Below are positions 1 to 64,000 of a stretch of 64,000 nt of DNA, piece after piece (position 1 is the stretch's first letter; each line of letters starts with the position of its first letter). The stretch comes from Sanghuangporus weigelae (taxonomy: Eukaryota; Basidiomycota; Agaricomycetes; Hymenochaetales; Hymenochaetaceae): contig CP137326.1 of the NCBI GenBank assembly GCA_033182465.1, forward strand, positions 1,705,501-1,769,500, read 5' to 3'. Below the pieces are notes generated by a model. The model ran no database searches and was not told the origin of the DNA. It saw nothing but the letters and a program-made list of their open reading frames with translations. The translations under genes and the position numbers were made by a program.

Positions 1-1516
1 CACCAGGCACTATAGGACACATCCCTCAGTGACTATGTGCCGCCGATCTTATGATTTACCATACGTACAGCCGTGCGGCGACTCTGGATGCCTCCGAGTC
101 GGCCCCCCTTGGTGCCGATCAATGCGGCGGACACTCAGACATCCTCAGGTACCCTCGCCGACGCCTCCTACAGCTTACCAAGCAGTCCCCCATTGTCTAG
201 GGAGCTATATATTGTCATATGTGCTTACATGCCTCATTATGATGTATCTGCCACCAGTCCGGCAGTCCCCCACAGCACTGCCGCTCCGGCCACTCATATT
301 AGTCACTAGGGATCGCCCACACTCTGTATTGAGTGCCGCCGATGCATCGGACACCTCAGGGACATTGGCTGATGCGCCCTTTGTCTCATATACGCGATAT
401 CAGCCTCCAATCATCGGTTCCGATGTTTCCCGACTTCCCCCCAACGCGGCGGCCCCCATTAGACTATGTATGGAAGGTAGACATGTGGTACATCGGCGTG
501 CCAAGCCACCGACTCGCGCCGCCAAGCCCAACTCCGCCGGCGCCCGTGTTATTGCAGATACTCAATATTTCATGTGATTGGATGCCCCCCTCACGTTGCC
601 GCTCTCAGATTTCACCTGGGCGCTCCGGCAGCGGCCCTTGGCGACCCAGATGACTCAGGAGATGTTGTCAGACAGTAGGATGTGTCGGCGACAGCAGTAG
701 AGTATATATAGAGCTTATACTAGCTTGTAGACAAAAGGATTCCAAGCCTAGCAAGGATTCCAAGAGCATGTACCAGACCGAGCGCCAGAGTTCGAGATAT
801 CCCTCACTCTGAGTCTCCCCTCATGTACTGAGCCTCCCCCTTGACTATATACTATCCTTGACATCTCCTCTTGTTTGACTCCACATTCTACTTGCCTCCG
901 CCGCCTCCGGTACGCCTCTGCCGCTCTGACGTTCAGTGATCCGGCGCCCCTCTATTCGACGTCGGCGACCCTTCGGCGACCCAGGCTTCTCATCAGACTC
1001 CCCTTCGGCGTCCTTTCCAGCCTTTCACTCCAGTTTATCCCATATATTGATCTTATACGGTCTTTTCCTTTCATCTATCGCGTTTACGCTACTTTGGTGG
1101 ATTCCTGCGGCCTCCCCCTCAGTCCGGCACCCCTCTATTCGACGTCGGCGGCCATCCGACGACCCAGGCATCCTATCAGACGACCCAGCGGCGCCTTCTC
1201 CAGCCACTCACTCCATTTTATCCTTTATATTCATCTTATACGCTTCATACCTTCCTGTGGCTGAGTTTATACCACGTCGGCAGCCTCTTGTGATCCCCCC
1301 TTTTGAGCAGCGGCCCTGCTATCCTATTCCCTTTATCCAGCGGCATCCTTAGACCTATCCATTACGTCTCCGACGGTTCCTGGCACCTGCCGGGTAGTAG
1401 GTCTTTGAGAGTCTGATAGCGTCGGCATCCCATTTTTGGAGGTCCCTTCATACATTCAGCACCCTTAGTAGGACAGACATCTGTAGCACCTTCAGATACG
1501 ACACCGCCGACCGACA
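1..1516 (+). mobile_element. Long LTR-like unit, left copy (cut by window edge)
   Basis: GC-rich unit that is the inverted copy of 10347-11862. It ends in CGACCGACA at 1516, where identity with the other copy stops abruptly. The right copy extends about 270 bp further, so this one begins outside the window. A TATA-like box (TATATATA) lies near 702-709, followed by a leader. That layout, with TG...CA ends on the full copy, fits a long LTR with its own promoter. It holds no recognisable protein; the open frames in it are by-products of its GC-rich composition. It could also be a non-autonomous element. I treat it as a fossil repeat. Confidence 0.6.
940..1262 (+). repeat. Two-copy direct repeat of about 185 bp inside the LTR-like unit
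   Basis: The segment starting CCGGCGCCCCTCTATTCGAC near 941 recurs near 1126 as CCGGCACCCCTCTATTCGAC, and the following Pro/Ser-frame sequence matches for most of the unit. The same duplication is present in the inverted copy (about 10620-10930), so it predates the spread of this family. Confidence 0.7.
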
Positions 1517-2600
1517 CCGCTCAAAATCTCGTGTCAGGATCGACGGTATCGCATCATGATCGGCATTCTAAACGACACGTAACCAAGCTAACGGACATGG
1601 GCGCTAACGGAGAACTCAAGCAGTCTAGACAATAGTAACCCATAGCTACCCGAGCGCTAGAAGCACGGTAACCGATACGTAATCCCGCCAACCACTCTAA
1701 CACCGCCGACCAGAAAACACTGCGGACGAGCACCTTAACGCCGATGACCAAACTACTGGAGCGACATCCATCAAAAGAACTCGAGAAGCGCTCAGACCTT
1801 CTTAGAAGCTCAGAAGCACAACTCCTAAAGCCTAATTACTAAAGACTAAAGGCTAATAAGGTTTATGGAGGCCACACTGGCATTTCAGCACTGTCAAGTC
1901 TGTGCTCACATTTACATGGTCCTCTATAAGGTATACTACCTAGTGGGCGTGTCTACTATTGGAACTTATGACTGTCACATCAAAACCGAGCGACATCTAT
2001 TGAACCAGCTACATGCCAATCCACCAAACCCGATTGTAACCAAGCGGCGAGAGGAACTTGTTATTACAACTCAAACCCCTCGAACTGCGAACCCGATAAC
2101 TTGGAGAATGGTTGGATGGTACAAACCAGAGTTGCATACAAGATGTTCAGCATCTACAGTACAAGCAAATCTCTATTTACCAAGAGATTCGAACCTGGAC
2201 ACCAAATCGCTACAACTCACAATCCAACGAAGGATATGGCAGTACATTCAAGACATTTGATATGATGGCAAAGCATGGCTAGTCACTCGAACCCAGCTAC
2301 ACCCACCTGCAGAGTATATGCAGTTCATGGTATCTCTCGGACCATACAGTACACTGACCCGACACCTGAATACCGACGTGCGAGCTACACTTACACTCAC
2401 TTGACCTCGAGACAAACTTCAAAGAGTCACCAACAGAGCAGCTTACATTGCCCCAAGAGCCAGGATCCCCCATGACGACAACAATGACGTTATAACAGAG
2501 CACTGACAGAGGAGTATGACATTTTGGGACACTACCTCTATTGTCTCAGTCAACATCCTCAGCGGCTCAGTCAGCACAGTGGAGCGACCTAACAAAGATT
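1517..2600. other. Unassigned repeat-derived sequence
   Basis: It has no gene I can recognise. An open frame at 1865-2260 (131 codons) resembles no family I know and has no clear neighbours in phase. The stretch lies between two LTR-like segments and is probably interior or flanking remains of old elements. Confidence 0.4.
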
Positions 2601-3096
2601 GGAGCAATGCGCAGCAAAGTGATGTCAAGCGCAGCAGTCCGCAGTAAAGCACAGCAGTCTGCAGCAATTCACAGCAGGAGAGCACTGCAAACTGCAGCAG
2701 AATGATGAAGAATCTGAGTAATGATGGAGCAAGGATGAGTAAAGTGGAAGCAGGATGAGTAAGAAATAGGACGGAAAATGGATTATTGGCAGGGCATAAA
2801 TAGGAGTAGAATTAGGCCCTCTTCCCCCATCTTTCGATTCTCTTAACACACGGTGTAAAGCCCTCACAAGCTATTACTGTGTGCTTTGTACTATCACGCC
2901 TCTTGGAAATCCCAATCTGCTTTACTGTTACCTCGTATCTGAAAGCATCCTTAACTCGGACAGCAACTAGGAAGGCCAGTAAGGGACCGCGTGGTATAGC
3001 CAGACAGCAGTAGATAAGATCACCTCTGCACAACACACTGCTGCTTAGGCAAAAGGATCGAACCGGTGTAACTCCGGGCCTACTCCCTAACACATA
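2600..3096 (+). mobile_element. LTR-like fragment
   Basis: A stretch rich in AGCAG/GCAG repeats is followed by a TATA-like GCATAAATAGGAG near 2796, a pyrimidine-rich start region, and an end at CTCCCTAACA. This order looks like the U3-R-U5 of an LTR. I see no partner copy in the window, so family and borders are guesses. Confidence 0.3.
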
Positions 3097-4190
3097 TATC
3101 AGGTGCAGTTACAATAGATCTTGGAGACATGTCTCTAGTTTTCTACACATGGTGGGCCACCACAAAGGCTTTAATAGTTGAGTCTCTTTGGCAAGCACCT
3201 CTTGATATAGAAAAACTGTCACTTTAAATGTTAGCAGAGACCCTAATAGAGAAGAACAACGAATGCCATATTTTCAAGAACCAAGTTCTTCAGAGATGGG
3301 AGAAGACAAGGGAAGCCATCATATTTGCTGCAAAAGATGAAATATCTACTGTAAGTTTGCATTTTTACTTGTACCGGGCTGGGTAACTTACAATTCAGAA
3401 CAATCTAAAGCTAAACCTCACAATATCCTGGAAATGAGTCTTAGAGTCTGAGTCAAGTAAAATGTTTTCTTCATGTCAATGTTACTACTGTGGCTATTTG
3501 CCACTTGTCTTCTGTACTCTTATTCTCCTGTAACGATCGGAATTTTGTAATGTATGCAATGTTGAATTTATATTGTGGTGAGGTTGCTAGGCAAGTTACT
3601 TACACCCTTCAGCACATGATCGCCTCTAATCTTCTCACGTGATTTTAAGTCGGACATGACCGCTTGACCGTAATGGTAACATCAGCAAAAAGTCCAAACT
3701 CTAAGACTAGCTTATAAGGGTATATAAGAGCAACAAGAGGGAGGATTGCCAAAATTGCTTATTTAATAAGTCATAATCTCATAATGTAGTAACAGTGATG
3801 TAAGGTGATTAATGACATATGAAGATCTGTGAGAGTAATTGATAACTGTATGATGATCAAAGACAATTGAATTTGTACATTACTGATTGACACTTAAATA
3901 TAATGAAGTGTCTAATGAAAATATAGTTGAGCGATCTGCACTTACAAATATGTTGAAGGACTTATTGAACCTAAGCAGTTCTCATAAGACTGATAACTAG
4001 ACACAAGACTTATGAGGATATATAATATACTGTTAGATTGTAGAAGACTATTCTATATTCATACAACACATTACACCAATGTAATTCCGATAACTGCATT
4101 ATATTTTCATTTGACTAGAATAGTATATTACAGAATAGAATAGTTGAGTATCAGTTAGCACGGCACATTAAGACGACTAAACTATGTCAG
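3097..4190. other. AT-rich stretch without genes
   Basis: Low GC, short homopolymer and TATA-like runs, no long open frame, and no similarity I recognise. It looks like decayed intergenic or heterochromatic DNA. Confidence 0.5.
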
Positions 4191-4232
4191 TAGCTCAGTA
4201 GGTCAAAGAAAATTTTGAAGTTCGAGCCTAGA
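4191..4232 (+). other. tRNA-like pol III promoter boxes (possible SINE head or tRNA relic)
   Basis: TAGCTCAGTAGG at 4191-4202 matches a tRNA A box, and AGTTCGAGCCTAG at 4219-4231 resembles a B box. They are only about 30 bp apart, shorter than in a real tRNA, and no acceptor stem can be paired. It is therefore either a shortened tRNA relic or the head of a tRNA-derived SINE, and chance is not excluded. Confidence 0.25.
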
Positions 4233-4282
4233 CAACGAGAGCCAGCACAAGAGTCCAAGTTACCAAGAGAGAAGACTAGTTA

Positions 4283-5078
4283 TATAAAGTCTCCTGCAGG
4301 AGAGTATGGAGTCGACGAAGAGCATGAAGGTTTGATGAGAGATCTAAGTCAGTACCATGATCGCGCATCATCGCAATGAATTAAAAATACATACCCTTCT
4401 TGTTCTTGCACTTGAATTCCTAAACAAAGTAAAGTAGTACACAAAGCGGCTGAGTGTCGATCATGGTGGCCTTGACTTCGAAAATACCCTGTTCAATGAT
4501 CAAAAGCAACACATCAAAGGTGCCGCCACCAAGGCTAAATATAAGGGCATTGCATTCACCTTGGATTAACAAGATTAAGCTTCATCATTTCACAATATAT
4601 ACCTTCACTTTCTTATATCGTTAAATTTGTCTCGAGTGCATTGCGATTCCTTTCTCGGCCTCCCTTTCTGGTCCAGCAGCTTGGTTTGAACATCGTCCAG
4701 TCTACATTCAGACATTAGTGAGTGCTCTTGATGAAGAACCAGATCTATCTGGTCTTTCTATTGCCTTCATGTTCAGTGCTATGCACTCGATATCTGTATT
4801 AAGCTTGGAGATGGACAAATTGTATATTGATCCCATCTCTGTTGACCCATCCTGAACAACCTGCATCAGCATCATTGTTCATATTAGAAAAGGACACTTC
4901 TTGTCAAGACCATATATGATAGCAGCTGCCATCAGCTCGATGATTCGGAGGATGTCGGTGCCACCAATGACACCGGTGTCCTTCATCACCTAATATTGCA
5001 AGTCATTGAAGTAAGCCAGGACAGTGATGATGGCCTGAGTGACGGTGCCATCAAAGTAGTGAAGTTGTCGTGAATAAG
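4283..5078 (-). pseudogene. Hsp70 (cytosolic SSA/Hsc70 type) relic
   Basis: Read on the minus strand, stretches of the Hsp70 ATPase domain follow each other in the right order: VLAYFND (family VPAYFND), then DTGVIGG..ILRIIE...AAAIIYGLDKK. About 320 bp of foreign or intronic sequence follows, then [24 protein letters not shown], written here in parts as SLGGGTFDV and [10 protein letters not shown]. After that come EFKCKNKK and DLSSNLHALRRLH. The copy is interrupted by in-frame stops, for example one just after the AYFND segment and one before EFKCKNKK, where CAG has become TAG. Many differences from the family are C-to-T (Pro to Leu, Arg to Cys, Ser to Leu). It is a dead partial copy of a host chaperone gene, not a retrocopy, because the blocks are separated by intron-like gaps. 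Confidence 0.8.
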
Positions 5079-5159
5079 ATAGATGAAGCAGGGATGGAGA
5101 TGATTTGTATGCAGTGGCATCATGACAATGGTGGCAAAAAGACAAGGAGGACGATGCTG

Positions 5160-6600
5160 TAGTGCACTGCTCCCACCTGTACCAGTCCAACGGCACAGGC
5201 CCCTCACAACACCGGACCAGACACCTCAGCGCTGTACGTAATACGCCACTGCTGCTCCCCAACGCTCCAGCACTGATTGATCGCCCGCCGCTCGCGCCTC
5301 TGCGGGGATCACCTGAATCAGCTCAAAACATGATGCTCCCGGACTTTCCTGACGTCCCAAGTCAAACATCATCAGTCAGCCGTGCCACGTAAGATGTGCC
5401 CGTCTGAGTGCTGCGGCGGATGTATTCACAGCAGCGGCAGATCTATATCGTACCGCGCCACCTGCTGGATATGCGTTGTTGTTTGCTGATTGGTCCACCT
5501 CCCACCGACTAGAGACCGGGCAGAGTCTCAGGCACCATGTTTCATATGTGTAGCGAGCCGCCGTGCGTGCCGGGTCGGGAATCAGGGGCGGTGCTTGTTT
5601 GGAGATTTCCCCTTTTAGGTTTATTTACATTCTTCACGTTTCACAGTTATTGGCGCGTCCTCTAGTGATCTGGGCATGCCCAACTGTACAAGACACCACA
5701 CCAATCACCTTTCGGCCGATTGGGGCGGCAAGTGGCTTGGCAGTATTGCGACATGCTCCGAAGTCGGGGCTGACTCAGATGCGCGCTTGCGGCACGTCAT
5801 TGCCGGCGCTGTCTCTGTCGCGCCCTTCGCTAGTTTGTTTCAGTATATATAGAAAGCATGTATGTAGATTGAAAGATAGCAGACAATAAGACCCAAGTGC
5901 ATAGTCCTATTTCTACCAAAGTCGCCTCTACCATCGTCAACCGCGTCAAGGGCGACGCCAATACTCCTCCTCGGTTTAATAGCCCCGTGGTCTCGTGCCG
6001 GCGTGTCCTTGCTTTGATAGCTACGGACACTGCCACCCTCCGCATATCCAGAGGCGCTGCCGTATCTTTTGTAGTCACCAGTGCTATTGCTCTACTAGTA
6101 ATCGCCGACACCGCCGCTCTCATAGTAATCACCGGCACTGTCGCTCTGCTAGTAATCATCGGCGCTGTTGCTCTGCTAGTAATCGCCTGTGCCATTGCTC
6201 TGCTAGTAATCGCCAATGCGGCTGTTCCACAAGCAATCACTGACCTCCTTGTTTGCCTGACAGTCTCCGACCCTGCTAGTCTGCTAGTCCCTGGTGCGTC
6301 CGGACCGCCGCCACCGTCCTTCGATATCGGCGCCATCCAGTTCGACCCATGTTGTGTTACTTCGGTGCCCGACTGGATTCTGCCTCATGTCCAAGACCAA
6401 CTATGATTGAGCTCCCCCTCTTTGCTGGTCACCCCGCTTTCTGGATAAACCACGCAGTGCACCGCAGCTTGCTGTTGGAGCTCCTGAGATACGGTCTAGT
6501 TCCCCTTTTGTCCTCAATCTTTGGCATCACTGACATCTCTCTGTGGTCGAAAGCCGCCGCCTTCACTACCATTTAGGGGAGTCTGATAGTCTACAACGCA
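5160..6600 (+). mobile_element. GC-rich LTR-like or repeat-derived segment
   Basis: An abrupt GC-rich island lies between two AT-rich pseudogene stretches. It contains a TATA-like AGTATATATAGAAAG near 5841 followed by a leader, much like the promoter layout of the long LTR-like unit at 1-1516. A 30-bp minisatellite lies in its right part. No coding similarity is seen and the open frames here are compositional. Borders and family are uncertain. Confidence 0.35.
6078..6232 (+). repeat. 30-bp minisatellite, about five copies
   Basis: A unit of the form GCTCTGCTAGTAATCGCC plus about 12 bp recurs five times with a 30-bp period. The copies differ by several substitutions, mostly at third positions of the plus-strand frame and at C/T sites. 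There is no spacer of unique sequence, so this is not a CRISPR-like array. Confidence 0.75.
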
Positions 6601-7606
6601 TCAAGAATGCGTCTAAGTCCGTTTGTTGCATGCGTGTGACAAAGTAACCATCACTTTGCTTTTCTTTGTACATCTAAGTCCATCTGCCATCAAATACTGA
6701 CAGTCACTGCATTCCATGGGATTCTAGAGGATGTCCAATAGATTACAGTAGTTGTAATAGCAAGATATACAAGACTGTTCAGTCAGGCCTGAAAACTGTG
6801 GTGAGCCGTGCAAGCAATACCTTGCGTGCTTGCATGAGCCTGCAAGTAGAAATCATAGTCATAAATGCTTGTCTACTCTATGACTGACCCCATCAGAGAG
6901 TTTGATGTCCTATCCGCATCTGTCACCTTTATTGGGTAGAACCAATTCTGGTGTTGAACCTTGCTACAAGCGATGTAAGTCAGCTTCGCTTGTATTTCTT
7001 CAATTCACTGAATGCTTTGTTCAGCTGCTTGATCTCTGTGGCCATTATCCACGTGCGCTGGCTATCAAAATACCGGCTTGGAATACTAAGATGCGTTCAG
7101 AGAACAAGTCCATGCTCTCACGGTAGTCCTTCAAGCCTTCCAGAATCATACCACGCAAATTTTCAACCGTCCATGAATGGTTGCATCAGGCGTCTGCATA
7201 ATAGCATAAAAACAGGAACTCGCCTCTTGTTTTGGTCTCTGAAAGGATACACTTGCATGGTACTGCACGAAGTTCATGTCGCACAATGCCATGACCGCCA
7301 CAATTCTAGGTGCACCCTTGCCCACATTCCCACTCAGCTTAACCACATGCAGCCTAACCACCATCGTGTTTGCAAGCCATTTCAGGGAAGCAGGCTCCAA
7401 CGTTGACACTGCCAAGCTTTGTGTTAATCTTAAGCGCGAGATTGGCTAGATACTGATCACAGCCTTCTTTGCCAAGCATGTTATCAATAAGACCAAATAC
7501 TGACTGGGAGCCCTGGCGGACGTCAAAGTACCGGTGGAGTTCTGCGTAGATATGTTTGTCCCTATTTGCCATGAGGTCGAGGACCATCTGGGGCCATCTG
7601 AGGTCT
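6600..7606 (-). pseudogene. Argonaute (QDE-2/AGO type) MID-PIWI relic
   Basis: The minus strand carries, in order, the end of the MID domain and most of the PIWI domain of a fungal Argonaute. Landmarks are HIYAELHRYFDV (7605-7500), QYLANLALKINTKLGSVN (about 7440-7390), TMVV...GAPRIVAV and NFVQYHAS (about 7360-7260), LKDYRES..LFSERILVF (about 7130-7070), ATEIKQLNKAFSELKKYK (about 7045-6985) and VYDYDFYLQAH-like sequence near 6880-6850. The first catalytic Asp of the PIWI triad is replaced in the V-G-x-D-V-x-H-P motif region, the RDGVSEGQ region is degraded, and the frame is shifted and stopped repeatedly. It is a dead copy of a host RNA-silencing gene. The N-terminal half is not recognisable upstream. 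Confidence 0.82.
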
Positions 7607-7625
7607 GTGTTACAAAAATTGTGGA

Positions 7626-7950
7626 TTGGTAATGCGGCGTGGGACAAGATACTTTACACACTGTATTTCATTCAGGCCAAGGATGCAGAACGCTACAAGC
7701 TATGAAGACCCAGAAGGAAGCGAACTTCGAGACGAGGGAGCAGATACTCTTCAATTGCAAGTTGGATTATCTAACATGCATATTGGAAATACACCTCCAC
7801 CAGAACAAAGCTATGCTACCATGGAAGACAGGAACATCTCGAGATACACAGAACTCCGGCAACGAAGACATTATCGACGAGGTGCCACTCGAAGGTTTGT
7901 GCACGAGAACCTGCATCAGGAAATCAGTCCATTTGGTTATTAATGGATAG
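7626..7950 (+). other. Unassigned sequence, overlapping open frames
   Basis: Two overlapping frames of about 100 codons run through 7626-7950. Neither resembles a family I know, and there is no promoter or intron evidence. Probably chance frames in decayed DNA. Confidence 0.3.
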
Positions 7951-7965
7951 TGAGTTATAACACCA

Positions 7966-8400
7966 TAGTAGTTTATAGTAGTGCATAGTATACTATAGTG
8001 ATGTATAGTAATATATAGATGATATCTTATAGTGACATATAGTACATAGATATAAGTAGCAATCAATAGTGTTATATAGTCTGATAGCTTCATATAAACA
8101 ATTATAGTTGATAGATATACATAGTCAATATATAAATAGTAATGTATAACAATATATAGATGTATATGAATGATATTCTATAGTAGCATATAGTACATAG
8201 ATATGAGTAGTAATAAATAGTATTATATAGTCTGATATCTTTGTATAATATCTGATAAACAATTATAGTTGATAGTTTATATAAGTATATAGCTGTGTAT
8301 AATGGTGAGCTAATTATATTAGTATCTAAATAGCAATAGAGGTTAGTAATATATAGTCAATATATATTTATAGTATTCAGTAGAAGATACATGTCTAAAG
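7966..8400 (+). repeat. AT-rich satellite-like repeat, two units of about 150 bp
   Basis: The stretch with CATATAGTACATAGATAT followed by TTATATAGTCTGATA and CAATTATAGTTGATAG occurs at about 7999-8118 and again at about 8140-8280. It is made almost only of ATAGT/TATAG words. The same tract resumes right of the LTR element at 13130, so the element landed inside it. Confidence 0.65.
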
Positions 8401-8405
8401 AATAT
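8401..8405 (+). repeat. Target-site duplication AATAT, left
   Basis: AATAT directly precedes the 5' LTR at 8406, and the same five bases follow the 3' LTR at 13130-13134. A 5-bp duplication is usual for LTR-element integration. Confidence 0.85.
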
Positions 8406-8870
8406 TCTTAGGAACGCACGTATATTCATTTTCCTTTTTCTTTTCTTTTCCTTTTCCCCTTATCGTTATCACCTATACCCGTCCCACACATTTGTTAAAC
8501 CTTATCCTTCACCCCAACGTCGTACGGACACTTAGTTAGTTCATTAGTCATCCTCATTACCTCACTCCGACATGCCCGATCCTTCCTCCGATCCGCCCAA
8601 CCACGTGACCTAACCCTGTACCCTATGACATCACAATTATTCCCTTAGTCGGTAGTCCTTTCCCAGGCTCGAGTCCTATATAGGTAGCTAGTCTTCCTGT
8701 AGAGGCCCCTTGCCTCGACATTCATTAGATCCTCCGACTATACACTCGTTTGTCTCTATATCGTCGTCGACCATTCCCTTGGATTATCTGAGGGATAGTT
8801 CTACTGCTTGCTAGGGTTGTTTCTTAGTTAGTTATCTTCGGCGATACGGGCGTTAGGCCGTCGCCTAACA
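8406..8870 (+). mobile_element. 5' LTR (465 bp) of a Ty3-like element
   Basis: It runs from TCTTAGGAACGC (consensus TGTTAGGAACGC in the 3' copy) to GTCGCCTAACA, giving TGTTAGG/CCTAACA terminal inverted repeats. A TATA-like CCTATATAGGTAGC lies near 8676. It is nearly identical to the 3' LTR apart from a nested insertion there, which implies a fairly recent integration. Treated as a fossil. Confidence 0.85.
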
Positions 8871-11800
8871 TAATGTCGAGGCCACCCTACCGTCACCGTC
8901 TGAGGAGGGCAGCCGACACCCCACGTTTGATGGGTTGTAAGTCCTCAAGCCTGCTTGCTCTGCGATTGCCGAGTGAGCGTGCGAAGAGGCAGTAATTGTC
9001 TGTGACGTCTGACTCGGGCACTGGCGGGTTCTTCTATCCGATTGTTGCTCCACGCAAGGAGCCATCCCGCATGCTGCACCATGGCAATAAGTCCCATGCT
9101 TGCAGGCAATAAGTCCATGACGAGAGTACGTTCTTATGATTGCTAGCGGCACTGGTCACCCGCCGGCGATGTCTCAAGTTCTCGACTGCCAATGGGGAAG
9201 CGGCCGACAGCGCCGTAGTTGTTCGCTGATACGAGAGCAGGCGTTTCTGAAGAATGTTCGATGTAGCACCCTTTGCGTTTGCCGAGGCCCGACAAGAGTT
9301 GGGGGTTGTGCGACGCATCTTCGTTCCGACGATAACAAAAATCAAACCATTCAAATCGGCAACCCCTAGCGTACATTCTGTATTCACTCGCTAGTGTTAT
9401 TAACCATTGCCTGGCCCACCCGGCCGAGTCTAATCTGATACCGAGCGTAAAGCTTGATGCCCTAATTTTTCTTTCGTACACTCTATTCTTCGCTCATGAC
9501 GATGTCCGACCAGGAGAAGGACCATGATATAAGTTTTGAGGGCGTGCCTATCAACCCCATGCAGGCTTCGGGGACGTGCCTTCAACCCTGACGATCATTC
9601 ATTCACCCTACCCCGTTCTACCCGTGATTTTTTTTCTGTAGGGTAGATTGACTCATCCGTGGTAAGGACTACACAATTCGCCAATCTACCCGTGAATCGT
9701 CGGGACGACAATTCTTGAGGGAAATGTGGTATAGGGGAGATGTAAGTCTAGTGGAGCAGCGAGTGGGAGCACGAGTGGACGGGTGAGGCCTCCTGCGAAG
9801 CGAGGCGACTTTTCACTCGTTTCCTTTCGCTTCTCAAAGTGTCCTCCAACCCTGTGTTTCTCTGCTCGTCCTGACATGTCGCGGTCGAACAAACCCCTCC
9901 TTCCGATGCCCCACAGAGACATCCTCTTGCTCGAACTTGCGTATGTACAGAAGGAATTGAAGTCGCCTGAGAGGAAGAGATGGTCATCCCTGACAACGGC
10001 AAGGTTGTAAGTCCTTCGCATGCGCCAAGGCATCCTGAAGCTGTTCGAAGGCTCGATTTAATCTTTCTTTTGATGATAACAAGACCAGAAGTACAGAAAC
10101 AAGTAAAGCGAACATCCAAATCAAACCACCAAACGTCTCTTCCGATTCCCTAGAAGACGTCCATCGCGGACTTGTGTATGAGTTAAAGGAGCTGAAAATG
10201 TTGTAGAAGAAGAGATGGTCGTCTTCAAGGGCGAACAAGACTGTAAGTCCTTTGCGTATGCCAGGGCATTTTGACGATCAATCGAGAAGGCGGCAAGATT
10301 TTATTCTATAATATTGAAAGCGCTAACAACAAGGAAGCAAGACCGCTGTCGGTCGGCGGTGTCGTATCTGAAGGTGCTACAGATGTCCGTCCTACTAAGG
10401 GTGCTGAATGTATGAAGGGACCTCCAAAAATGGGATGCCGACGCTATCAGACTCTCAAAGACCTACTACCCGGCAGGTGCCAGGAACCGTTGGAGACGTA
10501 ATGGATGAGTCTAAGGATGCCGCTGGATAAAGGGAATAGGATAACAGGGCCGCCGCTCAAAAGGGGGGATCACGAGAGGCTGCCGACGTGGTATAAACTC
10601 GGCCACAGGAAGGTATGAAGTGTATAAGATGAATATAAAGGATAAAATGGAGTGAGTGGCTGGAGAAGGCGCCGCTGGGTCGTCTGATAGGATGCCTGGG
10701 TCGTCGGATGGCCGCCGACGTCGAATAGGGGGGTGCCGGACTGAGGGGGAGGCCGCAGGAATCCGCCGCAGTAGCGTAAACGCGATAGATGAAAGGAAAA
10801 GACCATATAAGATCAATATATGGGATAAACTGGAGTGAAAGGCTGGAAAGGACGCCGAAGGGGAGTCTGATGAGAAGCCTGGGTCGCTGAAGGGTCGCCG
10901 ACGTCGAATAGAGGGGCGCCGGATCACTGAACGTCAGAGCGGCAGAGGCGTACCGGAGGCGGCGAAGGCAAGTAGAATGTGGAGTCAAACAAGAGGAGAT
11001 GTCAAGGATAGTATATAGTCAGGGGGAAGGCTCGGTACATGAGGGGAGACTCAGAGTGAGCGATATCTCGAACTCTGGTGCTCGGTCTGGTACATGCTCT
11101 TGGAATCCTTGCTAGGCTTGGAATCCTTTTGTCTACAAGCTAGTATAAGCTCTATATATACTCTACTGCTGTCGCCGACACATCCTACTGTCTGACAACA
11201 TCTCCTGAGTCATCTGGGTCGCCAAGGGCCGCTGCCGGAGCGCCCAGGTGAAATCTGAGAGCGGCAACGTGAGGGAGGCATCCAATAGCATGGAATATCG
11301 AGTATCCGCAATAATACAGGCGCCGGCGGAGTTGGGCTTGGCGGCGCGAGTCGGTGGCTTTGCACGCCGATGTACCACATGCCTACCTTCCATACATGGT
11401 CTAATGGGGGCCGCCGCGTCAGGGGGAAGTCGGGAAACCTCGGAACCGATGATCGGAGGCTGATATCGCGTATATGAGACAAAGGGCGCATCAGCCGATG
11501 TCCCTGAGGTGTCCGATGCATCGGCGGCACTCAATACAGAGTGTGGGCGATCCCTAGTGACTAATATGAGTGGCCGGAGTGGCAGTGCTGTGGGGGACTG
11601 CCGGACTGGTGGCAGATATGTCGTAATGAGGCATGTAAGCACATATGACAATATATAGCTCCCTAGACAATGGGGGACTGCTTGATAAGCTGTAGGAGGT
11701 GTCGGCGAGGGTACCTGAGGATGTCTGAGTGTCCGCCGCATCGATCGGCGCCAAGGGGGGCCGACTCGGAGGCATCCAGAGTCGCCGCACAGCTGTATGT

Positions 11801-12242
11801 ATGGTAAATCATAAGATCGGCGGCACGTAGTCACTGAGGGATGTGTCCTATAGTGCCTGGTGCTGGGTAGGAGCTGTTGGCGGACCTGTCTGAGTGTCGG
11901 GGAGCCATCGGCGGATCGATTTGGGTCATAGGAGGGCGCCGCAGTACAGTACGTGTGCTGGAATCAATGGATACGTGCTCAAATGGTGTCTCGAGTGCAG
12001 TAGGAGTATGCCCTCACACTCTGAGGTGTCAGCGGTGCTGGGATATGGTATCTGCAGTATAGGGGGAGCCATAGTATGAGTGTACTGGCACAGGAGGGGC
12101 CAGTGTGCTACACCGCGAACCACCGACCGACGCCAAACGTCTTCAACAAGATCTTTTCACTGACATCCTCGATAGCGATCCAATGTGTGTTAGTAGGAAC
12201 CACCTCGGCTCATCGGGACAATGAGTCTTGAGGGAAATGTAA
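8871..12242 (+). mobile_element. Interior of the Ty3-like element, broken
   Basis: Between the two LTRs there is 3.4 kb with no recognisable gag or pol domain. A polypurine-tract-like CTTGAGGGAAATG sits just before the 3' LTR (about 12228-12240) and a second similar motif lies near 9713-9725. A short duplicated block (about 9915-10020 against 10130-10250) is also present. More than half of the interior is occupied by another repeat (10347-12131). The element is broken in many places and cannot be autonomous. Confidence 0.65.
10347..12131 (-). mobile_element. Long LTR-like unit, full copy (1.8 kb), inserted in the Ty3-like element
   Basis: It starts TGTCGGTCGGCGGTGTCG at 10347 and ends ACCACCGACCGACG at 12131, giving about 13 bp of inverted ends. 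It is the inverted partner of 1-1516, with an internal TATA-like box and the same 185-bp duplication. I see no clear target-site duplication. The best reading is a solo LTR or non-autonomous element nested in older repeat DNA. It contains no intact gene. Confidence 0.65.
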
Positions 12243-13129
12243 TGTTAGGAACGCACGTATATTAGTTTTCCTTTTTCTTTTCTTTTCCTTTTCCCCTTAT
12301 CGTTATCACCTATACCCATCCCACACATTTGTTAAACCTTATCCTTCACCCTAATGTCGTATGGACACTTAGTTAGTTCATTAGTCATCCTCATTACCTC
12401 ACTCCGACATGCCCGATCCTTCCTCCGATCCGCCCGACCACGTGACCTAACCCTGTACCCTATGACATCATGATCATTCCCTTAGTCGGTAGTCCTTTCC
12501 CAGGCTCGAGTCCTATATAGATAGCTAGTCTTCCTGTAGAGGCCCCTTGCCTCAACATTCATTAGATCCTCTGTGTTAGGTGGCGAGACTAACAGACGTC
12601 GATCTCGAGGTGGCCAACACAACAACAAACAACAGGCTAAGCGCGAGTTGCCGGGCTATCGCATGCTATGTTGAAGTGAAGGTAAGTAGAATTCAATAAA
12701 CTAATAATACAAGAGTAGGTACCTATGTCGAAGTGAAGGTAAGTAGAATAGTAAGACAAAGAATTGAAAGAGTTAAACTATCTACTTATATAGACTTCGA
12801 GCGCGTGAAAGGTCTACTCTAATAAGGAATCACATGATGAGGGAAAGGGGTGCTTAGTGAGCGTGATAGAACGTCGTAGAACATTCCAACGGATGGATGA
12901 GTAATCGCAAAAGAAAATAAAAGAAAAGGAAAAGAGTATTAAAATAGAGGATGACATAAGAAAAGAAAAGGAAAATGTTGAGTCCTAACACTCCGACTAT
13001 ACACTCGTTTATCTCTACATCATCGTCGACCATTCCCTTGGATTATCTGAGGGATGGTTCTACTGCTTGCTAGGGTTGTTTCTTAGTTAGTTGTCTTCAG
13101 CGATACGGGCGTTAGGCCGTCGCCTAACA
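12243..13129 (+). mobile_element. 3' LTR of the Ty3-like element, split by a nested solo LTR
   Basis: It starts TGTTAGGAACGC and ends GTCGCCTAACA. Removing the nested element and its duplicated 5-bp target leaves exactly 465 bp, the length of the 5' LTR. It is followed by AATAT, matching the left flank. Confidence 0.88.
12574..12990 (-). mobile_element. Nested solo LTR (417 bp) inside the 3' LTR
   Basis: It runs from TGTTAGGTGGCG to GAGTCCTAACA and is flanked by CTCTG on the left and CTCCG on the right, a 5-bp target duplication with one change. The uninterrupted 5' LTR reads CTCCG at this point. The minus strand has a T/C-rich TTTTCCTTTTCTTTTC start and a TCTATATAAG box, like the host LTR, so it belongs to a related family inserted in the opposite orientation. 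Confidence 0.8.
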
Positions 13130-13134
13130 AATAT

Positions 13135-13424
13135 AATAGTACTATAGTTGATAGTTTATATAAATGCATAATAGTGAATAACCTGTATTTATTTATAGAG
13201 CAGTATAGTTTTGATGACCGTTATTAAGATATAAATGTTTAGTAGCAAATGACATACATTTTTATATTGAACAGCAAAATTTCTGATAGATCTTATTCAG
13301 ATACCATCATATGAGAAGAAGCAGAGGCCATACTATGCCACTAGCATCACTTTGAATGTAGATGAAGGCAAGTAAGTAAAGATGACCAAAACCAGTGAGA
13401 GTCACACCAGGCAAAGAGTTATTT
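13135..13424. other. AT-rich flank between LTR element and foldback elements
   Basis: It continues the ATAGT-rich tract and then becomes unremarkable AT-rich sequence. I see no gene. Confidence 0.5.
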
Positions 13425-13426
13425 TA

Positions 13427-14508
13427 CAGCTAAATGCAAAAAACCTGAGATTCACATGATTGCATCACTTTTTTTGTCACAAGAGCCTCAAAACACAAAA
13501 TAAATCATATCTCACCCAATACTTGTCCGGTTTGCATGATCTAAGTTGCTAAATTCATCATTTGATTGTTGGTTTCATATTCCAACTTGAGCGAGGGAAA
13601 ACAGTGCAAAAATGACCCCAAAATAGCGAAAATATAGTTTTTTGCCTCTTCTTTGCATGTGCATTTTTTTCTGTGATCCCTGATGGTCCAGAACCTCCCC
13701 AAAGCTATCCAAAATGATAACATGATTATATTATGAATTTACAGACTGAATTTGGATTGAATTGTGTACCAGAATGTACTGCTTTGAGGCATGCCTGAAT
13801 CACTCAAAACTTATCATTTCCCTCAGCCTCCCAAGCATCAGGAAAAAATCTTACAGACCAGATTCATGCATGTAAATTCATTTCAGGTGTAATAGACTAG
13901 GTTTGCATATTAGCTAGGGCCTCAGCATCCACTGGTGAGCTGTGGAGATGCTGTCTAGAATGGTGCATACAACCAGAACCTCTTGCTCAGTCCAGCTCAC
14001 CAGTGGATGCTGAGGCCCTAGCTAATATGCAAACCTAGTCTATTACACCTGAAATGAATTTACATGCATGAATCTGGTCTATAAGATTTTTTCCTGATGC
14101 TTGGGAGGCTGAGGGAAATGATAAGTTTTGAGTGATTCAGGCATGTCTCAAAGCAGTACATTCTGGTACACAATTCAATCCAAATTCAGTCTGTAAATTC
14201 ATAATATAATCATGTTATCATTTTGGATAGCTTTGGGGAGGTTCTGGACCATCAGGGATCACAGAAAAAAATGCACATACAAAGAAGAGGCAAAAAACTA
14301 TATTTTCGCCATTTTGGGGTCCTTTTTTGCTCTATTTTCTCATTTGTTCTTCCTATGAGAAAGTGCTTTCGAAAAGATGAATTTAGCAACTTAGATGATG
14401 TGAAAATGTTGAGATTTGGGTGAGATATGATTTTATCTGTGTTTTGAGGCTCTCATAGCAAGAAAAGTGGTAAAATCACGTGATTGCCAACAATTTTGCA
14501 ACTAGCTA
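13427..14508 (+). mobile_element. Foldback DNA element 1 (1,082 bp, TA target)
   Basis: Two arms of roughly 500 bp are inverted copies of each other around a spacer of about 50 bp near 13950-14000. The ends are CAGCTAAATGCAAAA and TTTTGCAACTAGCTA, each flanked by TA (13425-13426 and 14509-14510), which suggests a Tc1/mariner-type target. There is no transposase frame, so it is a large MITE-like or foldback non-autonomous element. The left arm has diverged more than the right. Confidence 0.85.
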
Positions 14509-14518
14509 TAAGACACTA

Positions 14519-15600
14519 CAGCTAGTTGCAAAATTATTGGCAATCACGTGATTTCACCACTTTTCTGCTATGAGAACCTCAAAACACAGATAAAATCAGA
14601 TCTCACCCAAATCCCAATGGTTTCACATCATCTAAGTTGCTAAATTCATCTTTTCGAAAGGGCTTTCGCTCAGGAAAAATTATCGAGAAAATAGAGCAAA
14701 AAAGGACCCCAAAATGGCGAAAATATTGTTTTTTGCCTTTTCCTTGCATGTGCATTTTTTTCTGTGATCCCTGCTAGTCCAGCACCTCCCCAAAGCTATC
14801 CAGAATGATAATATGATTATAAAATGAATTTACAGACTGAGTTTGAGTTGAATTGTATACCAGAATGTGCTGCTTTGAGGCATGTCTGAATCACTCAAAA
14901 CTCATCATTTCCCCCTAGCCTCCCAGGCTCCAGGAAAAAATCTTACAAGCCAGATTCATGCATGTAAATTCATTTTAGATATAATAGACTAGGTTTGTGT
15001 ACTAGCTAAGGCCTCAGCATCCACTAGTGAGCTGGGCTGAACAAGTGATTCTGGTTGTATGCATCATTTTAGACAGCATCTTCCCAGCTCACCAGTGGAT
15101 GCTGAGGACCTAGCTAGCACATAAACCTAGTCTATTATATCCAAAATAAATTTACATGCATGAATCTGGCATGTAAGAATTTTTCATGGAGCCTGGGAGG
15201 CTAGGGGGAAATGATGAGTTTTGAGTGATTCAGACATGCCTCAAAGCAGCACATTCTGGTACACAATTCAACTCAAACTCAGTCTGTAAATTCATTTTAT
15301 AATCATATTATCATTCTGGATAGCTTTGGGGAGGTGCTGGACTAGCAGGGATCACAGAAAAAAATGCACATGCAAGGAAAAGGCAAAAAACAATATTTTC
15401 GCCATTTTGGGGTCCTTTTTTGCTCTATTTTCTTGATAATTTTTCCTGAGCGAAAGCCCTTTCGAAAAGATGAATTTAGCAACTTAGATGATGTGAAACC
15501 ATTGAGATTTGGGTGAGATCTGATTTTATCTGTGTTTTGAGGTTCTCATAGCAGAAAAGTGGTGAAATCACGTGATTGCCAATAATTTTGCAACTAGCTG
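14519..15600 (-). mobile_element. Foldback DNA element 2 (1,082 bp, TA target)
   Basis: Same family and same length as the element ending at 14508. The ends CAGCTAGTTGCAAAA and TTTTGCAACTAGCTG are near-perfect inverted copies, flanked by TA at 14517-14518 and 15601-15602. The central spacer (about 15035-15080) is the reverse complement of the spacer of element 1, so the two lie in opposite orientation, separated by only ten bases including their TA targets. The arms match closely enough to fold as a hairpin of about 500 bp. Confidence 0.88.
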
Positions 15601-15602
15601 TA

Positions 15603-17000
15603 ATCCCTTGTAAACCACTATAGTGTAAAAGAAGAACTCTTGCAGTGTCAATCTACACAAGTAGGAATTCTCAATAAAACCCTGCACCTCTGAACTGAAA
15701 TCATCTTTTGTAAAGTGCGATAGTGTTTGATATCTGAAGCCGAATGAGTTACACTTCCCTTCCATAGATTACTGACTGATGCAAATAGACACTAGTGACT
15801 ACCATCTGCTTGACGTTATTGTTCTCTTTGAGATTCTTCTGAGAATATTGACTAGAGGGATCACAAGCCAAATTAAGCTCCCGTTCAACTTGACTCTTAA
15901 AGGAATTAGCGATCCATGGCCACATCTTTTATGACTCTAGCAACATTCTGTTTCTGCATCTTAATCTGCTCCGTGATGTATGACATTGTTTCTTAGTCTA
16001 CAACCGTATCATCAATACCGATACTGAATCTATTGTGAAACAGCCAATAATTGATGATATTCTGCAGACTCGTAAAGAGTGTTCATGTAGTTTCAGGACC
16101 TTTCTTTCAGAAAACAATATGCACCAGGCAGCCCTGAGATGCACCAATAGTCTTCTTTCTCAATAATACTAAAGATGATATTGTCATTCTCAATCAGTAT
16201 GCTATCATCAAAGACTGGACTCCATGACTTGTTCTTGGACAATCAGAAAATGTTGATCACATACGGTACTGTCATGTTAAGAGTTTGCTTACCCATTCAT
16301 AAAGGTTTAGGTTTTAAAGTGATTGGTGTTGGGATCGTGCCATCCCGATTCAGTATCCAAAACAGTATACTCTGTACTTGTTGTCAATTAAAGAAATAAT
16401 TGCACAAGGTGAACTTGCGAATACCACAAAGAGTATCCTGCACAACATCAATAACAGGCTTGGGGTGAAATAATCTGCCTGGGAACTCATTCTATTTGAC
16501 TGAGCTCGGCCCAAGTCTTCTTGCTCTAAGGGACACTACGTGAAGATGAGAAACTATAGCAAAAGGCAACAGTGATGTGATGTACTGCATGTTCATTTCA
16601 TCGCTATCGAAGTCAGCATTATATGGAGGAGTGATGGAAAGATTGAGACAAAAGGCTAAAATAAATTGGTCAGAGTTCATACATGAACATGAAGGTCGAG
16701 CACGCACTTGAATAGGGCATTAGTCAGACCCTGTGACACATCATAGACATTTTGTGCAACAATGGTTGTTGGTTGAAGAGGACATAACTGAGTTGATAAA
16801 CAAATTAGACTAGATCAACCGCTACTGAAGAGGAAACTTACTCTCTGTTCTTTCAATGACCCATCCATACTGAAGAAATGCATCTGCACGTTTATTGCAC
16901 CGAAGATCTATATGCTCCCCAGTATCTTTCCAGTTTTAAATAACAGTCTTCCTGCTGTGAATGTGTCGTACGCATCCGCATTTTTGGTGACTTTCCCACA
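15603..17000 (-). pseudogene. RPB1 (RNA polymerase II largest subunit) relic
   Basis: Minus-strand landmarks in family order: [18 protein letters not shown] and QYGWVIER (about 16920-16840), then an intron-like GT...AG gap, then VLFNQQPLLHKMSMMCHRV (about 16785-16720). Next come LNLSITPPYNADFDSDEMNM (about 16660-16590) and DGTIPTPITLKPKPL (about 16345-16300). Last is GFRYQTLSHFTKDDFSSEV plus ENSYLCRLTLQEFFF (about 15745-15630). The catalytic NADFDGD motif reads NADFDSD, a G-to-A change that would abolish a strictly conserved position. Several stops and frame breaks lie between the blocks. Its 3' end stops exactly at the TA target of foldback element 2. HKMSMM and the FTKDD block point to RPB1 rather than RPA1 or RPC1. 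The kept intron shows DNA-level duplication. Confidence 0.87.
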
Positions 17001-17129
17001 ATCACATGATAGAGCTTACAACTACTGTACAGTACTTTCTGGTTATGCTGACCTTCTGAATTTGCACTTTTATAACAGGTAGCTTAGTAACTATTATAAG
17101 GATATAAATTCAGGTTCAATCTTATTAAG

Positions 17130-20100
17130 ATTTGTTTGTAATCATTGGGACTTGTGAACATGGGGAGTCAATCTTGTTTTTGCGTGCTTACTCTTTTGTT
17201 GCACGTGACGAGGTTGACTTTGCAACTCACGACCTCACATGTCACTTCCCTCCTCCTCGGCCTCCTTCCTCCATCCTCCTTACTGTCCAAGGCAGGTCCT
17301 TCGCGTTTGTCGACGCCTGCTCTTCCTACGTCGAACGGTACTGGAAAGACATGGGAAGAAGTGCGTGCTGCACGTTTCTTCTTTGATTGTCGTGCTTGCT
17401 GAATTCTACTTTCATGAACTTTAGCTTGTCAAGGCACGAGAAGAAGAACGTGCTTGAGCCATACGTGAAGGCCGAAACGACTCGAGGAAGCTATCACTTT
17501 GGTTGGAACCTGTCAAGACATGTGTCCCGAATTCGAACGCTACCGACGAGAAAGGGTGAACAACCTCGACAAATGGGAATGCGTGCGTCCATGCTAACTC
17601 CTGAGTGATGTTGACTTTAAGCTGCACTTATGACTTTGCTGTTTTTTTAGATTATCGTTCCGGACGGGAAACCAACCAAGGAGGTCGATCATGCTCGCAC
17701 TGTTAAAATCTATGAACGTGGCCAGGGAGACAAGATTATCCCTTCGGATTTACGACGTCCTCCTGTCTTAAAGGTACATACTAATTCGTTCCTCTTCCCT
17801 CACGTCAATTCAAATATGTTGTAGAGAACTCTCGACTACCTCTTTCACGACCTCATTCCAAGAGGTGGCTTCGCGGAGACTCAGGCATTTGTCTGGGATC
17901 GCTCTCGAGCTGTACGCAACGATTTCACGATTCAGCAAGACAGCGGACCAATAGCTATCGAGTGTCACGAATGATGTACACGTTTTCATATCCTTTCACT
18001 CCATCTCATATACGACGTACGTACATTCGGTCGAGCTTTGGAGATCCAGCAGCTTATGAACTGTGAGTCCTCGACCTTGTCACCACTTTGTTGTCTGAAT
18101 CTTTACGCCTGCAAAAGCTCTGCTGTCTCTGAAGGAGTTCTACGACGATCAAAGAGGAAAGGACGAATCACCTAACGAATTGGAGATGCGTATATACCAT
18201 CGTCTCGGCCTCATCCGTGACCAGCATGAACGAAACGATAGACCTCCACTGTTTATCGCCGTCGACCCAGCCTCCCAGCTTATATCTCATTCCCGCAGCG
18301 AAGTCCAGGCTGCCAGCAATCCAATTACAAGGATTTCGAAGCTCAGAGCCAATGGGGCTGCCATGCAAACGTTTGCCGAACTGGCGAGTGTCCTGCGGGA
18401 GCGACAGAATGAGAAGCAAGATGAGACAAGCGCTTTCATTCAGGAAGATGAAGAAGCCGTAGAAGCGGATGATATTCTTGACACATCTCAACCCGACGAC
18501 GGTCCTGCAAGTACCCAAGAACAGACGTTATCTCAGTCTAGGTCTGCTCCAGGTCCAGGTATCTACTCGGTGATCTATGTATCCTCGGCTTTTCATAGCT
18601 CACTTCATTCTCAGAACTTTCTTCAGCGTCTCCCTTTGGACGTCCGACAACTCAGACGACTTTTGTGCCGGTTCCCGCGGGTGGATCTGTATTCGGCAAG
18701 ATTGTCAGCTCCTCATCCACTCCTGCAGTTATTGGAAAGCGGGGCTCTCATCAGTTTTCGGTACTGCATTCAATACCTTCCAATCTGCTCCGAACGTATT
18801 TGGTGGTCCTGTGTTTGGCGTCCCTGCAACCTCTAGCTCTGCATCTCCCAAGATAGTCGAACCTCCGAAACCTGCTGTCTCCGCATTTCCACCTCGGCCT
18901 CCCTCCACCAGCAAACCCGCAAAGTCCATCACACCTTCTACGTCGACTATTCTGCAAGAGACAAAACCATTGCGAAGTCTTGCGGATGTAGGACCTCTTC
19001 TGTCAGAGGGCGAAGAAGATCGAGTGTCTTCCTCTGAAGCTGTCAGAACACCCGCACCCCCTCCGTTCTCAACCTCACAAAGCGCACCGACTCTCAACCC
19101 TTTTGCACAAGCTTTGAACCTAGTCCCTTCAGAGCATCGAAGTCTGCGTCATTATTTCCTCCCACTTCAAGAGCCAGTCTCCCTCCTTTGAAGACGGACT
19201 CGCCGCTGAGTAGGACCGTGGACCCTTACGCGCGGCTTTACAACACCTGTAGACTCGCCATCGCAATCATTCCTTTCACCTCTGAAGCATCCGAGCGGGT
19301 CGGCTCTGTCATTAGATACCGGCCCAGTCTTGCAATCTAATGACGAGTCTCTGCGCTGGACTCACCCGTTGCGCCTCCGGTCTTGGCTTGCAGGGCCAAT
19401 ATTTCCTTACACGGAACACCCACATCTGCTTTCGCATCTTCTGCTGTACCTCCTGCAGAACCTACGACTCCTTCAACGTCTTACCATTTTCCCACTCTCC
19501 GAGTAAACATATCTGCAACGATGACTAGCACTCCACATCCTCAACCATCATCAAGTCCCCGCATCGTAGAAATTTCTGAAATTCCGTCTCCCGACCATGA
19601 TACACCCTCTTCATCGACATCTATCGCCAATGGAAAGGAACCGCTCTCCCGGCGCCAAGAAACGGTTACGAGAGCAGGCGATGTCTTTCAACCGAACTCA
19701 CGGTCTCGTTCATGAGATATACAGGCGATGGAAGCAAAAGATGTAGAATACAAAGGTTTGCCGAAGAAGCGACGAATATAAACAAAGGATTCACGAGAGT
19801 TCGACGAACGGCTCGATTGGGTCAACTGGCTCAATACCCTCATCCTCGTCCTTCACGAGGCAAAGGAGTGAGCCTGAACTTGACACAGAGCAGCCAAAAC
19901 GTCCACGACGGAGCCTCAGGAATGTCTCAAATCCGGAGGATGTACGTACGGACGAGGAACTCGCTGAAAAACTCATGCAGGTGCGATACATAGTCCCAAG
20001 TTGTTGGATGCGTCATTTAAGAACACATATCAGAACCATGAGAAAAATGAACGTAGATGGGTGAAAGGCCAGTTCGTCAAGGTCATCCAGGAGTACGTGC

Positions 20101-20178
20101 GGTCTCAGGTTGACGAGATTCCGTCAGACTGGGGGACGAGACTGTGCATGAACTCCAGCAATGATAAGACGGCCATCA
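17130..20178 (+). pseudogene. Sac3/GANP-domain mRNA export factor, decayed copy 1
   Basis: Sac3 domain landmarks: VGTCQDMCPEFERYRRER (about 17500-17550), TVKIYERGQGDKIIPSDLRP (about 17700-17760), TLDYLFHDLIPRGGF and RSRAVRNDFTIQ (about 17825-17935), IAIECHE, then LSLKEFYDDQRG (about 18125-18155) and ELEMRIYHRLGLIRDQHER. A low-complexity Ser/Pro/Phe-Gly region follows (18600-19150), then a C-terminal piece with VKGQFVKVIQEYVRSQVDE (about 20070-20120). A CGA-to-TGA stop at 17972-17974 interrupts the ECHERC motif, and the frame slips several times downstream. Introns are retained. The family bridges transcription and nuclear mRNA export in TREX-2. This copy cannot make a full protein; a working copy should exist elsewhere. 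Confidence 0.8.
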
Positions 20179-21476
20179 GATTCAGCAAGACAGCAGACCA
20201 ATAGCTATCGAGTGTCACGAATGATGTACACGTTTTCATATCCTTTCACTCCATATACAACGTACCTACGTTCGGTCGAGCTTTGGAGAAGGTCCCGCAG
20301 CTTATGAATCGTGAGTCCTCGACCTTGTCGCCACGCGGTCGGCTGGTTCCAGCGAGGTAAGTACAGTGCCTTCCAAGCACTCATCAGATCCTTATTTCTT
20401 GGAATTCTCCTTGCGGTGATTGCTCTCTCGTCGGTGCTAATGACAGTCAACTTCATTCTTGTTTCAGAACCCGAGGATCGCGTCTACTCGTTCCTACCGC
20501 AGTCTGCGCGATATGTCGTCCTCGACCGCCGCCGCTGCAACTGTTGCCCCAGTAGCATCGAACTCAGGATCACGTTCGCGGTCTGGTTCCTCTGCCCGCT
20601 TTCTCAGTGTAAACACTCAGGCAGCGTCCTCGGAGCCCGTGCCGAACATCCCACAGATGTCTGGGCATAACGTGTTACGCACACCTGACAGCATCGATGG
20701 AAGCACGATGTCGCCGGCGGTTCAGAATAGCGCGAGTAGCAGCTCTCCTGCTTCGGCCATTGCATCATCCGCAGTTGGCTCGCCGACGACCAATGGCACA
20801 CATGGCCAACCACAGCAATCTAGAGACCGTTCGTTGACGCATAAAAACTCGAGCAGGACGATTGGAGGCTCGTCTGTACTTAGCGTGACAACCAACTCAA
20901 ACGTCAATCCGCCGCGTAAGACTTCCCGGCGTCTGCTCTGCGTCCTTCTGGAGCTTCAAAAGAGCCCTCTCGCACGCGTGAGAAGGAGAAGACCGCTGGC
21001 AAGGCACTGGGACGGTCACGGACGGAGAACAGAGATACTACTGACGAAGACGACGCGGAAGCCAGGATACTTCGCATGCTCCTGCACGATACTGAGCCTG
21101 CACCTCCAACTCTGATGTATTGGTCTCGTGCGCCCGTCTGGGGTGCTCTGCCGATGCACAAGATGCGGAGCCATAGTGCGACCGTTGTGGACCACTTTGT
21201 TGTCTGAATCTTTACGCCTACAAAAGCTCTGCTGTCTCTGAAGGAGTTCTACGACGATCAAAGAGGAAAGGACGAATCACCTAACGAATTGGAGATGCGT
21301 ATATACCACCGTCTCGGCCTCATCCGTGACCAGCATGAACGAAACGATAGACCTCCACTGTTTATCGCCGTCGACCCAGCCTCCCAGCTTATATCTCATT
21401 CCCGCAGCGAAGTCTAGGCTGGCACAGTCCGATTACGAGGACTTCGAAGCTCACAGTCAATGGGGCTGCCATGCAA
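20179..21476 (+). pseudogene. Sac3-domain partial duplicate (copy 2), split by a kelch-gene fragment
   Basis: 20179-20320 repeats 17928-18085 and 21190-21476 repeats 18088-18367, with a few percent difference. Copy 2 carries the same TGA stop (20222-20224) as copy 1, so the duplication happened after that mutation. It starts directly behind the C-terminal piece of copy 1, giving a head-to-tail arrangement. Confidence 0.85.
20321..21189 (+). pseudogene. Kelch-repeat gene fragment inserted in Sac3 copy 2
   Basis: The insert begins with a short exon, then a clean intron (GTAAGTAC...TTTCAG, about 20356-20467). It continues as a Ser/Ala-rich exon with MSSSTAAAATVAP, SRSRSGSSARFLSV and a basic stretch, and ends with TEPAPPTLMYWSRAP and VWGALPMHKMRSHS. 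The last part matches the entry of the beta-propeller in basidiomycete kelch proteins (Tea1-like). It stops in mid-gene at the re-entry into Sac3. The retained intron shows capture of genomic DNA rather than cDNA. One frame slip lies near the middle of the second exon. The kelch assignment rests on memory of the family. Confidence 0.6.
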
Positions 21477-21479
21477 GCT

Positions 21480-22048
21480 TCAGTGTCGTTGCACAGTAAC
21501 TGACCGATTGGTGCTGAAGAGGATTATGTAGTTCTGTTGTATGCTTGCATGAGTCTGTAAGTGATATGCTATAGATGTACTAAACTTTGCTGTATTATAT
21601 TTAAAATTAATAAAAATTTAATGCATTTTCTAATATTCTGCTAGCCTCTAATAAGTGCTATCTTCTATTTGTGACAATATACAGCTATCTGTATCTTTAA
21701 TATACTATGACACTTTATTTATAAGAACTATCAACTATAAGCATCTAGTATCAGCTATAAACTCATAGTAATTACTATAAGGCACTATACACTATATGCT
21801 AGCAGCACTATAAATTTGTATCAACTACTATATACTGCTATATGTTATGTACTATCTATCTCTTTGCAGCACTATGAGTAAATATCAGCTATGTAACTAT
21901 AAAGCTCTATAGGATGCTCTATAGTAGGGGGGTCACGATAAATTGCTATAAACTGCTAACCTACTATAGGCTGCTATATAGCTGCCTATAGTGGTGAGTA
22001 GCTGTGGGTAGCTATGAGTAGCAGTGGGTAGTTTGGACTGTTTTTCTG
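21480..22048. repeat. AT-rich CTATA-type simple tract
   Basis: Dominated by CTATA, GCTATA and later GTGGGTAGCTATGAGTAGC words. It resembles in reverse complement the ATAGT tract at 7966-8400. No gene. Confidence 0.5.
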
Positions 22049-22672
22049 ATGCTAGTATGTGCCAATTGCTACTTGGCATACCAACAGAGTTGGGTACTGT
22101 CAGAATGGCTCATGAAATGTTTTGTGGAACGATTGGTCACAAGGGAGGCAGCCGATGTCAAGATTCGACATAAGCCCAGACCTTTGGAACGTACAGAAGA
22201 CCAACTATTACCGAACAGCGGAATGAGCGCATACAATCACGAAGTAGCCATATGGCTCAGCGATAGGGATGTCTATGCACTGAAGGTTGGCGTGCGAGCT
22301 TGGATCAATCAGCATCGTCACCAGACCTTGTGCCGAAACACTGCAGTGGAAGTTGATTGGCCGGTTTATCGGAACCCGCCATTGGACATCGAGAAATTAA
22401 TGGAAGAAGCGATAGAATACATGATGACATCCTGGCAAGCATCGGAGCCAGCAGTCATCACAATAGACAAATGGTTTGCCCCTGATCATGTGGGGCAAAG
22501 GTTCAGGTTAACGATGGGCACGGAACTACGACTATCGGACATTAAAGTAGCGGCAAGGCACAGAAGGATTGTGGCCAAATATACAGAGCCGCCGAGATTA
22601 ACCACCAAAGATCGACAAGTGTTGCCGATCCCTAATGACGAAGTTAGATCCTCTCCCATGATCGAGGATTAA
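22049..22672 (+). other. Open frame of unknown origin, probably retroelement remains
   Basis: A 207-codon frame with no family I recognise. The base composition is gene-like, and an LTR-like segment (22919-23165) follows closely. It may be the remains of a capsid-type region of an old LTR element, or a lone exon relic. No function is assigned. Confidence 0.3.
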
Positions 22673-22918
22673 GGGGCAGAAGCTCGGCCCGGAATGGAGC
22701 GCCGGAGAAGAGATGGCTTGGCACCCATCAGGTGGTACCCAGCCTGGAAATGGAAGAAGGCTCTCATGGGAAAACAGATAAGTAGGATTAACATGTGATA
22801 AGATTGCCGATCGAAAGAAGCACGGGGAAGCTTCGCGAAGCATCGGAATGTGCGGAGGCTGGTAGCCCTCCCTAGTCGGGCAGGAGTGTTTTTGTTTCAC
22901 CACAAGAATATTACTGGC

Positions 22919-23165
22919 ATGTTAGCATGCTAGGTGAATGTTGGTGTTGGTTGAGACATATTAACCTGCCCAATCAAAGAGTTGTAGTTGGTAGTAATTA
23001 AATAGTGACTAAGCAGAGTAGTTAGTCTATTTAAGTGCCAGCTGAGGCGGGCATTGTCCCTCAGCAAAATTATTTTGTACCTTCAATCGAAAACTGTACT
23101 CTTTGATTGAAACCCTGTTCTACTATTAAGTCAAGCTTGAGCCCTAGCTCGCTTCTTGGTAGTAC
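22919..23165 (+). mobile_element. Possible LTR fragment
   Basis: It begins ATGTTAGCATGCTAGG after a purine-rich stretch and contains a TATA-like TCTATTTAAGTGCC near 23029 and a T/C-rich leader. There is no second copy in the window, so the end is undefined. Confidence 0.3.
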
Positions 23166-23197
23166 ATCTTAGCCTTCACTATACTATTCTCCAATTG

Positions 23198-23455
23198 TTA
23201 TTGTTCAGAAGGAGGAAGCAGGGACTTGTTCCGGTAGGCTCGGTTGACCACCTCACCGAAAACCGCTGGTCCTAACAGTCTGCTTGGCAGCGATCCAAAC
23301 AAGTTTGCTACTCTCTCCACATCTGCATCGCGGTATGGATCCTCTTGACTCAGACGATGGAGCTGGATTACTTGTATGATGAAGTCTGGATCGATGTTCA
23401 TGTCACATTGCCGGCATTTTCCAAGCAGCGCCTTGACTGCCTCATGCACCTGCAC
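23198..23455 (-). other. Short open frame, unrecognised
   Basis: 85 codons on the minus strand with a normal amino-acid mix (Arg/Asp/Leu-rich, no low complexity). It looks more like true coding sequence than its neighbours, but I do not recognise it. It may be an exon relic. Confidence 0.3.
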
Positions 23456-24334
23456 CTCGAGCGAGCTGTCAGACTCTTATATGTTCTCATCCTTTTACAC
23501 CACGAATGCGAGGTTTTTAAGCAATGTAAAGTTTTTAAGCTCTGAAGCTTTGCGAACTGGATGCCCCCGTGTTTCAGTATCTTATTTGTGCTTGCTTAAC
23601 TCGGTAGTCACAAGAAGGTGAAGGTGCTGCTTTGCAATTTGCATGCACTACCCTCACTTTTTTTTCACACACAGTGATTTTCAGATTCTCTCTCCGCATA
23701 TGTATGTGTACTAATATATCCTGTTCTACACAATTCTTCTGTAAGACAGATTTTTGCATAGATTTTCTTATCTTGGGTACATGTGGCTACACAGACATGT
23801 GTTAGTAGGGACCTTCAATATGTAGCGATTGTAATAACTGTATTGTAAGCGGAACTTCAGAATTTCGAGTTTATTGCAAGAATTACAAACCAGCCATTTG
23901 ATATTTGTATTTATTCATCAATCTCATACCTCATTAAATGTGATAGACAAGGCATATATTGAACATATTTGCCGAATCTTGTATATTATTTACTTTGCAA
24001 TAGATTCATCATAATATCCATCTCAGAATACAGCATAAGTGTGAAATGCACCACCTTTTTTCCTTACAATGACTTATATATCTTATAGATATCTTATATT
24101 AGCATACAAGTCGAAAACAAGGTTTGTATTGTAATATCAGTCTTATATTTGACTTATATAGGGTAATCAACCTTATATTACATAATTAATGCTATAAGTT
24201 CATCTATGCTACGAGACTTTTTCGTGATGAAGGTAAGGGTAACAAGACGGTTTCACATAGAACCTCCTCGCCAGTCCAATGGATCGCAAGTGAGCTTTCA
24301 CGCAGCACGATTCTCAGGAGAAGGTGCAAATACA
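23456..24334. other. AT-rich boundary between the repeat block and the gene-rich half
   Basis: No gene seen. It includes repeated CTTATATA/TCTTATA words near 24060-24180. An upstream in-frame ATG for the next gene at 24206 exists but is not the preferred start. Confidence 0.5.
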
Positions 24335-25177
24335 ATGGAGGCCAGCGACGCTGATAAAAAAGCTCATGAAGAGCATGGTACTATCGACTACGCGCATACG
24401 AACCGCGAGTACTTCGATAAGATAGCGGATACATATGATGAGAAGCCGTTCTTTGTTGAGGTTGCTGGTATGATCAGCCGAGCATTTCTGAAGGAGTATG
24501 ATTTCAGCGAAGAGAAGACGCGTGTTTTAGATTTTGCGTGCGGTACTGGTACATCTGCATCAATCGCTTTTCTTTAATCTTTCAGTCTGAACTTACATCT
24601 ACAGGTCTTGTGAGTCGCGAACTCGCACCGCACACAAAACAGATCGTCGGAGTCGATATCAGTCAGGGAATGGTCGATCAGTACAATCGGCGCGTTTCGA
24701 ATCAAGGCATATCACCAGAAGAGATGCGAGCTATTTGTGTTGATCTCAAGGGAGTTGAGAGCGAGCTTGATGGTCAGAAGTTTGACGTCGTAGTGGTAAG
24801 GTATGCTGAGCACGCACCGGTTGCTGTGGCTAATTTCGTTTCACTAGTGCTCTATGGCGTATCATCATTTCGAGTCCATCCAGGACATTACACGGGAGCT
24901 TGTGTTCTTCCTTAAACCTGGAGGAGCACTACTTGTTGCAGATCTGATCAAAGGCGAAAAACAGACCTTGATTGGACGTGGTATATCAGATGCCGCGCAT
25001 AAACACGTTGTCCCTCATCAAGGAGGATTTGACGAGGTAACATTGCGCTCCGTGTTTGAGGAAGCTGGATTGGAAGGGTTTACATTCACGCCACGCGTGC
25101 GTGTTGCGAAAGGCGAGAACGAGATGAACATCTTTATCGCGAAAGGTTTGAAACCACAGAACTCAGCAGAGTCGTAG
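24335..25177 (+). CDS. Class I SAM-dependent methyltransferase
   Basis: Three exons: 24335-24548, 24605-24795 and 24848-25177, with GT-AG introns of 56 and 52 bp. They give 244 residues in one frame. Motif I is VLDFACGTG (split by intron 1), motif II is VGVDIS, and the motif IV region reads FDVVVCSMAYHHF. Motif VI is LKPGGALLVADL, and the protein ends EMNIFIAKGLK. This is a small Rossmann-fold methyltransferase of the UbiE/Coq5-like or methyltransf_11/25 type. The substrate cannot be read from sequence; many fungal members of this size are uncharacterised small-molecule enzymes. I chose the ATG at 24335 because the conserved region starts just after it. An in-frame ATG at 24206 would add 43 residues of unlikely sequence. 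No signal peptide, so cytosolic. It is the first healthy gene right of the repeat block. Confidence 0.85.
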
Positions 25178-25867
25178 ATTTGCCGGAGCGAAAAAGTCAA
25201 TGATGACAATAAAAATGCATTTTGGGAGTGTATACAAGACCGAGATATCGTGAGCAAGACCGTCATACCTCAGAACCGCGAATCGGATTACTAGACTCGG
25301 AGTCCGGACGTGACGCAACTGTGGTACCCTGCCATCACTGACATTCCATCAGGCCTAATCGCTTTGCTGACTCAAAGACGACCTGGGAAGGCTCGTAAAA
25401 ATTGTATGGATTTTGACTATGCACGCGAGTCGACCGAAATACAAAACACGAGCCAACAAGTTACAGAAATCCAGCACCTTCGATCGAGTTGCGACGCGCG
25501 ACAATATGATTTACGTAATTTACATTCACGTGATGCTTCATTGGCTAAATTAAGGTCCGAAGATCCGGAACAAAGGCCAAACAAGTACAAATGACGTTTT
25601 GGTGGCGAAGGCCACAACTCAACTCAGCAGCGACTCGCGAGACGATGTGATCGCGACACTCCTTCTCGTTACTCTCAGTCAGCACTGAGCTTTGCAATTT
25701 GGTTTGCTGAGTGCATTTTGCTGACAAAGATAATGATGTAACTGGAACGTTCTGGTGCCTTGAAGTGAATTACTAAATATGGTATGCATTCTCACGTGTT
25801 CTACACAGGTATCGCATTCGCTTGTGCGGACCTTCTCTCAGCACTCCTCTCTCTACAACTGACTACC
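25178..25867. promoter_or_regulatory. Intergenic region upstream of the RING-protein gene
   Basis: It holds the end of the methyltransferase transcript and the promoter of the next gene. CACGTG occurs near 25528 and 25794, and an inverted CCAAT (ATTGG) near 25540. No gene is seen. The frame upstream of 25868 is open back to 25784, but it overlaps what looks like a 5' leader. Confidence 0.45.
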
Positions 25868-28800
25868 ATGAACAACAACGCAAACAACAACGGCCGCCCC
25901 GATAGCAGCCCACCGAGGCACAGACATCGCACCGGAGACGGCACAGACCCAGCGGTAGAGAGAGCCTTTGACTATCTCCTCAATACATTGTTCGCTAGGT
26001 CACAACCAGATCAGGTGGCATCCAGTCATCGCGAAAGCGAAGATGGTGATGTTTCGGATATCAGCACTCTAGAACCTCTTTCTCCGCCTGCTGCCACCGC
26101 ATTGACTGCTTCGACTCAACCAAATACCTCATTAGCGGATAACATGGACATTGACTCTAACTCTTCATCTTATTCGCCGAATACATTACGGACGCAACAA
26201 GCACAGGATGCTGTTGTGCGACAGCACGGCAATAATTCTGGAATGGATACCCACCCACGACGACGACATGTTACGACTCCCAACGACGACATGGACAATG
26301 ACATGCCTGGGTTACTTGATATATCTGATTCCGATGAAGATGCCAACGATGTCGAGATGATCGTTAGAGAATCCAATGATTCCGTTTCGGGCAATTCAAG
26401 GCGAATTGTAAACGCGGAAGACGAGATTGTGCGGGATCTCGCGGATATGCCGGCGTTGGAATCAGTGCGCCATCCTCGACGAACAACCGTTGAAGATGAT
26501 CCTGATGAAATGCCTGTGCCACCGCTGGCGCGCACTACATTGAATGCTCCACACCCCTACGTTGTTCGAACAGGAAGCAGGCGAACTCGCGATGAAGTAG
26601 ACGACGCACCAGAATCATCCCCATCAGCATCGGTGTATGCTACTCCTATTAGTTCTCCAGCCCAAACACCACGTACTGGGACACCAGCTTCTGTTTCTAC
26701 TTCCAGCGGCCATGTTGATCGTCCAACTCGTCCGTTGCCCCGCAATGGACAGCCTCCGACACGTACCCCACCTTCCACTAACGCCACTGCAGCACCTAGT
26801 TCGTCGGATCACCCCGCAGCGACTCCTGCCGGTCAAACCTTCGACGCGAATGCGCTGTTCCGTCACCTTTTCGGCGGACTCTTTAATTCAGATCCTGCTA
26901 GACCGACTCCAACTCAAACCAGCGACGAAGCAGGTGCAAATTCGGCTTCGAATATAAGCTCCGATCAGAGCCAAGCTCGTCCGCGTCCGGTTTCTCAGAC
27001 GCAGACTGAGTCTGGTAGTAGCTCAGGGTCAATAGATACCGGCAGAAATGAGACGACAAGTGCTGCCAGGGGTAACACACGACGTGATCCACTTAACGCC
27101 GACATCGACTTCATTGATGATGGCGAAGATATCACGATGGCGGATGGTTTCCCTGAAGGATCTTTCTTTGCATTCGGCCCCCTGCACGAACATCGAGAAA
27201 TTAATCCTTTTTTGCGCCGGGAAGAACAAAACTCACCAACACCTGCACCTGCATCTGCGCAGTCAACGACTCAGGTGCAGAATGGTGCACCCCAGGCTAA
27301 TGTTAACACGGCAAACAATGAAACCGGCGGGAACGCTGGTCGGAACGCTGATGCTGATACCGCCAATGGAGCAACGCAGTTCGATTTGTTCTTAGCTTTG
27401 ATGCGTGCGATGGGTGGTGCTGGAGGTCTAGGCGGCTTCGGAAATCTGGGTGCGTTGTTCAACGAGATGAATCGTGAAGACCCTGCGCGTGCACGACGAC
27501 TTGTCGCCGGAATGGAGCCCGTGACCGAGGGTCTTGCGAAGAGAATGGAACGTGTGGGTGGCGCTCCAGGTCTTCATCAGGATGCTGCTGCTGGGGAGGA
27601 GGCACAGTGCGCTGTTTGTTGGGATTCCCTATGGAATGCGGAAGGAGATTCGTTCGAATCGCTATCGAAAGAGAAAGAGTCTGTTTCGCAGTCGACATCC
27701 ACTCAGGAGTCTAGGACAGCCGAGTTGCCACCCCAGACTTCTGACCGAAGAGACGGTATGAGTTCTGTGTCAGAAGGTATTGATATCCTTTCTCGATATT
27801 TTCGGTTAGAATTACTAATCATTATTGCCCCCTTTAATGCAGACTCTACGGTCGGCATAACTGTTGATACATCTCAAGATCCTCCGAGAAGTACGCCTCT
27901 CACACCTGCTCCTAACTCTGCGGGAGTGGTTGCTGCTGAAGGGCCTTCTGAGTGCAAGAAAGAAGGCGATGCCGCAGGTGAGAAGAATAAGGAGTTTCCT
28001 ACGCTGCCGAAGGTTGTTTCGTTGCCTTGTGCGCATGTGTTCCATTCGTCTTGTCTTTTACCGTGGTTTTCGCGTCCGGGCCAAACGACATGCCCAGTTT
28101 GCCGATTCAACATCGACCCTGAGAATCTTTCGTATCGGCCACTGGAAAGGGCTCAACCTCCCTCGCCGCAGGCGAACCGGCAACCAGGAAATGCACAGGC
28201 AATGCCCGGTCTATCCATGCCAATGGGACCTGGAACTGGTGCTCCTCATTGGACAATTCACACAGGCCCAGAGATCGGTCCAGAGTGGATTATGCATGGC
28301 ATAAGGCCACAACCTACAGCAGCTCCGACATTAGCCACAACAGAAAATGCTTCCGGAACTCAGCAGTCGGGAACAGAACAGAGCGCGCCTGGGTACACCC
28401 AAACTGGGAATGAGAATGGGGCTGGTGCACCACGTTTAGTATATCAAGTCCCTCCTATACCTCCGTTCGCTGGACGGCCGCAGAATGGACCGTATGTGCA
28501 CCCAAATATCAACTTGCATCGTTTTCAGGCCGACCGAATGCATCATGCTCCTACTCCGAATGCGCAACAGCAACCTGGACCTCAGTTCCAACGTAACGCC
28601 GATGGGTTCTTTATTCATGTTCGACCCGGTGCTGATGGCCAGGGACAGAGTCCGCAAGCTCAGGCACAAGGCCTGCCTCAACAGGGTCCGCAGCTGCATC
28701 CGAATATTCATCCAAACCTACTACGTCTCCGTGAACTCTTTCAGCGACAGCAGGAGAATCAGCGGCAACGACATCAATACCACACAGCTCCGCAGGGGCA

Positions 28801-29686
28801 GACAGCGTCTTTGCCACCACCTCCTGAAAGTCCTCAGCAGCACGGGGCAGAGCAGGGTGGACAGCAGCAACACAGACCCTGGCAAATGGGGATGGTCAAC
28901 GAAAGGTTTAGTCCTGAGTCAGGTGGGTTTGTAACAATGAACATCGATTTCTTCTTCGGGACGACCGGTCCAGGACCTGAGGGTGAACGACAAAACGAAC
29001 AGATGCAACAAGCTAATGGGCAGCAACAAGGACAGCATGTTCCTCAGGATACCACTGCTCGTGTCGATCCATCCTCGAATTCCGACGGTCGTTCCGGCTC
29101 CTTCAATGCTGCCAACGCCAATCAGCCCCAGCCCCAGCAAGGCACCCAGGTTCCGAGACAAGGTGCTGGACCAAATCTTTTCTTCGAAATTTTCACACGA
29201 AATATCCCTGTTCCTATGGCGAATAATGGTCCTGTTGGTGGTCCAGCGCCGATGGGAACTGGTGCTACACCTCGTGCACATTCGATGCCTGCGCAGAGAC
29301 GAGAGCGGAAAGAATGGACTCCGCCACCTCCGCCAGGTCTTACGTTACGTCAACGCATTGAGAAGCGTGAACGCGAGGCTGGACTTAGGTGTGATGATGT
29401 GAGCTGTGGACTTGCTCCAACGGATGAGGATCCTACACCTGAATGGCCGACTGAGATGTCGAAGGTGGTGGCAATTCGAAAGGATGTACCTGTTGGCGAC
29501 GACGCCGAACCTGCATGTACGCATCGATTTCATGCGGCTTGTCTCGTCGATGCGGGTCGCGTAGCTGGTTGGGGTGTTCGACCTGAAGATTCATCAGTCG
29601 AACTCTCTTGTCCTGTGTGTCGCACGGTTGGGCATATCGAGCGCGAAGAATGGGAAGCTGCCGAGAGAGCATCCTCCCTCGCGTAG
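25868..29686 (+). CDS. Large double-RING zinc-finger protein (putative E3 ubiquitin ligase)
   Basis: Two exons, 25868-27776 and 27843-29686, separated by a 66-bp GT-AG intron whose length is a multiple of three, giving 1,250 residues. The N-terminal 570 residues are disordered and rich in Ser, Thr, Pro, Asp and Asn. RING 1 starts with CAVC (residue 581), but the second half, CAHVFHSSCLLPWF...CPVC, begins only at residue 699. About 115 residues therefore sit between the first and second metal-binding pairs. A Gln/Pro-rich stretch follows (about 740-1130). The C-terminus has a second RING-H2-like set: C-x4-C, CTHRFHAACL and CPVC (about 1152-1235). RING-H2 proteins recruit E2 enzymes; substrate and location are unknown. 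The start at MNNNANNN was chosen because the in-frame ATG at 25784 lies in a likely leader. Confidence 0.85.
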   Translation: MNNNANNNGRPDSSPPRHRHRTGDGTDPAVERAFDYLLNTLFARSQPDQVASSHRESEDGDVSDISTLEPLSPPAATALTASTQPNTSLADNMDIDSNSSSYSPNTLRTQQAQDAVVRQHGNNSGMDTHPRRRHVTTPNDDMDNDMPGLLDISDSDEDANDVEMIVRESNDSVSGNSRRIVNAEDEIVRDLADMPALESVRHPRRTTVEDDPDEMPVPPLARTTLNAPHPYVVRTGSRRTRDEVDDAPESSPSASVYATPISSPAQTPRTGTPASVSTSSGHVDRPTRPLPRNGQPPTRTPPSTNATAAPSSSDHPAATPAGQTFDANALFRHLFGGLFNSDPARPTPTQTSDEAGANSASNISSDQSQARPRPVSQTQTESGSSSGSIDTGRNETTSAARGNTRRDPLNADIDFIDDGEDITMADGFPEGSFFAFGPLHEHREINPFLRREEQNSPTPAPASAQSTTQVQNGAPQANVNTANNETGGNAGRNADADTANGATQFDLFLALMRAMGGAGGLGGFGNLGALFNEMNREDPARARRLVAGMEPVTEGLAKRMERVGGAPGLHQDAAAGEEAQCAVCWDSLWNAEGDSFESLSKEKESVSQSTSTQESRTAELPPQTSDRRDGMSSVSEGIDILSRYFRLELLIIIAPFNADSTVGITVDTSQDPPRSTPLTPAPNSAGVVAAEGPSECKKEGDAAGEKNKEFPTLPKVVSLPCAHVFHSSCLLPWFSRPGQTTCPVCRFNIDPENLSYRPLERAQPPSPQANRQPGNAQAMPGLSMPMGPGTGAPHWTIHTGPEIGPEWIMHGIRPQPTAAPTLATTENASGTQQSGTEQSAPGYTQTGNENGAGAPRLVYQVPPIPPFAGRPQNGPYVHPNINLHRFQADRMHHAPTPNAQQQPGPQFQRNADGFFIHVRPGADGQGQSPQAQAQGLPQQGPQLHPNIHPNLLRLRELFQRQQENQRQRHQYHTAPQGQTASLPPPPESPQQHGAEQGGQQQHRPWQMGMVNERFSPESGGFVTMNIDFFFGTTGPGPEGERQNEQMQQANGQQQGQHVPQDTTARVDPSSNSDGRSGSFNAANANQPQPQQGTQVPRQGAGPNLFFEIFTRNIPVPMANNGPVGGPAPMGTGATPRAHSMPAQRRERKEWTPPPPPGLTLRQRIEKREREAGLRCDDVSCGLAPTDEDPTPEWPTEMSKVVAIRKDVPVGDDAEPACTHRFHAACLVDAGRVAGWGVRPEDSSVELSCPVCRTVGHIEREEWEAAERASSLA

Positions 29687-30467
29687 CGATGCTAATTTAC
29701 TCGCTGCTACTATTTTTCTTTGTCTCTTTCTTTCCTTCATACTGTGTACCTGTATTCGCAATTGCTTTCGTTGTCGGACCTTTCCTCACTTTCCCCTCTC
29801 TGTCCATCTCTTCAGCAACCATGATGATTACTCCACCCATACACGAAGCTTTAATAGTAATTATTCGCTATCCTTCTTCATACCATGCTGTCTCTTTTTG
29901 CTTTCGTTATATTCCCGTTCGTAATGTACCTGCATTCTGTATTGCTTCCTTCCCTCATATTGTCGTCGTACATATGATAGAGGGTATTTCTTAGTTTCCG
30001 GATTTTTTGTCAATGTACAACTATAATTGTATGGAATGGGAAACACAAGCGCATGTATTACTATGCGAAATTGAAATATGATTGTGTGTGCCTTTCAATG
30101 CAGATGTTGCTAGCAATTCGTGATAAGATAGGACTATCGATACTTGCGTTTCGTTGGGATAAATGAAACGAGACCATTTGGATTTTCGCCATGACTCATG
30201 TTGATTTACTCCGTGTCTTTACAGCAGGTGGGCACGGGTTTATAGACCGGGTCTATAAACGCACGGCAGCATATTGCTTGACAAAGGCGAACGACAACCA
30301 AGCCTCTCCGACTGCGAGAGCTATCGTAAGATGAAATGGTGAATGGTTCATGACGCCGCGCTGATTCATCTAAGCACTACAACCAATGAAATACATCAAT
30401 ACAAAAGAAGTCAATTAGACAAAAACAAGAACGGCGCAAGGATAAATAGACTAGAAGAGAAGGGAGA
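29687..30467. other. Convergent intergenic region
   Basis: It lies between the stop codons of two genes that face each other. T-rich 3'-UTR sequence is followed by nothing I recognise. The inverted word pair GGGTTTATAGACC / GGTCTATAAAC near 30236-30261 can form a short hairpin. Confidence 0.5.
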
Positions 30468-32409
30468 TCAATCGCTGCTACTCTCGACAGGCTCGCTCCT
30501 CTTTTTCTTTTTCTTCTCCTTTTTGCCACTTTTCTCATCCTTCCCTTTCAACTCGGGCTGTTCGCTCTGCTACCAAGCTCATCAGTATGCTTGCTTTATT
30601 CGACGACAAGGGTACTTGGACTTACCTTAATTGCTTCCTTCTTCGCTTTCTTCAGCGCCTTCTTCTCTTCCTTTGAGAGCTTCACCTTTTTGGACGCTTG
30701 TTCGTCTACCTGTTTCGGTTCTTCGTCAACCTCCATCTCATCCGCCTTCCGCTTCTTCTTTTCCTTCAGTTCTTCCTTGCCCTCCTTCTCTTTCTTCTCT
30801 TTCTTTTCTTTCTTTTCCTTCTTCTTCTCCTTCTTGTCTGTCTTCTCCTTCCTGTCCTTCTTCTCCCTTTGTGGAGAAGCTTCGAGCAACGGTAAGGGGA
30901 TGTTCTCGACGTCGTGCATCTCAGTGTCCGATTCGTCATCATGAATACGTATCGAATTAAGAACTCTCCGCATCACTTCGGCGTTCTTTGTTGGCGAATC
31001 ACCCTTTTCGAAGAAGGTTAATCGTTCTTCAACCTGAGTGCGGAGAGCATCACCGAATTTGCGAGTCGGGTGATCTTGAAACAACTCAGTAAATGATGTA
31101 TATCGTGTCGTAACCTACTCACCGGTGAAACAGTCTATGCGACATGCTATTGACGTTTTGTTTGCAAGGAATCGAGAGATCCGGCCTTTGTGTCTGGGTC
31201 CAGCACGGCCAATGAACGAGGAATGGTAAAGTAACCCGTACTACCAGAACACAGCTCAGCTTTTAACCGCATACAATTCAGGAACAAGTAACGTTCTGAC
31301 ATACTTTTGGCGTATTGCCCTTCGTCTTGAGTGCCCGGAACAGCGCCTTCTCAGCACCCAGAATCTGCACGGTGCTGGCAGGATATTTACTCAGATTGGT
31401 CAAGCTTCCCGCATGACTGATCAGTCTCGCGGCTATTCGTTCGCCCAGTAGTGCGGTCATACTAGGAGCGACAAGGTCCATCTTCTCCGATAGGTAGCTC
31501 GTCAGATTCTTGCGGTAGTCGGCCAGAGAGACGACACGGTTTGCGAATGTTGAAATGTTCAACATGTCTATCTCTGAAAGCGACGCACCCATAGAACCCC
31601 GTGCGGCGTCAAGCACATTTTGTGCCCGTATTGAATCATCGTCCAGTAGCGTGGTGAGGTCGGGTAGCTTGCTCTCATCAAACTGTTCCTTTGCACCAAT
31701 TAACATGACCGCGCGAGCATACTGGTAGTTGTCCGGTACGATCTTGACGAGTTCCGGGAAATGGTAGCCATACCATTCGCGCACTCGCATTGCGAACAGA
31801 TTCACGTCTTTGTCGAGTTGGTCGAGGAGAGCGATTGCCTGGATAATCATATTGTCCATCCTGTTCACGTTGAACTTGACCTTTGCGCGAGAATATGAAT
31901 GACCGAGACCGAGCTGAGCCTTCGTTAGGTCGTCGGCCTCCATTCCCTTCAACAACCTCGGTGCATGCAGACGGATGCCGCGTATTAGCTCTTGGGATCG
32001 TTCTGAAGCATCACAGTCGATGCCTAGAGTAGATTTGATCGAGGAACCAAGGCCTGCTTCTGATACACCTAATTTAACGAATGACTTCTTTGCCGCCTTC
32101 GACAGAACCATCTCGAGGAGCGACTTGAGATGATCGCTGAGAATACCTGTGAAAATCAATTCATCAACGGTGAAGAACATAAAGAAAGCGGATACTCAGC
32201 GCACCTTCCGAGATATCATTTGCATTCTCCAGAGCATGAGCAGCACTCTTGAACGGTGAGAAACTGAGTAAGGACACCATTTTGCCAATCTTCGCGACAT
32301 CGTTTATTGAGTCTTGTACGGGCTTTGTCTTTGCTCCAATCTCTTCATGCTGCTTGACTTCGAATATGGCGTATCCTGAGGCGGACTCGAAGAGAATGTG
32401 AGTCGCCAT
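30468..32409 (-). CDS. NOP56: NOP56, core protein of box C/D snoRNPs
   Basis: Five exons (minus): 32205-32409, 31305-32146, 31123-31240, 30626-31074 and 30468-30569, with introns of 48-64 bp; 571 residues, all phases agree. The N-terminus reads [18 protein letters not shown]. The NOSIC/Nop domain contains [55 protein letters not shown] and [29 protein letters not shown] and VEERL follow. The tail has long KKE/KEK runs and ends [15 protein letters not shown]. With fibrillarin, NOP58 and Snu13, NOP56 forms the particle that 2'-O-methylates rRNA in the nucleolus; the KKE/D tail is typical. It is NOP56 rather than NOP58 because of the N-terminal and [12 protein letters not shown] signature. Its start faces another gene across a 587-bp divergent promoter. 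Confidence 0.96.
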
Positions 32410-32996
32410 CGTTGCGAGCGCGTGCGGGAGACGCTTTACTGACGGTGGCAGAAGCTTTTGAATTCGAGCAACAGAAAACTTGTGGGAAATCGAGGCTATA
32501 TTTGGCCTGTCGATCGGTCTTTGCTCCAGTCACGTGAATGGCCAACTGGAAAATCTTTGTTCTTCCATTTTCCGCTCAAACAAAGAGCTTCCTTTCGACA
32601 ATGGCCATTGTCAAGACGGAGAAAACTTTTCATTTGAGTATGTTCAAATTCAAGGATGATCCCCATCACGTGGCGTATCGATTCCCTTTGTCTGCCTGAA
32701 TCGGTTTAGGGTGGCCACTGGTGTTCCTGGTGCATCTGGCGATGTGGCCGCTGTGGCCGCCGGCATTTTTAAGGAGGAATTTGGAGAATATAATGACCTT
32801 TTGGGCATTAGTTTGTTTCAGGCTCATTTTTATCTGTGGCCGATCTGTGGTCTTTCGCTGCTAATCAGATTCATTAAAGGGTGGCCACAATTCACGTATG
32901 GTCTATTTATACAGGTCCTTGGAGGACCTTTCTCGCTCACCACCCACCAATTCTCAGATTCCTCCGATCTCTGCCTCGATAACTTGAGCATTATTG
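32410..32996. promoter_or_regulatory. Divergent promoter between NOP56 and the hypothetical gene
   Basis: 587 bp between two start codons on opposite strands. It contains two CACGTG motifs (32531-32536 and 32667-32672), the site of Cbf1/Pho4-type bHLH factors in fungi. A TATA-like TATTTATA at 32904-32911 lies about 90 bp before the plus-strand ATG. A plus-strand open frame through 32711-33046 is part of this region, not a gene. Confidence 0.5.
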
Positions 32997-34148
32997 ATGA
33001 CCAGCGTGTCGAAGAGTGCTTCCGCGAAACGAAGGGCCGCGGCTGATGCCAAGCGCGTTCGTCAGGTCAAGGAGGCAGCTGAGAAGCGTCAAGAGACAAA
33101 GAATAGAGACCTACGGCCTCGTACGTTGGCAATTATTTTGTAAAAAAAAAGGTTTATCTTACTCTTTTCAGGCAAAATAAATGGCTGGGATGGCAGAGTA
33201 GTGCCAGCTCAAGGATCTGACGATGACCCAGATCTTCCCAAAATTCACACGGCTCTTGGCCGCTGGCCAGAGAACTCTGTTCCGAATATTCTCTGGGACC
33301 TTGCCAATCCGGAGTCATGGACTTACAAACGTCCTTTCACCGAGCAAGAGTTGGAGAGCTCGCCATTCGAACCTAGCCAAAAGAAGATGTCTATCCTTTT
33401 GTGCTCCGAGAAGGGTTGGACAATAGATGTCAAGCCTCGCGCGAATCATCGCTTCATGACTCTACGTTGCTTTCAAGAATCTATCGCCACAGCTATGAAA
33501 CAGGAAGTCTCGAGTGCTCTGTGGTGGTCCGCAAACATCGACAAGAAATATGCGATCGTGCTTGCCTATTACCGCCGTACGGGAAATCTACCAGTCATTC
33601 CAAGTGTTGACATACTCGCAGAGTGGAGGAAATATCTGAATGAACACTCCAACAACCCCGAGGCTGTGCATACTATTGTTGTCCAGATGGACAGCTATGT
33701 GACGAGAGGTGCATCAAGGGGCATGACGAAACTGAAGACTATCGACCTTCTGGGCCCGAATACGATGTTCGCAGGATTAACCTACCTCAAGGAGATGGAC
33801 CTGTGGGTGATGAGTACGACATCTCGTCATAATGCTAGTATGGCACACCATTTACTTCCGAGACCAAGTACAGCACCAATTGCACCACGCCCTGTCCTTC
33901 AAGCTGGAGCGCCGACTATGGTACCAAATCCGGCACCGATGATGACGGGGACGCCAATAATGCAGGCTGTAGCACGTCCTCCGGTGCCTCCCATGGTACC
34001 GCAGATGGTACCGCGGATGCCAGCACAATCGTTTCAGCATATCCCACAGTGTATGCTACCTCCTTTTGTTCAGACGGCTCATCCTATGATGGCAAATATG
34101 GCCCCACGGTATGTCTGGTGTGGCCACCACATGCACAGGATCGCTTGA
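32997..34148 (+). CDS. Hypothetical protein with Pro/Met-rich tail
   Basis: Two exons, 32997-33120 and 33172-34148, with a 51-bp GT-AG intron; 366 residues. The start is a short basic, Ala/Arg/Lys-rich stretch (MTSVSKSASAKRRAAADA). A globular part with several Trp residues follows (GWDGRVVP, LGRWPENSVPNILWDLANP, SALWWSANIDKKYAIVLAYY). The last 90 residues are Pro, Met, Ala and Val-rich (VPPMVPQMVPRMPAQ). I recognise no domain, signal peptide or membrane segment. Gene structure, a TATA box and clean codon use support a real gene. Proteins of this style often belong to expanded, lineage-restricted families in mushrooms (inference). Confidence 0.65.
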
Positions 34149-34283
34149 TGACTTGGAAGTGCAACTCAAGAAATGAAATTTTACTAATGACGCAGCTACA
34201 AAAAAAAATTTCTCTTTTAAATTCCGGAAATGTAATGACAATTGAATGAAATATAATGACACGATGACATGACTACTGTTGGG

Positions 34284-36767
34284 CTAGAGTCGAGGGAGCC
34301 AGACTCTTAAGTTTGATTTGCCTCGGTTAGCCCACATGAAATACGGGATCAATGTCAGCACTGTATCCGTATCTGGTTCGTTTTTGTCTGTTTTTAAGAC
34401 GTGAGTCTTTGTCTTTAAAAAAATCGCTTTGCCGCCAAGACCGTGAACACAGGCCCGATCAAATCCTAGCCTCTCTAAGCCTTGCTCGTCGAGTATCTCC
34501 TCTGAGAACTCGGCGTCATCCGGTATTCGGATGGCACGTAGATCGGTGATATCAGGATTGTCTGTCGACTCGACGCAATATATGAATGGCCCACGAGCTA
34601 TCGCAACGCAATGCGTATTATCCAGGTTCAGCGGATGTGGGTGTATCCTGCGCGGTTTGAACGAGAAGGACACCGAGATGGAAACTGCTTTTTGATTAAC
34701 GAACGGGAACTGCACGATGCGAGCCTGATTACCGGCGCTCTCACATCGGAAGTTTGAGGAGGACGCCACCTTATAAAGGCGATTAGCGAGTCGAACAAGC
34801 GATGTCGAGGTATGAAGTTGAACGTACCTTGAAATTCGTGCAACCTTCAGGAACTCTGAGGCAAAGTTTGACGCTTCCGATGTTGGTAGAACCATCTATC
34901 GAGAAGGTTGATCCGCCTTCCCATGGCCCTTTCGACTCCTGAGTGATACGGATGGTTTCACCCGTTGACAAAGTCACCTTGACGACTGATGATACATATA
35001 AATGCACGAATATCATATCATCACTTCCAATGCTATAGATATATCTCCCGACAGAGCTCAAGAGTCGAGCAGCCTAAACGCATACATATATTACTCAGAG
35101 TGCGCACAGATGGCCAGCCTGGACTCACATTTGCGGGACAGCATGCGACTTCAAACCATTTGGACCGAGACAAGTAGCCGTCAACAGTCGCCAATGGGTT
35201 ATCATAGAAAAAACTCTTTCCATCAAGCGCGACTCCGACAAGTACTGCATTGTACAATGCGAGTTCAAGAACATGAGCATATTCCATGTTCAGAGGATCG
35301 AGATGAATCATCTGATGAGCGAAGAAGACCAGCGCGATAGCAGCGCATGTCTCGAGATAGCCTTCGTAAAGTAATGCATTAGCCGTGATGATCATGTTTG
35401 ACCAACTCAATAGTTGTACCTGTCTCGTTGGGCAGATAATAGTCTGGACCGAACCCTTCCAACTTGGGGATGGCTCCAAGACCTCCCTGATTCATATCTC
35501 GTTTTAGGAGTCAGGATTGATTTACAGAAGAGACTTACTGTAACATACATCTTTCGATGCACTACTGATTTCCAAAGTCGATCCACAGCTTGCCTTATCG
35601 ACTTGTCCTTCGTTAGCCTGCAAACACCAGCTGCTCCAGCAAGCCAATACCTAACAATTGATAAGCCACAGCCCGCTTAATTAAGACATCGTAGCTCACA
35701 TAGCCCTAACAGCGTGTCCCTCAACGCTGGTCATCTCACCGATTGTACGATCTGCTTGGTGATACGAGTACGGTGGACCATGTCCGGGACCAGGACGAGG
35801 AGGTACTCCGCGAGCCTTTGCTTCAATATCATAATAGTGCCCTTCTGGTCTACGAGTTCCGCGCTCTTTTATGAAATAGTCCGCCAGATTTAACAGGAGC
35901 GGATCGTCTGTGATGTCGTATGTCCGTACTAAACTAAGCTCGATCTCTTCATGTCCAGGGTATCTAGTCGAAAACAAATGGTTCACACATCATAGCAGCA
36001 TGGGAGAATCATCACTAACCCCTTCCTTTTTCCTTCCTCGATGCCGAAGACAGAATCTATATATTTGACATACTTCAGCAATGGTCCGAGCAGGCGATAC
36101 GATCCTGTGTACGTATAATGAGCTAGAGCTGCCTCGAGAAGATGCCCGGCGCAGTATAGCTCGTGGGACCATCTAGAACGAGAGCACATCAGTACGGCCA
36201 GAAAAGCGTGGAAAAGAAACATACGCAATATTAGCCCATCTCAGCTCTGGCTCAACCACCTTTGCAAGGAAGTTAGAGAGAATTCAATTACCGTTTCTAT
36301 GTACTGACAGTGTAATAAGTATTGATATATCCATCCTCTTGCTGAGCTCCACGTATGTTGTCGACTGCTTCCTCTACAAGACGGTGAAGCGATGCGTCCG
36401 GGAACTTGGCAAGAACATAGCAGGCAGCTTCGAGCCACTTTGCAATGTCAGAATCCCTGAAGTACACTTCATAAGCGTCCTGCCCTCCTCTGAACGGGGG
36501 CAGCGCTCACCAAAATTGATGTCTAAGGGAGCAATTAGTAGCCGCCAGCAGCCCGCCGGAGGTCATTGAAAATAGGACTCACGGTTTGTTAGGTTGTCCA
36601 GGTTTCCATTGAAGCTTCAGGCAGTCCCATCTTCCGGTTTCCTTCATTTGCTGATACATAGCAGGAAGTGAGGCATCCTTGACGGTTCGGATGCGACCCA
36701 GCCAGAACTCTGAGGAAATCGAGACATCCTGAAACTCGATAGGGCGGGATAAATAGCTTGAGTTCAT
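34284..36767 (-). CDS. GH127-type beta-L-arabinofuranosidase
   Basis: Ten exons (minus): 36583-36767, 36309-36489, 36225-36259, 36020-36172, 35700-35963, 35539-35650, 35420-35486, 35129-35361, 34828-35073 and 34284-34769; 653 residues in phase. Family landmarks: FWLGRIRTVKDASLPAMYQQ near the N-terminus, then DSDIAKWLEA, SHELYCAGHLLEAALAHY, GHAVRAMYWLAG, MYVTGGLGAI, YLETCAAIA, CCPAN and a final YFMWANRGKSN..VWLP. Known GH127 enzymes use a zinc-bound Cys and a Glu: both the E-T-C triad and the paired Cys of CCPAN are present, so it should be active. No signal peptide is evident, so it likely acts on arabino-oligosaccharides inside the cell. The exon 1-2 junction is the least certain. It lies downstream of two MFS genes on the same strand. 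Confidence 0.9.
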
Positions 36768-37226
36768 CGAGCTCAGCAACAAAAGTCGGTATCAGGCAAC
36801 GTGATAGTAAAGGCCAGCTTCACCATAACAGGATATCGTATAGGAAAATAGAAGAGTACCATGTGAACAGATAAGCAAAGTTAGCAACACTTTCTATTGA
36901 TTGATAAGAGGATTCGCGAAAATAGATAATAGATTGTTTCCCGCTCCGTGTCGTTCAACATTGGCATCAAAAAAATGATTGGATTGACAGACATGAACAT
37001 CCAAGAACGGAGAGAAAAACCTCGGCATCTCACGCTTATGTTACTTACCTCTTTTGTACATCTGGCAAATAGAGGTAAACATCAAATAAGACAAAAATCA
37101 ATCTAGACTAGATGTATCTAGGTAGGTGAATAGTACAGGTTGAAGACGAATGGAAGAGAGGTAAATTGAACTACGAGATTGGTATGCCCAGGAGAGAAGT
37201 CCAAGAGGAGACATGGCTGCATGAAA
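36768..37226. promoter_or_regulatory. Region between the GH127 start and MFS transporter 1 stop
   Basis: 459 bp holding the GH127 promoter and the 3' end of the transporter transcript. I see no distinct motif. Confidence 0.4.
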
Positions 37227-39078
37227 TCATGAAGAAGAACGGATCTCAGACGGGACGACAATCCAGAGCAGCAACATCATCCCCATCGAAGCAACAACGC
37301 TGTCGAGTCAATTAAGTTTGTAATATCACCTAAAGTACGTATTTACGTACAGAGGCTGCAAGCTTGTCACCCCGTATTTCGACGAAATAGCTCCAGTTAT
37401 GAATGGCAAGAGCGCAGAACCCATCTGACCGCAGCTTCCAATCCAACCGATTGCGCCGTTTGCCAGCCAGTGTGGAATCACGCGGCCAGCAGTATTGGTG
37501 ATGATAGAGTAAATAGGTCCGAACAGGAACCCGATGAAAGCTACGGCTACAGCATTCTTGACCACAGAAGGTATAAACCAGATTGTTAATTCAAGTCTGA
37601 GGAAGATATGCATCAACTATATATCAAAGCATGTCTTATGAGCTCACCCGATGCAGAGACTAATGTATATGAAGACCACACGTTTCTCTCCAATCTGTCA
37701 GCAATTTCATATATGGACGTAAGTTGTATGTCCATCGTTTTTGTCAGTAAGGCGCACAATCTTGTTGACTGGCAGCAGAACTAGACGTCCAGTAGTCAAT
37801 CCTGCAAAAAATCCGGATGAAATGTAACTGGATGAGGTGCCGCCATTCCTCTCTTGGATAATAAATGTGACGATCCAACCACCAAGACTGACTTCGGTTC
37901 TGACGTAGGCGAGCGTAAAGAATGCAAGCAGATGAACGACTTTCAGTCTGAATATTTGTTTATACAAGCCTCTGTCCGGCGAACTAGCACTGTCGTGCAC
38001 AACTTGGCCTGCTTTGTTCAGAATAACTTGATAACATTTTCTTTAGTCTAAGTGTGATTCGCATTTGCAAGGAATCAGACCAACCTTCCATCCGTCGAAA
38101 ACGAAAGACGAGGCAAATGGCAACAAGATTGATGACAGCCCCACTGAAAGAAACGAAGTAATGATAGGACCAGTGAGGCATAGTAGAGAACCTAGTCGCC
38201 GCCAAGGGAGAGACAAGAGCTCCTACTCCATATAGAGCCAATAGAAGCCCCATTTTGTTTGAGCTATTCTTGAGATTGATAACGAATGTCAGGGAGCCAG
38301 CGGCCTTGTATTACGTTAAGCCTGTGTAAAATGAAGAGAATAGCAGTGGCTTACCTGGAGGGAGAGACCGAAACCAGAGAAGAAGTAAGCTATAGCGAAG
38401 ACGGAAAACGGCGGTGCAGGACCTTGGATGCAATAACCTATTGCTTGCATGGCAGCGCCGACTGCTAAAGTCTATCGATCGCATAAGATTAAAGAAATTC
38501 TTTGAGAGGAGAATTGTCACCGTCCCAAATCCAAGCTTTTGTATCATTCTGATGTTGGCAATTGCAGCAGACACAAATCCCTACCGAGAACAGTGAGTAA
38601 AATATGAGATAGGAACTAACAATAACTCATGATGCAATTCGATACGAAAATCATTGACACGACAGTGTAACCAATCTTATTGTCTACTGAGAAGTTTTAA
38701 AAGAAAGGAATACAGAATGCTCACTTTGTAATGACTCTGCATGGTCGGTAACAAAGGACCAGTAGTGCCATCATTCCAGCCTTGCATGAAGAGAATTCCA
38801 AGCGTAGTACAGTAGCTTAGGATCTCAAACCGTCGTTCCTTCTTCGACGTTTCCGACAAAACAGATGGACTTTTTCCTCCACTAGCCACGTCCATGGAAT
38901 TCTGGGTTGAGTCGAATTCGGAGACTTTGAGCTCATCCTTCAATGTCAGTGTTCCAATTGGAGTACTGGGAACGGAGGGTATAGGTGGTATGTTGACGGA
39001 AGATATGACGGACGTTTTCGGCTTCCCGGCAGTACTCTTCTTTTCAAGGTCGGCGAGAGTGGAACTCGTGTCTGCCAT
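37227..39078 (-). CDS. MFS transporter, copy 1 (Bsc6/fucose-permease-like)
   Basis: Nine exons (minus): 38725-39078, 38631-38675, 38521-38580, 38355-38471, 38085-38304, 37758-38026, 37648-37694, 37351-37596 and 37227-37299; 476 residues. A hydrophilic N-terminus is followed by about 12 membrane segments. Motifs: GWNDGTTGPLLPTMQ, FSGFGLSLQ, LYGVGALVSPLAAT, SSGFFAGLTTGR, GPIYSIITNTAGRVIPHW and GCGQMGSALLPF-like sequence. The family moves small solutes across the plasma membrane; the substrate is unknown. All nine exon lengths equal those of its neighbour at 39878-41752. Intron 2 begins AT instead of GT (38629-38630), which may impair splicing; a GTATCG 15 bp upstream could serve in frame. Same strand as GH127. 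Confidence 0.85.
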
Positions 39079-39877
39079 CAATGGACGCCAGAAATAACGT
39101 GTCTCAGTGATTGAGAGTGAAGATTGAGGAGAGGAGTTGCGGAATAGATAGCGATGAACTCAGGGCCAACACAGCAAACTGAAAAGAGCGAGAACCACTT
39201 CCGAACTTCTTGGAAAAGACGATGGGTTCTTATACAGTAGTTTGTCCTGCATGAATCTGGCCGGTCCGATGTGTCGCCAGGTAGTATTATGTATTCGTGA
39301 AGGTATTTGTAGGTCTTCTTTGATGGCTCAGGAAACGACAGAGGATTAGGCCTGGTGCTGAATGTGCAGGCATCTATCCGCACAAGTTTGGGGCAGGCTT
39401 CTCCAGAGGACTACATCGAGTTCGTAGATGATCCTCCGTGATCTTAAAGTCTGGAGACAAACTCAGTTACCCTTTCTTCGATGAAGGAGGACGCATTATG
39501 AGGTCTTCAATACGAAAGGAGGAAGGAAGAGTCCGGCTGATCATAAATGCCGGGAAATACCGTACATTACAGGTAATACATAAATAGACACAACTTCCGC
39601 CGCGCATACGAGTCTAATCCGTGTACATGCATTTACGCTTAAACCCTTTCAAGGCAAGAAACAAAGTGAGGGATAAGAGATCCCCAAAAAAACCGGTCCG
39701 GTCTATCTAAAGCGAATTCATAGAGAAAAAAGCAGTTACTCTCGAAGAGCTCTGACAAAGGAGTTTCGAGATCGAGAGGATTTTGGCGAGGGTCAAGCCA
39801 AGGAAAGTGAAGCGAATTACATAAAACACCATTTAAAGAAAAATCAGAATAGTTGCGGTCCAACACGAAGTGGGTGC
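39079..39877. promoter_or_regulatory. Region between the two MFS genes
   Basis: About 800 bp with the promoter of copy 1 and the 3' end of copy 2. I see no gene or striking motif. Confidence 0.4.
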
Positions 39878-41752
39878 TTATTCCGAACGACGGACATCAG
39901 GAGGGACAGCAGCCCAAAGCAAAAGCATCAGACTCAGTGCGGCTACGATCCTGCGAAGTCAAGGCTGTTCAGTAAAGACAAATTGTAAGTTACGCGGAAA
40001 CGTCTCTTACAAAGGCTGTAAGCTCGAGACCCCGTACTTCGAGGAGATAACGCCGGTGACAAATGGAAGAAGAGCAGAGCCCATCTGTCCGAAGCCTCCA
40101 ATCCAACCGACAGCTCCATTCAATAGCCAGTGAGGAACGAGGCGACCTGCCACACTCGTGATGATAGGATAGATCGGACCGAGGAGGAAACCGATAAAAG
40201 CGACCGCGATGGCGTTCTGGATCAAGGAAGGCACGAACCAGATCGTAATCTCTAGTCTTCATTTGTTGGAGAATGTCAGTTTAGACCAATGCACGTTATC
40301 CGATGGACATACACGATGCAACAAGCGGTGTAGAGGAAAACAACTCTGCGCTCTCCAACCTTTGCAGAAAGTTAGTAACAGATTCTGACCCTGTCCCTTG
40401 CATCCAGACTTACTAATTTGTTGACCCACAGCAAGGCCAGACGCCCTACAGTCAATCCTGCGAAAAAGCCAGATGATAGATATCCGGAAGATGCGCCACC
40501 GCCTCGCTGTCGGATGACGAACGTCACGATCCATCCACCGATGGTGACTTCCGTCCCGACATACGTGAGGGAGAAGAACGCAAGCAGATGAACAACTTTG
40601 AGCCTGAAAATTTGGCTGTAGAGATTCCCACTCGGCGAGTTTCTGTTATCGTGCACCACCTGTCCCGATTTGCGCAGAATCGCTAGAACGAGACATCATA
40701 AATAAAAGGATTTCAAACATATTACTGATCATACGTACGGTCCATATGCTGGAAGCGAAAAACGAGGCACAAAACGATGACGTTAACAAAAGCACCGCCT
40801 AAGGACGCCAAATAATGGTAAGACCAATGTGGCATTGCAGAGAACTTCGTTGCAGCCAGCGGAGAAGTGAGAGCGCCCAGACCATAACAGGCCTGGAGGA
40901 CACCCATCTTCGCCGAGCTGTTCCTTAGGTTAATGACGAAGACAATGGCACCAGCATTCTGAAGCTGCGTTGAGGAGGGGAAAACCGGGAAGGTGATAAT
41001 TGCCAACCTGCAAAGCGATTCCGAAGCCTGAAAAGAAGAGCGCCATAGCAAAGACTGGGAACGGTGGTGCCGGAGCTTGAATGCAGTAAGCGATCAATTG
41101 CGAGACCGCACCAATCACCATTGACTGTAGACAGTCACTTCAATTTTCGCAGTGATGGACAAATATGGTCGCTTACCGTCCCGAATCCCAATTTCTGTAC
41201 AAGCCTGATGTTGACTGCTGCACCAGAAACAAATCCCTTATGATGATGCCCTCGTAAGGCGTCAGTTGATCGATTATAGCGCTTGGGCGCTCACGATGCA
41301 GTTCACCACGAAAATCATAGATACAGTCGTATAGCCGATCTGAAAGAGTGCGCACTTAGCTTCTTGAGGATAGACTTGTAAGAGAAAGCAAGACTTGCGT
41401 TGTAGTGCTCTTGCATGGCTGGAATCAGCGGACCGTTTGTTCCGTCATTCCAGCCCTCCATGAAGATACACCAAAGAAGGGCGCAGAAACTCATCAGCTC
41501 TACCCGACGCTGTTTCTTTGGGTTATCTGGTAAGGCGGCTGGAGGAGCGGTGGTGTAGTTTCCCGAGGGAATGATAGTGAGTTCAAAGGACTCGTGTTCG
41601 CTCTTCGGCGTCGAAGCTCCAGTCGGCGTGGTGAACCCAGACGTAACAGGAGTATTAACCGCAGACTCTACAGACACGGTCGGCTCCTCGACTTCCTTCT
41701 TGCCCTTCCTCTCGAGGTCCACTTCGGCAAAAGAAACAAATTTTCCTCCCAT
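39878..41752 (-). CDS. MFS transporter, copy 2 (Bsc6/fucose-permease-like)
   Basis: Nine exons (minus): 41399-41752, 41295-41339, 41177-41236, 41008-41124, 40739-40958, 40414-40682, 40313-40359, 40011-40256 and 39878-39950; 476 residues. Landmarks: EGWNDGTNGPLIPAMQ, SMIFVVNCI, FFSGFGIALQ, CYGLGALTSPLAAT, SSGFFAGLTVGR, GPIYPIITSVAGRLVPHW and FGQMGSALLPFVTG. About 12 membrane segments follow a 90-residue Ser/Thr/Pro-rich N-terminus. The first intron has a GC donor (41397-41398) with a good GCAAGT context, a known minor class. It is a tandem duplicate of copy 1. All other borders are canonical, so this is probably the fully working copy. The role is inferred to be sugar or acid uptake, possibly tied to the GH127 gene. 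Confidence 0.88.
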
Positions 41753-42710
41753 GACTAGTACAAGAACAAGGAATGAGAAGAAACGAAACCTAGAGTACAG
41801 ATGAGAGAACAGAAACTGGAAGAAATGGAGAGAGACGGAGCCAACGCTACTAGATTTATACTCCAGCGCAAGATCCTTACTACAGAGAGGATGGAAAGCA
41901 GAACCGATGCGAGAATGGAGTTTTTTTGCAAAGCTGAGTAATGGTCGTGCCGGTCCGATCCACTGGAAAATTTATCTCTCCCCGTTAGAACTTGGAGGTT
42001 CGTGGGCTTTGAAGTAAATTGGGGCCCGTCCCACGTTCCAGATCGTCTTGCAGCCAGCAATACAAACCATACGGTAGTAAGTATAACGTACGCAGAAGAC
42101 GGCACTAGACGGCACGGATCTCACGCGGCGGGGAAGCCTCGGAACCTCAAGCAACAGCCATTGGATAAAGCGCGACGATAAGCCCCCTTTTTGTGGGTGT
42201 TTTTCGACAGGCATGGCTTTATGAAAGATGTGACCTAATTCTGAACATGGACAGATTGACGGACCTTGAGTCACCGAGACCGTAAGTTTTGCATAATTGC
42301 ACAGACAACTAGAGTAATAAACCACTCACTGAGCAATAGGCGAGTGGAGTATATAAGATTCGATGAACGACTGAGGAAAAAGGGACGAGAGATGGACATT
42401 CTCCTTCAAGGGTCTACATAAATCCCGCTAGACATGAATTCAACTTCTACCAAATTCGTAGAAGCCAAGAAGTTTTCCGGATGTCGTTTATCGGAAGCTG
42501 ATCGCAATAATTATCCTACAGGGCCGATAATCCATCCGATAGTCCCAGCGATGGACACGTCGGATCCCTCAGCCTGAGGAAGATCCAGCAACTAGTTGAC
42601 AGGACTTCTGTAGTTATCTCATAATGACGCTGTACCAAGTCTTGAGAAAAACCCAGAGCGTAGAACAAGCGAATATCCTTTCGGGGTTGCACGGCGTAAG
42701 ATGCTAGCTC
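41753..42710. promoter_or_regulatory. Upstream region of MFS copy 2
   Basis: It holds the transporter promoter. A TATA-like GTATATAAG lies near 42351, but its orientation relative to a gene is unclear. No gene recognised. Confidence 0.35.
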
Positions 42711-43180
42711 TCAGATGTAGACGTCCATGGACTGAGTGTGTACTACGCTAGAAGATTCCGCGACGTCTTGCGGATAGTTTACGTGGAAGTCCTTCGCGGA
42801 GTTGCCTGACTTTCGGAATACCAGTGAGATTTTGATTCGATTTGCGATCACTCGTAAGTACTCGTGCCTCTTGCCAGTTACATTCCGGAACATCTCAGAT
42901 CTGCCTGCGAGTCTCGGCCGCCGGGCATGCAACCAGCCCGAGGCTCTTTTACACTTCACGAAGCTCGTTAGTCCAGCTCTGGCTGGCATGAGTCTCTCGT
43001 ATTTGATGGGCTTTGCAGTTTTTGACGTAGACAATATTCCACATAATCAGTAAGTAACGGATAGATTTGAAGCTGGGCCATCAAACTCACCAATATACTG
43101 CCACCGCAAGTTTCGCTTGCAAATACGCGACACTTTATTCTCAAAATGTCAATCAGATAGATGACTGTGATGGAAGCCAA
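42711..43180 (-). other. Possible exon remains or small hypothetical gene
   Basis: Minus-strand frames 42968-43180 and 42711-43034 could join across a short GT-AG gap. The first begins with a hydrophobic segment and the second is basic (RNVTGKRHEYLRVIANRIK). I recognise no domain, and the start and upstream exons are unclear. It may be a small lineage-specific gene or a relic. Confidence 0.25.
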
Positions 43181-43542
43181 GAATATACGTACATACAGAC
43201 AAGACGAAGATGAGTAGGAAGAAACTCACGAAACAAGAAGGTATGTTCTATTGGAGAGGAACGTGCGTTGAAGGTGGAGGACAATCAATGTTCAGCCTAA
43301 CTGTGGGGGTGTGAGAAATCATTTCAGTCTCCGACTTGTTCTAGCTTAGCTAGCGCTACCGGTGAAACCGAAACAATCAAATCCAGGTCTTGAAAAAGAA
43401 TTGCGGTATTAAAAGCTTTCTAGCTCGGAGTACAAAACTAAAGGGTAACAATAATATCTTCTGTATCAAATGAAGCATCTTTGTCAACAAAATAAACGTA
43501 AATTACAGAAACGAGCGGGAAAAGATCAGAGAGCATAGTACC
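43181..43542. other. Intergenic, nothing recognised
   Basis: It carries the 3' side of the SPRY gene and AT-rich sequence. No feature seen. Confidence 0.4.
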
Positions 43543-44595
43543 TCATCCTGGGTAACTCGGCAGTTCCTCATCTTCATTTCCACCACCCGCCATACGACCG
43601 ACATGTCCCTCAATGCGCCAAGCCCACTCACGTCCAGGCTTCCACTTAAACAAATACTCTTCGTCATCTCCACCAAAGTTCACCCTTAAGCGATTCATAC
43701 CCGGTCCACCGACGCCGATCGCAGCATGCACATCATATTGTGTCCGCGGTAGGTAGAGCCCGAGAAAAGCATCTTCGAGCCTCTCGCCGTTGTATGTGTA
43801 GAAGATTGTTCCTGTTGAGAAGATGTATCCAAAGCCGATTGTATCATTTGGAGAGAGAGAGGAATGGGAGGATAGGAAGGAGGAGTAAGGACGCCCGCCG
43901 TTGGGATCTTCGAAGAACTTTTGCATGTCGTCGAGGTGCAGCCCCGCGCTGAGCCTGTTCCAACCAGGAAAGCGGTATTCGGGATAAGGAAGACATGCTG
44001 AACCTTTAAGCATGAATATTAGTATCGATACATCTAAGATGAAATTATGCGGCGAAATAGACCAACCGATGGCAATTACGCCGTCCATCTGCAAGATGGT
44101 TACTTCGTAGTAGACACCCTCCTTTCCTTGTATGTCGTACAATCCAGCCACTATAGGATAACTGCTGAGTACACACGAATCTCCACATCCTTTATCTGTC
44201 ACGATCTCTATAACCTTCGGACCACTCTTCTCGCCACTAGTATAACTGGAGCTGCTTCCCCCTCCTCTTCCAGTTCGAATTTCCGATATACGGCCTTTGA
44301 ATCGACTCAAGTTCGGAGGAACCAAAGTCCAGGCTTTACATCCTATCTCACGAATCCTATCGACATCGGCCGAGGGAAGGAATCGAGGAGGATCAGGAGG
44401 GTGCTGTTCGCAAAACTCTTCTGCTGCTTCGTACTCGTCTTCGGGAGCCTCGTTCTTTATACCGTAAGCCCTCGAAGGCTCAGAGGCGGGAGTCCATTCT
44501 GGCGGAGGAGCATCTGGGTCTGTGCATCCATATAGATATGAAGATGAACTCGAAGGCTGGGGAGACTTGGAGTGAAGATGCTTTAGCCAGCCCAT
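43543..44595 (-). CDS. SPRY (B30.2) domain protein, Ear1/Ssh4-like
   Basis: Two exons (minus), 44067-44595 and 43543-44003, with a 63-bp intron; 329 residues. The N-terminal third has Pro-rich segments including DAPPPEWTPAS and HPPDPPRFLP, then KAWTLVPPN. The SPRY fold covers about 115-300: YYEVTILQMDGVIAIG, LPYPEYRFPGWNRLSAGLH, NDTIGFGYIFSTGTIFYTYNG and a VHAAIGVGGPG motif. The LPGWNR-type and GFGY..IFYTYNG features are those of fungal adaptors such as Ear1/Ssh4 and of RanBPM-like proteins that bind cargo or ligases. I see no clear transmembrane helix or PPxY motif, so a soluble adaptor is more likely. It shares a 386-bp divergent promoter with GDA1. Confidence 0.85.
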   Translation of the reverse strand: MGWLKHLHSKSPQPSSSSSYLYGCTDPDAPPPEWTPASEPSRAYGIKNEAPEDEYEAAEEFCEQHPPDPPRFLPSADVDRIREIGCKAWTLVPPNLSRFKGRISEIRTGRGGGSSSSYTSGEKSGPKVIEIVTDKGCGDSCVLSSYPIVAGLYDIQGKEGVYYEVTILQMDGVIAIGWSISPHNFILDVSILIFMLKGSACLPYPEYRFPGWNRLSAGLHLDDMQKFFEDPNGGRPYSSFLSSHSSLSPNDTIGFGYIFSTGTIFYTYNGERLEDAFLGLYLPRTQYDVHAAIGVGGPGMNRLRVNFGGDDEEYLFKWKPGREWAWRIEGHVGRMAGGGNEDEELPSYPG

Positions 44596-44981
44596 CGTGG
44601 TAGCGCTCGTGAATTATTGTGATGAGTGTCGTCAGGAGAGGAGACTGGCTTGATTGCTTATATATGCCGGAGTAAAAATGTGGCCTGTGCCTTTTGGGCG
44701 TCGATTGTTATTGAGGCTGTATCGCCAAGGCTTGGAAATTCAAGGCCAAAAATGCTTCATCGCCCAGATAGTCCAATTGATCTAGTTGGCTCAGCAACCA
44801 ACAGTCAAGTCATCAAAGAAAAGGCGATTGCCATATCAAAGAATATCTTTAAGGTATTTCGGCGGATATTTTTAATGATGAAGGCAAGAAGCAGGACTGC
44901 TGAAATCAAAGTCCCACGGTCGCTTGGAATCTACCACACCGCCCAGCGCCCGACATTGCAGCGCATGTTGGCGACAGTTTC
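44596..44981. promoter_or_regulatory. Divergent promoter, SPRY gene and GDA1
   Basis: 386 bp between opposed start codons. No motif stands out beyond short AT-rich tracts. Confidence 0.4.
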
Positions 44982-46976
44982 ATGAGCAACAGCTCCTACA
45001 ATCATTCATCTTCTCACTCTACATCCATCTCACAAAGACGTTCCTTTGGTCACGACCGCCGCATTCGGGTTTCTTCGACGGAAAACTCTTCTAACTCAAG
45101 GTCAACCGGCACCAGCCCGTCAAAAGCAAAAGCGTACAGCAAGATGAGCAGTATACTCCCTAGAGTTAACGCAGGATACAAGCGGGTTGATGATGAGGAT
45201 GGTAGGGTGGGGAGAATAAGATTCGGGTGGAAGAAGTTTGCGATTGTTGCCGGTCTCGTCGTTGGCCTCGTATGGCTTTTCGGCCCTCGTGAAAGACGAG
45301 AGTCGGTGATTGATACTATAAAAACACCCAGTTCGTGCATTCTCTTCCATTGAACTATTCGTATGTCGTATATTGAGCGTATAATGCGTAGCTTGGGGAA
45401 AACCTACAAGACCTCCCGAGATTCACGAAGACCTAGACGACGACTTACCTCTCCCTGCGAAACCGCCACCTGTAAAAGTATCGTCTCCCCATTCGCCCGA
45501 AGAGGACCTAGATCCTCTTAAAACCGTGCATTGCACATCACCCGCCAACCCATCTGCCCGACTCGTCCAATATGCTCTCATGATCGATGCAGGTTCGACA
45601 GGCTCGCGGATACATATCTACAAATTCAACAATTGTGGCACATCTCCAGCGTATGAATACGAAGTTTTCAGGCAAACGCATCCCGGGCTGAGTTCATATA
45701 AGAGCGACGCGCTAGGTGCTGCCGAGAGCCTTGATGTCTTGCTGGACGAAGCTGTGGCCGTCGTGCCCACAGAATTGTGGGGCTGTACACCTGTCGCTGT
45801 GAAAGCGACCGCAGGGCTGAGACTGCTCGGTCCGGAGCAGAGTAAGGATATCCTGGACGCGGTGAGCCATCGCTTGTTGGAGAAGTATCCATTTGCACTT
45901 GTTGAAAAGGAGGGAGTGGTGATTATGGACGGGAAAGATGAAGGTGTCTTCGCTTGGATCACTGCAAATTACCTGCTTGGTACAATTGGTGGCAGAGATG
46001 CATCTTCGTCATCTTCCACAGGAGAGCACTCGTATGCTGTACTAGACCTCGGCGGTGGTTCGACGCAGATCGTCTTCGAGCCCGACTTTGACGATGACTC
46101 TCACTTCGTTGATGGGGAACACAAGTACGAGCTTACCTTCGGCGGGAAGAAGCATACGCTATATCAACATTCTTATCTTGGTTACGGATTGATGTCAGCG
46201 CGGAAAAGTATACATCGACTTGTCGAATTCATGGCTACATTCAGTCATATATCTTTACCTGAAGGTGATGAGGAAATCCCGAATCCGTGCTTGTACAAAG
46301 GCTCGAAGAGAGTCGTGGAGCTTGAGCCGAGCAGAACTGGTGAGGAGGCGAGAAATGTGACGATGGCAGGCAAGGATATCGGCTCATTCGAGGCATGTAA
46401 TCGTATGGTCGAGCTCGTCATGGCGAAGGATGCGTAAGTTCTCTTCTTAGTTTTCTTTTTGCCTACACTGAGTCTTTGACTATGAATAGTATCTGCCAAA
46501 TGAAGCCCTGTTCCTTCAACGGCGTTTACCAGCCTTCTATCCTCGAGACTTTCGAGGAGGGGAACGTCCTCCTGCTCTCCTACTTCTATGACCGCCTCGC
46601 GCCCTTCTTCCCTTCGCCAGCACCTTCGTCATCTTCATCGTTGTCCCCCTCTTCAACTAAGCTCAGGGTAGATACCATTGCCTCACTCGCTCGAGACGTT
46701 TGTGCCGGACCCAACCCGCGGTCTACTTCGAGCTCACGACTAGGCTGGAACAACCTCCCCGTGCTCAAAGATGATCCCTCTTTATTAGAAGAACTCGAAG
46801 GCCGGCCGGAATATTGTCTTGATTTGACGTTTATGCATGCACTTCTGAGACTTGGGTATGAGTTCCCTGCGGAGAGGGGCGTGCGCGTTGAGAAGCAGAT
46901 TGAAGGAACGGAGTTGGGGTGGTGCCTTGGTGCGGCGATGACGATGGTCGGTGCGGAGTTGAAATGTAGAGTGTAA
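44982..46976 (+). CDS. GDA1: Golgi guanosine diphosphatase (GDA1/CD39 nucleoside diphosphatase)
   Basis: Three exons, 44982-45334, 45411-46433 and 46490-46976; 620 residues in phase. A Ser-rich cytosolic N-terminus is followed by one signal anchor (KKFAIVAGLVVGLVWLF, about residues 86-102), giving a type II Golgi membrane protein with a lumenal catalytic domain. Apyrase regions: DAGSTGSRIHIYKF, KATAGLRLL, DEGVFAWITANYLLG and VLDLGGGSTQIVFEP, all with the usual acidic and Ser/Thr residues. The enzyme hydrolyses GDP released by mannosyltransferases to GMP, which leaves in exchange for GDP-mannose, so it supports protein and lipid glycosylation. A Ser-rich insert of about 20 residues (SSSSSLSPSST) near the C-terminus is unusual. 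Confidence 0.94.
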
Positions 46977-47809
46977 GACGCTATGAAGCGAGACGAGGAA
47001 TGATTCGTGTTTTCCGAAGTTGCTGGAATTGTTATCCCCTCTCTTCATTCAACTTGACTAGAGTATAGATATTCTTAATTGGATTGAGACCATAGCACAT
47101 AGTAAGATCGTCATTCTCTTTCTGATCGTTGCTGATAGAAACTAGTATCCGGGACTGAGAACACGAATCACTGTGCCAAAGTTTACTCTTTTTTTTCATC
47201 CGTAGTTCTTTTTTTTTTCGACCACAGTACGTAAGTTCTTCCCTGGGCTTGATAAGAAGAGTAAGAAGGTCAGGTCCCTTGGGTAGAATAATGTGGTTGT
47301 AGGAGAGAACGGGCACAGTAGGCTCTGGCTACGACTTTTGCCTGGAAAACATGCTGACTGTCTAATAGATGTGACATTCAACAATCTTCACACTCCCAGT
47401 GAACCTCTGGCACAGCACAAGCAACTTTCACCTACCGAATGAGCAACAAAAATACTGTGGGTTGGGAATGATATAGAATTAGAATTGAACATGGATTCGC
47501 CTATGCTAACATAGATAAGATACTCTCGGGTTTTATTTACTTTTCTCCTCGGTATGAGACACGGAGATATTGTAGTTTGCACCTCCTTTTAGAGAAATCT
47601 TAGCCGTGAACTCAGGTTCATTCGCCAAGATACGTTATGAACGGAGGTAAAGTTGTTTTTATATACTTCGGAGTTCTAAGTATAGGTAATGTGATCCTCG
47701 CGTGCCAGAGGCCGAAGCGAAGTTCCGCCTGTCAGATATACTTACCGGTGCAAATGGTGGAATAACACTCCTATCCTTTTTCTGTCTCCCACCATCACTA
47801 ACAAGCTCA
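46977..47809. promoter_or_regulatory. GDA1-KHA1 intergenic region
   Basis: About 830 bp containing the GDA1 3' end and the KHA1 promoter. T-rich runs (near 47190-47220) and no recognisable element. Confidence 0.4.
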
Positions 47810-50800
47810 ATGGCAGGCCCGTTTTCGAGGTCTATCGTCAGCCTGGCGAGCAGTACCAGAGACTTTCAGCGAAGAGCCGCTGAACAGCAGGTTGGCTTTG
47901 TTTTCTCATCCTTGTATCTAATCATGGTATCGGGATGACTGATAGCGATCATATTCGCCATTGTTCGTTGGTTAGGGAGGCTTACTGGACGGAAAGGACC
48001 CGACCAAGTTCTCGGAGAGAGATCCTATTCGACTATGGATCATCCAAGTTGGTGCGTGGCTATTCTTCTTGTCTGCTGCCAATATTAATGCCTTGCAATT
48101 CCGCCGCCACCGATCAGGTATAATCGTAATGGTCGCTCAGCTCCTCGCCATTCTGCTCAAGCGAATCCGGGAGCCCAAAGTAATTGCAGAAGTTCTTGGA
48201 GGGATTCTACTCGGTCCAACTGCACTCGGTCGCATACCTGGATTCACCCAACACATCTTTCCTTCAGAGTCCCTCCCATACCTCTCTCTCACGGCCAATA
48301 TCGGTCTAGTTCTCTTCTTATTTCTGGTTGGACTGGAAATAGAGACGAACGTTATCAAGCGAAATGCACGATTCTCGATCCCTATTGCGCTCGGTGGCAT
48401 GACCGTGCCATTTGGTCTCGGTGCAGCTCTCGCGTTGCCGATTTATAAACATTACATTGACGAGAATCAAACAAGTTACCCGCACTTCATGCTTTTTACA
48501 GGTGTTGCGTTCAGCATTACTGCCTTCCCCGTTCTCTGTCGTATCCTCACGGAGCTGAAGCTCGTAGATACGACTGTCGGCATTGTCGTTCTCTCCGCCG
48601 GTGTAGGCAATGATATCGTTGGCTGGACACTCCTTGCTCTTGCTGTGGCGCTCGTCAACGCATCAACAGGCGTGTCTGCCGTATGGATCCTCCTTACGGC
48701 TGTTGCATGGACACTATTTCTGCTCATCCCAGTCAAGCGGGCTTTCAAATGGCTCGCGAGACGGACGGGATCTATTGAGAATGGTCCAACGATGACTTTT
48801 ATGACTGCTACGATCTTGATGACTTTTGCTTCGGCGTTCTTCACTGATAGCATTGGAGTTCACGCCATTTTCGGTACGCCACGACGTTACAATTCCCTTG
48901 CAGAAGTTACTGATCATGTATATGTCAGGCGGATTCCTCGCTGGACTGGTTGTTCCCCGAGAAGGGGGTCTGGCAATCGTGTTGACGGAGAAGCTGGAAG
49001 ATATGGTTTCCATTATCTTCTTACCCTTGGTATGTTCGCCTACCTCCCAAAAATTCTCCTAGATTATCGTAATGGACCGGTGCTTTCTAGTATTTTACTC
49101 TATCTGGTCTTCAGACAAATCTTGGCCTTTTGGATAATGGTATCACCTGGGGATTTACTATCGCCATCTGTTGTCTTGCGTTTTTCGGCAAGTTTGGCGG
49201 ATGTTCTGTGGCAGCTCGACTCTGTGGATTCGGGTGGAGAGAGGCGAGCACAATTGGATCTCTCATGAGCTGCAAGGGGTGTGTCCCAATCTACTATGAA
49301 GAATAACCATCTGGTCTCTTACAAAACATTCGGAATTCAGTCTTGTTGAGCTCATTGTCCTAAATGTAGGACTGGACGCCGGAATTCTCACTCAGGTAAG
49401 TCTCTGATCAATGAATGTTTCCCCAAACAATGCCACCTCTAAATCTCGACTACAGCGCGTCTTCTCGATGTTTGTCTTCGAAGCTCTTCTATTAACTTGC
49501 CTAACAACGCCAACTGTTTTGGCTCTCTATCCTCCAAGCAAGAGGACCCGGGCTGTCGAAATAGGTCCCGATTATCGAGCTGCGACTGAGGAAGGGGGAA
49601 AGCCCGACTTCAAGAGGAAGACAAGCAGAGCTAAGGACGTGTGGGAAGACGCAGCTGGGGAGTGGAAGACCCGATTTACGGTTGTACTTGATAAAATTGA
49701 ACATCTTCCCGGTATGATGGCGCTAACGCAATTGGTTTGCCCTCCACCCTCATACGTAAAGTTGAAGGAGCACTCCGGGAAGGAGGTGGATGTCAAGGAA
49801 CTGCAGGAGGTAGTGAAGAAGGAGGAAGGATCGCACGCGCGTCCTTCCGGTAATGAAAGCTCAGATCTCGATAGTCTTTCAGAGAGTTTGGGCAGCATAA
49901 GCGTCGATGCGCTACGCCTCATTGAACTCTCAGACCGTACATCAGCGGTGATGAAGTCCACGTCGACAGCCGCCGGGAGCGAACACCATCTCCTCCTGAC
50001 GGATCCCTTGCTGAATGTCTTCAGAACGTTCAGCGAGCTGAACGGACTGGAAGTCTCTTCGTCCTTGTCGGTTGTGACCTTCTCAGATCTGGCACACCGC
50101 GTGGCGGATCGTGCGAGGGACACGGGATCGGATCTCGTTCTGGTACCATGGCTACCTCCTTCTCAATCATCTTCTGTGCAGAGCGTACAAGGCGCGGGAG
50201 CCGGCGCAGGAGCAGCGCCACCAGTACTACCAACTCCCAATGTGACGACTCCACTCTTGAATCCCTTTGATATGCTCTTCCGTACCCAGTCGTATTCTGC
50301 CGATAAAATTGGTGCGCATGGCCCGAAGGCAGCAAGCGTTGTACATTCGCAATTCGTCCGCTCTGTATTTGCGCAGTGTAAGACGGACGTTGCATTATAT
50401 GTCGATCGTACAGCTGATTCTGGAATCGATGAGGCGCAGAGTCAGGAGCGACGACATGGTAGCAGTGGTGTCAGTCGGCATATTTTCCTGCCGTTCTTTG
50501 GAGGACCGGACGATCGACTCGCGCTCGAGTTTGTGGTGCAGCTTTGTGCCAATCCTAGGAACAGCGCGACTGTTATACGGATAACGAAGTCCGATGCTGA
50601 ATCTGAATCTGAATCTGTGTCTGTTTCGGAACCGGATGAGGCTCCATCAGAGACGAATGGTGAGAACGAGAAAGGTACAAAGGAAATGGCGAAGCCGGAA
50701 AAGGCGCACACGAAGGGCAAGGATGAGCGAGAAGTGGAGACAGATGCAGAGGCAGAGGCTGCTGCTGCAGCTGCTGCAAACATCCGGGCAAATGGAATCA

Positions 50801-51384
50801 GCATCCACTCTGTGGGTCCCTGTTAATTTCCCTGTAGGGCGATACTTATGCGTCTTCCTCCCTGACAGACCTATTGCATGCCAGATACCGTGTACGGAGC
50901 TTTCACCACCCAGACGCGTCTTCAATCCGAGACTGCCGACAATATCACCTGGGAGCGATATGCTTCTCCCTCTGGCGATCCTCCTCTTCCACCTGCTGTC
51001 GCCAAAGCTCTTTCGCGGATCACTTTCCGGACTCATGCAACGCCCAGACCATTACATTTAATAATTGAGGAAATCTCTTCCTTATCGCAACCACAAGCTC
51101 AACCTCGGTCCTCACGTTCTTCCTACCTACCCCGAGTTTCGAGGAAAGTCACTGTTATTTTGGGACGCTCCCGGCGTCTCGCGGTGGAAGACCATTCTCT
51201 CGAGCTGAAGGAGTTTTTGGAGGAGCATCACGGTTCGGGAAATGTAAATGGAGAAGTGAGAAAGACAGTCGGAGATGTGGCGAGCGCAATCATCGGGTAT
51301 TCGAGCTCGGGCTCGAGTAAGGGGTGTAATGTTGGAATTGTGGTTATGCAGGCTGCGCGCCGAGGTGCGGAGGATGGATATTAA
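47810..51384 (+). CDS. KHA1: Kha1-type K+/H+ antiporter (CPA2 family)
   Basis: Eight exons: 47810-47890, 47976-48051, 48118-48873, 48929-49029, 49091-49278, 49341-49395, 49456-50811 and 50869-51384; 1,042 residues in phase. A short N-terminus (MAGPFSRS...) leads into DPIRLWIIQ and then a Na+/H+-exchanger domain. Its motifs are PKVIAEVLGGILLGPTALGR, LFLFLVGLEIE, FTGVAFSITAFPVLCRIL, LSAGVGNDIVGWTLLA, GVHAIFGGFLAGLVVPREGG and FLPLYFTLSGL. GND and the FSITAFP stretch are the ion-path core. The cytosolic C-terminal half (about residues 440-1,040) has Glu/Ala-rich low complexity and a possible Usp-like part. In yeast Kha1 acts on Golgi or endosomal membranes in K+ and pH balance. The start was fixed because it gives the conserved N-terminus after one 85-bp intron. 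Confidence 0.92.
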
Positions 51385-52927
51385 CCAGTTTTCCTTTACG
51401 ATGCAAGATGACAGAAGTTTTGGCGTGACCGAAGATGCGCTTGGCTCACCAGAGAACCGTCAAAATTTCTGCATTTCAACATGCACGTTGCGAGAAAAGC
51501 AATGCTTCTGTATCATCCACATGCTTGTACCTTTAGATCACGATTTTGCGTAGTGGACCTTTTGTTGCATTCGGGTCGTACACTCATTAGTACTGTTCAT
51601 GTTTATGTAGATGAATACATGTACAAGTGAATATTACATTGACAAAGAGAGGACCAGAAGCTGATGGTGGATGCATCAAGGATTATAAGCGCCATAAAGC
51701 AGGAGGCCGCCAAAGTTAATATTGATTTTTGATCATTTTACGGTAAATTTAGACTAGTAATCCCTGCGAGTTTTGTTTTCATATAGAGTTCCCCCTTTCC
51801 TGGAAATAATAACTCGCATCGAATTAGAAAACGCGAAGTGGGCTCTTGGTTACGCAAAAACAATTCTGATGCTCGTGAAGAGCTGATCAAACCTTGAATT
51901 TGCCTTTTGTACATCCACACACTTAGGGGATGCGTTTCAAATGTTGCTTTGATCCTTTACGCTGTGTATACATTGATTTCGCTCGGACGACCAACCACGC
52001 CACCAGCTACGGGCTGATATCCAAGCACAAGAAGGCAGTACTGAAGTCAAGTGAGCTTCGTTCGTGGGACAGAGTCGTTCAATACAACCGGGCTCCTGTA
52101 TTCCCAGGCGTTCATTACCTAGGCTAGGAGTACATTTTTCTTCGTCAGGTAAAGAAAGCGGTGCGAGCGCTTGAACAAAGATGCATAGTATAAGCCTCAC
52201 GGGGCTGCGCAAGGCAGGGATTGTGATTTCATCTACCATGGGAGAACGGTAGGTAGAATGCGTACACGTAGGTCCAATGAAACAACTTTCAACAGCACGG
52301 TAAGGGTAAGATGGAATGATCGTGCGCTTCTTCAGGGACGTCGATATCCACAACTGTTGACTGCACTGAGTATTATCCCTAGATTGGTGTGTATATCAAA
52401 GCACGACTGTTCTTTGTAAAGCGACACGTTTGATTGAATGGGATGTATACGTGTCGCGTCGTGTCGTCTGTTGTCGATGGCACTGCAATCTAGATATAAC
52501 GAACAGAGTATTTTTGGGGATCACCCTAATGCTTACTTTGATTTCAATCGGATCCGATCCGAGCATAGGAAAGCCGTGTGGCTAAAGTTTTTCTATGCGT
52601 TAGGCACCTGTATAGAAGTAAGTGCAGGAACAGCGCAATACAGAACAGTGTGCTAAAATAATTCAATCGAATGTAAGAGGCGTTGAACAACAGGCGGCTC
52701 ACAAAGTAAGCCAATACAAGGGAAACGGTACTCGCAAATAAATAATTAATAAGAGACGAATCTTTTTGAAGGTATCGAAGCACAGCCCGATGATTTAGGA
52801 ATCCCGACTCTACAAGAGAGCAACCGGGGTATATTCGTCATCATTTGCTGCTGAAAAAGAAGAGGACTGTGGGCGATACGAGAAGGGGTCGCGATTGACT
52901 GAAAACGTATGTGTATACGTGTATACG

Positions 52928-52953
52928 TGCCGTGCCGTGTCACTGGCACGGCA
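52928..52953. other. Perfect 9-bp-stem hairpin
   Basis: TGCCGTGCC and GGCACGGCA flank an 8-base loop. It follows the alternating word GTATACGTGTATACGTG. It may be a chance palindrome or a factor site; it is not followed by a T-run. Confidence 0.4.
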
Positions 52954-54729
52954 TCGAGCAACTGAGGTCTACGTGGTCCTGACGAGCTTTCGCTTGATAA
53001 AATTACTGTAAATCTAAATCTAACCATCACTGTTGCCGAGAACCTAGAAGCGATGCAGTTGATTGAATTGTTTGCAATGAGCGTTCCTTTTCAAGGTATT
53101 CCGGAGCATCGCAATAAGGGCATGATCTTGCTCCTAGGTATAACTATGTGCGTAAAAATATCTTTCTGAGGAGAGGGGAAAGGGGGAAAGATTCAAACCG
53201 GGCTCAAGACGGGAAGCATTATCTATACCACATTAAAGTTTATTGAAGACTGAAGAGCGGGACAAGAGTGTTTTGAGGGTACGCTATGTTCAAATGCATG
53301 CGCGTGTTGAATCAATACTGGAACGAGAACCAACGCAGTACCCAGGCATAAGTATGCGACCGCATCTGGTTAGAGGTTCTGCTGTGTCCCGCGATGATTG
53401 ATTTGGAATTAATCGACGCGTACGTGCGCGGCACAGCTTTCACTGACGAATTTGCAATTGGAAGAACAACCAGTGTGCGCGTATCTTTCTTCATCTTTGC
53501 AAAGGGGAGAATGCGGTGCAGGGAATGGGAAAGAGACTGCGAATCCAATTCATACATGTAACATGTAGCTATGTTGACCTCTCGGCGAGAAGGCAGGAAA
53601 GACGGAGATGCCAACGAAGTTTCGTCCCGACGTGCCGGAGCAAAGGAGATAGGTCGGAGGTGAGTTGAAAGATTACTATATTACTTTGTCGGAAGGCGTC
53701 GGACTCGGACGGTACTTGGATCAAGTGGCGCAGGTAGGGACAAGAACAGAACACAGGTTGGATGAATAGGAAAATAGGGAGAGCATGTGCACCCAGACAG
53801 AGACCCCAGACAGAGACGAGAACAGCGAGCGGTGAGCAGAGATAAGAAGCATAGAAAAGATGCTCCACGGACCATAGGAGCGGCAGCGCCGAACTGCCTG
53901 GTGCGTAAGGAGAGGCGGCGCAGCAGCGCATTAGCGCCCATTGTATTGAACTCAGTTCGACATCCAATAGCGACGGGTACAGTCTTTGCGGACGCGAGCG
54001 CCGAAGCCGAGAGAAACGGACAGACGGATTCGAGGATGTTCGGTGGTGTTCGAGAGAGAGATGGTTTGTAACAAGGTTCAAAAGATCCAACGTCTACAGT
54101 ACGAGATGCGCGTACGGTACTGGTCCAGGCGGGCTTCATTCCGACGCCTGCGGTCAGACCGCATGAAAGCGACGGCGTGATTGGCCGGGGCGGTGTCCGT
54201 TCGGGCATCTACGTGTTCTCTGACCCAGGGGCAAGGGGACCGCGTGATGATCGCAGGCACGTTGAACAACCATATAAGGGAAAAGGGCGGGACACAGCAT
54301 GCGCCTCATTCCCGCGCCGCGTGACGTCGGGCAGGCGCGGCGCAGTGCCATTTAGCCGTATTTGGGAAAGAGAAGGGCGGGGAGGCTGTGCGGCGTGGGA
54401 GGAAATGAGCGCGTGGATCGGGGTATTTGTCATGATTTCTGTGAACCATCCGATAGGGTCATTGTCCCATCGTCGAGTCATTTCGCGGTTTGGTTTTCTT
54501 GTCAACGGTCCCGCAGAGATTTTTATCTCGACAACAGTTCTGCGCCGTAGTCTTGCGCGTTGTCTCATAAATCAGAAAAGGAGAGATCGCAGTCGGATGG
54601 AATGCAGCGGCGCAGCGACCAGCGGACAGGGACAGAACAGATGGAGAGAGAAAGGGGAAATGGGACATGTGGCAGTGCGTGGGAATACTAGGAGACGGGC
54701 GCCTCTGGGCTTGAAAACTTTCCTATTAA

Positions 54730-54801
54730 ATGAGGGCCGAGTCATCGCCCTCGTCCATCCCATCTCTCCTTTCCACCCCGACCATCACTGTCTGTCTGTA
54801 G
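54730..54801 (+). promoter_or_regulatory. Upstream ORF candidate of the CPC1/GCN4 gene (23 codons)
   Basis: An ATG at 54730 opens a 23-codon frame ending TAG at 54799-54801, about 315 bp before the main ATG. Gcn4/Cpc1 genes are known to be controlled by short upstream ORFs. Whether this one is transcribed is open: an AT-rich CTATTAAAT just before it could be the TATA region, which would place the transcript start downstream. Confidence 0.35.
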
Positions 54802-55116
54802 AGAAGGTCCCAGTCATCCGTGGCTTTTAGCTGCACATCTCCTGTGAGTCCAAATTTCGTATCGGATTAGTTCCCCCCAGTCGTCGCGTCATCTCTGTGC
54901 TCCTTTCTTTGTTCTAAATACATATATCACTCGTCGTGTTTCCGTGCGAGCAGATCTGTCGTATATCATCGTGCCCGTTGTGCCCGCGTGTCTCTTGCGG
55001 AGCCCGTCTTTTATACTTTTCTCTCAATTTCTTGTGATTCATTTCGACTCGGGTTCCCTCGGCCTCGATTCGACTTGACTCGAGGTCTTCAATCGCGGGC
55101 ACTGCATATTCTCATC

Positions 55117-56826
55117 ATGCACGTCGCTTCTCAATCTCAATCCGCAAGGTCGGAAGAGCACATCGATGACGTTGACGCGCAACAAAGTGTTCAACAAGAT
55201 GTACTGATCCAGCCTTGGTCATCGACCGATCTTAGATCTCAAAAACCGGCCGACGCACCCTTGCAGTCCGCCGCGCAACAAAACAGGCGTAGCCCGTCGT
55301 CTTCTTCAGTTTCAGCCATTCATCCATTGCAGAACAACTTTATCAGCACCAACGGTCAAGATGTTCTCTACACTCTAAGCGCCCCTTCTGGTCCGCGTCT
55401 CCCGTCATCGCCGGCATATCTCCGTAATGGCCAGCACACAGTTGAGAGTCCAGTACTCCAAAACACCACGCATACCTCACATGGCTCGATAAACAACTCT
55501 AATCTACGTCCCCGGACGAATCTGCCTATTTTTGGCACCACCTCGATTCTCGCAGCTCACTATGGCATCCCGACTAGGTTACCTCCTATCCCGCGTGTCA
55601 ACGCTTCAAGCACGACGACCCACAACAGACCGCCAGTTCCACGCTTTGACGAACCGGTCTCGTCAACGTCAACAAGTTACCAACACCAACAACCAGTCTC
55701 TGACGACAACGGTTTCTTCCAGTTTGATACAGTAATGGCAGATTACCTGAAGAGGCTCAATGAAGAGAACGGTAGCGGCGGCTCCGCCGCGCCGTCTTCT
55801 CCCGCTAAAGCTCCGGCTCAACTCGAGCCCACGGCGGAAGAAACTGCTCAGAACATTTCGAACGCGCTCTTTGGTGAGTTCTTTGGTGCTATGCACTACG
55901 TCGAGCAGTTGACTCATCGCCGCGCGTCCGGTTCCGCAGGCGGTTCAAATGACTTTACCTCGCCGATGTTTACTGATTGGAATGATTATCTCACGTCCCC
56001 TTTCATCGACGACGAAACACCCTTCGAATCATTCCTCGACACACCTGCGGCGCCAAATATGCCGGACTTTTTCCAGTCTCCTGCAGTCACAGGGATGACC
56101 ATTGGTGAAGAATCCCTTGAAGGCATGCGACTTGTCGCGCAACCCAATCCGACAGGCTATGCAGATGGACCGAACGACTTTGCCAAGATGTCTCTTGAGA
56201 ATGGCATGCCGCCGCCGCCTTCTGCTACTGACTCTGGCTCCGCATCTCCAGTAAAGCCGCCTGTCCCAAACTTCGACAATCTGTACACGATGTCCCCATC
56301 AACTCCGGCACTCGAACCACCTTCGACGCAGACGTCGCCTCTCATCAACGACGTCTCGACGAACTCCTCAAACCTGAACGCCCCCGGGCGGAGGAAGAAG
56401 GTGCCAACGGGGACACGCAAGAACGTCACTCCAGAGTCGCTCATTCCGGTCGACGCTCCAACGCAGGTCCGCAACTACTCCGCACCTTCGGCAACGTCGC
56501 GCAAGCCAGTTCCGGCTGCCTGGGCGCGTAAGCGTGCCCGATCTGCGGCGTTCGACGAGGAGGATGAGCTCGCTGGCTCCGACGCTGGCAACATCGAAGC
56601 TCCGCTGAACGATGCGGAGGCGGAGGCGATCGCTGCCAAGAGGAGACAGAACACGCTTGCGGCTCGTCGCAGCCGGAAACGCAAGCTCGAGTACCAGCAT
56701 GAGCTCGAGGAGGGAATCGAATCGGCACGAAGGGAGAGAGACATGTGGAAAGATCGCGCGATGATGCTGCGGACCTTGTTGATACAACACGGTCAGCCGG
56801 ATCCGTTCATGGACATGCGAGTGTGA
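55117..56826 (+). CDS. Cpc1/Gcn4-type bZIP transcription factor
   Basis: One exon, 569 residues. Most of the protein is disordered, rich in Ser, Pro, Asn and Gln, with acidic-aromatic patches typical of activation domains (DNGFFQFDTVMADYL, MFTDWNDYLTSPF, PNMPDFFQSP). The basic region and zipper are at the extreme C-terminus (about 505-560): AKRRQNTLAARRSRKRKLE, then heptads starting LEYQHELEEGIE and ending MLRTLL. The N-x2-AA-x2-SR core is that of Gcn4/Cpc1, which switches on amino-acid biosynthesis genes in starvation. A basic segment GRRKKVPTGTRK precedes it. The ATG at 55117 is the first in the proximal leader. A single-exon gene among intron-rich neighbours is normal for this family. Confidence 0.88.
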   Translation: MHVASQSQSARSEEHIDDVDAQQSVQQDVLIQPWSSTDLRSQKPADAPLQSAAQQNRRSPSSSSVSAIHPLQNNFISTNGQDVLYTLSAPSGPRLPSSPAYLRNGQHTVESPVLQNTTHTSHGSINNSNLRPRTNLPIFGTTSILAAHYGIPTRLPPIPRVNASSTTTHNRPPVPRFDEPVSSTSTSYQHQQPVSDDNGFFQFDTVMADYLKRLNEENGSGGSAAPSSPAKAPAQLEPTAEETAQNISNALFGEFFGAMHYVEQLTHRRASGSAGGSNDFTSPMFTDWNDYLTSPFIDDETPFESFLDTPAAPNMPDFFQSPAVTGMTIGEESLEGMRLVAQPNPTGYADGPNDFAKMSLENGMPPPPSATDSGSASPVKPPVPNFDNLYTMSPSTPALEPPSTQTSPLINDVSTNSSNLNAPGRRKKVPTGTRKNVTPESLIPVDAPTQVRNYSAPSATSRKPVPAAWARKRARSAAFDEEDELAGSDAGNIEAPLNDAEAEAIAAKRRQNTLAARRSRKRKLEYQHELEEGIESARRERDMWKDRAMMLRTLLIQHGQPDPFMDMRV

Positions 56827-58163
56827 GCAAGTTGATCACATTGCCGTCTGTGTGTTTTCTATGTTCTGCATTCTTTCTGGATTCCCCTTTCTGCTCCGTT
56901 CAAATTCTCCTGGTTATGCTTCGCTCCATCTTATGCCTCATCATGTGCATGTCTTACCCTCTATGCAACTTCATCTCGGACATCGATCAAGCTCAAGCAT
57001 AAGCCGACTTGTCACTGGTCGCTTCCATTTCCACCGTTTCGCCCAATACAAAGTGACATTCGGCACTCCGTGTACAATCGTGTGTTCCAGCGCACCTACC
57101 ATTGTTCCCCCCCATCCACTTGCTATGGGTGCCGTCTTACCCCCTCCATCTTCTCTTCGAATATATATTTCTTTTGATAATACGCCTCACACAGTTTACG
57201 AGCCGTTAACCCCTTTTCACGTACATTAACATCCGTCATTGCCCCCTTGGTCTTGATTTCTATCTCGCTCATCGTTCAACATCGTTTTTTTTTGTTTACG
57301 ACCCGGATGAAGACTTGTTTGCTCAACCTCGGAACAAGTTAGATGGGATTCTTGTTTGTTTTCTCTTTTCTTTTCTCTATCGACCCGTTTCTCTGTGTCT
57401 GTTTTCTCGCTTTCGACAGTAACTCTATCAAGCTCCCAATCACTGATCCCCCCTGATCCCTATCAATCCCAATACAAAGTAACTTTGCGTGCTCAGTAGC
57501 TAGGAAATCCGAATCTCAGTTTTTTTTTTTTGCTCGTGTTCTTCTGCGAGCTTTTTCCTGAAAATTTATGTGATTGACGTGTGGCTGCAGTGTGTGATTG
57601 ACTTGCGGGTGATGGAAAATCAGGGATCGGAAAGACGCGGGCGAGACTTCCAATTTTTACCCGGGATTAACAACGACCGATTCATCTTTTTCTCGTTCCT
57701 ATAAGTGTTCAACGCGGTGCCGATAGTGCTGGCAATCTCTCTACATACATATTGTGTCAGCCATATCAACAGTCCGTGAGAGGGGGACGGTCTGTATCAC
57801 TTGTGTGAAGAAGATGCCCCTCATTGGCCGTGTCCGTCGAATTCAATGTGTTGCATGTGGCATGTGCATCAAGTCTTCTTCTGACTCTGGTGAGTTATTC
57901 TCGTTTTGACGCAAACTTTACCCCATCGCGTCTATCTTTCATTCTTCGGTTTCGGCCGGTGAGTCTCGGACGAGGGTCATGAGATCCATGGTATCTGATT
58001 AGATTCAACATATTTATATTTAGATCGCGGTATCTATATCAGGGTTTTGTTATCTGATATAACTCAGCTATCCTACCTATCATCCATCTTCTCTCCGAGT
58101 CGTCCCTCCCTCAGTACCACATAGCAGTAGTTTAGTGAGTCAATAGCTTTTTTTGACACAACG
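56827..58163. promoter_or_regulatory. Region between the bZIP gene and FTR1
   Basis: The left part is T/C-rich 3'-UTR-like DNA (long T runs near 57285 and 57520). The right part is the FTR1 promoter, with one exact GATA-type iron site (58050-58058) and a near match near 57993. No gene is seen. Confidence 0.5.
58050..58058 (-). promoter_or_regulatory. ATCAGATAA site (SreA/Urbs1-type) upstream of FTR1
   Basis: The minus strand reads ATCAGATAA, an exact fit to the ATCWGATAA target of fungal GATA iron repressors. It lies 105 bp before the FTR1 start codon. Confidence 0.7.
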
Positions 58164-59700
58164 ATGGCAGGCTCGTTATTCTCCATCCCGATATTCTTCA
58201 TCGTGTTCCGCGAGACGCTCGAAGCGGTCATCATCGTCTCGGTCCTGCTCGGGCTCGTCGAGCAGATCGCCCGGCCTTCGTCTGTCGTGGCGAGCGAGCG
58301 CGGGCTGTTCGTCACGGACTGGAGGCATCCCAACCATCCGCAGCATCAGGCGTATTTGAAGGACCGCGCGGATAAGGCTAAGGCTAAAGAAAAGGAAAGA
58401 GAGAAAGAAAGGGAAGGAGAGGGAGAGAAAAATGGAGAACAGAGTGATGGTGCGGCCAGTGTACCTGTTTTGACGAGGGATGCGAGTGATATTGAGGAGC
58501 TGGGTGGAGAGGAGAGTGAGGAGGCTACGAAGAGGCTTATTCGCAAGCTCCGGATTCAGGTTCGGTGATCTTATTTTTTTTCTGTTATTGGGTTATAGAT
58601 GAATATGTTTCGCTAGATATTCCTTGGATCTGCTCTTGGATTGGTGATTGCTCTCGCCATCGGTGCAGTAAGCTCCATTCCAATCTCCTCAACATCTCAA
58701 GTAAAGAAACTAAGAAACCGCGCAGGCCTTCATCGCAGTGTTCTTCACACAGGCATCCGACCTGTGGTCGCAGACCGAAGAGCTCTGGGAGGGGATATTC
58801 TCCCTCATCGCCTCGCTCATCATCCTCGCCATGGGGCTCACGATGCTCAAACTCGACCGCGCCCGCGCGAAATGGCGCGTCAAGCTGCAGCGCGCGTTCG
58901 AGAAGTCGCAGCAAAAGAAGAAGGACAAAGACGGGCGGGCGGGTCGGTTCGTGCTGTTCGTGCTGCCGTTCATCACGGTGATGCGCGAGGGGCTCGAGGC
59001 CGTCGTCTTCGTCGGCGGGGTCGCGCTCGGGCAGTCCGCGCGCTCGATCCCGATCGCGGCGATCGTAGGTCTCATATGCGGGCTGCTCTGCGGGTTCCTG
59101 ATCTATGCGTTTGCGAGCCGCGCGACGCTGACGACGTTCCTCGTCGTGATGACGAACTTCATCCTCCTCATCGGCGCGGGGCTGTTCAGCAAGGCCGTCG
59201 GCGACTTCCAGCTGAACGCGTTTAATAATTTGTTGGGCGCGGACGTCGACGACGCAGGCGGGGACGGCCCCGGGAGCTATGACGTCCGCGGCGTGGTGTG
59301 GCATCTCGACTGCTGCAACCCCGAGAACAACTTCGACGGACAGGGATGGAACATCTTCGCTGCGCTGTTTGGGTGGACGAACACCGCGACGAGTGAGCGG
59401 CGTCTAGTTTCTTATATTTCTTACTTAAGCTTGTTTATTCTAGTTGGAACGGTGCTAGCATACGTGTTCTACTGGCTCGCCGCCATCGGTCTCTTAATCT
59501 ACATGAAGTTCTCCGAGGGGCGGGTGAAGGTGATGGGGTACGAGGGGGCGGCGTACCGGCGTCGCCAGGCTGCCAAGGTGGACGTAGCGACGGCGGCAGC
59601 GACAGCGGCGAGGGAAAAAGAAGGCTCGGGGGACCACACGTCGAGCAGCGAGGAAACGCCGGAAATAGCGGAGCTGCCGCATGGTGGAAACCTGGCGTAG
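58164..59700 (+). CDS. FTR1: FTR1 high-affinity iron permease
   Basis: Four exons: 58164-58559, 58617-58667, 58726-59392 and 59444-59700; 456 residues in phase. About seven membrane segments. Both REGLE-type iron-binding motifs are present: FRETLEAVII in the first segment and MREGLEAVVF in the fourth. A charged Lys/Glu loop (KAKAKEKEREKEREGEGEK) follows the first segment and a Gly/Asp-rich DVDDAGGDGPGSYD loop lies outside before the last segment. Ftr1 takes up Fe3+ produced by the multicopper oxidase Fet3 in the plasma membrane; the FET3 gene is the next gene on the same strand. An exact GATA-type site in its promoter suggests repression by iron. Confidence 0.95.
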
Positions 59701-60109
59701 TAGCGTGTAATTGAGACCGGTAAAGCCGACGAGGGTGATATCTGTGATGTGGCTCCTCGGTTCTTTTCTGTAAGTATGTATGCATAGTATTGTTAGTACT
59801 AGTTGCTAGTGTGTGTCTCGATCGAATTGTGAATGATGATAAGAGTATGGTTAGACCGAATTAAGCAGTACTACTAGCACTTCGAATATCTATTGATACG
59901 CAGACGTAGTAAGTATGAATGGGTTGCATGATAGTGTTCGGTGTCATGTTGGTGGTACGGATCCTGTGGTTCGGGTCTCCCCCTCCTCTCAGCCCATTGA
60001 TATTCTTCCAATCGAGTTGTCTCAGGCTCAGGCCACTTCAATAGGGCTGATAAGAGTATGCTTGAGGCACATCTCAGACTCAACGAACGAAGTTATCTAT
60101 TTATGTTGA

Positions 60110-60118
60110 TTATCAGAT
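60110..60118 (-). promoter_or_regulatory. ATCTGATAA site 1 upstream of FET3
   Basis: The minus strand matches ATCWGATAA exactly. Confidence 0.7.
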
Positions 60119-60167
60119 AGGCGTACCCGATCCCGTGCCATCCCGATCCCGTCTATTCTATTCATAG

Positions 60168-60176
60168 TTATCAGAT
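60168..60176 (-). promoter_or_regulatory. ATCTGATAA site 2 upstream of FET3
   Basis: The minus strand matches ATCWGATAA exactly, 58 bp from site 1. Confidence 0.7.
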
Positions 60177-60222
60177 TGCACATGCCCACCCACTCTAATT
60201 TTATTTTTATTGCCAGTTCTCT

Positions 60223-60231
60223 ATCAGATAA
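60223..60231 (+). promoter_or_regulatory. ATCAGATAA site 3 upstream of FET3
   Basis: The plus strand matches ATCWGATAA exactly, 55 bp from site 2. Confidence 0.7.
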
Positions 60232-60324
60232 ACGAACCCCGTCGTAGATCTAGCTCATTTGGCTTCTCCTCCCCTCCCCGTCTTGGCTCCCCCTTCGTCC
60301 CTCTGCACCGAGCGACTCGGCTCG

Positions 60325-63023
60325 ATGATGTTTCCTTGGCCTGCTGCTCTGACCCTCTCCCTCTCACTCTCCCTCCTCTTCCTCTTCAACACCATCCAAC
60401 CAGCCCAGGCGGACGTATCCGAACTATGGTGGAACATCACATATGGTCTGCTCTCCTTCCTTTCCCTCCATCATCTCATCAAAAATATTCATTTAAATTG
60501 ATTGGTAGTTGAGAACGTCAACCCCGACGGCCTCTTCCCGCGCCGCGCGATTGGCGTCAACGGCACCTGGCCGCCCCCGCCCATCGACATCAGCGCGAAC
60601 GATACTCTGATACTGCACGCGACGAACTCCCTGAGCGAGGTCACGACGCTGCATCATCATGGTATGTACTTCACCAATGCGAGCTGGTATGATGGTGCTG
60701 TTGGCGTTAGTCAGTGGTACGTACGCGAATTGAATATATGCTTCTTTTTTTAAAGAAAAGATGCGGATGTTGTGAGAGTTTTCGCGGTTGCACTTCCTTT
60801 CGGAGATTTTTTATCGTTTCTTTTTCGGTCGATGCTTTTTCTTTTTTATCTTGTTCGCTTTCGTTATTTTTCTAATTTGTTTTCCGGTGGCTTTTGATAT
60901 TAGTGGAATCCCACCGGGCGATACGTTCGCTTATGTCGTCCCCGTGAACGAATCTGGTAAGCAAACTTTCGCATGCGCGATACTCAACTCGCCTTGCAAA
61001 CTTTATTTATATTTGGTTAGGACAATGGGGGACGTACTGGGTACACGCGCACGCACAGGTACAATCCTCATCATATTGATCGCTTCATAAACTCTGACTT
61101 GGTTGGCTGTCAGGGACACTACGTCGATGGCTTGCGTGCTCCCGTCATAATTCGTCCGCAGCAAGAAGCGCACGGTTACGATGCTGAATACACTGTAGTC
61201 ATCGGGGATTGGTAGGTCGCATCGTGTTTCGTCCAGCAGTCGCCAAGCACAAAGCTCACATTTACTGCGTATTTCAGGTATCACGACGAGCATCAGGTAC
61301 TCCTAAATCAATTCATCAGTATCGCGAACCCGGGAGGGGCAGAACCCGTACCAGGTACGCTTGGACCTGAGATTCTATGACTCGTAAGAAATAGCAATAC
61401 TGATCTTGAAAAAAAAATAGAGGCTCCTCTTATTTACTTTGCTCAGAACGGGACGTACCTAGATGGTTTCAACGGAAATGCAAGTATCTCCTTTGAAGCC
61501 GGGAGGACGTACCGCCTCCGTATCGTCAACACAGCTGCGTTTGCGATGTTCTACTTCTGGATAGATGGACACCAGATGCGGATTATCGAAGTGGACGGCG
61601 TGAGTATCCTGTCCTCGCTTTGAAGGTGTATACATGATGCTGAAATGTGGCTTTCCTTCGCCTTCGCCTTCATGATGGCAGGTTGATACAGAAGAGATGC
61701 CTGTTGACTTGTTGTCTCTGACTGTCGCCCAACGCTACTCTGTCCTTGTGACTGCGCTGAACGATAGCACTGCCAACTGGGCAATCCATGCGAACATGGA
61801 TACCGACATGTTTGATACCGTACCGGAGGAACTTAACCCTAGTAAGTATATGCTGTGATGCATATCTTACTGCTTCTGATATCGCCTTCCTTTTAGACGC
61901 AACCGCGCAAGTCATCTATTCGTCGTCCTTCACGCTCAACGAACCGCAGACGATCGACGCGTACGGCGATACGAACGACACAGCTCTCGTGCCCGTCCAA
62001 GCAATCCCTCAATACAGCGGGAACATTCACACTATCCCGCTCGTCGTTTCCTTCGATACGATGACAGACGGGACGAACCGCGCGATGTTCAATAATATCA
62101 CGTATAACACGCCTGTCGTCCCTTCTGTCTTCAGCGCGATCAGCTTGGATGGCGTTGCTGGGAACGGATCGGCGGACGTCGCGTCTGCGTATGGACCGTG
62201 GAACTACGTGCTTGATGCGGGTGAAGTGGTTGATATCCTTCTCATGAACAGCGACGCCGGAAAGCATCCATTGTACGTCACTCCCGATCGCTTGCATTAA
62301 GAAAAAGAAAATATCTACTGACGCTATTTGGTTCTTCAGCCACCTTCACGGACATCAGTTCCAGATCGTGAACCGCGCCACGGACTACACGTCGGACGAC
62401 CCGGCGCTCAACCCGCCCGTGGCGGAGGGGCAGGCGAACCCGGTGCGGCGGGACACCGTGCAGGTCGAGTCGGGCGCGAGCGTCACGCTGCGCTTCGTCG
62501 CCAACAATCCCGGCGCGTGGATCTTCCACTGCCACATCGAGTGGCACCTCCAGGCCGGGCTGGCGATCACGCTGATCACGGCGCCCGAGCAGATGAGTGC
62601 TGCTGCTGCTGGGGGAGGAAGGCATCCCGTCCCGCAGTTCATGTTTGATCAGTGTGCGGCGCTTGGGGAACCTACGACGGGTAATGCTGCGGGGAGGAAT
62701 AGCACGACGGACTTGACGGGCCTCACGCTCGGGCCGTTCTTGCAGAACAACGGATGGCATGCGAGGGGTATCGGAGCGATGACCGGGTACGTCCATATCT
62801 CGCTTTTTTCATCCATGTACATATTAAAGATCACTGATATTTGATCCACTACAGCTGCGTCCTGACAGCGGTGATCGGCATGATATTCGTCACCTGGTAC
62901 GCGCTAGGCGAGCGCCTCTCCGACGCCGAGGTCGAGGCGGAAACCAGAAGGCGGCAGGACGCCAAAGACGCTCGCGGGCGTTTCTTCGGCGTCGGAAAGC
63001 TGCTAGCGAAGGCGAAAAATTGA
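60325..63023 (+). CDS. FET3: FET3 ferroxidase (multicopper oxidase)
   Basis: Eleven exons: 60325-60445, 60509-60716, 60904-60956, 61021-61058, 61114-61211, 61278-61354, 61421-61599, 61682-61841, 61897-62272, 62340-62786 and 62855-63023; 641 residues in phase. A signal peptide (LTLSLSLSLLFLFNT...AQA) leads to three cupredoxin domains with all copper motifs: TLHHHGMY, YWVHAHAQ, LHLHGHQF and HCHIEWHLQAGL. Many N-x-S/T sites fit an outer-face protein. One C-terminal membrane segment (VLTAVIGMIFVTWYA) with a short basic tail anchors it. It oxidises Fe2+ to Fe3+ for the Ftr1 permease encoded just upstream. An ATG three bases further on (60328) is an equal start candidate. Intron 2 is long (187 bp) and T-rich; the others are 53-88 bp. 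Three GATA-type iron sites lie upstream. Confidence 0.95.
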
Positions 63024-63503
63024 TTGGTTGCTCGTTGTTCCGTACTGACCTCTTTGATATCGAGCTGTGTTTGATTATATGGGTTTCTGCTTTACGGATA
63101 TATTGGTCGGATGTAAAGTATGCACTTACAATTACAAAATCAAAATCAATTCAATTCAAAAGCTATGAAGCAGTTGTCACATCACGTGGATTTGTTTCGT
63201 TGTCACACTTCTGGACTAATCCTCCTCGAGGAACACTCACACTCCCGCGATTTCAAGTTCTTTGGTCTTTGGACTATGCGCGCCTGCTCGGCTGCTAGCG
63301 ATAGCCAATCCGCGGATAGCATGATGTCATGCTACGTTTACAAAAGGCGATAACGGGCCTGGTAGTATGATCTAGTAAGATTGGGGATGGAGTATGCTGA
63401 ACGACATCGGAAAAAGGCCCGCATGAATAGAACCACTTAAACCTTTCCAAAATGCCGGTAAGAAATATAGGTATGTGTGTATGAAAAGTGGTGAATTGTG
63501 GTG
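63024..63503. other. Convergent intergenic region
   Basis: It lies between the FET3 stop and the stop of a minus-strand gene. No feature recognised. Confidence 0.4.
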
Positions 63504-64000
63504 TTAGATACAGTAGTACATGGTCCGCTGCTTAGGCGTCTTTGTTTTTTTGTCTATTGAACTCTTCTCAACAGCGTCTGAAGCCCTTTGAACTGATTCC
63601 TCCCCCCCTCTCCATTTACAATAAGCAAGCGCGAGGGTCGACGCGGCTGTTGTAAGGGTAGCCGGTATGACTAAGTTAACAAGGTCAAGGTCACTGCGGC
63701 CCGCTAATCCGATGATAATATTTATTTCCAGGAATAGGTGAGTTTTACCTGAGGAAACATAACAGAAAACGACGTCAGTCTGAAGCGCTGTCCGGGCGTC
63801 TTGCAGAATCATGCTTACTTCAACGACCTTCTCCTTTATCGCGACAATCATTTTTTCTTTAGCTCCTTCCCAACCTTGGAAAATCTGGTCTTTGCAATTT
63901 GCGCAGGCATGCTGCTTCACCGTCCGAGCAATGGGCGCCAGGGCGATTCTCTCGAAGTCGAGGGGCGCTAGCTTCAAGGAGCTTTCTATGATCAGCCTCG
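63504..64000 (-). CDS. Hypothetical protein, C-terminal part (runs off the window)
   Basis: A minus-strand frame open to the window edge. It reads LDFERIALAPIARTVKQHAC, then KEKMIVAIKEKVVEVSMILQ, and ends with a hydrophobic segment (LVNLVIPATLTTAASTLALA) and a polar tail. A 45-bp GT-AG intron, in phase, probably lies near 63702-63746. I recognise no domain; a tail-anchored or secreted small protein is possible. Start and N-terminus are outside the window. Confidence 0.45.
   Translation of the reverse strand, partial: RLIIESSLKLAPLDFERIALAPIARTVKQHACANCKDQIFQGWEGAKEKMIVAIKEKVVEVSMILQDARTALQTDVVFCYVSSGKTHLFLEINIIIGLAGRSDLDLVNLVIPATLTTAASTLALAYCKWRGGEESVQRASDAVEKSSIDKKTKTPKQRTMYYCI

Follow-up and report, generated by a model that had tools for sequence, protein, structure and literature searches.

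Foldback MITEs of Sanghuangporus weigelae and larger Tc1/mariner-type elements with transposase sequence in both arms

Two adjacent inverted-repeat elements, E1 and E2, in the genome of the medicinal fungus Sanghuangporus weigelae are probably non-autonomous foldback MITEs of the Tc1/mariner type that are moved by the transposase of larger elements and whose two arms copy each other at times. They lie in a window of 64,000 nucleotides (contig CP137326.1, positions 1,705,501 to 1,769,500), and coordinates given below without a contig are those of the window. The foldback pair by itself is ordinary; its weight comes from a partner with a duplicated transposase and from the sequence marks of arm copying. 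The origin of foldback elements and of very long inverted ends is an old open question, and a single group of elements here offers a natural series of truncated duplicate transposase arms, a fresh multi-kilobase tract and many finished palindromes, in which each step leaves a countable mark. The large elements are also a probable source of enzyme for the MITE family of this fungus.

The E1-E2 pair and its family

E1 (13427-14508, 1,082 bp, minus strand) and E2 (14519-15600, 1,082 bp, plus strand) are separated by the 10-bp stretch TAAGACACTA (14509-14518), which holds one TA of each element; E1 is flanked by TA at 13425-13426 and 14509-14510, and its strand is arbitrary, stating that its spacer is opposite to that of E2. 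A first-pass annotation of the window had described two 1,082-bp elements in opposite orientation, ten bases apart and flanked by TA, and all of this is read directly from the sequence, including the TA on all four sides and, from the spacers, the orientation. Its description of both elements as near-complete palindromes with a common terminal sequence is accurate for E2, which has that sequence at both ends, and fails for E1, in which the outer ~180 bp on the left are diverged and do not continue the near-complete palindrome. The arms of E2 (14519-15036 and 15083-15600) are 97% complementary across a 46-nt gap, and measure 530 nt at the same 97% in an inverted-repeat search that includes a few flanking bases. 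Only in E2 does CAGCTAGTTGC stand at both ends; E1 starts with CAGCTAAATGC and ends with GCAACTAGCTA. The inner palindrome of E1 (13608-14327) has arms of 335 nt that are 99% complementary around a 50-nt gap (13943-13992), whereas its outer left arm (13427-13607), of a diverged end type, has not been homogenised with the right arm of the same element, to which it is 52-76% identical; the inverted-repeat search aligned the outermost arms (13424-13563 and 14372-14511) at only 76%. In its first 100 columns the outer left arm is 88-90% identical to L003b (C9:1674861), the closest element there. E1 is thus a mosaic, with 99% identity between inner arms and ~67% between outer arms, and would represent a hybrid of two end types whose homogenisation stopped short. 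Oriented alike, E1 and E2 match at 916 of 1,080 aligned columns (84.8%), and none of the stop-to-stop frames in the interval 13427-15600 reaches 110 aa, as in MITEs without coding capacity.

The genome that was searched comprises 33.87 Mb in 13 contigs; the published description of the S. weigelae genome gives 13 contigs, 33.96 Mb, a GC content of 47.93% and an N50 of 2.77 Mb, and the genome table in that paper has entries for 1,215 MITEs (1.16%) and for TcMar elements, both given as classes, with no such family described in the table (PMC10803629). Allowing up to three mismatches, the 18-bp end of the elements matches the genome 162 + 162 = 324 times, compared with 12 + 9 = 21 for the reversed control, so that the further copies predicted by the first-pass annotation exist in number. 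When the search is confined to the window, the 15-bp end, also with up to three mismatches, has four matches, which is not above chance (shuffle mean 1.81; four reached in 9 of 100 shuffles). The MITE arm has at least 86 matches genome-wide, with 40 of 217 candidates scored, and the relatives of E2 are mostly 92-96% identical to it. In the list of exact ends, the first 100 include 70 that combine into 35 pairs, each enclosing an element of 1,081-1,089 bp. A set of 31 elements was extracted, consisting of E1, E2 and 29 from loci L001-L038 whose two ends could both be identified and lay the expected distance apart; the set excludes copies in which at most one end was identifiable (such as L004, L005, L007, L014 and L015) as well as repeat entries for a single place, and a core set of 26 further omits five diverged elements (E1, L003a, L003b, L006 and L008). 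All 31 share the same non-palindromic centre, and therefore the palindrome arose once and then spread.

TA stands on both sides of all 31 elements, which is partly by construction because the search pattern held TA. T precedes the TA in 26 of the 31 and A follows it in 21, so that TTAA is favoured as insertion context. The copy at L017 sits in a dispersed repeat, and its flanks, when joined with one TA, align without a gap at the junction to three paralogues that lack the element; these empty sites are 71-76% identical to the joined flanks, read CA at the junction and have gaps further out, and are consistent with a target duplication of 2 bp, TA, in this one copy. For the TA-flanked empty sites that the first-pass annotation had asked for in related strains, this one copy offers paralogous empty sites within the same genome. 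A one-off local rearrangement, which that annotation had set against a transposon family, is excluded for E1 and E2 themselves, though not for how both became neighbours.

Some loci hold composites in which a left MITE piece of 117 bp or 152 bp is followed by a full MITE (L083, C1:3724100-3726600; L024, C9:942622-943825; C6:26318-27559). At L024 and L083 the left piece is followed by further MITE copies at an internal TA, and no right remainder was seen. These composites suggest joint use of ends that belong to different copies. At L084 (C4:2613400-2616200) a MITE is tandemly duplicated along with the same 114-bp stretch.

Large elements with transposase sequence in both arms

The large element at C1:3791089-3803508 was first met as two unpaired MITE-like ends enclosing two inward-facing matches to the transposase domain DDE_3. 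It is 12.4 kb long, with inverted arms of 2,096 bp that are 97.6% identical (read in L063 and L064), and its end, TACAGCTAATTGCAAAATTGTTGGCAAT, agrees with that of an adjoining MITE at 27 of 28 bases and with that of E2 at 26 of 28; the part common to E2 and the large transposase-bearing elements is the TA and the first 26 bases of E2 (14517-14544, plus strand), and the left end of E1 has diverged from this common terminal sequence. The element interrupts a MITE, pieces 1-927 and 935-1082 of which lie on its two sides and add up to the usual copy length if one TA is counted; this junction, read by eye in one element, is that of a TA target duplication. The exact 18-mer of this end type (A-type) has 25 matches in the genome and none for the control. 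By spacing, 16 of the 25 pair into eight candidate elements of 10-18 kb and nine remain unpaired. Seven of the eight candidates have inward-facing DDE_3 matches in both halves, the left match of C2:344165 being below the cut-off, and the eighth, C11:1375477-1386335, has no DDE_3 match. An 801-bp internal probe found 13 places, or about a dozen large elements. The large element on C13 (~10 kb) is 95-97% identical to that on C1 in collinear pieces, apart from insertions, and no internal frame tested in a large element matched a Pfam family above its cut-off. A partial MITE (C13:1444300-1444925) abuts the C13 element on its right, and its remainder was not seen in the 98 bases to the left. Behind the 97.6% arms of the C1 element lie further inverted stretches (L063 3563-3744 and L064 1865-2047) that are only 75-77% alike and may be relics of an earlier arm of greater length.

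The DDE_3 domain in the left arm of the C13 element scores 38.7 bits (E 1.1e-9), above the cut-off, and the HTH_SB match of the transposase, at 21.8 bits, falls short of the cut-off of 43. By a hand count across a predicted intron of ~50 bp, 34 residues separate the E of the transposase from the second D, and stops occur in several of the transposase pieces. The DDE_3 domain and the TA duplication place the large elements in the Tc1/mariner superfamily as far as sequence can assign them. In all three elements examined for it (C1, C13 and C2) the arm border is identical and falls inside the last part of the putative transposase gene. In C1, the one element in which the border was translated, the right-hand copy continues in frame for 43 residues past the border and ends in ...SYSFFRHCRYDVLV, which we take to resemble a Tc1-type tail, and the left-hand copy meets a stop four residues past the border. 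This is most simply read as copying of the right arm onto the left end by a tract that broke off within the gene, a single event that preceded the spread of the family.

From their common ends and their predicted enzyme, the large elements are the probable mobilising partners of the MITEs: a transposase made by elements with nearly the same end would cut the MITEs out and paste them at TA, preferably at TTAA. Outside the terminal ~28 bp the MITE arms have nothing detectable in common with the large elements, so the argument for cross-mobilisation is one of ends alone, and derivation of the MITE arms from a large element by internal deletion was rejected for the same lack of similarity. Other partners fared less well. 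The four matches to transposases of the DDE_1 (pogo/Fot1) type lie in loci (L039-L042, ~3.4 kb each) without the ends, no MITE ends were present in the loci of the first 20 of 134 DDE_3 matches (L043-L062, ~3 kb each), and a compact Tc1 element in L053, with 35-bp terminal inverted repeats, was rejected since its end (TA CAGCTGGGTATCAAAA) diverges after a few bases. The last is a separate element of ~1.33 kb (L053 688-2017; C6, near 631 kb) with the terminus TA CAGCTGGGTATCAAAAGTGACCGTCACT. The larger element with the same ends and a transposase that the first-pass annotation had recommended looking for is thus at hand, agreeing over nearly all of the terminal 28 bases, and together with the many copies and the TA duplication it bears out the non-autonomous, Tc1/mariner-related family that had been proposed.

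MITEs of the Tc1/mariner type include Stowaway of plants and mimp/impala of Fusarium, and most MITEs are shorter than the present ones and have short inverted ends. With these MITEs E1 and E2 share the TA target, the lack of coding capacity and the ends in common with a transposase-bearing Tc1/mariner element, and in the features tested (TA duplication, shared terminal sequence and absence of coding capacity) their sequences are those of a Tc1/mariner MITE; unlike most MITEs, the members of the family are 1,081-1,089 bp long and almost wholly palindromic. The large elements resemble the composite-like KolobokP transposons in being eukaryotic DNA transposons with long terminal copies, but KolobokP, as far as its published description was consulted, has direct long repeats with short terminal inverted repeats of their own and an internal transposase (PMC9587614), whereas the arms of the large elements are inverted, lack inner ends and contain the transposase sequence. 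Bacterial IS630 composite transposons have an enzyme of a related superfamily and, like the large elements, a copy flanking each side, but each side is an insertion sequence in the parts of that work consulted (PMC9977792), and the large elements examined show no inner inverted terminus, either inside the arms or where the arms end, which rules out membership among composite transposons. Among the open-access papers listed, outside Repbase, none could be recognised from its title or the beginning of its abstract as describing a Tc1/mariner element whose inverted arms each contain a transposase, which is weak evidence of absence.

Concerted change of the two arms

The two arms of a foldback element resemble each other more than arms drawn from different elements. 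Mean identity between the arms of one element is 96.44% in the set of 31, compared with 93.53% under random pairing, and in no shuffle out of 20,000 was 96.44 reached (maximum 94.92); in the core set of 26 the values are 97.23 and 95.53. Between elements, left-left (93.1), right-right (93.8) and left-right (93.4) identities are alike, and there are therefore no side-specific arm lineages. Two elements, L012 and L038, each have identical 500-bp arms. Thus the arms of these foldbacks appear to evolve in concert, which is new here, and some of the concordance could reflect shared subfamily ancestry. It is improbable that ancestry is the whole explanation, the MITEs being an ordinary Tc1/mariner family whose arms are alike by subfamily descent without any copying from arm to arm. 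Subfamilies exist, as is seen in the centres and in the two end types; the closest relative of an arm is the opposite arm of its own element in only 17 of the 31 foldbacks (14 of the 26 core elements), so that for 14 of the 31 the nearer opposite arm belongs to a different copy; and over 54 variable columns 210 cells have the minor base confined to one arm. Against this, a change in one arm cannot pass to the other by descent alone, left and right arms form no separate lineages, and the minor base occurs in both arms in 136 cells compared with 56.3 expected for independent arms, an expectation that ignores relatedness. At each of four columns (49, 370, 373 and 415) two elements have the minor base, both of them in the left and the right arm, and no element has it on one side only; the two elements may be the same related pair in all four cases.

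The large elements, of which five arm pairs were compared, show the same pattern unevenly. The arms of the C2 element are 99.6% identical to each other and 96.9-97.8% identical to the arms of other elements. Private variants, scored in an alignment that omits the left arm of C12:745379 on account of its insertion, occur in both arms at 16 positions and in one arm at six in C2, and at eight and three in C12, compared with three and 35 in C1 and six and 33 in C13. The predominance of one-arm variants in C1 and C13 means that conversion is episodic at best.

The longest tract, and a further point against descent alone, is found at C12:44773-60748, where the left side holds right-hand sequence, including ~1.6 kb that in C13 is unique to the right side. 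The inverted arms of this element align over ~5.5 kb at 97.6%; they have no difference over positions 900-4,200 (3.3 kb), are 99.7% identical to position 4,800, and then, on nearing and passing the far end of a repeat of ~1.8 kb that is present on both sides, drop to 98, 84 and 76%. The two copies of this repeat are 91-92% and 96-97% identical to those of the window, and because they differ in this respect they may have inserted separately, with the copied tract ending inside them. In the window the same repeat forms an inverted pair (1-1522 and 10341-11862) whose copies are 96.7% alike, the left copy beginning at the first base.

The preferred reading, in which arms are copied from each other at times, joins these observations by a mechanism whose pathway is conjectural. 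A break in one arm would be repaired with the element's other, inverted arm as template, by gene conversion or fold-back repair; such repair would homogenise the arms, and a copied tract that ran past the old border would leave the arms longer. In the large elements such copying, probably from right to left, would have brought the transposase gene into both arms, and in the MITEs the arms already extend to the ~46-bp centre. Arm lengths from 2.1 to ~5.5 kb are seen among the large elements. A wider proposal, to which about even chances may be given, is that a Tc1/mariner lineage repeatedly makes palindromes of itself, the copying of one end over the other during repair doubling the transposase, lengthening the repeats step by step and finally yielding pure foldback MITEs, and conversion between arms refreshing the binding ends in older copies. 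A comparable process has been proposed for Galileo of Drosophila, a member of the P superfamily: in the sections of that work consulted, its long foldback arms are 98-100% alike within a copy, repair of one terminal inverted repeat from the other is suggested to copy past the repeat, and '2-TIR' derivatives average 1.7-2.2 kb (PMC3573991). As far as the corresponding account goes, Galileo has a P-superfamily transposase and a 7-8-bp target duplication (PMC4168063). The elements of S. weigelae resemble it in having foldback arms that are alike within a copy and in the repair-based copying proposed, and differ in their Tc1/mariner DDE_3 enzyme, 2-bp TA and transposase gene inside both arms; the 2-bp TA target and DDE_3 enzyme rule out membership in the Foldback/Galileo group.

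Adjacency of E1 and E2

That E1 and E2 are neighbours is probably incidental. Among the 35 elements bounded by the listed exact ends, as paired above, five pairs of neighbours are separated by less than 2 kb, the tightest by 114 bp, and another pair of MITEs on C9 lies ~150 bp apart. If two separate insertions are true, the empty site would be 13426 joined to AGACACTA and then 15603; a query of the genome with the flanks found no paralogous empty site for the pair.

A possible, though less probable, route is ectopic recombination or deletion between MITE copies in place of two clean insertions. The right flank of E2 (15601-16300, plus strand) is a dispersed repeat that was found at 16 other places, and in all six of the other copies examined it runs on upstream of TTAATC, whereas at E2 the likeness ends at the TA of the element; the left side of E2 has therefore been exchanged or lost. 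In addition, the ten bases TAAGACACTA together with the MITE end recur exactly at one other place, C9:942614, where they precede a composite in which a 117-bp MITE piece is joined to a whole MITE; a match that differs at two bases lies at C4:162069. The TA on all four sides, on the other hand, is what two insertions would leave, and the same picture would result if the left flank had been deleted afterwards.

That the pair is one functional unit, moving, folding or being transcribed together, is very improbable. Inverted matches between E1 and E2 are 85-87% identical over inner stretches and 76-77% where the outer left arm of E1 takes part, and the adjoining ends form a 50-nt palindrome of 94% with 6 nt between, so that cross-folding of the pair is possible; the four alternating arms with several folds described by the first-pass annotation have real cross-matches behind them, which argue only weakly for one four-arm unit. 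The composites with a 117-bp or 152-bp left piece likewise indicate that ends of different copies do become neighbours. Opposed to this are the identity of only 84.8% between E1 and E2 and the lack of any second E1-E2 unit in the genome, whether sought with a query of joined 300-bp flanks or with a pattern of spacer plus end. The predicted RNA fold of E2 alone, at -929.2 kcal/mol with no shuffled comparison, is very stable, as expected of such a palindrome, and effects of E1-E2 through double-stranded RNA or cruciforms are speculation. Elsewhere in the window there are two direct duplications, 37348-38436 with 40008-41089 (65%) and 18072-18368 with 21179-21476 (95%), the latter overlapping a frame with a weak match to SAC3/GANP below the cut-off.
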